From: a virus
Reading direction: 5' to 3' (one strand)
Length of the DNA stretch: 28,488 bases
IMG/VR virus record: IMGVR_UViG_3300017917_002005
Location: 1 to 28,488 of that record
Each line of letters starts with the position of its first letter. Position 1 is the stretch's first letter. This document shows, in pieces, positions 1 to 28,488 of the stretch. A program made the translations under genes and the position numbers. Below the pieces are notes generated by a model. It worked only from the letters and a program-made list of their open reading frames with translations. It was not told the DNA's origin and made no database searches.

Positions 1-98
1 ACGAAAGTATTCTCGCAGGTGCAAGTGGTTTTGACCCTGTTGTTAATGCAGAAAAAAATCGTTTGCTTAAAGTTGTGCAAAGCGTAATTGCTGCATAA
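1..98 (+). CDS. C-terminal end of an unidentified protein (5' truncated)
   Basis: An open frame enters from the left edge (codons from base 3) and stops at TAA 96-98. The visible 31 residues begin ESILAGASGFDPVV and end KVVQSVIAA. Too little is present for a family call. The next gene has its own promoter at 216, so this is probably the last gene of an upstream rightward unit. A pseudoknot-like RNA element begins immediately after the stop codon. Confidence 0.55.
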   Translation, partial: ESILAGASGFDPVVNAEKNRLLKVVQSVIAA

Positions 99-101
99 AT
101 A

Positions 102-131
102 TACACTCCTGAGCATGAGTATAAACTGCTC
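102..131 (+). ncRNA. H-type pseudoknot RNA element, copy 1
   Basis: Seen: ACTC (105-108) can pair with GAGT (117-120), and GAGCA (111-115), in the loop of that stem, can pair with TGCTC (127-131). The crossing pairs form an H-type pseudoknot with an ATAAAC linker. A second copy at 4979-5008 has GCTC/GAGC and GGGCA/TGCCT, so one base pair in each stem changes on both sides. The element lies 3 bases after a stop codon, so it could be a 3' mRNA element. The topology recalls small pseudoknot riboswitches, but I cannot assign a class. Confidence 0.5.
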
Positions 132-147
132 AATTTTCTTTTGATCT

Positions 148-176
148 AAAAGCTGCAAAAAAATCCCCGAGCTTTT
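148..176 (+). terminator. Possible terminator hairpin
   Basis: AAAAGCT (148-154) pairs with AGCTTTT (170-176), a 7-bp stem with a 15-base loop, between the end of the first gene and the promoter at 216. There is no clean T run beyond the stem's own TTTT, so termination is plausible but weak. Confidence 0.35.
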
Positions 177-203
177 AATATATGATATTTTTACATTTTC
201 TTT

Positions 204-244
204 ATTACGGAAGACTTGAATTTTTCCCCAAAATTTGCTAAAAT
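204..244 (+). promoter_or_regulatory. Promoter with iteron-like ATTACG/CCCC module
   Basis: TTGAAT (216-221), a 17-base spacer and TAAAAT (239-244) form a sigma-70-like promoter, with start expected near 251. The spacer carries TTTTCCCCAAAATT. ATTACGGA at 204 lies 22 bases before CCCC, the same spacing as the repeated modules at 3430-3790, so a regulator of the origin region could also act here (inference). The gene at 270 follows with AGAAAGGA at 256. Confidence 0.65.
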
Positions 245-269
245 TAAATACACCAAGAAAGGAAATAAA

Positions 270-422
270 ATGTTAGGTTATACCTATGATGATGTAATAC
301 ATATGCTTGAATCTATTAATGTAGCATATGAGATTATTGATGTACCGTCCCATGTTGACGAGGGACTTAAGAAAGCAGCAAGTCTCTTGATAGGCCTAGT
401 ATCAGAGGGGCACATCCAGTAA
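270..422 (+). CDS. Small protein of unknown function
   Basis: A 50-residue acidic protein, MLGYTYDDVIHMLESI at the N-terminus. The start at 270 is chosen because AGAAAGGA (256-263) is 6 bases upstream and the promoter -10 box (239-244) would lie inside any longer version. No known domain recognised. Its TAA overlaps the ATG of the next gene (TAATG), so the two are translationally coupled. First gene of a short early-type transcript. Confidence 0.7.
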   Translation: MLGYTYDDVIHMLESINVAYEIIDVPSHVDEGLKKAASLLIGLVSEGHIQ

Positions 423-634
423 TGAAAGTTAGGATAGCAATTGAACAAGAATTTGACCTATCTGATGACATGTTCTTTAAAGATGACGACCCATTCTTTG
501 AAGAGAATGCTGAATCATATACAGTTGAAGAGCGTGTAGATCTACTTGTTAATAGGTTCCTAGAAGATATAGATTATCTTGTTAAATATAATGAGCTTAT
601 TGATGCTATCAGTGTGGAGTATATTGAAGAGTGA
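422..634 (+). CDS. Small acidic protein of unknown function
   Basis: A 70-residue protein with a strongly acidic middle (DDMFFKDDDPFFEE, residues about 16-29). It starts at the ATG overlapping the previous stop and ends just before an inverted repeat at 631-644 and the next promoter. Highly acidic small proteins in phage early regions are sometimes DNA mimics or inhibitors, but nothing here shows that. Confidence 0.7.
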   Translation: MKVRIAIEQEFDLSDDMFFKDDDPFFEENAESYTVEERVDLLVNRFLEDIDYLVKYNELIDAISVEYIEE

Positions 635-644
635 TGTATATCAC
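631..644. promoter_or_regulatory. Inverted repeat, possible operator
   Basis: GTGAT (631-635), gtat, ATCAC (640-644) is a perfect 5-bp inverted repeat located 11 bases upstream of the -35 box of the promoter at 656. The position suits an activator or repressor site. It overlaps the TGA stop of the preceding gene. No second copy was found. Confidence 0.35.
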
Positions 645-655
645 ATTAAGAGAAC

Positions 656-684
656 TTGATTTCTTCCCCATTTTTTTGTAGAAT
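656..684 (+). promoter_or_regulatory. Promoter for the gene at 715
   Basis: TTGATT (656-661), 17 bases, TAGAAT (679-684). The spacer contains TTCCCC like the promoter at 216. Start is expected near 691; CAGAAAGG (701-708) is the ribosome site and the full complement of the CCTTTCTG loops in the small RNA at 4915. Confidence 0.65.
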
Positions 685-714
685 TGTATTACGTAACTAC
701 CAGAAAGGAACCCC

Positions 715-1428
715 ATGCCAAATTGGGTATATAACACGCTAACAGTTGAGGGTAACCCTGATTCTGTAAAAAAACTAAAGAAACAAGTAAATAAGAAATT
801 TACTAAAATGCACGACCAGTGGAATATGTCAACTCAACAAATGGAACAAGTTCAGTATGTATATTCCAAACCTATCTTTGCATTTCATAATATATTTAAT
901 CATACACAAGACGGTGTCCCTGATGAAGTATATAATTCACAACCTAACCACAAATCTGGAGATTCATTTGTAGAAATGTTCAAGGGTAGCGATTGGTATT
1001 CTTGGAATGTAAGAAATTGGGGAACCAAATGGGATGTTGCTGTATCTGATGATGAGGAATATCCTGATACTGAATTATTAGAAGACTATAAGAATGGTGA
1101 GAATAAAGTATTAGTATATAGATTCAATACCGCTTGGTCTCCTGCTTTTCCTGCTATTGAGAAATTATCTAAACAATACCCTGATTTATTATTTACCTTG
1201 AACTATGAAGAAGAAACAGGTTGGGGTGGAGAGTGTGAATTCCTGCGTGGTAAAGAAATCTCTAGTTCAGAATATGGTTGGCAATGTCGTGAGTGCGACC
1301 ACACAGAAGATGATACACCATATTGTGAAACATGTGAATTTGACATGTGCCCTGAATGTGGGTATGGTGAACCTATGGACGAAGACAGAGCAAAATGCGA
1401 AACACACAGAGAGGAAGTCAATGTCTAG
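715..1428 (+). CDS. DUF1281/Api92-like protein with C-terminal zinc cysteines
   Basis: A 237-residue protein whose start MPNWVYNTLTVEGNPDSV and the motif AWSPAFPAIEKLSKQYPDL match the ferredoxin-like DUF1281 (Api92-like) family common in phages and mobile elements; its function is not known to me. After about residue 180 there is a cysteine cluster: CRECDH, CETCEFDMCPECG, then C and H near the end, likely binding one or two zinc ions. Single promoter at 656, strong SD. The last codons overlap the start of the next gene. Confidence 0.7.
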   Translation: MPNWVYNTLTVEGNPDSVKKLKKQVNKKFTKMHDQWNMSTQQMEQVQYVYSKPIFAFHNIFNHTQDGVPDEVYNSQPNHKSGDSFVEMFKGSDWYSWNVRNWGTKWDVAVSDDEEYPDTELLEDYKNGENKVLVYRFNTAWSPAFPAIEKLSKQYPDLLFTLNYEEETGWGGECEFLRGKEISSSEYGWQCRECDHTEDDTPYCETCEFDMCPECGYGEPMDEDRAKCETHREEVNV

Positions 1429-1639
1429 TTTTTTAGAAAATATAAATCAAATGGTAATTGACGCTGAAGTGCAAACAATCTCAGAACAATTATTTGATGA
1501 GTGGATGAATGCTAATTTAGATGAGGGAACATATTTTGCAGATAGACGATTTGCAGAAATGTCTGACAGTCAATATATTAAAGATGAATTTAATAAACAC
1601 TATGAGTTAAAGGAAGATGATGACGACTACCTTAATTGA
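1421..1639 (+). CDS. Small acidic protein of unknown function
   Basis: A 72-residue protein starting MSSFLENINQMVIDAE and ending in an acidic run EDDDDYLN. I chose the ATG at 1421 because GAGAGGAAG lies just upstream; the frame stays open further upstream but that portion is antisense-like readthrough of the previous gene's zinc region. It overlaps both neighbours by a few bases, typical of a coupled operon. Confidence 0.65.
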   Translation: MSSFLENINQMVIDAEVQTISEQLFDEWMNANLDEGTYFADRRFAEMSDSQYIKDEFNKHYELKEDDDDYLN

Positions 1640-1826
1640 GTATATGAAACTACATATTATTAGTTTAGAACAAGACGCTGAACGTATTCGTAATGAAATG
1701 GACAGCATTGAAGATTTAAACTCAGATGAATATGCTAATTTAGATATTGAAGATATTTATACGAATGGACAAATAGTAGCAACAAGGCATATACTTAATG
1801 TTGCAGAAGAAATGGAAAGGAAATAA
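1620..1826 (+). CDS. Small helical protein of unknown function
   Basis: A 68-residue protein, MTTTLIEYMKLHIISLEQDA, predominantly charged and probably alpha-helical. Two adjacent ATGs exist (1617, 1620); AAAGGA at 609-614 of the same kilobase gives better spacing to 1620. Its stop overlaps the ATG of the next gene (TAATG). Confidence 0.6.
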   Translation: MTTTLIEYMKLHIISLEQDAERIRNEMDSIEDLNSDEYANLDIEDIYTNGQIVATRHILNVAEEMERK

Positions 1827-2113
1827 TGCAAGAGTTATATACAGAGAAACTAGACCCACACCTACAGCGTATGGTGGACGCTGGAGTTAGCGGCCTTGAT
1901 ATCATGCATGGGCATTTAAAGATTCTTATGCTAGAGGCTGACGCACAGTTGGCTGAGGCACAGCGCATTGAGGAAGAGAACGACTATGATGACGCAATGG
2001 AATCTATGGAGCGTAAATACTGGGAGGGTGTATCAGAAGCATATGCTCAATTATATAAATTAACATATGATTTATCATTTGCTATTGCAGGAATGAAAAC
2101 AGATGAAGACTGA
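1826..2113 (+). CDS. Small helical protein of unknown function
   Basis: A 95-residue protein rich in Glu, Ala and Met, MQELYTEKLDPHLQRMVDAG, with a likely coiled-coil helix in residues about 35-75. GGAAA precedes the ATG, which overlaps the previous stop. No family recognised. Confidence 0.65.
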   Translation: MQELYTEKLDPHLQRMVDAGVSGLDIMHGHLKILMLEADAQLAEAQRIEEENDYDDAMESMERKYWEGVSEAYAQLYKLTYDLSFAIAGMKTDED

Positions 2114-2390
2114 TGACAAAGATAAATTAAATAAATGTTTGGAGATTCTAGATACTACAGATCTAGGATTATCTATGGTTTGGCTATGGACCTGGAGTAC
2201 TATTAAAGGTCTACTTGAGGGTGGAGACTTTACACAAAAGGTATCTGAGCAAACAGCATGGGAAGAACTATGTAAGGCTGTAGAGTCTGGAGCAGGCTTT
2301 AGCCTAGAGTATGGTGCAGAAGAGCACTATGAACATGTACGTGACTGGATGATTGATAGCAATCTTATTTCTGATCCAGATGAGGAGTAG
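2103..2390 (+). CDS. Small protein of unknown function
   Basis: A 95-residue protein, MKTDDKDKLNKCLEILD, with a Trp-rich segment (MVWLWTWSTIKGLLEGG). The start overlaps the end of the previous gene by 11 bases; AGGA lies about 10 bases upstream. No domain recognised. Confidence 0.65.
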   Translation: MKTDDKDKLNKCLEILDTTDLGLSMVWLWTWSTIKGLLEGGDFTQKVSEQTAWEELCKAVESGAGFSLEYGAEEHYEHVRDWMIDSNLISDPDEE

Positions 2391-2395
2391 GAATA

Positions 2396-2500
2396 ATGTA
2401 CGAGCAATTGACATTACCCCTAGATTTTGATACAATGGAACAAACTACCAATGAAAGGAATATAAATGCCAACATGGACTATTACCATTTATCAACCTGA
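2396..2500 (+). CDS. Possible 34-residue peptide
   Basis: MYEQLTLPLDFDTMEQTT, 34 residues, preceded by TAGGAATA. It completely contains the promoter at 2408-2436 and overlaps the start of the next gene in another frame, so it may be translated only from the upstream transcript or be chance. Confidence 0.35.
   Translation: MYEQLTLPLDFDTMEQTTNERNINANMDYYHLST
2408..2436 (+). promoter_or_regulatory. Promoter for the genes at 2466 and 2628
   Basis: TTGACA (2408-2413), 17 bases, TACAAT (2431-2436); a consensus -35 and good -10. Transcription would start near 2443, ahead of AAAGGA and the ATG at 2466. Confidence 0.7.
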
Positions 2501-2612
2501 TACAGATAAGTATTTAGAGTTTGATATGGATAGCGATACACAACCTACTAATTCTGAGGTCATAGACCAACTAGAAATTTTTGTAGGCGCTGAAGATGAT
2601 GTAAGAGATTAA
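2466..2612 (+). CDS. 48-residue protein of unknown function
   Basis: MPTWTITIYQPDTDKYLEFD, 48 residues, acidic. GAAAGGAA lies 6 bases upstream of the ATG and a consensus promoter precedes it, which is strong support for so short a gene. Ends 15 bases before the next ATG. Confidence 0.6.
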   Translation: MPTWTITIYQPDTDKYLEFDMDSDTQPTNSEVIDQLEIFVGAEDDVRD

Positions 2613-2627
2613 TAGAAAGGGACATCA

Positions 2628-2984
2628 ATGGGAGCACGAGTTAACTTTATTTTTAAACAATCAGACGGTAATGCTGTAGGACTTTATAGCCACTGGGGTG
2701 AAGATTCCTGGGCTGAGGACCTAGCATTAGCTCTTAAACATGCAGCTGTACGTAAACGTGATGAATCATACTATGTACGAATGGCTATTAGCTATTTAAT
2801 TAAAGATAGCATTCTAGATGAGACTGGATATGGTATTACTGCATTTAGTTATACTGACAGCCATATGGTAGTACTGGACCACCCAATCTTAATTGATTTG
2901 GCACGGGATATCATTATTGATGAAACTGGAACACATTCTATAGATTCATTTGTTGAGTACCATTCTTCTGGATTAATGGTTTGA
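2628..2984 (+). CDS. Conserved phage protein of unknown function
   Basis: A 118-residue protein, MGARVNFIFKQSDGNAVGLY, with SHWGEDSWAEDLALAL. The MGAR-NF-F pattern followed by LYSHWG-W is one I associate with small conserved proteins of actinobacterial phages, with no established role. AGAAAGGG lies upstream at proper spacing. The stop is followed directly by three strong hairpins. Confidence 0.7.
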   Translation: MGARVNFIFKQSDGNAVGLYSHWGEDSWAEDLALALKHAAVRKRDESYYVRMAISYLIKDSILDETGYGITAFSYTDSHMVVLDHPILIDLARDIIIDETGTHSIDSFVEYHSSGLMV

Positions 2985-2990
2985 TTGAGG

Positions 2991-3081
2991 GCCTGGGTGG
3001 TGACCAGGCTGTATATGTGGGATGAGGGGTCAGCCCACAACAATAAGGGTGGAGCGCAGGTTTTGGTAGGGCTTGCGCTCC
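2991..3081 (+). ncRNA. Three-hairpin structured 3' region
   Basis: Three hairpins follow one another: GCCTGG/CCAGGC (2991-3009), TGTGGG/CCCACA (3016-3039) and GGAGCGCA/TGCGCTCC (3051-3081, 8 bp). The segment is markedly GC-richer than its surroundings. None has a T run, so this is not an ordinary terminator. The third stem contains the -35 box of the next promoter. It may be an mRNA-stabilising 3' structure or a small RNA. Confidence 0.5.
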
Positions 3082-3101
3082 CCCAACATCTTTGATACAA
3101 T
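3073..3101 (+). promoter_or_regulatory. Promoter for the gene at 3110
   Basis: TTGCGC (3073-3078), 17 bases, TACAAT (3096-3101). The same TTGCG -35 type is used at 5177 and 8062. The expected start is near 3108, so the message for the following gene would be almost leaderless unless it also arrives from upstream. Confidence 0.55.
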
Positions 3102-3109
3102 GAAAGGCT

Positions 3110-3346
3110 ATGATGACGAGAATACGCAGATTACCAACAAGCAAGGAAGAAAGGGCGGCAATGGCTATTGGCAAAATACTTTCTGATTTCTCTTTGGATT
3201 TGGACGGGGTAGGAAAATATCTTGCATTATCTAATCCATATACTATTTATGCAAGAGCAATAGAAGTATTAGAAGCCGCACAATTTAATAAAGAAGTTGC
3301 TGAATATAATAATCAATTAAAGTATTATTCACATACTTTGTTTTGA
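3110..3346 (+). CDS. Conserved phage protein of unknown function
   Basis: A 78-residue protein, MMTRIRRLPTSKEERAAMAI, containing ILSDFSLDLDGVGKYLA and ARAIEVLEAAQFNKEVAEYN. Basic N-terminus, helical remainder. I recognise it as of a type seen in actinobacterial phages but know no function. Either 3110 or 3113 may be the start; GAAAGG at 3102 suits 3113. Last gene before the origin-like region. Confidence 0.65.
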   Translation: MMTRIRRLPTSKEERAAMAIGKILSDFSLDLDGVGKYLALSNPYTIYARAIEVLEAAQFNKEVAEYNNQLKYYSHTLF

Positions 3347-3354
3347 TATGTGGT

Positions 3355-3383
3355 TTGACCTTTAGGGTGCGATCTGATATGAT
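3355..3383 (+). promoter_or_regulatory. Promoter at left edge of the origin-like region
   Basis: TTGACC (3355-3360), 17 bases, TATGAT (3378-3383). No gene follows. GTGCC/GGCAC (3385-3406) can form a hairpin at the expected 5' end. It may drive an untranslated or priming RNA into the iterons. Confidence 0.5.
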
Positions 3384-3429
3384 TGTGCCCTAGGGGGCCG
3401 AGGCACTATTTGTAAAACCCCAAACATTT

Positions 3430-3790
3430 ATTACGAAGATCAAATTATTTTCCCCAAAATGGGATTACGAAATTAAAAATATTTTCCAGATTCTATCAAA
3501 CAAATTTTTATTTGTCAAATCAGCTATGTGTTTGTTATACTACTAGGAATATTGGTATGTTTTTTATATACCGTTTTTTCTAGGGGCCCCGTCGGGCAAT
3601 CACTAATAGGATAAAAAGACATTACGAACGGCTCAAAAAATTTCCCCAAAATTGGCGGGAATAAAAAAATATCCCTGATCTATATACAAAACAACCCTAT
3701 ATAAAACATAAAACATTTTAGATCTTTTTGGATATTTTTCTGGATATTTTATTACGAAATGTTATAATTTTTCCACAAAATTGGACATTT
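3430..3790 (+). repeat. Iteron-like ATTACGAA-N14-CC modules
   Basis: ATTACGAA occurs at 3430, 3464, 3621 and 3751. In each case TTTTCC or TTTCC follows with its first C 22 bases after the A of ATTACGAA (23 at 3621). Three of these continue as CCCCAAAAT or CCACAAAATTGG. The fixed two-helical-turn spacing suggests a bipartite protein site. A fifth, variant copy lies in the promoter at 204. A lone ATTACGAA at 3922 lacks the second half. Confidence 0.6.
3512..3579 (+). ncRNA. Promoter plus very short terminated transcript
   Basis: TTGTCA (3512-3517), 18 bases, TATACT (3536-3541), then 12 bases later GGTAT (3554-3558) pairing with ATACC (3568-3572) and TTTTTT (3574-3579). This gives a predicted RNA of about 30 bases ending at an intrinsic terminator, in the middle of the iterons. 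It might prime replication or mark an attenuated promoter. Confidence 0.45.
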
Positions 3791-4043
3791 TTTAAATATT
3801 TTTTATCCCAATATTTGAGACAATTTGTTCATTTATTGTGGATAAAATGGATTTGACAAATGGTTTTATATGGGATATAATCCAGGAAAAATTGTTTAAT
3901 ACTAGATATAGTGGTTTGGGCATTACGAAGCCCCCATATATAGACGCTCCATTCCCCACTTCCCTCCCTTTTCCTCCACCAATAGAACATAAAAATATTA
4001 TCAGTAAGATTTATCTGTGGATAACTTGTGGATAACTATGAGA

Positions 4044-4131
4044 AAATGGTACCCTAAGATCTGCAGAAATGGTACCCTAGCCTGTAGATAACTCTTAAGT
4101 AAAGGCTAATAAACCTTAAGTAAAGGCTAAT
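4044..4131 (+). repeat. Two pairs of direct repeats in the origin-like region
   Basis: AAATGGTACCCTA occurs at 4044 and 4067, 23 bases apart. CTTAAGTAAAGGCTAAT occurs at 4094 and 4115, 17 bases perfectly repeated at 21-base spacing. Both spacings are about two helical turns, fitting protein-binding sites on one DNA face. Confidence 0.6.
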
Positions 4132-4193
4132 CAAATTATACTTTTTTGCGATTTACTATAATTTGGCAGGGTACTTTTATAGTTTTCTATAAT

Positions 4194-4227
4194 TGTGGAT
4201 AACCTGTGGATAACTTTACGATATACT
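4194..4227 (+). promoter_or_regulatory. DnaA-box promoter for the leaderless gene at 4234
   Basis: TATACT (4222-4227) ends 6 bases before ATG 4234. No -35 hexamer is present; instead two TGTGGATAA boxes (4194-4202, 4205-4213) cover the -40 to -21 zone. The gene at 4404 has the same arrangement. DnaA could activate or repress these promoters (inference). Confidence 0.5.
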
Positions 4228-4233
4228 ATACAT

Positions 4234-4356
4234 ATGGACAAACCAGAATATGATTCTTTAGGCAAATCTTGGAAAGATGCTCCAGATTGGTGTGATGATT
4301 GTGTAGCAAATCCAGGAGAGAAATGTCCTGAATGTGGATATACTCATAACTGTTAG
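4234..4356 (+). CDS. 40-residue zinc-ribbon protein, leaderless
   Basis: MDKPEYDSLGKSWKDAPDWC at the start, then CDDC and CPEC plus a terminal Cys: a four-cysteine zinc knuckle (C-x2-C-x10-C-x2-C). The A of the ATG is exactly 7 bases after the -10 box, so the mRNA probably has no leader, which supports this short reading frame. Function unknown; in this position a DNA- or polymerase-binding regulator is possible. Confidence 0.6.
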   Translation: MDKPEYDSLGKSWKDAPDWCDDCVANPGEKCPECGYTHNC

Positions 4357-4358
4357 CC

Positions 4359-4397
4359 TGTGGATAACTTTTTACCTGTGGATAACTTTGCTATAAT
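4359..4397 (+). promoter_or_regulatory. DnaA-box promoter for the leaderless gene at 4404
   Basis: Two TGTGGATAA boxes (4359-4367, 4377-4385) lie immediately upstream of TATAAT (4392-4397). The downstream ATG at 4404 is at the expected +1. TTTTTA at 4369-4374 is the best -35, poor. Confidence 0.5.
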
Positions 4398-4403
4398 ATA
4401 TAT

Positions 4404-4571
4404 ATGTATAACCATCAGGAAGATATAGACCTATTAGAACGTATGGATCAAAAACGGTATCCAAAATGCTTCTATTGCCCTGATAAGCCATTATATACAC
4501 AGCCAGATAAGTCTACAGGTAAAATAGTAGATGTTTGTGATAAACACTTTATATTTAAGCACATGGCATAA
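4404..4571 (+). CDS. 55-residue zinc-binding protein, leaderless
   Basis: MYNHQEDIDLLERMDQKRYP followed by CFYC and later CDKH: a C-x2-C...C-x2-H treble-clef-like zinc site. ATG lies exactly 6 bases after TATAAT. The stop is inside a perfect palindrome (CATAAATATTTATG, 4567-4580) shared with the convergent gene to the right. Function unknown. Confidence 0.6.
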   Translation: MYNHQEDIDLLERMDQKRYPKCFYCPDKPLYTQPDKSTGKIVDVCDKHFIFKHMA

Positions 4572-4582
4572 ATATTTATGGC

Positions 4583-4771
4583 TTAATTCAGGGGCATATC
4601 AGTAAAAGCCTCATATGCTTCTTCACATAATGGGCAATAAGAATTAACCTTTTTAGACTTATCTAAACTAATCAGCAATAAGCCTTTATCCTGCATATCC
4701 AGAATCTCTGGATCTAATCTTCCATATACTACTGGAATGAGCTTTACATTACATTGGGGACATTTACTCAT
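4583..4771 (-). CDS. Zinc-ribbon protein on the opposite strand
   Basis: A 62-residue protein, MSKCPQCNVKLIPVVYGRLD, with CPQC near the start and CPLC at about residues 46-49: a two-knuckle zinc ribbon. The only leftward gene of the left arm. TATAAT (complement of 4779-4784) lies 7 bases upstream of the ATG, so its mRNA is leaderless or nearly so, divergent from the gene at 4827. Confidence 0.65.
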   Translation of the reverse strand: MSKCPQCNVKLIPVVYGRLDPEILDMQDKGLLLISLDKSKKVNSYCPLCEEAYEAFTDMPLN

Positions 4772-4826
4772 AATAGGTATTATAGCATTTCCTATATACC
4801 GCCCGTTTTGTGGCTATAATAGATAT

Positions 4827-4895
4827 ATGGATTGTGACTGTGGAAAACTTAGATGTAAGTGGTGTAATGAATCAGCTTACTTGACATATCCCTGA
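4827..4895 (+). CDS. 22-residue cysteine-rich peptide, leaderless
   Basis: MDCDCGKLRCKWCNESAYLT: four cysteines in CxC...CxxC spacing. Very short, but TATAAT (4815-4820) is exactly 6 bases upstream of the ATG, as for its neighbours, and it shares their zinc-knuckle character. Its end contains the -35 box of the promoter at 4881. Confidence 0.45.
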   Translation: MDCDCGKLRCKWCNESAYLTYP

Positions 4896-4908
4896 TATTT
4901 GATATACT
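4881..4908 (+). promoter_or_regulatory. Promoter for the anti-SD-like small RNA
   Basis: Perfect TTGACA (4881-4886), 16 bases, TATACT (4903-4908). Start is expected at about 4915, which is the first base of a perfect hairpin. No start codon with a ribosome site follows. Confidence 0.65.
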
Positions 4909-4914
4909 TATATA

Positions 4915-5020
4915 GCAAGGTAAACTTGCCTACCCTCCCTTTCTGGGGTAGTAAGTCGTCCCAACCTTTCTGGGGATGCGCTCCTGGGCATGAGCTATAA
5001 ACTGCCTCCTTTCTGTATAT
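4915..5020 (+). ncRNA. Hairpin RNA with three anti-Shine-Dalgarno-like CCTTTCTG motifs
   Basis: GCAAG/CTTGC (4915-4929) caps the 5' end. CTACCC/GGGTAG (4930-4951) and CGTCCC/GGGATG (4957-4978) are two 6-bp stems, different in sequence, each holding a 10-base loop NNCCTTTCTG. A pseudoknot (4979-5008) follows, then a third CCTTTCTG (5008-5015) within CCTCCTTTCT, identical to the known 3' tail of actinobacterial 16S rRNA. The phage's own ribosome sites are AGAAAGGA, and CAGAAAGG at 701 is a full 8-base complement. I infer a small RNA that pairs with ribosome sites or mimics the 16S tail; a leader of the gene at 5040 is the alternative. Confidence 0.6.
4979..5008 (+). ncRNA. H-type pseudoknot RNA element, copy 2
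   Basis: GCTC (4980-4983) pairs with GAGC (4992-4995), and GGGCA (4986-4990) with TGCCT (5003-5007). Compared with the copy at 102-131, one pair in each stem has changed on both sides (A-T to G-C), while CTG-GCAT and ATAAACTG are kept. This is covariation evidence for both stems. Here it lies inside the small RNA beginning at 4915. Confidence 0.55.
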
Positions 5021-5039
5021 AAAGTTATATAATATTCCA

Positions 5040-5147
5040 ATGCATTTACATTTATATAGAACTAATGAATATGAAGATAAAGTTGTTTATTCTTGTATGA
5101 GTTGTGGATGGGAGAAAGTAGAAATACTTACCCATACCGCCCTGTAA
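5040..5147 (+). CDS. 35-residue zinc-knuckle protein, leaderless
   Basis: MHLHLYRTNEYEDKVVYSC with CMSCGW: one CxxC, with His residues at the start and near the end (LTHTAL) possibly completing a site. TATAAT (5028-5033) ends 6 bases before the ATG. The stop codon lies in a small hairpin GCCCT/AGGGC (5139-5151). Function unknown. Confidence 0.5.
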   Translation: MHLHLYRTNEYEDKVVYSCMSCGWEKVEILTHTAL

Positions 5148-5176
5148 GGGCAAATGTTGGGTTTGGGTGTTCTATT

Positions 5177-5205
5177 TTGCGCCGAACTTTAATGCGTGAT
5201 ATACT
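5177..5205 (+). promoter_or_regulatory. Promoter for the small RNA at 5212
   Basis: TTGCGC (5177-5182), 17 bases, TATACT (5200-5205); start expected near 5212. The following RNA folds at once into a long hairpin. Confidence 0.6.
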
Positions 5206-5211
5206 TATAGT

Positions 5212-5268
5212 AATAACACCTCCCACGGGAATTGCCTAATAGGAATGCCGCACCAGGGAGGTTTTTTC
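5212..5268 (+). ncRNA. Short self-terminated hairpin RNA
   Basis: From the promoter start, ACCTCCC (5218-5224) pairs with GGGAGGT (5256-5262), followed by TTTTTT. Inside are nested CGG/CCG and ATTgCCT/AGGAAT stems, giving one long hairpin of about 45 bases. The predicted RNA is about 57 bases. It could be a small RNA, or an attenuator controlling the tRNA-Trp directly downstream. CACCTCC here also resembles the 16S tail but is base-paired. Confidence 0.55.
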
Positions 5269-5269
5269 T

Positions 5270-5337
5270 ATCGTGGGTACTGGGTACGGATTGGTCTCCA
5301 AAACCGATCTTGCTAGGTTCGATTCCTAGACACGGTG
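5270..5337 (+). tRNA. tRNA-Trp (CCA), degenerate
   Basis: Anticodon stem TTGGT/ACCGA around CTCCAAA (anticodon CCA, 5298-5300), T arm CTAGG/CCTAG with TTCGATT, acceptor ATCGTGG/ACACGGT with one G-A mismatch and one wobble, discriminator G as usual for tRNA-Trp. The D arm is only about 13 bases (GTAC/GTAC) and far from canonical. Possibly functional, possibly decaying. It begins 2 bases after the T run of the upstream hairpin RNA. Confidence 0.55.
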
Positions 5338-5340
5338 CTC

Positions 5341-5369
5341 TTGACAATACTCGCCCATAGTGGGATAAT
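5341..5369 (+). promoter_or_regulatory. Strong promoter for the genes from 5376
   Basis: TTGACA (5341-5346), 17 bases, GATAAT (5364-5369). The expected start is 5376, the A of an ATG. Likely drives the long operon 5376-8150. Confidence 0.7.
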
Positions 5370-5375
5370 TTATAT

Positions 5376-5480
5376 ATGGGTAGAGTAGTTGTTTGTGATA
5401 TTTGTAAGAAAGAGATAGAGCTGCGTTGGGGTATTTTTGGCAACGAGACCCTAAGCAGACATAAAAGAAAGGAACATTAA
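5376..5480 (+). CDS. 34-residue C2H2-like zinc-finger protein, leaderless
   Basis: MGRVVVCDICKKEIELRWG then RHKRKEH: C-x2-C-x18-H-x4-H, a C2H2-like finger with a basic tail. ATG sits at +1 of a strong promoter. The stop overlaps the ATG of the next gene (TAATG), and the AGAAAGGA of that gene is encoded within its C-terminus. Possibly DNA-binding. Confidence 0.6.
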   Translation: MGRVVVCDICKKEIELRWGIFGNETLSRHKRKEH

Positions 5481-5908
5481 TGAGAGACAGTATATTTATT
5501 CCAGAACATAAAACCAATGTGCTTCCCTTACGTTGGTTAGCTAATTATGTATTTCATCCTATGTCAATGTGGTTTTTTCATATAGGATTAAATGCTAATG
5601 ATAAGTTTGAATATGATTTTTCTAACGCTACCCTTTTTGATTACATAAAAGAAAAAATTGGATTTAAGATATATAATTTTTTAAATCATCCCTATGAATG
5701 GTGGGGAACAATTTATAAAATGGATCTTAGTGGAATTAATTTAGATGAATTAGGTGGAACTGGTTGGGATGATTACGATGATCAAGGTCATCCTTATTGG
5801 GATTATTGGTGGCATATAGATGAAGAAACTGGCGATGCTTGGAGATTAAAGCCTAATGCAGAAAAGCTGAATGAGATATTAAATACAGAAAGTCCATGGG
5901 AAAAATGA
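5480..5908 (+). CDS. Protein of unknown function
   Basis: A 142-residue protein, MRDSIFIPEHKTNVLPLRWL, rich in Trp, Tyr and Asp (WDDYDDQGHPYWDYWWHIDE around residues 93-112). AGAAAGGA (5466-5473) is 6 bases upstream. No family recognised and no convincing membrane segment. Confidence 0.7.
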   Translation: MRDSIFIPEHKTNVLPLRWLANYVFHPMSMWFFHIGLNANDKFEYDFSNATLFDYIKEKIGFKIYNFLNHPYEWWGTIYKMDLSGINLDELGGTGWDDYDDQGHPYWDYWWHIDEETGDAWRLKPNAEKLNEILNTESPWEK

Positions 5909-6138
5909 AACACGATGAATTACTGGCAAAAATAGATAAAGCCTATGAAACAAATTTACGCATGGGCGCTGATGATCATTATCATAATGCGCCAGAAATT
6001 AAAGCCATTCGTGCAGTAGTGGAATTGCATAAGCCAGATAAAGGTATGTGCAATGGTTGCAATACTAATCCTCAAGCAATTACTACTTGGGCTTATCCTT
6101 GCCCAACTATTGAGGCTATTGAGAAGGAGTTGGGATGA
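5896..6138 (+). CDS. Small protein with paired cysteines, unknown function
   Basis: An 80-residue protein with IRAVVELHKP, CNGCNTNP and YPCPTIEAIEKELG. Resembles small actinophage proteins with an ALRAVVELH-like core and a loose CxxC...C zinc site; function unknown. The start may be 5896 or the in-frame ATG at 5905; it overlaps the preceding gene. Confidence 0.65.
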   Translation: MGKMKHDELLAKIDKAYETNLRMGADDHYHNAPEIKAIRAVVELHKPDKGMCNGCNTNPQAITTWAYPCPTIEAIEKELG

Positions 6139-6461
6139 GTAAAATACCTTGTGCCATGTCTGTATCCTATACTCTATGGAAAAATAATAGACAAAAGCAA
6201 AAGATTAATAAATTAATGAATGCTGTTAAACCAGAAGATTTAATTTTATTTGACCTTGATGATAAAAGAACTAAATATCTTAATTGCTCAGATGCAGACA
6301 AAGATACTTGTCCTCCAGATGATCCAAATTGTCTTTGGAGAACCCACAATTGTTTATGGTGTAAGCAAGACTATAAAATATCAAAACGAGCATTAACAGG
6401 AAAATATATGATTGCAGACCATCATAAGGTTTGTAAGGAGTTTAAAAGGAAAAATAAATGA
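6135..6461 (+). CDS. Cysteine-rich protein of unknown function
   Basis: A 108-residue protein; the second half has CSDADKDTCPPDDPNCLW, CLWC and a final C, with His residues between, suggesting one or two zinc sites. The N-terminal half is basic. The ATGA overlap with the previous gene and GGAG upstream support the start. Confidence 0.65.
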   Translation: MSKIPCAMSVSYTLWKNNRQKQKINKLMNAVKPEDLILFDLDDKRTKYLNCSDADKDTCPPDDPNCLWRTHNCLWCKQDYKISKRALTGKYMIADHHKVCKEFKRKNK

Positions 6462-6640
6462 ATGACGATACAGAATACTACACAGTTAAGTTAACTGATG
6501 GCCAAAGATACATTATTCCAAATGCCGAAGTAATTAATGAAACATGGCGTTTTATTAGATTTATGAATAAAGATGACGAGATGCTTGCTATGTTTAATAA
6601 AAAACATGTTATTTATTATCATCATGGAAGACCAGTATAA
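6458..6640 (+). CDS. Small beta-rich protein of unknown function
   Basis: A 60-residue protein, MNDDTEYYTVKLTDGQRYII, with alternating hydrophobic residues as in a small beta barrel. Ends in HVIYYHHGRPV. Overlaps both neighbours (ATGA, TAATG). Confidence 0.6.
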   Translation: MNDDTEYYTVKLTDGQRYIIPNAEVINETWRFIRFMNKDDEMLAMFNKKHVIYYHHGRPV

Positions 6641-6816
6641 TGAGTCAAAATTATTTATTAGTTATAGCCCTATTGAGTGGTTTAGGATTGGGATTTGTTA
6701 TTCAGCCATTTCTTTTATTCCTGGAAATTATGCGGGATCCAGATAAAGTAGAAAAACATATAAGAAATGCTGCAAACAATGCAAGAGAAATACGAAGATT
6801 ACGAGGAAAAGAATGA
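6640..6816 (+). CDS. Small single-span membrane protein
   Basis: A 58-residue protein starting MSQNYLLVIALLSGLGLGFV: one transmembrane segment (residues about 4-29) and a basic, charged tail ending IRRLRGKE. Overlaps the previous gene (TAATG) and the next (ATGA). Function unknown; topology suggests a short outside N-terminus and cytoplasmic tail. Confidence 0.6.
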   Translation: MSQNYLLVIALLSGLGLGFVIQPFLLFLEIMRDPDKVEKHIRNAANNAREIRRLRGKE

Positions 6817-7061
6817 CTATTATTCGTTATACTGAAGAAGAGTTGTTACAGGCTTGGGATGAGTTGTTTGTTACATACCCTTGGTTAAATGGTTGGTCAT
6901 GGAGTGGATCAGTTTGTAATGAAGTATTTTGTTGTCCTGATACTCCACCAAATTGGGGAGCATTAGACGAAGCAAAACAAATTCTTTGGTTACTTGGCAA
7001 AGATACACATGTTAAAAAGATTTCAATGGATTTAAATAGTTATGAGGAATATCGTGGATAA
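6813..7061 (+). CDS. Small protein of unknown function
   Basis: An 82-residue protein, [20 protein letters not shown], with three cysteines around [15 protein letters not shown] and many Trp. Starts in an ATGA overlap. No family recognised. Confidence 0.65.
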
Positions 7062-7260
7062 AGAACAATTAACATTACAACTTCTTATGGAATATTCAGG
7101 AAATATGGAAGATGCTTTAGTTAGAAAAACATTAAAACAGATGGAAACAGCATTTCGTAAAGATATAGCCCATCAAATGCGAGAAGAATATCCTCATCCT
7201 TCAGAAGAAGCAAAAGCATGGGCATACGCTTATGCAGAATTAATTGAGAAAGGCATATAA
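7054..7260 (+). CDS. Small helical protein of unknown function
   Basis: About 68 residues, helical and charged, with [21 protein letters not shown] prefer the GTG at 7054 because GAGGA (7043-7047) is well placed; an in-frame ATG at 7042 has no ribosome site. Stop overlaps the next ATG (TAATG). Confidence 0.6.
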
Positions 7261-7718
7261 TGAAAGAGTTAGAAGCAGAAATCATAGACCTATCTGGCAG
7301 ATGGTGTAAATATGTAGGTATGGATCATTGTAAATCTAGGGATTTCTATTGGTATATTACTAAGAGCTATTCTTATGGTGAGCCACCAAAATATTATGCT
7401 TACCATAATGGATACCGTGCAGATGACTGGACTAGCCAAGAAGTAGATAGTGAAGAAGATGCAATGATGTTATTAGTGGATAAACTACGCAGAACTGTTA
7501 ATGGTCAAATTAAGATTATCAAAAAAGATATTGAGCAGACCAAAAAGCTTCCACCAGAGGAGCGTTGGTATTCAATTGAAGATTTACAAAAAGAATTAGA
7601 TATATTGCAAGGCGGTAAAAGAGAACATGATCCAAAATGTGATTCAGTTAATTTTGCTCATCCTACATATCCAATTACAGCAGCAAAATGTACTTGTGGG
7701 GTAGAGGTAAAGTCATGA
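7260..7718 (+). CDS. Protein of unknown function with C-terminal metal site
   Basis: A 152-residue protein: an N-terminal Tyr/Trp-rich region (DFYWYITKSYSYGEPP), a central helical part (VDKLRRTVNGQIKIIKKDIE) and a C-terminal HDPKCDSVNFAH...KCTCG that could bind zinc. Coupled to both neighbours. No family recognised. Confidence 0.65.
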   Translation: MKELEAEIIDLSGRWCKYVGMDHCKSRDFYWYITKSYSYGEPPKYYAYHNGYRADDWTSQEVDSEEDAMMLLVDKLRRTVNGQIKIIKKDIEQTKKLPPEERWYSIEDLQKELDILQGGKREHDPKCDSVNFAHPTYPITAAKCTCGVEVKS

Positions 7719-8005
7719 GCAAAAGATATTATACAAAAGTAATTGGTGGTAAGAGTTTGCCAAGTGCACCAACTGGAATAAATCCTAAACCTCGTATTAA
7801 AATTGAACAAAGTTTGGGCTATCGTGGTTATTTTTGGCATATAGAAGAATTTGTTTCTATTCATAAGTCTATGCCAGAAGATTGGCATCAAGTTGGTCGT
7901 GGTGGATACGCCTTAACATTTTGGGGTGCAAAGTTTGCAGGTAAACGAGAAATAAAGAAAAGAAAAAATTTTAAATCTCAAAATAGAGAATGGATTATTG
8001 AATGA
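7715..8005 (+). CDS. Basic protein of unknown function
   Basis: A 96-residue basic protein, MSKRYYTKVIGGKSLPSAPT, with GYRGYFWHIEEFVS and a lysine-rich C-terminus (KREIKKRKNFKSQ). ATG 7715 overlaps the previous stop (ATGA); a longer frame upstream is not needed. May bind nucleic acid, by charge only. Confidence 0.6.
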   Translation: MSKRYYTKVIGGKSLPSAPTGINPKPRIKIEQSLGYRGYFWHIEEFVSIHKSMPEDWHQVGRGGYALTFWGAKFAGKREIKKRKNFKSQNREWIIE

Positions 8006-8151
8006 CAAAATACGTTAGATATACAACATGGTGGAGAATAAAACAAAATACAAAAAGATTTTTGCGTAATCCCGTAAAGTTTGCTATACTTAATTATAAG
8101 TGGAATAAATTATATAAAGAAAAACTAAGGAAGCTTAATGCCAAAAAATGA
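8002..8151 (+). CDS. Very basic 49-residue protein
   Basis: MTKYVRYTTWWRIKQNTKRF and onward, rich in Lys, Arg and aromatic residues. Starts in an ATGA overlap and overlaps the next gene's start. The promoter at 8062-8090 lies inside it. Could be a small nucleic-acid-binding protein. Confidence 0.5.
   Translation: MTKYVRYTTWWRIKQNTKRFLRNPVKFAILNYKWNKLYKEKLRKLNAKK
8062..8090 (+). promoter_or_regulatory. Internal promoter
   Basis: TTGCGT (8062-8067), 17 bases, TATACT (8085-8090). Would give a transcript from about 8097 covering the small genes from 8138 on. Confidence 0.55.
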
Positions 8152-8245
8152 ATGTGAGAAATGTGGTATCTCAAAAAAAGATCCATTATTTTGGGAATCT
8201 CATCAAACAATGACAGATAATTCTATTTGGTGTGTAAAAAAATGA
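8138..8245 (+). CDS. 35-residue zinc-knuckle protein
   Basis: MPKNECEKCGISKKDPLFWE with CEKC near the start and one Cys (IWCVKK) near the end, plus His: a possible small zinc site. AAGGAAG lies upstream. ATGA overlap with the next gene. Confidence 0.55.
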   Translation: MPKNECEKCGISKKDPLFWESHQTMTDNSIWCVKK

Positions 8246-8391
8246 CTCCTGAATATATTATTATGACTAGCGATTATCAAACTGCTGCTGATTTAGCTAC
8301 AGATATGGGATTAGATTTTGGAGAATGGAAATGGATTAGGGATAGATTTAAAGATCCAATTGCATATAAAAGATATAGGAAAGGTGAATAA
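8242..8391 (+). CDS. 49-residue protein of unknown function
   Basis: MTPEYIIMTSDYQTAADLAT, 49 residues, with a helical N-terminal half and a basic end (YKRYRKGE). Starts in an ATGA overlap. Function unknown. Confidence 0.55.
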   Translation: MTPEYIIMTSDYQTAADLATDMGLDFGEWKWIRDRFKDPIAYKRYRKGE

Positions 8392-8394
8392 TAA

Positions 8395-8586
8395 ATGGGA
8401 ACATGTAAGTGTGGGTTTTCTACAGACCCTGAGCAAAATTGTAATGGAACGCACAAAACTGTAAAAGCAATTAAAGAAGATCTTATTGCTAAAATAGAAG
8501 CTATTGATCCTTACGGCGAAGAAAATAATAGCCTTAATGCATTAGGAATGAAGATGTTAGTTTTAGAAACAATTAGGGGTAAATAA
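8395..8586 (+). CDS. CDGSH-like iron-sulfur or zinc protein
   Basis: A 63-residue protein starting MGTCKCGFSTDPEQNCNGTH. The pattern C-x-C-x2-S...C-N-G-T-H closely follows the CDGSH iron-sulfur motif (C-x-C...C-D-G-x-H), with one extra residue between the second and third Cys and Asn for Asp. The rest is a helix. If genuine, it would bind a 2Fe-2S cluster through 3 Cys and 1 His; zinc is the alternative. Confidence 0.55.
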   Translation: MGTCKCGFSTDPEQNCNGTHKTVKAIKEDLIAKIEAIDPYGEENNSLNALGMKMLVLETIRGK

Positions 8587-8756
8587 TGAAGTTTTATGCT
8601 AGAGATGTAAATGATGATAATAAAGTTAAAGAAATACCAGAGTATATTGCAAATGCTGTATTGAAACAATATATTGAAAGAAGATATACGTTTGCAGTCG
8701 CTATTGGTTGTTTTATGATTGGGTTTTTCGCTGGCATTATTGCCTATGCCCTTTGA
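8586..8756 (+). CDS. Small C-terminally anchored membrane protein
   Basis: A 56-residue protein, MKFYARDVNDDNKVKEIPEY, charged for about 33 residues, then one membrane segment (FAVAIGCFMIGFFAGIIAYA) at the C-terminus: a tail-anchored layout. Its ATG overlaps the previous stop. Function unknown. Confidence 0.6.
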   Translation: MKFYARDVNDDNKVKEIPEYIANAVLKQYIERRYTFAVAIGCFMIGFFAGIIAYAL

Positions 8757-8770
8757 TTTTGAATACACAC

Positions 8771-8799
8771 TTGCATAATTAATATGCTTGTGGTATTCT
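8771..8799 (+). promoter_or_regulatory. Promoter for the SSB gene
   Basis: TTGCAT (8771-8776), 17 bases, TATTCT (8794-8799). The expected start near 8806 gives a leader of about 34 bases. Confidence 0.55.
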
Positions 8800-8839
8800 T
8801 GTTTAACGGATATCGTAACTTAGTAGAAAAGAGAGCAAT

Positions 8840-9214
8840 ATGAATCCTAAAGTAACACTAGTGGGTCGTCTTGGTGCAGACCCAGAAGCAGTTGGAACAA
8901 CTGGAGTTCGTCTTCGTGTTGTAACAAGTGACAGAGCAAAGAATGATAAGGGTGAGTGGGAAGATCGTGACACCTCTTGGTGGACGGTAAAAGCATGGAA
9001 AACTCTTGCAGAACAAACAAAAAAGACTCTTAAAAAGGGTCAAGAAGTAATGGTTACTGGAACAATTTATCAAGAATCTTGGAAAGATAGTTCTGGAAAC
9101 AATAAGACTTCTTATGAAGTAATTGCAGATTCAGTTGGTTTGACTGCATATACAATTACAAAGCAGCCATCAACATCTGTGCCTTCTGTAGCATCAGAAA
9201 ATCCTTGGACTTAA
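8840..9214 (+). CDS. ssb: Single-stranded DNA-binding protein
   Basis: A 124-residue OB-fold SSB: MNPKVTLVGRLGADPEAVGT, DTSWWTVKAWKTLAEQ, LKKGQEVMVTGTIYQESW follow the bacterial SSB family. It coats single-stranded DNA during replication and repair. The C-terminus ends SVASENPWT; the usual acidic DDDIPF tip that recruits partner proteins is missing. Own promoter, and a terminator hairpin follows. Confidence 0.85.
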   Translation: MNPKVTLVGRLGADPEAVGTTGVRLRVVTSDRAKNDKGEWEDRDTSWWTVKAWKTLAEQTKKTLKKGQEVMVTGTIYQESWKDSSGNNKTSYEVIADSVGLTAYTITKQPSTSVPSVASENPWT

Positions 9215-9228
9215 TTAGGATATAAAAA

Positions 9229-9260
9229 TAGTGGGGTCTTCTAAATAGTTGGCCCCACTA
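9229..9260 (+). terminator. Hairpin terminator after ssb
   Basis: TAGTGGGGTC (9229-9238) pairs with GGCCCCACTA (9251-9260), 10 bp with one G-T, loop of 12. Downstream is TATATAAAA without a clear T run, so it may be a transcript-end stabiliser rather than a full terminator. Confidence 0.55.
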
Positions 9261-9284
9261 TATATAAAAGATATAGGAAAATAA

Positions 9285-9509
9285 ATGGGTAATTGGACTG
9301 AAGAATTAACAGATGAACAAAAGAAACAAGTATGGGATTTTATTGTTTTTACTGTAAAAGAAATTAGAGAGCAGATTGCTCTTGATATTGAATATACATA
9401 TGAAGTTTGGGCTACCCACGGCAAAGCAAAAAGTAGACAAACTAAAAAAGCTTTTATGGTATGCTCAGATATTGCTCGTGGATTAAACGAAGTTGTAGAA
9501 AAGAAATAA
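9285..9509 (+). CDS. Small helical protein of unknown function
   Basis: A 74-residue mostly helical protein, MGNWTEELTDEQKKQVWDFI, ending ARGLNEVVEKK. AGGAAA precedes the ATG. It is the last gene before the tRNA cluster, which begins 8 bases after its stop. No family recognised. Confidence 0.65.
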   Translation: MGNWTEELTDEQKKQVWDFIVFTVKEIREQIALDIEYTYEVWATHGKAKSRQTKKAFMVCSDIARGLNEVVEKK

Positions 9510-9516
9510 TTTTTTA

Positions 9517-9590
9517 GGAACAGTAGCCAAGTTGGTTAAGGCCCCGAACTCATAATTCGGTTATCGTAGGTTCAAGTCCTACCTGTTCCA
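9517..9590 (+). tRNA. tRNA with CAT anticodon (Met or Ile2)
   Basis: Acceptor GGAACAG/CTGTTCC perfect, D arm GCC/GGC, anticodon stem CCGAA/TTCGG with CTCATAA, T arm GTAGG/CCTAC with TTCAAGT. The acceptor's paired first position argues against an initiator. Whether it carries Met or lysidine-modified Ile cannot be told by eye. Confidence 0.9.
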
Positions 9591-9591
9591 C

Positions 9592-9665
9592 GGGACACGG
9601 CTGGCTGGTGGTCAGAAAGTGGCTTATATCCTCTTTAGAGTTGCGTTCAATTCGTAAGTGTCCTA
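9592..9665 (+). tRNA. tRNA-Ile (TAT), atypical
   Basis: Acceptor GGGACAC/GTGTCCT (one wobble), T arm TTGCG/CGTAA with TTCAATT, anticodon loop CTTATAT (TAT at 9625-9627) on a stem with one T-T mismatch. D arm CTG/CAG. Position 8 is G instead of U. It would read AUA, a codon suited to an AT-rich phage. Only 1 base from the previous tRNA. Confidence 0.65.
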
Positions 9666-9833
9666 CTCAAAATATAGATCTGAACAATCTATATGGAGAT
9701 CGTTGTACTGAACTTTTCACTGTGAGCGCATCATACGAAGGTGTTCAGACTGATGGAGATTGCTCTGCTAACTCACTAGGTACAACAGCCAACAGATAGT
9801 TTAGATTAAGAATCAAAGTCGTGGTTGGCATTT
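9666..9833 (+). ncRNA. Structured segment inside the tRNA cluster
   Basis: ATATAGAT/ATCTATAT (9672-9694) is an 8-bp hairpin. GTTGTAC (9702-9708) pairs with GTACAAC (9780-9786), and directly continuing from the 5' strand TGAAC (9709-9713) pairs with GTTCA (9743-9747), as in a multi-branch junction. GCCAAC (near 9788) can pair with GTTGGC (near 9824). The 7-bp closing stem and the 85-base length are tRNA-like, but no T arm or anticodon loop fits. No gene is convincing. Confidence 0.45.
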
Positions 9834-9904
9834 GCGGATGTTGCATAATGGTAGTGCCTCAGCCTTCCAAGCTGATTGTGCGAGTTCGATTCTCGTCATC
9901 CGCT
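9834..9904 (+). tRNA. tRNA-Gly (TCC)
   Basis: Acceptor GCGGATG/CATCCGC perfect, D arm GCATAATGGTAGTGC, anticodon stem TCAGC/GCTGA with CTTCCAA, T arm GCGAG/CTCGT with TTCGATT. Reads GGA/GGG. Confidence 0.92.
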
Positions 9905-9909
9905 CTAAT

Positions 9910-9989
9910 GCCGTACATGCTCCAAGGTGGAGCAGCGGACTGTAAATCCGTGGTCTCAGACATGCTTGGTTCGATTCCAAGGTGCGGCA
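9910..9989 (+). tRNA. tRNA-Tyr (GTA)
   Basis: Acceptor GCCGTAC/GTGCGGC (one wobble), D arm TGCTCC/GGAGCA, anticodon stem GCGGA/TCCGT with CTGTAAA, a variable arm GTCT/AGAC as in bacterial class II tRNA-Tyr, and T arm CTTGG/CCAAG. Confidence 0.92.
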
Positions 9990-9993
9990 CTAA

Positions 9994-10067
9994 AGTGGTA
10001 TAGCTCAATTGGTTAGAGCACTTGTCTGATACACAAGAGGTTTCTGGTTCAAGTCCAGATATCACTA
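9994..10067 (+). tRNA. tRNA-Ile (GAT)
   Basis: Acceptor AGTGGTA/TATCACT, D arm GCTC...GAGC, anticodon stem CTTGT/ACAAG with CTGATAC, T arm TCTGG/CCAGA with TTCAAGT. Reads AUU/AUC. The second isoleucine tRNA of the cluster. Confidence 0.9.
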
Positions 10068-10071
10068 CTAA

Positions 10072-10143
10072 ACCTGCATAGCATAATGGTTGTGCGCTTC
10101 CCTCATAAGGAAGAGTGTATTGGTTCAATTCCAATTGCAGGTA
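10072..10143 (+). tRNA. tRNA with CAT anticodon (Met or Ile2)
   Basis: Acceptor ACCTGCA/TGCAGGT perfect, D arm GCATAATGGTTGTGC, anticodon stem CTTCC/GGAAG with CTCATAA, T arm ATTGG/CCAAT. Different in sequence from the CAT tRNA at 9517, so the two probably have different identities or hosts of origin. Confidence 0.9.
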
Positions 10144-10144
10144 C

Positions 10145-10233
10145 GGAAGAATGGCTGAGTGGTCTAAAGCAATCGGTTGCTAACTGATCGTGGGAGTTAA
10201 ATCTCACCGTAGGTTCGAATCCTACTTCTTCCG
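10145..10233 (+). tRNA. tRNA-Ser (GCT)
   Basis: Acceptor GGAAGAA/TTCTTCC, anticodon loop TTGCTAA (GCT), long class II variable arm (GTGGGAG...), T arm GTAGG/CCTAC. CCA is encoded directly after discriminator G (10234-10236), the only member of the cluster with clear encoded CCA. Confidence 0.92.
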
Positions 10234-10237
10234 CCAG

Positions 10238-10310
10238 ACCTCTGTAGTTCAGTGGACAGAACACAGGACTTCTAAGCCTGGTGTCGCAGGTTCGATTCCT
10301 GCCAGAGGTG
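10238..10310 (+). tRNA. tRNA-Arg (TCT)
   Basis: Acceptor ACCTCTG/CAGAGGT, anticodon loop CTTCTAA (TCT) with an A-G mismatch at the top of the stem, T arm GCAGG/CCTGC with TTCGATT. Reads AGA. Its 3' end lies 1 base before the TATAAT that drives the gene at 10324. Confidence 0.9.
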
Positions 10311-10323
10311 CTATAATAAAATT

Positions 10324-10464
10324 ATGGATCTTGAAAAAGAAATAAGAGATATACTATTTGAAATAGGCAAAGATATTAAATTACATAAACTTCTTGATGG
10401 TAATTTAATTGTTGATATTGACTATGAAAAATATGTTAAACAAATACTTGACCTAATTAAATAA
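10324..10464 (+). CDS. 46-residue protein, leaderless
   Basis: MDLEKEIRDILFEIGKDIKL, helical and charged. TATAAT (10312-10317) is 6 bases upstream of the ATG, so the message is probably leaderless. It converges on and overlaps by 8 bases the end of the leftward glycosyltransferase gene. Unknown function; last rightward gene in the window. Confidence 0.55.
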   Translation: MDLEKEIRDILFEIGKDIKLHKLLDGNLIVDIDYEKYVKQILDLIK

Positions 10465-11128
10465 TTTCATCTTTGTATAAAAATCCAGGGCGTTCATCTG
10501 GAGATTTATATTTTTTATATTCTGTTAATTTTTTACCTGTAAATTTTGGTGCAGAAGACATTTTTTCATCATAATCTTTTTGCACAAATAATGGTTTATC
10601 AATTGTATAAATATTATAAAATCTTTGGATCATTGCAAATGGTACATCCATGGGCATTGGATATGTTTCTGCACAATATTTAGTAGTTCTTTGACACATC
10701 TGTACATATTCTTGTGTTAAATATAAAATAGCATGGGAAGATAGCATATTATATATTTTATACACCCCTTGCATATTATCAACTGGGGTATATTTCAAAT
10801 AAAAACCAGTTTGTCCTTGCATTAGGCCCCATTGAGAATTGCCCAAATAGACCGCATCTGCGTCATCTGGGACCTGAATTTGGCTCTTGAAGTACTTTGG
10901 ATCAGCGTCGTCCTCAAGCACTATAAAAGGCGCTGGAGCCTGGCTAAGGGCTTTTAATTGGGACTTTGATAAACCAACTCTGCCATTCTTTTTGTCCTCT
11001 ATAGCTTCAATCCTATTAATATTTTTAAAACCAAGTTCTACAAGTTGCTTTTCAATATGTTCTTTTTTATGGATATCTTTAGCCATATTAATATAATAGA
11101 CTGGTATATCTAATAGATTTATTTTCAT
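10457..11128 (-). CDS. GT25-like glycosyltransferase
   Basis: A 223-residue protein with VYYINMAKDIHKKEHIEKQL at the N-terminus, RIEAIEDKKNGRVGLSKSQ and PFIVLEDDADPKYF. The INM...R..RIEAI, GCSLSH-like GLSKSQ and LEDDA motifs match the GT25 (LPS-type) family, which transfers sugars from nucleotide donors with a metal at the acidic motif. Last gene of a five-gene glycan cassette; the ATG overlaps the previous stop (ATGA). No membrane anchor, so cytoplasmic. Confidence 0.75.
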   Translation of the reverse strand: MKINLLDIPVYYINMAKDIHKKEHIEKQLVELGFKNINRIEAIEDKKNGRVGLSKSQLKALSQAPAPFIVLEDDADPKYFKSQIQVPDDADAVYLGNSQWGLMQGQTGFYLKYTPVDNMQGVYKIYNMLSSHAILYLTQEYVQMCQRTTKYCAETYPMPMDVPFAMIQRFYNIYTIDKPLFVQKDYDEKMSSAPKFTGKKLTEYKKYKSPDERPGFLYKDEII

Positions 11129-11841
11129 TCTATACCGTTCAAATATAAGTTGGCAAAATAATCCATAGCAGATCCAGGCTGGAAGTTATTATTGTCAAAC
11201 CCTTGACGATTTAGCATTTGGTTCCAAATTTGCAATGTATAACTATTTTCACATTCTTTTAATACTTTTTTGCGATATTTCTTTTGAAATACTTGTTCCC
11301 ATTCCCAATAATTAACTGGGTAAAATGTTTGTGGATCTTTTATATATTTTTCTAAATTATATTTTTTAATTTTTTCAGTAAGTAACTGTGGACCAATCTC
11401 TCCCCATTTAATTTTTGTTTTATCAAATGAATTAGATATATCTACTAGCTCTGCTATTAAGTCTGAATCTTTTGGTGCCTTAAGCATACCGTTTGCAACT
11501 AGCCCATGACCACCGCCTTGCAACCCAAATGCATATTCTTTAAGTTTCCATCTTGATTGCAAACAAATATTATCTGTATCAGTCCAGATTAAACCAGTCT
11601 CTTGAATCATTTTATATCTAAACATATCTGCAAATGGTCCATAAGAGTTATCAGTTTTAAATATCCTATCTTCTGGAAGAATCATTCTAGCATCTTGCTT
11701 TACTACACCATCTGGCACTGCAAGATCCATATCATAAACAAACAGAGTCATACTATGATTGTGATATACAAAAGATGCTAAACATGTTTGTTCTATTTTA
11801 CTTAAGGGTCTACCAACCCATAGTGATCCAAACTCAGCCAT
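11125..11841 (-). CDS. GT32-like DXD glycosyltransferase
   Basis: About 238 residues from MAEFGSLWVGRPLSKIEQ. FVYHNHSMTLFVYD, PFADMFRYKMIQETGLIWTD and the DTD motif follow the DXD sugar-binding family (GT32/capsular type). The start at 11841 is chosen because GGAAG precedes it and it overlaps the stop of the methyltransferase; an upstream frame extension adds a spurious hydrophobic stretch. Confidence 0.75.
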   Translation of the reverse strand: MAEFGSLWVGRPLSKIEQTCLASFVYHNHSMTLFVYDMDLAVPDGVVKQDARMILPEDRIFKTDNSYGPFADMFRYKMIQETGLIWTDTDNICLQSRWKLKEYAFGLQGGGHGLVANGMLKAPKDSDLIAELVDISNSFDKTKIKWGEIGPQLLTEKIKKYNLEKYIKDPQTFYPVNYWEWEQVFQKKYRKKVLKECENSYTLQIWNQMLNRQGFDNNNFQPGSAMDYFANLYLNGIE

Positions 11842-12469
11842 TATCTTCCATATCAAAATCAGGTATATCTTTAACATACCAAAGACTCATAGTTTTATCT
11901 CTATCATGTGACTGTATGTTTCCTTCTATAATAATTCTTTCTGGGTACTTAAAACTATAAGGTGTTTTTTGTAAATTGATTCTTCTCCATTGACCAACAT
12001 TAATTTCTTGGTTTGCTTCTTGGTGGTTCCATAAAAAGTTAGTTGTTAAAAGATATTTAGAACCACTATTCTTTATATTATTTAAAGCTTTAAATACATC
12101 TTTAGTTGGTAAGTGAACAAGGCAATCACGTACCATTATTAAATCTACCTTTGGCAACTCATGATTAACTAAATCAATTACTGAAAACTTTATATTTTCA
12201 CTTTGATACTTTTTCTTATTACGTTCTATCATTGGCTCAACAATATCAGCACCATGATAATATATCTTGCTTAGATCAACCTGCTTCATCCAGTTAAAGT
12301 CACCACAAGGAATATCAAGCATTGACTTTATATTTAAAGACTTTAGCATTATGTTTAACTCAGGGATAAGGAACTTAGTTTGTTCATAATCAGATCCTGG
12401 ACCAGATACGGATTCTTTACCTGACCATGTATTATTTTTATAATACTCTGTAAAAATATCTTTACTCAT
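11834..12469 (-). CDS. SAM-dependent methyltransferase (class I)
   Basis: A 211-residue protein with motif I MLDIPCGDFNWMKQVDLS, an acidic second-strand end GADIVEPMIE, then LIMVRDCLVHLP. This is a class I Rossmann methyltransferase resembling those found in glycan clusters. Its substrate is probably a sugar or a transferred glycan, judged by the neighbours only. Coupled to genes on both sides. Confidence 0.75.
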   Translation of the reverse strand: MSKDIFTEYYKNNTWSGKESVSGPGSDYEQTKFLIPELNIMLKSLNIKSMLDIPCGDFNWMKQVDLSKIYYHGADIVEPMIERNKKKYQSENIKFSVIDLVNHELPKVDLIMVRDCLVHLPTKDVFKALNNIKNSGSKYLLTTNFLWNHQEANQEINVGQWRRINLQKTPYSFKYPERIIIEGNIQSHDRDKTMSLWYVKDIPDFDMEDNG

Positions 12470-13166
12470 ATCTACCTATCTTTTTTAGATTTGGGTAATA
12501 CTTAGACTGTGTGTCTACATAAAGCGTAGTTAAAAATGTTGTTGCAATTGGGACATAATCTTTTGTCTCCATAAATTTTCTTATTGGCGAACCATTGAAT
12601 ATGTGGTTGCTATCATCTTCAAGCATTATGAATGGTATACGAACATCATGAGAATATGTTTTTATTACATCAAAATCTTTTCCTTCAATATCCACGTTCA
12701 TAAAAAATGGAGTTCTCTGGAAATAGTCAAGGTGTATTTTTATTACTTCGTCAATTGTTTTAGATGGTACTTGTGCTGTCCAAGAAATATTAGTATGCTG
12801 ACTATCAGTTTTTCTTTTAGCAAACTCTGGAGATAATGTATTAGATGAATCTGTGTCACCAAACATAAAAAATTCTTTCATACCAGGCTCTGTGTCAACT
12901 GCACAATTTAATAAAATATCATGTGGCCTTAGTTCATGAACTAAAACATTAAAATAACTATTTGGATCTACTAATGTTCCAGTCCAACCATTTTTGTATA
13001 AAAAATACGTATTTGATTCTTTGACGGGATGAAATGATCCAATATCTATGTATGTATTATTATCAAATAAATTAATACCCATAATCCACGATAGTCTTTT
13101 CATTACACCGTTCAAAATAGAATCTTCACCGTAAGAAGAATAAGATTCAAAATGATCATAGCTCAT
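12462..13166 (-). CDS. FkbM family methyltransferase
   Basis: A 234-residue protein: DNNTYIDIGSFHPVKESNTY, WTGTLVDPNSYFN, FFMNVDIEGKDFDVIKTY and PFIMLEDDSNHI are typical of FkbM O-methyltransferases, which methylate hydroxyls on sugars or natural products using SAM. GGGGGT precedes the ATG. Part of the glycan cassette. Confidence 0.82.
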   Translation of the reverse strand: MSYDHFESYSSYGEDSILNGVMKRLSWIMGINLFDNNTYIDIGSFHPVKESNTYFLYKNGWTGTLVDPNSYFNVLVHELRPHDILLNCAVDTEPGMKEFFMFGDTDSSNTLSPEFAKRKTDSQHTNISWTAQVPSKTIDEVIKIHLDYFQRTPFFMNVDIEGKDFDVIKTYSHDVRIPFIMLEDDSNHIFNGSPIRKFMETKDYVPIATTFLTTLYVDTQSKYYPNLKKIGRYE

Positions 13167-13201
13167 GTATTTACCCCCGTTATTTTCTATCTAATATTAT
13201 A

Positions 13202-13924
13202 CTATAAAAGTGATGGTATATGTTTTGAATTGGGTATTATAAATTGTTCTGCAAAATTTTGCTTGACTTCTTTAAGAAACAGATGTGTTGCTTTTTTATC
13301 TATAATAAATGATATTTTTGTATTCAGCGTTTTTATTTTAAGATCTGTATATTTTAATATGTAATAGGATAACCAAAGATCATCTATTATCCAGAATTGT
13401 TCAGGGCATGTGAAAAAGAATTCATCTAAAAATATTGATGCAGAGCACACTAGGCCTCCAGTACCTGCATAATTACCAAGCTCATCTCTCTCTAATTTAA
13501 TTTTACTTTTATAAATTTTTTCTATCTTATGAGACCAAAAAGACTTTACGCAATCATTTTCATACTGCTCATAGCAATCCTGTATAAATGTTTCTGGTAG
13601 TATTTGATCATCATCAATAAAAATTACCCGTTCATACCCATCTTTTGCTAAATCTTGGGCTACAATAAAACGGGCAAATTGTTTAAAATTATTTCCGTAA
13701 TCATAAATAGATAAATTAAAATCTAAACTATGTTTATTTATTATTTTTAAAAGTTTTTCATTGTTATTAGAGTTATCACAAATGTAAAAGTCAAAATCTT
13801 TATTTGTTTGATTTATTAAACTAGTAAATGTATGTTGCAAATTTTCTAATCTTATATAGGTACACATAATTAAAGCAGTCTTAGACTTATTTTTAATTAT
13901 ATTTTTATATATTACTTTGCTCAT
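13202..13924 (-). CDS. GT2 family glycosyltransferase
   Basis: A 240-residue GT-A enzyme: TALIMCTYIRLENLQHTFTS, DFYICDNSNNNEK, VIFIDDDQILPETF (the DDD metal-sugar motif), then EQFWIIDDLWLSYYI. It lacks membrane segments. First gene of the leftward glycan cassette, following a terminator hairpin; the ribosome site is poor (no clear AGGAG). Confidence 0.82.
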   Translation of the reverse strand: MSKVIYKNIIKNKSKTALIMCTYIRLENLQHTFTSLINQTNKDFDFYICDNSNNNEKLLKIINKHSLDFNLSIYDYGNNFKQFARFIVAQDLAKDGYERVIFIDDDQILPETFIQDCYEQYENDCVKSFWSHKIEKIYKSKIKLERDELGNYAGTGGLVCSASIFLDEFFFTCPEQFWIIDDLWLSYYILKYTDLKIKTLNTKISFIIDKKATHLFLKEVKQNFAEQFIIPNSKHIPSLL

Positions 13925-13950
13925 GCTAATTTACCATATTTAATAGAATA

Positions 13951-13974
13951 GGCCAGCCTATAACTAGACTGGCC
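13951..13974 (-). terminator. Terminator between the holin-like gene and the glycan cassette
   Basis: GGCCAG (13951-13956) pairs with CTGGCC (13969-13974), extended by AT pairs on both sides. On the minus strand the stem is followed by TATTCTATT; on the plus strand by TTTTTTT a few bases on, so it may act in both directions. Confidence 0.5.
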
Positions 13975-13989
13975 ATCCTATTTTTTTAA

Positions 13990-14259
13990 TTACTTATCAG
14001 CGTTTTTAGCTGATGCCTTCTTCTTTGCAGGTGCCTTAGCAGCCTTTAGAGCCTCTTCTACAGCCTTAACGCTTGGCATCTTACCAAATGCCTTGTCATT
14101 AGGGTTGGCTGCTCTTAGAGCTACTGGAGCAATTGCAGCAATAAGTGCTGACCATAGATCCTTTGGATCTGTTACTCCTGCCATATATAGAGCAAGACCT
14201 GATGCAAGAACTGAACGTCCATATGATGCAAGCATTGCCTTTAGTTGTTCTGTGTTCAT
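13990..14259 (-). CDS. Small membrane-associated protein with Lys/Ala tail
   Basis: An 89-residue protein from MNTEQLKAMLASYGRSVLAS: a hydrophobic stretch (GLALYMAGV...LWSALIAAIAPVALRA) and a basic tail (KAPAKKKASAKNADK). AGGAGG is 5 bases upstream of ATG 14259; the longer frame has no ribosome site. The layout resembles a one- or two-span phage holin, but the lysin is 10 kb away. Confidence 0.6.
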   Translation of the reverse strand: MNTEQLKAMLASYGRSVLASGLALYMAGVTDPKDLWSALIAAIAPVALRAANPNDKAFGKMPSVKAVEEALKAAKAPAKKKASAKNADK

Positions 14260-14267
14260 TTTTCCTC

Positions 14268-14426
14268 CTAGGATAGAACCTTTATTAGTATAGCATATCC
14301 AGCCCAGAGACCTATAATTCCTGCGACCCCTGCAAAAACTGGTGGTGCTGGTACTGGCAATTTGAATGCTGCGAAAACTACGCCACACCCAAAACCTGTA
14401 ATTACTGATAATAAAATATCTTTCAT
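14268..14426 (-). CDS. XapX-like small membrane protein
   Basis: A 52-residue protein, MKDILLSVITGFGCGVVFAA, then FKLPVPAPPVFAGVAGIIGL. Two membrane segments joined by LPVPAPP match the XapX (DUF1427) family pattern of two helices around a S/V-P-A-P-P turn; function of that family is unknown. AAAGGAGA precedes the ATG, which overlaps the previous stop (ATGA). Confidence 0.6.
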   Translation of the reverse strand: MKDILLSVITGFGCGVVFAAFKLPVPAPPVFAGVAGIIGLWAGYAILIKVLS

Positions 14427-14620
14427 CTTTCTCCTTTTATATTATTTGGATGATCCATTGGTGTTGGTATTGTAACTAATGTTCCACAATTAGTACATTC
14501 TCCATCAGTATAATATAATCCAATTTCATAATCTACTGGATCAAATTGCGCTATTATTTTAAATAAAACATTTGAACAGTTTGGACATTCTGTTGTTGGA
14601 ATGCCCCTAGCGTCTATCAT
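14423..14620 (-). CDS. Zinc-ribbon protein
   Basis: A 65-residue protein, MIDARGIPTTECPNCSNVLF, with CPNC and CTNC about 30 residues apart: a two-knuckle zinc ribbon. Overlaps both neighbours. Function unknown. Confidence 0.65.
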   Translation of the reverse strand: MIDARGIPTTECPNCSNVLFKIIAQFDPVDYEIGLYYTDGECTNCGTLVTIPTPMDHPNNIKGER

Positions 14621-15035
14621 TTGGATCCTCTGGTAATAGTTTTTTAAGAAGTGATAACTCTACAGATATTTTCTTTAATGCTTTATCATGTGGTGGTATT
14701 ATTCCATCAACAACAGTGCCATAATTATTATAATATTCTATATGTGGTTCTACCTCTTCAATAAATTTACTAATTGTTTTTTGTGTTTGTTCAATATAAT
14801 CAAAAGCCCAATCACGGGAATCAGAAAGAAATTTAATAAAGCTTTCTTTATGTATATTATCAGCATCTACTTTGTTTTCTGTATTTTCAGACTTGTTCTC
14901 TTCTGAACTTAAATACAATAATATTGTTTCAGCAAGATGTTGTGTTGTTACTTTAAGCTGTCTAGCAGTATATATATATGCTATAAAAAATGATAGGCCA
15001 AAAGACGCAACTAAAATTAATATAATATTCAACAC
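14607..15035 (-). CDS. Membrane-anchored coiled-coil protein
   Basis: A 142-residue protein: one N-terminal membrane helix (LNIILILVASFGLSFFIAYI), then an acidic/charged helical region that may form a coiled coil. Start is GTG or the adjacent TTG after AGAGGT. Function unknown; the topology resembles i-spanins, but it is not beside the lysin. Confidence 0.6.
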   Translation of the reverse strand: MLNIILILVASFGLSFFIAYIYTARQLKVTTQHLAETILLYLSSEENKSENTENKVDADNIHKESFIKFLSDSRDWAFDYIEQTQKTISKFIEEVEPHIEYYNNYGTVVDGIIPPHDKALKKISVELSLLKKLLPEDPNDRR

Positions 15036-15074
15036 ACACCTCTTTCATCTATAAGTATACTATAGAATAAAATA

Positions 15075-15563
15075 TTACTTATCCTTCTTAGATTCGTGTG
15101 TTACCCAGTAATATTTACAGGTTGAGCAGCAAGGTTGGTTATATATACTATGTTTTGCATATCCAAAATGAGCATAATACATAGGATCTTTATTATAAAG
15201 ATTTGCTCTATGCGTTGTAACAAGTCTCATTACTTTATTATTATCTTCCCAAAAATCTGGAGCTATATTCCCCCAGTCTTCCCAGCATTGCTCTTTTAGA
15301 TTGTTAAGATTTTCTTCATTCTTATCTGTTTTAATACCACGCAACTTTGCTTCTTGGATCATTGCTTGAATATATTGCCAAAGACCTTTTTCATAGCCTT
15401 TCCACATTAATACAGCAGGATGGTGTTTCCATCCATTACCTTTAGACATTCCAGACAAAACATTAAGAATTTGATATCCTTCTAGAATTTGTTTATTAAG
15501 TCTTTTACTATCTAGCATCCTAGCAGCAGAATAAGAATTTGTTGACGGTAAAAAAGTTTGCAT
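15075..15563 (-). CDS. MSMEG_6728/Pyr_excise-like DNA repair protein
   Basis: A 162-residue protein. MQTFLPSTNSYSAARMLDSK, RLNKQILEGYQILNVL, WKHHPAVLMWKGYE and THRANLYNKDPMYYAHFGY match a family related to pyrimidine-dimer DNA glycosylases (Pyr_excise, called MSMEG_6728 in actinobacteria). The likely role is UV-damage repair by base excision. A C-terminal CCSTC may bind metal. Family assignment is firm from motif order; activity is inferred. Confidence 0.75.
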   Translation of the reverse strand: MQTFLPSTNSYSAARMLDSKRLNKQILEGYQILNVLSGMSKGNGWKHHPAVLMWKGYEKGLWQYIQAMIQEAKLRGIKTDKNEENLNNLKEQCWEDWGNIAPDFWEDNNKVMRLVTTHRANLYNKDPMYYAHFGYAKHSIYNQPCCSTCKYYWVTHESKKDK

Positions 15564-15793
15564 TACTGCAACACCTCTCTAGTAACTAACACAATTGCAC
15601 CTTCCATCTCTAAAGCTTTTTTAACTATTGATACATATTTAATAGCCTCAATTTTTTCATCATGAGTCATATTAACAAAGGATCTTTCATCTAATTTTAT
15701 CGTAAGGAAGTGCTCATTGTCAATAAGGTTAATGCCAAAGTTTTTAGGGGCTTCAATATTATGAAAAGCCCTACGCATGGCATCTGTATACAT
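15563..15793 (-). CDS. Small protein of unknown function
   Basis: A 76-residue protein, MYTDAMRRAFHNIEAPKNFG, ending GAIVLVTREVLQ, with an alternating alpha-beta look. TAATG overlaps on both sides couple it to its neighbours. No family recognised. Confidence 0.65.
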   Translation of the reverse strand: MYTDAMRRAFHNIEAPKNFGINLIDNEHFLTIKLDERSFVNMTHDEKIEAIKYVSIVKKALEMEGAIVLVTREVLQ

Positions 15794-16098
15794 TATTTAT
15801 CCTTATTTTTGTTTTCTGAGTATTTAAAAATTTGATCAAGAGATTTCCATTCAATATCATCTTCAAGACCCAAAGCTGATAAAAAGATCTGCCATGTTTC
15901 AATAACATATCCTTTTGCTAAATCTGATGGTTCTACCATATCTGCATCAATTAAGAATGCCAACGGAAGCCCAATATCATTGTATTCTATAAAGTCTTTA
16001 AACTCTTTATCTGTTTTATAATTACACCAAACTTCAGACAATATGGAACATATACTATTAAAATTATTTAATTCGTTTCTGTTGTCAGGACTTTCCAT
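15793..16098 (-). CDS. Acidic protein of unknown function
   Basis: About 101 residues from MESPDNRNELNNFNSICSIL, rich in Asp and Glu. GGGGAG lies 4 bases before the ATG at 16098, preferred over an in-frame ATG 12 bases upstream. Lies directly after, and overlapping, the WhiB gene. Confidence 0.65.
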   Translation of the reverse strand: MESPDNRNELNNFNSICSILSEVWCNYKTDKEFKDFIEYNDIGLPLAFLIDADMVEPSDLAKGYVIETWQIFLSALGLEDDIEWKSLDQIFKYSENKNKDK

Positions 16099-16355
16099 AT
16101 TTCTCCCCAATCTTTTTTATCTTTATGTATGTTAAACTCTTTTGAGATTTCTCCACCCTCTAGGTAAATACCGCCCCAAACTCCCCATTCTTTTCCTGAT
16201 ACACCAACAGCAAAACATTGTTTTGATACTGGACAGGATTTACATACAGAATCAACTATATGTCTTGATTCAATAGCTTCTTCATATTTATCAAAGAAAA
16301 TATTAGTTTCTAGTCCAAGACAGGCAGCAGCATCTTTCCATAAATGTTGCTGCAT
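16068..16355 (-). CDS. whiB: WhiB-like transcription factor
   Basis: A 95-residue Wbl protein. C12 (ACLG), C38 and C41 (CKSC) and C47 (QCFA) are the four cluster cysteines, followed by GVWGGIYL, the invariant G-[VI]-W-G-G turn. Such proteins bind a 4Fe-4S cluster and the primary sigma factor's region 4 and occur only in actinobacteria and their phages. The basic C-terminal DNA-binding tail is modest (HKDKKD). Likely acts on host or phage promoters. Confidence 0.93.
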   Translation of the reverse strand: MQQHLWKDAAACLGLETNIFFDKYEEAIESRHIVDSVCKSCPVSKQCFAVGVSGKEWGVWGGIYLEGGEISKEFNIHKDKKDWGEIWKVLTTETN

Positions 16356-16358
16356 AAA

Positions 16359-16568
16359 TCACGACCTATACTTATTTGGAATATCCCAGCCGTTTTTTCC
16401 AACAGGATAAATGCGTTGTAGATACCAAACTCCATTTACTCTTACACCATTTACTGATGTACGTCCAGCATCTGATTGTTTGCGATCAACAACATCCCAT
16501 CCTATCCACGATAGGTTCTTATTGTTTGCAACAATTTTTTCCATCTTGCCTAAACTATTAATAATCAT
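16359..16568 (-). CDS. Small conserved phage protein
   Basis: A 69-residue protein with VANNKNLSWIGWDVVDRKQS and NGVWYLQRIYPVGKNGWDIP. Seen as a small conserved type in actinophages; no function known to me. TAGGAGA precedes ATG 16568. Stop lies 3 bases before WhiB's start. Confidence 0.7.
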   Translation of the reverse strand: MIINSLGKMEKIVANNKNLSWIGWDVVDRKQSDAGRTSVNGVRVNGVWYLQRIYPVGKNGWDIPNKYRS

Positions 16569-16576
16569 TATTTCTC

Positions 16577-16927
16577 CTAATACCTAAAAATTCCTACTTC
16601 AATTTGCTTTGATTCTGCGATACCAACTAGATTTGAAACTGGCTCTTTTGGTTTGCTTAAAAATCCAAAGTAGTTTATATATTCAATATTTTCTATAACC
16701 CAGGATGAAGGAACCTTATAGTGTTTTATCTTCATACCTCTAGCTTTCATACCACGCTCTGACAAGTTACAAAATTCAGATAACATGGCATTTATTTTTG
16801 CTGGACCAACAGAATAAATATGTAACTCTTTATCGTTTTCTTGCATACCTGATAGCGCTACCCCCATTGCACGAAGAAAAACTTGATAATCATCAAACTC
16901 TTTACTTCCTTGAACAACTATATTCAT
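16577..16927 (-). CDS. Conserved phage protein, possible nucleotide-binding fold
   Basis: A 116-residue protein: MNIVVQGSKEFDDYQVFLRA, then ELHIYSVGPAKINAMLSEFC and LSERGMKARGMKIK. The Rossmann-like opening (IVVQGSKEFDDY) followed by IYSVGPA recalls SLOG/DUF2493-like nucleotide-binding proteins, a weak resemblance. Coupled by ATGA to the upstream gene. Confidence 0.65.
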   Translation of the reverse strand: MNIVVQGSKEFDDYQVFLRAMGVALSGMQENDKELHIYSVGPAKINAMLSEFCNLSERGMKARGMKIKHYKVPSSWVIENIEYINYFGFLSKPKEPVSNLVGIAESKQIEVGIFRY

Positions 16928-17340
16928 TCTTTATTTTCCTTTAATTTATCAAGTATAAACATCATCTTATCAATATCTTGTTTTGACATATCTAGAGTAT
17001 TTATTTGTCTTGTAGTTTCTGGAAGAACACTTCCATTTTGTACATCTGCAGTAAAAAATATATTATCTTTTACCCAATATGCATTATTATCTATTACCAT
17101 AACCTTGACCATATATTTGTCGGAATGATTTTTAGACTGAGAAGTATATTCTCTTACCCTTAAAGAGTCTGGAATAAAATCTTTTGTTTTATTATATACA
17201 GCAGTTTGACTTCTCATTGCACCTTTAATACCACGCACAGCAATATTTGCATTACGTTTAATTATATATGAAGATAGGGCAAAAGTCAATATAGCAATAG
17301 CTATATATTGCAAAATATTTAAAATGATTGCTCTACTCAT
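16924..17340 (-). CDS. Membrane-anchored protein of unknown function
   Basis: A 138-residue protein with an N-terminal membrane helix (ILQYIAIAILTFALSSYII), then a basic and a beta-rich outer or cytoplasmic part. A strong promoter places the start one base before the ATG, so the mRNA is nearly leaderless. First gene of a leftward operon that runs through WhiB. Confidence 0.65.
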   Translation of the reverse strand: MSRAIILNILQYIAIAILTFALSSYIIKRNANIAVRGIKGAMRSQTAVYNKTKDFIPDSLRVREYTSQSKNHSDKYMVKVMVIDNNAYWVKDNIFFTADVQNGSVLPETTRQINTLDMSKQDIDKMMFILDKLKENKE

Positions 17341-17347
17341 GTATACA

Positions 17348-17376
17348 ATTGTATCAAGTTAAGGCTTAGATGTCAA
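17348..17376 (-). promoter_or_regulatory. Strong promoter for the WhiB operon
   Basis: Minus strand: TTGACA (17376-17371), 17 bases, TACAAT (17353-17348). Only 7 bases separate the -10 box from the ATG at 17340. Confidence 0.7.
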
Positions 17377-17381
17377 GAGTA

Positions 17382-17816
17382 TTAAATATTAAAAACGTTT
17401 GATAGAGAAGAAGATTTTGTATGATCTGCACCAAAACCAGAAAATATATCTTTATTCATTTTCTTTTCTCTTTCAACAATCTTGCGTGACCAAGAAAATC
17501 CTGCATCTCCACCCCAAGCATCCCACATAATTCTTCCATTTGATGGATTTGATGTGTTATAAAAATCTTTTCCTTGCTTGTCTACCTCATGGCGTGAAAA
17601 AAATGAATACATTCTTTTTACTGTATCAAGACTAAGGCTTTCTCCTCTTGCAAGTTGACCTGCACGAGTCCATCCTACTGCTGTTCCTGCACCTTTTGCT
17701 TTTCCTTCTTCTTTCCAGCGAATTGCACGACGAGCAGCAGACTTCATGCCTTCTGTTGGAGCATATGTCTCTGCTTTATAAATATCTGACTTTTGAACAA
17801 TTTTAGCTCTTGCCAT
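17382..17816 (-). CDS. Conserved phage protein of unknown function
   Basis: About 144 residues from MARAKIVQKSDIYKAETYAP. KSAARRAIRWKEEGKAKGAG, TRAGQLARGESLSLDTVKRM and GRIMWDAWGGDAGFSWSRKI resemble a module that I recall in actinophage and archaeal-virus proteins near portal or capsid genes. GGGGAG precedes the ATG. Function unproven; packaging or capsid role is a guess. Confidence 0.7.
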   Translation of the reverse strand: MARAKIVQKSDIYKAETYAPTEGMKSAARRAIRWKEEGKAKGAGTAVGWTRAGQLARGESLSLDTVKRMYSFFSRHEVDKQGKDFYNTSNPSNGRIMWDAWGGDAGFSWSRKIVEREKKMNKDIFSGFGADHTKSSSLSNVFNI

Positions 17817-17958
17817 TTTTTTTATACTCCCCATATTTTCCTAAAACTGCTTTTATTGTTCCATCTTTACGAAGACGAACAATCATTCCATCTTTAATCT
17901 GTATAGGATTAAATGGATGTTTTGTTTTATATTTTCCAGACGACTTGCGAGATGACAT
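17803..17958 (-). CDS. 51-residue basic protein
   Basis: MSSRKSSGKYKTKHPFNPIQ, then IKDGMIVRLRKDGTIKAVLG: a very basic protein with a possible small SH3-like beta part. Its ATG overlaps the preceding stop (TAATG), and it overlaps the next gene's start, which supports translation. Function unknown. Confidence 0.6.
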   Translation of the reverse strand: MSSRKSSGKYKTKHPFNPIQIKDGMIVRLRKDGTIKAVLGKYGEYKKNGKS

Positions 17959-18962
17959 TACTTTATAAGTGGATTTAGATCAAAAATTGATCCAGCCCAC
18001 TCCCCCATACCTTTTGTTGCTTGATTACGCCAATCTTCTGGAAGCATATCCATTGCATTTAGTGCACGAGCACGACGAATGATATGTGCACGAGCTGCAC
18101 TGTAATCTTTTGCACGACCTACTGATTGAATTGCATTTTGTAGATCTGCACGATTTGCAATTGGGAAAGATCCGTCTGGCATTGCTGTTCCTGCTTCTGC
18201 CATTCTTTCACGAGAAGATGTTGAATAATCACGTTTTTCAGTTCCATCCATTTTGTATGTTCCACCACGACGTTTATATTCTTGTACTACCCATGCATTT
18301 GCTACTGCAGATGGATAAACATCAAACTTATCTTTTGCCTCACGTAAAATTTGTGTATAAAGTCTATTATTTGCTGGCTCACTACCACCACTACGTGGCT
18401 TAATCATGTCTCCATAGTTAGGTTTATCTGCTTTACCCATTCCAGGCATTGTATCTGGTTCTGCAACAAGTTGTCCATTAACCATTATTGCTTCTGCATC
18501 GAGTGGAAGTGGTGCAATTTTTGTTGCTTCTTCTGCTGCAACAGATACTAAATACATTGTTTCTTCCCAATACTGCCCATCTGATTCAAATTCTAAAGTA
18601 CGAACAACTAAAGCTGGACTTTCTAAGGATGTTTCTAAATAATATTCTGATCCAGGTAAACCAGATGCTCCGCTAGTCATAACATATTCTACACGACCAA
18701 CATGTATTTCATCATCACATGAGACAATTACAAAGTCTCCTTCTGCAAAGGATGCTTTTTCTAAATCTTTAATTTCAATTTTTTTATTTGTATTTACTGA
18801 TGCCCAAATTGCACGAGCCTGTGCCGAAGCTGCAGCTTTAGTTGGATGACATCCATGAACTGTTCCATCTGCGCTAACTGTTGGATATCCATTACATCCA
18901 TATGATCCCTTTTTACCAGCACGGTACCCACCCGCTGGTTTTCCTTTTCCACCTACTGGCAT
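17958..18962 (-). CDS. DUF6582-like phage protein
   Basis: A 334-residue protein. N-terminal part: glycine-rich GYRAGKKGSYGCNGYPTVSA and CHPTKAAASAQARAIWASVN. Centre: beta-rich, acidic. C-terminal part: YPSAVANAWVVQEYKRRGGT and FPIANRADLQNAIQSVGRAK then AHIIRRARALNAMDMLPEDW, a region found in many phage proteins (DUF6582-like), often fused to prohead proteases or capsid-region proteins. AGGAGT precedes the ATG. Structural or maturation role is inference. Confidence 0.7.
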   Translation of the reverse strand: MPVGGKGKPAGGYRAGKKGSYGCNGYPTVSADGTVHGCHPTKAAASAQARAIWASVNTNKKIEIKDLEKASFAEGDFVIVSCDDEIHVGRVEYVMTSGASGLPGSEYYLETSLESPALVVRTLEFESDGQYWEETMYLVSVAAEEATKIAPLPLDAEAIMVNGQLVAEPDTMPGMGKADKPNYGDMIKPRSGGSEPANNRLYTQILREAKDKFDVYPSAVANAWVVQEYKRRGGTYKMDGTEKRDYSTSSRERMAEAGTAMPDGSFPIANRADLQNAIQSVGRAKDYSAARAHIIRRARALNAMDMLPEDWRNQATKGMGEWAGSIFDLNPLIK

Positions 18963-18992
18963 AAAGACTCCTAATCCTATATATAGATTATA

Positions 18993-19328
18993 TCAGAATT
19001 CTTTGGAGAATAATACCCTTTTTATCTCAGACAAGGACCACTGATCTTCTTGTGAAAGCTTAGAAATAGCTTCTTTATCAAATGCTTTTTCAGTTAGGGT
19101 TACTATAGGACTATCTGCAAATAGGTCCATACTAACAAAACCATCTTCCCATAATTTCATTATCTCTGCATTAACATTATTTAAATGTTCACGGTATAGT
19201 TCTGGCATTACATCTTTTAGCTTTGGTGTAAATTGATATAAAAACTCACCAGTTGTCTCATCTATACCGCATACCTGCATTGCTCCAGATAACAGTAAAT
19301 TATCTATAATCTCTCTATCTTTATCCAT
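18993..19328 (-). CDS. Conserved phage protein of unknown function
   Basis: A 111-residue protein, MDKDREIIDNLLLSGAMQVC, with CGIDETTGEFLYQFTPKLKD. Looks helical with a winged-helix-like C-terminal part, but no family can be claimed. Overlaps the end of the thioredoxin gene. Confidence 0.65.
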   Translation of the reverse strand: MDKDREIIDNLLLSGAMQVCGIDETTGEFLYQFTPKLKDVMPELYREHLNNVNAEIMKLWEDGFVSMDLFADSPIVTLTEKAFDKEAISKLSQEDQWSLSEIKRVLFSKEF

Positions 19329-19575
19329 TAATAAATTCTACCAGTTGCTCTTTTGTTTGTCCACCCATTATTCTATTTTTTTCTTCACCGTTTTCAAAAA
19401 GTATAAAAGTAGGGATAGATTTAATACCAAATCCTTTTACAAGTTCATGATTTACATCAACATCAATAATTTGAAATCCAGCAACTGTTTGATCTCTATT
19501 TAACTCTTCAACAATTGGTCTAGTTTTTTTACATGGTTGGCACCAGTCAGCAGTAAAATAATATACTGTCTTCAC
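19321..19575 (-). CDS. Thioredoxin-like protein
   Basis: An 84-residue thioredoxin fold: YYFTADWCQPCKKTRPIVEE contains the active site WCQPC, followed by FQIIDVDVN, the cis-proline SIPTFILFENGE and a C-terminal helix. It lacks the N-terminal strand-helix of classic thioredoxin. Reduces disulfides in the cytoplasm, possibly serving ribonucleotide reduction. Starts with GTG immediately after the previous stop. Confidence 0.88.
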   Translation of the reverse strand: MKTVYYFTADWCQPCKKTRPIVEELNRDQTVAGFQIIDVDVNHELVKGFGIKSIPTFILFENGEEKNRIMGGQTKEQLVEFING

Positions 19576-19839
19576 TTAGTAGTCTTCTCCCTTTGATTTA
19601 TTTTCAACTAAACGATCTCTTTCGTCTATAACCTCAAGCATAAAACCCATCATATTAGCATAACCATCAGGACTATTCATAATCTTATCGTAATGATGAC
19701 CACAAAATAATAATTCTCCCATAGCACCTTTGACCATAACATATGCTTGTGCGCTACAACGATCACAACGATCATGTGCAGTTAAAATATATTGTTTTTC
19801 AGTTACGCTTGGATGATCTTTCATTATTGGACGTGCCAT
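19576..19839 (-). CDS. DUF7455-like zinc protein, leaderless
   Basis: About 87 residues from MARPIMKDHPSVTEKQYI. TAHDRCDRCSAQAYV and ELLFCGHHYDK match DUF7455, an actinobacterial small zinc protein (C-x2-C...C-x2-H). I chose the ATG at 19839: it lies 6 bases after TATAAT (19851-19846, minus strand), and the frame's earlier ATG is in the -10 box itself. Function of the family unknown. Confidence 0.75.
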   Translation of the reverse strand: MARPIMKDHPSVTEKQYILTAHDRCDRCSAQAYVMVKGAMGELLFCGHHYDKIMNSPDGYANMMGFMLEVIDERDRLVENKSKGEDY

Positions 19840-19854
19840 AATTATATTATACAT

Positions 19855-20028
19855 CTACTTTCTATTATCAGTCGAATAAAATCCAGAGGCATTAAAAAAT
19901 ACTCCTGGGGATGACCATACTCTTTGCATTATAGATCCACAGCAGGATGGTTCTCTGTCTTCTCCAAAACCTCTTTGGAATTCAATAACACTATTACATG
20001 CAATACATTTATATTCATAAGTTGGCAT
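19855..20028 (-). CDS. FmdB-type zinc-ribbon protein, leaderless
   Basis: A 57-residue protein, MPTYEYKCIACNSVIEFQRG, then CCGSIMQRVWS. MPTYEY-C-x2-C with a later C-C pair is the FmdB/CxxC zinc-ribbon signature. Members are small putative regulators. The promoter TTGACA-N17-TATAAT ends exactly 6 bases before the ATG. Confidence 0.8.
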   Translation of the reverse strand: MPTYEYKCIACNSVIEFQRGFGEDREPSCCGSIMQRVWSSPGVFFNASGFYSTDNRK

Positions 20029-20034
20029 AAACTA

Positions 20035-20063
20035 ATTATATCCTAAGCTATTCTTGTTGTCAA
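20035..20063 (-). promoter_or_regulatory. Consensus promoter for the FmdB-type gene
   Basis: Minus strand: TTGACA (20063-20058), 17 bases, TATAAT (20040-20035): a perfect sigma-70-type promoter inside the end of the HNH gene. ATG at the predicted +1. Confidence 0.75.
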
Positions 20064-20318
20064 TCTGTTATAGGTTCTAATCCTATGACAGTTTGCACAA
20101 ACTACTTCACATTTTTCAATTTCACGTAAAATTGCTTTCCATGAAAATCCATCATGAATCATTCTAGAAACATTATACTTTTTATCTCTAATATGATCAA
20201 AATCAAGAACTATATGATTACTTTCACCGCAGTCTACACATCCACTTGCCACTTTTATTTCAGCAAGTTTTTTCTTATACTGCTGTTTAACTCTACTGGC
20301 TAGTTCTTTTTCAGTCAT
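20043..20318 (-). CDS. HNH endonuclease
   Basis: A 91-residue HNH nuclease: GCVDCGESNHIVLDFDHI and KCEVVCANCHRIRTYNR give the two CxxC zinc knuckles and the D-H...N-H catalytic set. It cuts DNA using a single metal ion and is probably a free-standing homing-type gene. TATAAT sits about 10 bases upstream of the ATG. Confidence 0.85.
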   Translation of the reverse strand: MTEKELASRVKQQYKKKLAEIKVASGCVDCGESNHIVLDFDHIRDKKYNVSRMIHDGFSWKAILREIEKCEVVCANCHRIRTYNRLTTRIA

Positions 20319-20349
20319 AGCACAATAATTATATCAATTAATATTAAAG

Positions 20350-20437
20350 CCCCACACAGGTAATTCAAGCACTATGGCCCGTTAGTCATAAATATGGGTA
20401 ACTAATCCATCTCTAAGGTCCTGTGTGGGGACTTATT
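20350..20437 (-). ncRNA. Long stem-closed RNA element between Hsp20 and HNH genes
   Basis: CCCCACACAGG (about 20351-20360 with preceding C) pairs perfectly with CCTGTGTGGGG (about 20421-20431), 11 bp, enclosing about 60 bases with an inner TTAGT/ACTAA stem. Far longer and more elaborate than a terminator; on the minus strand it is followed by CTTTAAT. It could end the Hsp20 message or be a structured RNA in its own right. Confidence 0.5.
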
Positions 20438-20445
20438 ATATTGTA

Positions 20446-20865
20446 CTACTTGATTTTAATTGATTTAGGCTTCTTCTCTTCTGGAATAATTCTATCAATG
20501 TCAACATGAAGCATACCGTCCTTCATTTCGGCACCAGTTACTTCCATATATTCACCAAGAGCAAATGTTCTAGTAAACTTACGACCAGCAATACCCTTGT
20601 GAACAATTTCAGCATCTGTAACTTCAACAATTTCTCCCTTAATGATTAATGTTCCATTATCTACAGAGACATCAATATCATCTTTTGAGAAACCAGCAAC
20701 TGCCAAAGATAACTTAAAGGTATCTTCATCCAACTTAAGCAAATCATAAGGTGGATAATTTGTTTGGCGTGATGCTAATTGAACATTGCTCAATCTTTCC
20801 ATTTCACGATTGAAGCCAATAAAAAAAGGATCCTTAAATAGATCCCATGCAAATGAACTTACCAT
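20446..20865 (-). CDS. Hsp20/alpha-crystallin small heat shock protein
   Basis: About 139 residues from MVSSFAWDLFKDPFFIGFNR. The alpha-crystallin domain is clear: YPPYDLLKLDEDTFKLSLAV, AGFSKDDIDVSVDNGTLIIK, FTRTFALGEYMEVTGAEM, and a C-terminal IIPEEKKPKSIKIK. It holds unfolding proteins as oligomers. AAAGGAG precedes the ATG at 20865; a longer frame lacks a ribosome site. Its promoter overlaps a CIRCE-shaped inverted repeat. Confidence 0.9.
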   Translation of the reverse strand: MVSSFAWDLFKDPFFIGFNREMERLSNVQLASRQTNYPPYDLLKLDEDTFKLSLAVAGFSKDDIDVSVDNGTLIIKGEIVEVTDAEIVHKGIAGRKFTRTFALGEYMEVTGAEMKDGMLHVDIDRIIPEEKKPKSIKIK

Positions 20866-20895
20866 ATTTTTTTTCTCCTTTTCAGCGAGTTCTAT

Positions 20896-20954
20896 TTGTA
20901 CCCCCATTTGGCGGGTACAAGAAAATTATATCACATCTCTAGATAAATAGTCAA
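20896..20954 (-). promoter_or_regulatory. Hsp20 promoter with inverted-repeat operator
   Basis: Minus strand: TTGACT (20954-20949), 18 bases, TATAAT (20930-20925). TTGTACCC (20896-20903), 9 bases, GGGTACAA (20913-20920) is a perfect 8-bp inverted repeat across the expected start near 20918. The arm-N9-arm geometry is that of CIRCE (HrcA), but the sequence differs. In RNA the same arms could form a 5' hairpin. Confidence 0.65.
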
Positions 20955-21291
20955 TAGCTCTATTAAGTCTATCAATGCTATCTTGAAATACACCTAATCC
21001 TCTATTACAATTATGACAAATATGCCCTCTAAATGTATTTGTTTCATGGTTATGATCTACTACCCAGACACTAGCATTTCCACCAGTACCTTTCAATTCT
21101 TCTTCATCTTTTAAGCAAATAGGACAAACATATCCTTCTGGAGGATAACCATATATTTTTCTTAATTCTTCTCTTTCTTTAGATAGTTTTTTTGCACATG
21201 ATTTGCATTCAGGTCTTAAATATTTACCCCCACTTGATGGGGAAAACTCTGAATATGGTAGATTTAATTTACATTTACTACAAGTTTTCAC
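20926..21291 (-). CDS. Endonuclease VII-type HNH nuclease
   Basis: A 121-residue protein: zinc knuckle MKTCSKCKLNLPYSEFSP and CKSC, then GYVCPICLKDEEELKG, VWVVDHNHETNTFRGHICHN and CNRGLGVFQDSIDRLNRAID, the Endo VII (phage Holliday-junction-resolvase-like) signature. Starts with GTG; the only ribosome site is AGGAGG, which is the 3' acceptor strand of tRNA-Thr, 3 bases upstream. Probably a mobile or recombination nuclease. Confidence 0.85.
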   Translation of the reverse strand: MKTCSKCKLNLPYSEFSPSSGGKYLRPECKSCAKKLSKEREELRKIYGYPPEGYVCPICLKDEEELKGTGGNASVWVVDHNHETNTFRGHICHNCNRGLGVFQDSIDRLNRAIDYLSRDVI

Positions 21292-21292
21292 G

Positions 21293-21364
21293 AGCCTCCT
21301 ATAGGATTTGAACCTATGACATTTCGCTTACAAGGCGAACACTCTACCCCTGAGTTAAGGAGGC
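21293..21364 (-). tRNA. tRNA-Thr (TGT)
   Basis: Minus strand: acceptor GCCTCCT/AGGAGGC, anticodon stem TTCGC/GCGAA with CTTGTAA, T arm ATAGG/CCTAT with TTCAAAT. Reads ACA. Its 3' acceptor strand doubles as a Shine-Dalgarno sequence for the adjacent nuclease gene. Confidence 0.92.
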
Positions 21365-21366
21365 AT

Positions 21367-21464
21367 GTCTGGTATCCTAAACGGCCCAGCCAGACTCTAG
21401 GTGGCGTTCCCTCCATAGTCGTTTGATCTAGCCTTATAAAGGCTTACAGGGACGGTTCTACCGT
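21367..21464 (-). ncRNA. Three-hairpin spacer between tRNA-Glu and tRNA-Thr
   Basis: GTCTGG/CCAGAC (21367-21395), AGCCTT/AAGGCT with a 3-base loop (21430-21444) and ACGGT/ACCGT (21452-21464). No tRNA, gene or T run. May be a processing spacer or a structured RNA, similar in flavour to the segment at 9666-9833. Confidence 0.4.
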
Positions 21465-21470
21465 TATGCG

Positions 21471-21542
21471 TAGCTCTAGAGAGAATTGAACTCTCGTTTC
21501 CAGATTGAAAATCTGATGTCCTAACCACTAGACGATAGAGCC
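21471..21542 (-). tRNA. tRNA-Glu (TTC)
   Basis: Minus strand: acceptor GGCTCTA/TAGAGCT (one wobble), anticodon loop TTTTCAA (TTC), T arm GAGAG/CTCTC with TTCAATT. Reads GAA/GAG. From 21543 to 21624 I see no gene, only a possible promoter-like TTGCAG. Confidence 0.92.
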
Positions 21543-21624
21543 ATGTAAGGATATTTTAGTTTTACTAGTATCTAATATACCCTTAACCTGCAATTCGCTT
21601 CAACTTAGAGAACCCCTTGCATTG

Positions 21625-21697
21625 CGATCACGACCAGATTTGAACTGGCGACCTCCACAGTGACAGTGTGGCGTTCTAACCCCTGAACTACGTGACC
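21625..21697 (-). tRNA. tRNA-Asp (GTC)
   Basis: Minus strand: acceptor GGTCACG/CGTGATC (one wobble), anticodon stem CCACA/TGTGG with CTGTCAC, T arm GCCAG/CTGGT with TTCAAAT. Discriminator G, as usual for tRNA-Asp. Confidence 0.92.
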
Positions 21698-21701
21698 TTG
21701 G

Positions 21702-21775
21702 CTGGTCTGGTAGGACTCGAACCTACAACATCTCGGTTAACAGCCGAGTGCAACTGCCAATTGTGCTACAGACCA
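21702..21775 (-). tRNA. tRNA-Asn (GTT)
   Basis: Minus strand: acceptor TGGTCTG/CAGACCA, anticodon stem CTCGG/CCGAG with CTGTTAA, T arm GTAGG/CCTAC with TTCGAGT. Its first 10 bases are also the last codons and stop of the HNH gene at 21766. Confidence 0.92.
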
Positions 21776-22191
21776 ATATATTTTAATAAACTTTTTATTT
21801 TTTTAGGTTCATCATTTAATAAACCTAATGCAGTATTACATTGACTACATAATATACCACGTATACATTTACCACAAGAAGATCTTTGAGAGCTACAGCA
21901 AGAGTGGTCATGATCTATATTAATAGCTAATCTGTCTTTACATGAATGACATTTGCCATCATGCTTTTTCATTAGTTTATCATACTGCTCTTTTGTAAGT
22001 CCATGCCTTTTCCAATTAAAATCTGTTTTATTTTTTAACTGTCTTTTGTTTGGATTACTCTTATAGTATGTTGTCACATAAAAAGAATGACATTTTTTAC
22101 ACGTATTCCTTCTACCGTCTTTATATTTTGAACCTTTAGAAAACATATCCAGTTCTTTAGATTCTCCACACTTTATACATACTTTTTTCAT
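21766..22191 (-). CDS. Endonuclease VII-type HNH nuclease, leaderless
   Basis: A 141-residue protein: MKKVCIKCGESKELDMFSKG with two CxxC knuckles, then KHDGKCHSCKDRLAINIDHD and CIRGILCSQCNTALGLLNDE, the Endo VII motif. TATAAT (minus, 22203-22198) is exactly 6 bases upstream of the ATG. Its stop codon lies in the tRNA-Asn acceptor, so RNase processing of the tRNA would cut the message at its very end. Confidence 0.85.
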   Translation of the reverse strand: MKKVCIKCGESKELDMFSKGSKYKDGRRNTCKKCHSFYVTTYYKSNPNKRQLKNKTDFNWKRHGLTKEQYDKLMKKHDGKCHSCKDRLAINIDHDHSCCSSQRSSCGKCIRGILCSQCNTALGLLNDEPKKIKSLLKYIGL

Positions 22192-22220
22192 ATATATATT
22201 ATAGCATACTTTTGAGCTAT

Positions 22221-22260
22221 AGCTCAGCAGAACTTTTATTTAATTGTATCCTGCTGAGCT
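22221..22260 (-). terminator. Terminator after the subtilase gene
   Basis: AGCTCAGCAG (22221-22230) pairs with CTGCTGAGCT (22251-22260): a perfect 10-bp stem and 20-base loop. On the minus strand it lies just after the protease stop. No strong T run, and an overlapping GAGCTATAGCTC palindrome adjoins it. Confidence 0.5.
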
Positions 22261-22275
22261 AATCCCCAAATTCTA

Positions 22276-23190
22276 TTATTTAGTAATAAAAGAATATCCC
22301 TTTACTTTTGGTAAAGATGCAATTAAATCACTTGCATTTGTTTTCATATTAGTAACCAATAGTGTTGCTGCAATTGGACTTGAAACAGATGTTCCAGATG
22401 ATTGGTCTGTACAATAACTTTGTTGTGTCGCTGTAATTGGTGTACCATAAACATTTACAGTTGAACAGCTTACACCACGAATAGTAGCGTTCCATTTACT
22501 AAAATACTTAACACGAACTAGGCCATTTGTAACTAAATCAAGTCCTTGCCCATAGTTAGTATATTTTTCTAAACCATTTATATTTGCAGAACCTACACCA
22601 ACAATACCATCAACACATGATGGAAATCCAACTTGATTAGGATTACCATTATTACCAGTTGCAGCCAAAACTGGAATGCTCTTTAATGCTAAAGAATCAA
22701 CTGATGATTTAGTTAAATTAAATGCAGTATGATTTGAGCAAGTAGTTGATGTATAAAGACCACTTGCTTGACTAATAGATACTGCACCAATATTAAACTT
22801 AGATGAATTTTGAGAAATCCATTCTAGAGCCTTTGCCATTGAATTCATATCACCAAATCCAATTTTACTATTTTCATCATTGTATCGAATAAATACAATT
22901 TTAATATTTGGATTAGTTTGAATTGCAGCCTGAATAATATTGTGACCGTGATCTATACCACTAAGTCCCCAGTTACTAACATTGGCTGATCCAATACCCT
23001 CTTGCAAATTTGTTTTATTTGGACATGTTTTATTAGTTGTAAAGCAAGCTTCGTATATAACATTTGGAAACTTTGAAGAATCAATTGCTGTATCAATAAT
23101 TGCAATTGTCTTTATTTCTCCTGCTTGAGTTGGCTGAACATTTAGTACCGCCAATAAACCTACCACTAACCCCACTGCGATTTTCTTCAT
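22276..23190 (-). CDS. Secreted subtilisin-like serine protease (S8)
   Basis: A 304-residue protein. Signal peptide MKKIAVGLVVGLLAVLNVQP ending TQAG. Catalytic Asp in IAIIDTAID (about residue 33), His in GIDHGHNI (about 82), oxyanion Asn in AATGNNGN, and Ser in SGTSVSSPIAA (about 268): the S8 order D-H-N-S is complete. About catalytic-domain size with no pro-domain apparent. Would be exported; possible targets are host surface proteins or phage adhesins. AGGAG precedes the ATG. Confidence 0.88.
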   Translation of the reverse strand: MKKIAVGLVVGLLAVLNVQPTQAGEIKTIAIIDTAIDSSKFPNVIYEACFTTNKTCPNKTNLQEGIGSANVSNWGLSGIDHGHNIIQAAIQTNPNIKIVFIRYNDENSKIGFGDMNSMAKALEWISQNSSKFNIGAVSISQASGLYTSTTCSNHTAFNLTKSSVDSLALKSIPVLAATGNNGNPNQVGFPSCVDGIVGVGSANINGLEKYTNYGQGLDLVTNGLVRVKYFSKWNATIRGVSCSTVNVYGTPITATQQSYCTDQSSGTSVSSPIAATLLVTNMKTNASDLIASLPKVKGYSFITK

Positions 23191-23197
23191 TATGCTC

Positions 23198-23401
23198 CTA
23201 TATCATTATTCTAAGTACGTGCTGACATGGGTCGCCCCCTGCTTCCCAGTCTTCTAACTCTTCTTCACTCATATATTCATATCCACCATCATGTGTAACA
23301 CAATATGGACTACTAATCCAGCCTCTATCTATACCGCTTTCTAGCCAGATACCAAACTCTTGCTCTTCTGGAGACAAGTCTTCTTCATGTGAATGATTCA
23401 T
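23198..23401 (-). CDS. Small acidic protein, leaderless
   Basis: A 67-residue protein, MNHSHEEDLSPEEQEFGIWL, with GWISSPYCVTHDGGYEYMSE. A conserved small actinophage-type protein; function unknown. TTGACT-N17-TATACT places +1 exactly on the ATG. Confidence 0.7.
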   Translation of the reverse strand: MNHSHEEDLSPEEQEFGIWLESGIDRGWISSPYCVTHDGGYEYMSEEELEDWEAGGDPCQHVLRIMI

Positions 23402-23407
23402 ATATTA

Positions 23408-23436
23408 AGTATACCCTTATCCATTTAAAAAGTCAA
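23408..23436 (-). promoter_or_regulatory. Promoter for the leaderless gene at 23401
   Basis: Minus strand: TTGACT (23436-23431), 17 bases, TATACT (23413-23408); 6 bases to the ATG. Confidence 0.7.
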
Positions 23437-23935
23437 TAGGACCAATACAGGATGTGCTATATTCACAAGCAGCGTCTAGAGCAAGAGCAAGCCTACGCTT
23501 AGGATCTTTATGGTTGCGGGTGGCATGTAAAGAACCTATAGCGTAGTCTGCCCCAGATCCTATGGCAATATAATCTCTGTCATAGGAAATCATTGTTAAT
23601 CCTTCTGATTCATGTTCATATAATTTACCTTTAACACCAATTAAAAGAGATATTTCAGATTCTTTTCCACCAATATCCCATTCATTATAAAATGATTTAA
23701 GTGATTTTAAAAATTTACTATGCATAAATTTATCTAAATTACCTTCAGGTTCGGGTGGATTAAAATTATATTGAATAATCTGAGCATCAAAAGTACCAGC
23801 ATATCCGAAAACATATTTACCTGTTTTCCAAATTTTTGGTTTATCTATAGAAATTATATAATTTCCCTCAGATGCTCCACGTTCACCAGCAAAATAAACT
23901 TTGCCATCTTTCATTATTCCCGCAATACAAGTCAT
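23417..23935 (-). CDS. Proteasome-beta/HslV-like Ntn-hydrolase
   Basis: A 172-residue protein beginning MTCIAGIMKDGKVYFAGERG: removal of Met would expose Thr as N-terminal nucleophile. Further family marks are VFGYAGTFDAQ and YIAIGSGADYAIGSLHATRN near the C-terminal part, as in HslV and 20S beta subunits. The usual Asp after the second strand (A-G-D) is Glu here. May be a self-compartmentalised protease or a degenerate relative. No ATPase partner is in the window. Confidence 0.82.
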   Translation of the reverse strand: MTCIAGIMKDGKVYFAGERGASEGNYIISIDKPKIWKTGKYVFGYAGTFDAQIIQYNFNPPEPEGNLDKFMHSKFLKSLKSFYNEWDIGGKESEISLLIGVKGKLYEHESEGLTMISYDRDYIAIGSGADYAIGSLHATRNHKDPKRRLALALDAACEYSTSCIGPIDFLNG

Positions 23936-23961
23936 GCCTACCCCTTAACTAATATATATCT

Positions 23962-23990
23962 ATTATATCAACAAGATTTTAATAAGTCAA
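23962..23990 (-). promoter_or_regulatory. Promoter for the Ntn-hydrolase gene
   Basis: Minus strand: TTGACT (23990-23985), 17 bases, TATAAT (23967-23962). Unlike its neighbours, the leader is about 20 bases and includes AAGGGG before the ATG. Confidence 0.7.
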
Positions 23991-23995
23991 GTATG

Positions 23996-24622
23996 TTATT
24001 TTACTGTTTGTCCACAAGTTGGGCAAGTTTTTGTATCATGGTTAGAATTATCAGACTTTTCTACCGCTAGAGTTGCTGGCTTAGCTGCACCCTTATATTT
24101 AGGACGACCAAATCCAACAATAGAAACCATTACACCAGCTTTATTTTTCTTGTAAGCACGAAGTTTTCTTGCAGCTTCTCCACCGTTTCTTTGGCTTCCC
24201 TTTTTACCATCTCCAGTTGTATTGCCTTCATAGCACCAAACTGTTCCATCTTCATTGTCCACTGCAACAATTCCTACGTGGCAAATACCTGTTACTCCAG
24301 GAAAATTAAAATATGCAATATCCCCTGGTTCTGGATCTGCAACCTGTGCATCAATCCATTGTCCCTTTTTCTTAAATGCTTCTGCACCTGCTGGTGTATA
24401 AACAGTTCTTGGAATTCTAACTCCAGCTTGATCTGCACACCAGTTTACATATGAACCACACCATGGTTGGAAATTGGCACCAGACCATTTACCATATTTT
24501 GTTTCATTATCTTTTGGACCTTCAATATATCCAACTTGAGATTTAGCAACTTCAAGTAAACGACCAACTGATCCATCTTGATGTTTTGTTACTGGTGGAA
24601 CTATAAAAGTATCTTCAGCCAT
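23996..24622 (-). CDS. CHAP-domain endolysin
   Basis: A 208-residue protein. CHAP catalytic marks: Cys in FQPWCGSYVNWCADQAGV, His in GICHVGIVAVDN, then Glu and Asn in WCYEGNTTGDG. Such enzymes cleave the peptide part of peptidoglycan (amidase or endopeptidase). A short C-terminal tail has CPTCGQTVK, a half zinc ribbon rather than a known wall-binding domain. Directly follows membrane-protein genes, forming a lysis block. Confidence 0.85.
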   Translation of the reverse strand: MAEDTFIVPPVTKHQDGSVGRLLEVAKSQVGYIEGPKDNETKYGKWSGANFQPWCGSYVNWCADQAGVRIPRTVYTPAGAEAFKKKGQWIDAQVADPEPGDIAYFNFPGVTGICHVGIVAVDNEDGTVWCYEGNTTGDGKKGSQRNGGEAARKLRAYKKNKAGVMVSIVGFGRPKYKGAAKPATLAVEKSDNSNHDTKTCPTCGQTVK

Positions 24623-24624
24623 TT

Positions 24625-25047
24625 TTATTCCTTATCCCAATCTTCATCTGCATCATGATCATCTGGCATTTCATCATCTTTCTTTGCTTCTAGACGAGCA
24701 CGAGTTTCCATTTCTGCAGTTCTAATTTCTGATTCAAGTTTCTTATCTGCTTGTGTATTCTTTGCATCCATTTCTTTATTATCAAGTTGTGCCTTCATAA
24801 TGTCTTTAGCACCACTCTGTCCAATCAATAGACCAGCAAGTGTTCCTGTAATAAATGTTGCTACACTTCCTAACACATTAAAAAACATTTTATCGTTCTC
24901 AGATTGTGCTCCAACTGGTTGTGTTACAAATAGAAGTCCATAAAGGATTCCCATTGCTGTAAAAAATAAAATTGACCCCAAAGTAATTCCTAGAATAAAT
25001 TTTAATCTAGCATCAAGATCTTGTGGCGTTAATCTTTCTTTAGCCAT
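24625..25047 (-). CDS. Two-span membrane protein, holin candidate
   Basis: About 140 residues from MAKERLTPQDLDARLKFILG. Two membrane helices (LGITLGSILFFTAMGILYGL and VLGSVATFITGTLAGLLIG) and a long acidic, helical C-terminal tail. Adjacent to the endolysin (2 bases), so a holin is likely. AAGGGGG precedes ATG 25047; the longer frame overlaps the lipoprotein gene. Confidence 0.68.
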   Translation of the reverse strand: MAKERLTPQDLDARLKFILGITLGSILFFTAMGILYGLLFVTQPVGAQSENDKMFFNVLGSVATFITGTLAGLLIGQSGAKDIMKAQLDNKEMDAKNTQADKKLESEIRTAEMETRARLEAKKDDEMPDDHDADEDWDKE

Positions 25048-25255
25048 TATTTGCCCCCTTGTTATTTTGATATTCATCCCACACTGTTTGACCAACTAAA
25101 TCTCTTGAACATGTACCAGAAGGTTCACAAATTGGTGGATTACATTCAGTTTTATCCCAATTTGCTGGATCTTGACAGGCATAACGATAGCCTCCATCAT
25201 ACCCACAACCTGTTAGCAATAATGCCAATAGAGATAATCCGAATATTCTTTTCAT
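25040..25255 (-). CDS. Small lipoprotein in the lysis block
   Basis: About 71 residues: MKRIFGLSLLALLLTGCGYD has a lipobox LLTGC, so Cys17 would be lipid-modified after signal cleavage. The mature part has six further Cys, some in CNPPICEPSGTC, probably disulfide-bonded. ATG 25255 lies 7 bases after TATAAT; an upstream ATG overlaps the -10 box. Position beside holin and lysin recalls spanin lipoproteins, unusual for an actinobacterial host. Confidence 0.7.
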   Translation of the reverse strand: MKRIFGLSLLALLLTGCGYDGGYRYACQDPANWDKTECNPPICEPSGTCSRDLVGQTVWDEYQNNKGANNG

Positions 25256-25276
25256 ACCCACCATTATAGCAAACTA

Positions 25277-25498
25277 TTAGTCTTTGTCTTTTGAGCCCTT
25301 AGCCCCAAAATAGCCACCAATAATACCTATAAGGCCTCCAAGTGCTGTCTGAACAAGTGTCATTACTTCTGCAGAGACTTCAACTGGTTCCCCTGTTTTC
25401 TGGGTCTCAAGGGCAGCTGTAATATAGTCTCCAACAATAGCAGTAATAATAGCAAGACCTACCATTATTGATAATGTAAAAATAACTTTATCTTTCAT
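25277..25498 (-). CDS. Two-span membrane protein, holin candidate
   Basis: A 73-residue protein: VIFTLSIMVGLAIITAIVGD and LGGLIGIIGGYFGAKGSKDK are two membrane helices joined by an acidic loop, with a short basic/acid tail. Size and layout fit a class II holin. Follows the KLPKI-repeat gene closely. Confidence 0.65.
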   Translation of the reverse strand: MKDKVIFTLSIMVGLAIITAIVGDYITAALETQKTGEPVEVSAEVMTLVQTALGGLIGIIGGYFGAKGSKDKD

Positions 25499-25500
25499 TA

Positions 25501-25917
25501 TTATTCTTTTTCCTCACGCAATGGTATAGTCACAAGCCATAAAATTGTAGCAAAAATTGTAGCTAATCCTACGACTTTTTGGGCGGTACCAGTAAGGGTG
25601 AGCCAGGCAATAAAAAATCCCAGTAGTGTCCATACCTGAGCAATACTTTCTTTTACTGCCTTCCATAGCCAGGAAATAAACCCTTTGATAAACTTAAACA
25701 ATAGAGAAAAAGCTTTTTTCAAAAGTGGTGATATTTTTGATAAAAATGGCTTTATTTTTTCTATGTTTATTTTAGGTAGCTTTATTTTTAGCTTTGGCAA
25801 AACAAGCTTAGGCATTTTAATGCTTGGTAGTTTGATTTTAGGCAGCTTTATTTTAGGTAGTTTTACCTTTCCTAAAACAGTCTTTACCTTATCTTTCATT
25901 TTGTTCATCACTATCAT
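25501..25917 (-). CDS. KLPKI-repeat membrane protein
   Basis: About 138 residues from MIVMNKMKDKVKTVLGKV. Residues about 20-60 are a tandem (K/I)-L-P-K-I repeat (KLPKIKLPKIKLPSIKMPKL and on), very basic, with a Pro every fifth or so residue. Then a Trp-containing amphipathic or membrane section (LFKFIKGFISWLWKAV) and two hydrophobic segments. AAGGAGG is 7 bases upstream. Repeat recalls AHNAK-type beta repeats by composition only; a membrane-acting lysis protein is possible. Confidence 0.65.
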   Translation of the reverse strand: MIVMNKMKDKVKTVLGKVKLPKIKLPKIKLPSIKMPKLVLPKLKIKLPKINIEKIKPFLSKISPLLKKAFSLLFKFIKGFISWLWKAVKESIAQVWTLLGFFIAWLTLTGTAQKVVGLATIFATILWLVTIPLREEKE

Positions 25918-25918
25918 A

Positions 25919-28021
25919 TTATAACCTCCTTGTTGACAGTACTGATGCAGCAATATTAGCCACTAATACTACTGGGATTACTACTTCTTGTGCTTTTTCC
26001 CTCTGATCATCAGTCATATCTTTGCCCCACTCTGATGGACTTAGTAGTTCTTCAAAATTAATATCAGTAAAGGCACCTAGCGGATCTGCTAAAAATGCTT
26101 CTGTTTGTACCTCTGTAGTAGCATCTGCTAATGTATATGGCATTGTTGAGTCACCAGCTTCTGCTGCTCTATCTTTAAATTCTACAAATGCTGTAGCCAA
26201 TTGTGGATTATTCTTCATTGCCTCAGCAACTACTGCAACTTCAGATGATTTAATTCCTAAATCCTGTGCTACCTCTTTTTTTGCCTCAGCCGTTAGTGCT
26301 TTTAGTGTTTGACTTACAGCAGCTACTTGCTCATCTGATAATCTAACTAACTTATTATCTTTGCTTGTTAAATTAGCAATAACTCCAGATAAATCTTCTG
26401 ATGTTCCAGTTCCCTCTTTTGGTACTAAAGCTGCCAATTCTTTATCTTTAATTTTAATGTCTGGTTCTGGTTTTGGATCAACTGTTGGCTTAGGTGTTGG
26501 GTCTATAGTTGGTTCTGGTGTAGGTTCTGGAGTAGGCTTAGTAGTTGGTTCTGGTGTAGGTTCTGGCTCTGGCGTAGTATCAGGAGTTGGCTCAGGTGTT
26601 GGATCAGGTGTAGGGTCAACTGTTGGCTCAGGTGTTAGGTCTGGACCAGGAGTTGGCTCAGGTGTTGGATCAACTGTTGGATTTGGAGTAGGCTCAACAG
26701 TTGGTTCTGGTGTAGGTTCTGGCTTTGGCTGATTAGCAGCAGCGGCAGCTGCCTGTGCTAAAGCTGTAGCAATTTCTCTAGCCATTTGCTCTTCATAATA
26801 TTCCCAAGCATCATCTATAGCATTATTCATATCAATAATTGCCTGATTATAATTAGATGATGCAGTATTTTTTGTTGACAACGCATTTGCTGTATTTGAT
26901 ACGGCATTATCATAAGCAGTAGTTTTACTAATTAAAGTTTGATTATATGTTGAAAGTTTATTATTTTCCTGTGTATATGTAGTAGATGCAGCATTATACG
27001 CAGCTAATTTATTATTGTAATCTGTTTGTGCATCCGCTTGTACAGTTACAGCTGCATTGTATGCATCAATTTGCTGTTGTGTTGCTCCAGATCCAGAGGA
27101 AAATGTATTAAGATTACAACTAAAATCTTGCCCCCATACTCTTGGGTTTCCAGCATAGTCACATCCTGCGCCAGTCATTCCACCAGGAATTGTCCATCCA
27201 AGATGATAGGATCCTGGGCCTCCTCCGTTATACCACCATATCTCTACATCTAAAGTCTTATCTTGAGTTACATCATATGTTGGAGACCAAGCACTCCATC
27301 TTGCTCCCTGCTCTACCCAGTTATTAACTGCAAGTGCTCCATCGATATACATTTTAAAACCATCATCTGTATATCCTGCAAATGATACTGTTGTAAACCA
27401 TGAAGGGACAGTAATTTTTCCAGTAAACTTAACCACTATATTTTCATACCTGTTACCACAAACTGGAAGATACATAGCATTTGAGTTCCATGTGCCAGAA
27501 CAAATTACAGAATCTGGTACCGCATAACTAGGCCATATTCTTGCCAAGTTATATACTGTGTACTTAAGTCCATTTCCGCCAGAGCTTTGGATAACTGATT
27601 GTGTTGCTTGAAGATTTGAGTTTGCAGTAGCAAGATTAATTGCTGAGATATCTAGGGCATCTTTAGTTGAATTTTTATTTTGAAGAGCAGTAGCTACAAT
27701 TGGTGTCTGTGTATCTACGGCGGATTGAGCTAAATTCTTTTCTTCTAGGGCAGTTGCTTCTGCTGCTACCGTTGCATTATATGCATCATATGCATCATCT
27801 CTAGCCTCTTTTGCAGATACTGCGTCATCATATTTTTGTTCTGCAACATCTATTAAAGATATAAATTTATCTTTATATCCTAAATCAGATACGCTATTAT
27901 TAAGGTCTTGTATTTCTTGGGCAGCTAAACTTAGTGGATCATCGCTGTATGCTGGAGTTAAAAATGTCCAGCCAAAAAGCAGGGTAAAAGATAGGAACAA
28001 TCTATAAAACTTTATACTCAA
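25919..28021 (-). CDS. Secreted PA14-domain adhesin-like protein
   Basis: A 700-residue protein. Signal peptide ending near TPAYS; Ala-rich coiled coil about 30-140; a PA14-like beta domain about 150-300 ([55 protein letters not shown]) that in its family binds glycans; second coiled coil about 310-420; a long Pro-Glu-Pro-Thr linker about 430-520; a helical region, and a terminal hydrophobic stretch [17 protein letters not shown] with RR end as a possible membrane anchor. Starts with TTG after AGGAG. Could be displayed on the host cell or be part of the virion. Confidence 0.75.
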
Positions 28022-28054
28022 TTGGGGGTCTCCTATGAGTAATTATATCATTAA

Positions 28055-28084
28055 ATAAAAAAGAGTGGGTACTTGCGTACCCAC
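28055..28084 (-). terminator. Rho-independent terminator
   Basis: GTGGGTAC (28065-28072), TTGC, GTACCCAC (28077-28084): an 8-bp stem and 4-base loop followed on the minus strand by TCTTTTTT. Ends the truncated coiled-coil gene at the right edge. Confidence 0.85.
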
Positions 28085-28105
28085 CCTAATTTTATACTTA
28101 GTTAA

Positions 28106-28488
28106 TTACTTAACTAGTGCAACCTTTGCCTTTGGATTCTTTGCGTTCCACTTCTTAGCAAGATCGTTAAATGCCTTCTTCATTGCAGCAACTGCAGCAG
28201 CATTATCTGCTGTCAACTTAGCAATCTGTGCATCCTTAGCAGCAATAGCATCTGCAGCAACCTTTGCAGCAGCAGCAGCCTTATCAGCCTCTGCCTTTAC
28301 AGCAGCAGCCTTATCTGCGTCTGCAGCAGCCTTAGCAGCATCTGCAGCAACCTTTGCAGCAGCAGCATCTGCTGTAGCCTTTGCTAGAGCATCTGCAAGA
28401 GCCTTTTGTGCTGCTTCCTTAGCAGCCTTTTCAGCAGCAAGTTCTGATACTAGATCACGAACTGCAATTTCTGCAAAAGGTGCGAGTG
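28106..28488 (-). CDS. Ala/Lys-rich coiled-coil protein (N-terminus missing)
   Basis: At least 126 residues, stop TAA at 28108-28106. Mostly Ala, Lys, Asp in heptad-like order (AAKVAADAAKAAADADKAAA), then IAAKDAQIAKLTADNAAAV and a basic end NPKAKVALVK. A long coiled coil, perhaps a tail fibre or surface stalk. The repeats are codon-level near repeats of GCT/GCA with AAG, which may have expanded by slippage. Function unknown. Confidence 0.7.
   Translation of the reverse strand, partial: LAPFAEIAVRDLVSELAAEKAAKEAAQKALADALAKATADAAAAKVAADAAKAAADADKAAAVKAEADKAAAAAKVAADAIAAKDAQIAKLTADNAAAVAAMKKAFNDLAKKWNAKNPKAKVALVK

Follow-up and report, generated by a model that had tools for sequence, protein, structure and literature searches.

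An endonuclease VII-type gene set flush with tRNA 3′ ends in a phage family, and its possible expression through tRNA processing

Results

Genes and features at the locus

The DNA analysed, referred to here as the window, spans positions 1 to 28,488 of the IMG/VR virus record IMGVR_UViG_3300017917_002005 (28,488 nt), and about 80 related loci, designated by L numbers, were fetched for comparison. The WhiB homologue of the window matches phages of Streptomyces, Rhodococcus, and Mycobacterium only, and for this reason the host is probably actinobacterial. A scan of bacterial genome contigs for the host returned three matches only, all of them distant and some short. The phages give the impression of being of a freshwater type. 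Two nuclease genes, termed endo1 and endo2, lie in an array of tRNA genes upstream of hsp20, and the features of this region are as follows (SD, Shine–Dalgarno sequence).

20446-20865, minus strand: hsp20 (PF00011), downstream of the insertion described below; the start is the second Met, after an AAGGAG SD
20897-20919, minus strand: hairpin just 3′ of the −10 box, conserved in the 5′ leader of hsp20 (26 distinct versions, with compensatory changes in the stem)
20925-20933, minus strand: hsp20 promoter, extended −10 box TGATATAAT, from alignment with L166, L153, and other empty sites; endo1 stops at the TAA within this box (20928-20926)
20926-21291, minus strand: endo1, a 121-aa nuclease with an Endo VII motif, GTG start and TAA stop (PF02945, phrog_2633, Hpy99I)
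21289-21291, minus strand: GTG start codon of endo1, 1 nt past the tRNA discriminator (N terminus conserved)
21293-21364, minus strand: tRNA-Thr(UGU), the 5′ neighbour of endo1 (Rfam, 70.1 bits; ARAGORN)
21294-21300, minus strand: SD-like AGGAGGC, the 3′ acceptor strand of tRNA-Thr (same acceptor at empty sites)
21471-21542, minus strand: tRNA-Glu(UUC) (tRNA call)
21625-21697, minus strand: tRNA-Asp(GUC) (tRNA call)
21702-21775, minus strand: tRNA-Asn(GUU), whose T8 A9 G10 is the endo2 stop codon (tRNA call and ORF overlap)
21766-22191, minus strand: endo2, a 141-aa nuclease with an Endo VII motif, ending inside tRNA-Asn (PF02945, E = 7.6e-17)
22198-22206, minus strand: TGCTATAAT, a leaderless-type promoter 6 nt before the endo2 ATG (alike in the close relatives L082, L083, and L086)

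Reading along the minus strand, AGGAGGC is followed by the discriminator T21293, by C21292, and then by the GTG at 21291-21289. The initial annotation had described the AGGAGG as the 3′ acceptor strand of tRNA-Thr with one base before the GTG, and this proved exact in Rfam and ORF coordinates, the base being C21292; ARAGORN places the 3′ boundary of the tRNA at 21292 rather than at the 21293 given by Rfam. The GTG is the earliest start codon in the 121-aa ORF, and the N terminus (M/V-K-T-C) is conserved in relatives both with and without tRNAs nearby. The start codon is credible because this N terminus is the same where no tRNA is close. The AGGAGGC strand (21300-21294) is base-paired with GCCTCCT, the 5′ strand of tRNA-Thr, and is ~ 98% paired in the folded tRNA (mean 2% unpaired). 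The anti-SD energy at endo1 is −10.2 kcal/mol, which ranks third strongest among 61 starts of the window, and the spacing from AGGAGG to GTG is only 3 nt, which is short for an SD.

The second claim of the initial annotation, that the other Endo VII gene ends within tRNA-Asn, was also borne out, as the TAG of endo2 occupies tRNA positions 8-10. In the nearest four relatives of endo2, the stop lies mostly just before tRNA-Asn.

Between tRNA-Glu and tRNA-Thr lies a spacer of 105 nt (21365-21469, minus strand) that is structured (−27.7 kcal/mol) and is 89% identical in L005; no sense-strand match to an Rfam family was found for it. In L002 and L003, ~ 400 nt separate the two tRNAs and include an ORF for an HNH-like nuclease, a third nuclease type in the array, whose ATG stands 6 nt after TGGTATAAT, directly after tRNA-Glu. 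An HNH-type nuclease gene also lies downstream of hsp20 (20043-20318, minus strand); it has no SD, carries TGATATAAT 9 nt before its ATG, and is found in some relatives and missing from others.

The endo1 protein

The endo1 product matches PF02945 (Endonuclease_7) over residues 49-117 of 121 (E = 4.8e-15) as well as phrog_2633, endonuclease VII, and its closest solved structure is Hpy99I (E = 6.4e-13). Residues D79, H80, H82, R88, and N96 are present together with four CxxC pairs, and the D, H, H, R, and N residues and the zinc cysteines C56/C59 and C92/C95 are conserved in the aligned relatives. The same five residues define the DHHRN homing endonuclease family that was proposed for F-CphI, in which the endonuclease clade carries the motif in the C-terminal part of the protein (PMC6083498). 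In endo1 the Endo VII motif is likewise C-terminal, which places it with the endonuclease clade and not with the resolvase clade. Judged by these residues, endo1 fits the DHHRN family, with putative functions in cleavage and homing. F-CphI differs in lying beside an intron-bearing psbA gene, and a tRNA association is not mentioned in PMC6083498. Domain and phrog searches returned no match to a GIY-YIG domain in endo1, which sets it outside the SegB family proper. Two cultured phages with more distantly related Endo VII proteins were examined (Streptomyces phage Spelly and Roseobacter phage CRP-738), and for neither is a tRNA gene listed beside the nuclease.

Distance between the nuclease and the tRNA

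Starts of ORFs of at least 60 aa were counted in 304 distinct tRNA contexts across all loci. Offsets of +1 or +2 nt account for 28 such starts, none was observed at 0 or 3-9 nt, and 25 of the 28 belong to the endo1-type nuclease family. The abutment of nuclease and tRNA is not a matter of chance. In these 25 distinct contexts the start codon, which is ATG or GTG (RTG) throughout, lies 1-2 nt past the tRNA discriminator, and the preceding tRNA is tRNA-Thr in 10, tRNA-Gly in 14, and tRNA-Glu in 1. At the junctions, tRNA-Thr gives TC followed by GTG (once by ATG), tRNA-Gly gives TCA or TCT followed by ATG, and tRNA-Glu gives AC followed by ATG. At one locus the tRNA itself differs (Gly in L010, L011, and L013, Thr in L012), and the 1-2 nt distance is kept.

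Other arrangements were also found. In L016, which has no tRNA-Thr, the nuclease follows tRNA-Asp after an 11-nt spacer, with GGAGGG 2 nt before the ATG. Some family members lie away from tRNAs; among them is a class with ATT starts (L028, L033-L037, L039, L040, L042-L049, L051, L052, and L077), which occurs only at loci that have no tRNA before the gene. In this class the ATT stands directly after the TAA or TAG of an upstream ORF and the end of the gene falls inside a tRNA-Met or tRNA-Ile further downstream, and the AUU start is possibly used through termination–reinitiation. The nuclease tree shows several changes of context; support for the deep branches is poor, and we therefore put no figure on the independent insertions.

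Insertion point and borrowed stop codons

Comparison of tRNA loci with and without the nuclease revealed a precise insertion of endo1 at the tRNA 3′ end. In the empty locus L166, the GGCTC of tRNA-Thr runs directly into TGTGATATAAT, while in the window the GGCTC is followed by GTG...AGA and then by TGTGATATAAT. In L153 and other empty loci, tRNA-Thr is followed by a few A-rich bases and then by TGGTATAAT, the extended −10 box of hsp20. By these alignments, the insert is essentially the ORF alone, with the end of the tRNA on one side and the hsp20 promoter on the other. It opens with the three bases of the start codon, and the last codons and the stop are supplied by the flank; the stop of endo1 is a TAA within the pre-existing TATAAT, and in 11 of the 14 filled hsp20 loci the nuclease likewise stops at the TAA of TGnTATAAT. 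The hairpin of the hsp20 leader (TGTACCCGCCAAATGGGGGTACA and 25 other versions) has the −10 box upstream of it and the SD downstream.

At the ssb locus the nuclease lies between tRNA-Gly and either tRNA-Arg or tRNA-Met. In relatives, the nuclease stop codon falls inside the tRNA, at positions 8-10 of tRNA-Arg and tRNA-Ile and at positions 21-23 of tRNA-Met. The gene is thus seen at the hsp20 locus, which exists in filled and empty forms, at the ssb locus, and beside Thr, Gly, and Glu neighbours, as a free-standing mobile gene would be. We lean towards the view that endo1 is such a gene, of the homing type and inserting flush with tRNA 3′ ends, and this view is held jointly with the mechanism of expression proposed below. 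The initial annotation suggested that both nucleases may have inserted at tRNA genes; the filled and empty loci lend this good support for endo1, and for endo2 it is likely.

Empty Gly–Glu junctions (L161, L154, L165, and L181) have the sequence GCTCTATGCC and filled ones (L023 and L031) the sequence GCTCTATGAA, and on account of this difference the nuclease ATG at this junction may derive partly from the tRNA spacer, through microhomology.

The acceptor strand as a candidate Shine–Dalgarno sequence

The initial annotation had further proposed that the acceptor strand is used as the SD of the nuclease. Across the relatives the distance to the tRNA is kept and the SD is not, and the proposal was not upheld. 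The acceptor 3′ strands before the nuclease are AGGAGGC, GGGGGGC, GGGAGGC, CGAGGGC, and AGCAGGC for tRNA-Thr, TATCCGC, TATCTCC, TATTCGC, and TATCTGC for tRNA-Gly, and TGGTGCT for tRNA-Glu. Anti-SD energies range from −10.3 to +1.9 over all contexts, with the Gly class between +1.9 and −1.5, and the acceptor as a conserved SD was rejected on this range. The Gly and Glu acceptors show little or no anti-SD match, L005 is also weak, and most variants of the Thr class have an SD-like strand. That strand is a property of tRNA-Thr, because the identical tRNA occurs in nuclease-free phages: the AGGAGGC acceptor is unchanged in L153, L161, L163, and L196 of the same family, and tRNA-Thr is identical at 73/73 positions between L153 (empty) and L008 (filled) and between L166 (empty) and L004/L006 (filled). 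On sequence comparison, the conserved feature is the flush contact with the tRNA end and not an SD. As part of the explanation favoured below, the AGGAGG of tRNA-Thr is rather probably incidental, and SD use may occur in the Thr class or in L016.

A leaderless signature in the phage family and a proposed route of expression

In the phage family, the commonest spacings between TGnTAnnnT and ATG are 6 nt (n = 90) and 7 nt (n = 46), with other spacings represented 0-28 times each, and 6 or 7 nt is the modal spacing in 37 of 71 protein families. This is a strong signature, at the level of sequence, of leaderless genes being common in this phage family. Genes of the window at 4404, 4771, 17340, 20318, and 22191 have no SD and carry a TGnTAnnnT ending 6-9 nt before the ATG, as do genes in many of the related loci. 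No such extended −10 box was found near the endo1 GTG, which ruled out a promoter inside tRNA-Thr for a leaderless endo1 start, and none was found between 21859 and 21281 on the minus strand from which a transcript without the 5′ acceptor strand could arise.

In mycobacteria, an ATG or GTG at the mRNA 5′ end is enough for translation, and near-leaderless starts (+2 to +5) seem weaker (PMC4633059). Mapping in Propionibacterium acnes placed the cut at the tRNA 3′ end between the two Cs of CCA (bases 74/75), with no tRNase Z homologue evident (PMC3848588). For endo1, the following route is proposed. The gene would be transcribed together with the upstream tRNAs, and the tRNA 3′ end would be trimmed endonucleolytically, either by a tRNase Z-like cut 3′ of base 73 or by one that separates bases 74 and 75, freeing an mRNA that starts at, or 1-2 nt before, the GUG or AUG. 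In the window, a P. acnes-type cut after C21292 would yield exactly 5′-GUG, and a tRNase Z cut would yield 5′-CGUG. The host ribosome would then initiate on the released mRNA without an SD, and tRNA maturation would yield the nuclease message instead of excluding the nuclease.

The mutual exclusion of tRNA maturation and nuclease translation, as put forward in the initial annotation, was not upheld at the start codon; on this leaderless reading, processing would create that start. On the 3′ side exclusion is plausible where stop codons lie inside tRNAs, since a cut by RNase P would take the stop away and leave a non-stop message. Plausible candidates are endo2 at tRNA-Asn and endo1 at tRNA-Arg, tRNA-Ile, and tRNA-Met in relatives.

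Discussion

The insertion point, the constant distance of 1-2 nt, and the borrowed stops follow from the comparison of loci, release of the message by tRNA processing is what we infer, and the explanation as a whole is held with moderate confidence. One point against the processing step is that after an RNase Z cut the message would still carry 1-2 nt ahead of the start, an arrangement that seems to be less efficient in mycobacteria. Flush insertion could also come from nothing more than target choice, the gene being little expressed where it sits. The nuclease would then cut conserved tRNA 3′ sequences and repair would set the ORF flush, so that the geometry would say nothing about translation, and expression would be low or borrowed from the context. 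The use of three different tRNAs at two loci (hsp20 and ssb) with ORF-only inserts is in keeping with this, as are T4 segB, a homing gene in a tRNA region (PMC2988022), and the enrichment of segB homologues near tRNAs (PMC13096335). As regards the insertion step, target choice is compatible with the favoured explanation. However, the distance persists over diverged alleles and through the replacement of one tRNA by another (L010, L011, and L013 versus L012), and every abutting start is the RTG that leaderless initiation requires; as a full account, target choice is a serious alternative that we consider unlikely.

Under the SD model of the initial annotation, the AGGAGG of tRNA-Thr would be blocked by the folded or processed tRNA, and transcripts left unprocessed or misfolded would be the only source of the nuclease, much like the hairpin-sequestered ribosome-binding sites of I-TevI, segB, and mobE. 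Known cases of such sequestration are segB and mobE (PMC2988022), the anti-SD match in the window is strong (−10.2) with the strand paired in the fold, and a GGAGG-like sequence is kept in L016 despite the absent tRNA-Thr. The Gly class without an SD, the weak matches of L005 and the Glu class, the identical acceptor in nuclease-free phages, the spacing of just 3 nt, and the lack of an extended −10 box in the 21859-21281 interval of the minus strand for a transcript without the 5′ acceptor strand all count against the model, and we regard it as improbable. Finally, abutting is frequent among small phage genes, and the tRNAs within these arrays are 1-5 nt apart, so a start beside a tRNA might be meaningless; but the concentration of starts at +1/+2, with 25 from one family and an empty zone on either side among the 304 contexts, and the existence of empty sites leave compact packing with very little probability.

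Animal mitochondria use tRNA punctuation, in which ORFs lie flush between tRNAs and some stops are made by polyadenylation. The endo1 arrangement resembles it in the flush ORF, in the leaderless or near-leaderless mRNA that processing would give, and in stops that overlap the next tRNA, and differs in its phage and bacterial setting, in concerning one mobile gene, in having stops encoded inside the tRNA, and in that processing is here the conjectural step. Actinobacterial leaderless mRNAs share with endo1 the RTG start and the lack of an SD, in a host group that probably fits (PMC4633059, PMC3848588), but their 5′ ends come from transcription start sites, whereas that of endo1 would come from tRNA cleavage. 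The closest likeness in gene organization is segB of T4/T6, also a free-standing mobile endonuclease gene among phage tRNA genes without an intron (PMC2988022, PMC13096335). SegB is a GIY-YIG enzyme and endo1 is of the Endo VII type, and segB has a predicted late promoter and a hairpin-sequestered ribosome-binding site, whereas endo1 has no constant ribosome-binding site and a start flush with the tRNA. Promoter-less homing cassettes and embedded promoters of downstream genes were already known (PMC2988022), and the association of segB with tRNAs is widespread (PMC13096335).

A literature search for tRNA punctuation or tRNA-released leaderless expression found no phage or bacterial precedent. 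What is new is an Endo VII-type family at tRNA 3′ ends, its constant contact of 1-2 nt over different tRNAs, and its borrowed stops; tRNA-punctuated leaderless expression is new as a possibility. The gene appears as a homing-type element cut down to its reading frame, with tRNA ends as its start context and a stop taken from the conserved tRNA bases U8-A9-G10 or from a promoter TATAAT. As a tentative proposal, this could be tRNA punctuation in a bacterial virus: a mobile ORF without a promoter, ribosome site, or stop of its own would be freed from the tRNA operon transcript by tRNA-processing enzymes and translated leaderless, and with the stop in the next tRNA, maturation would also limit expression. 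If the message is indeed freed by tRNA processing, phages would have reached the tRNA-punctuation strategy of mitochondria, and leaderless mRNAs would also arise in bacteria by way of tRNA 3′ processing.
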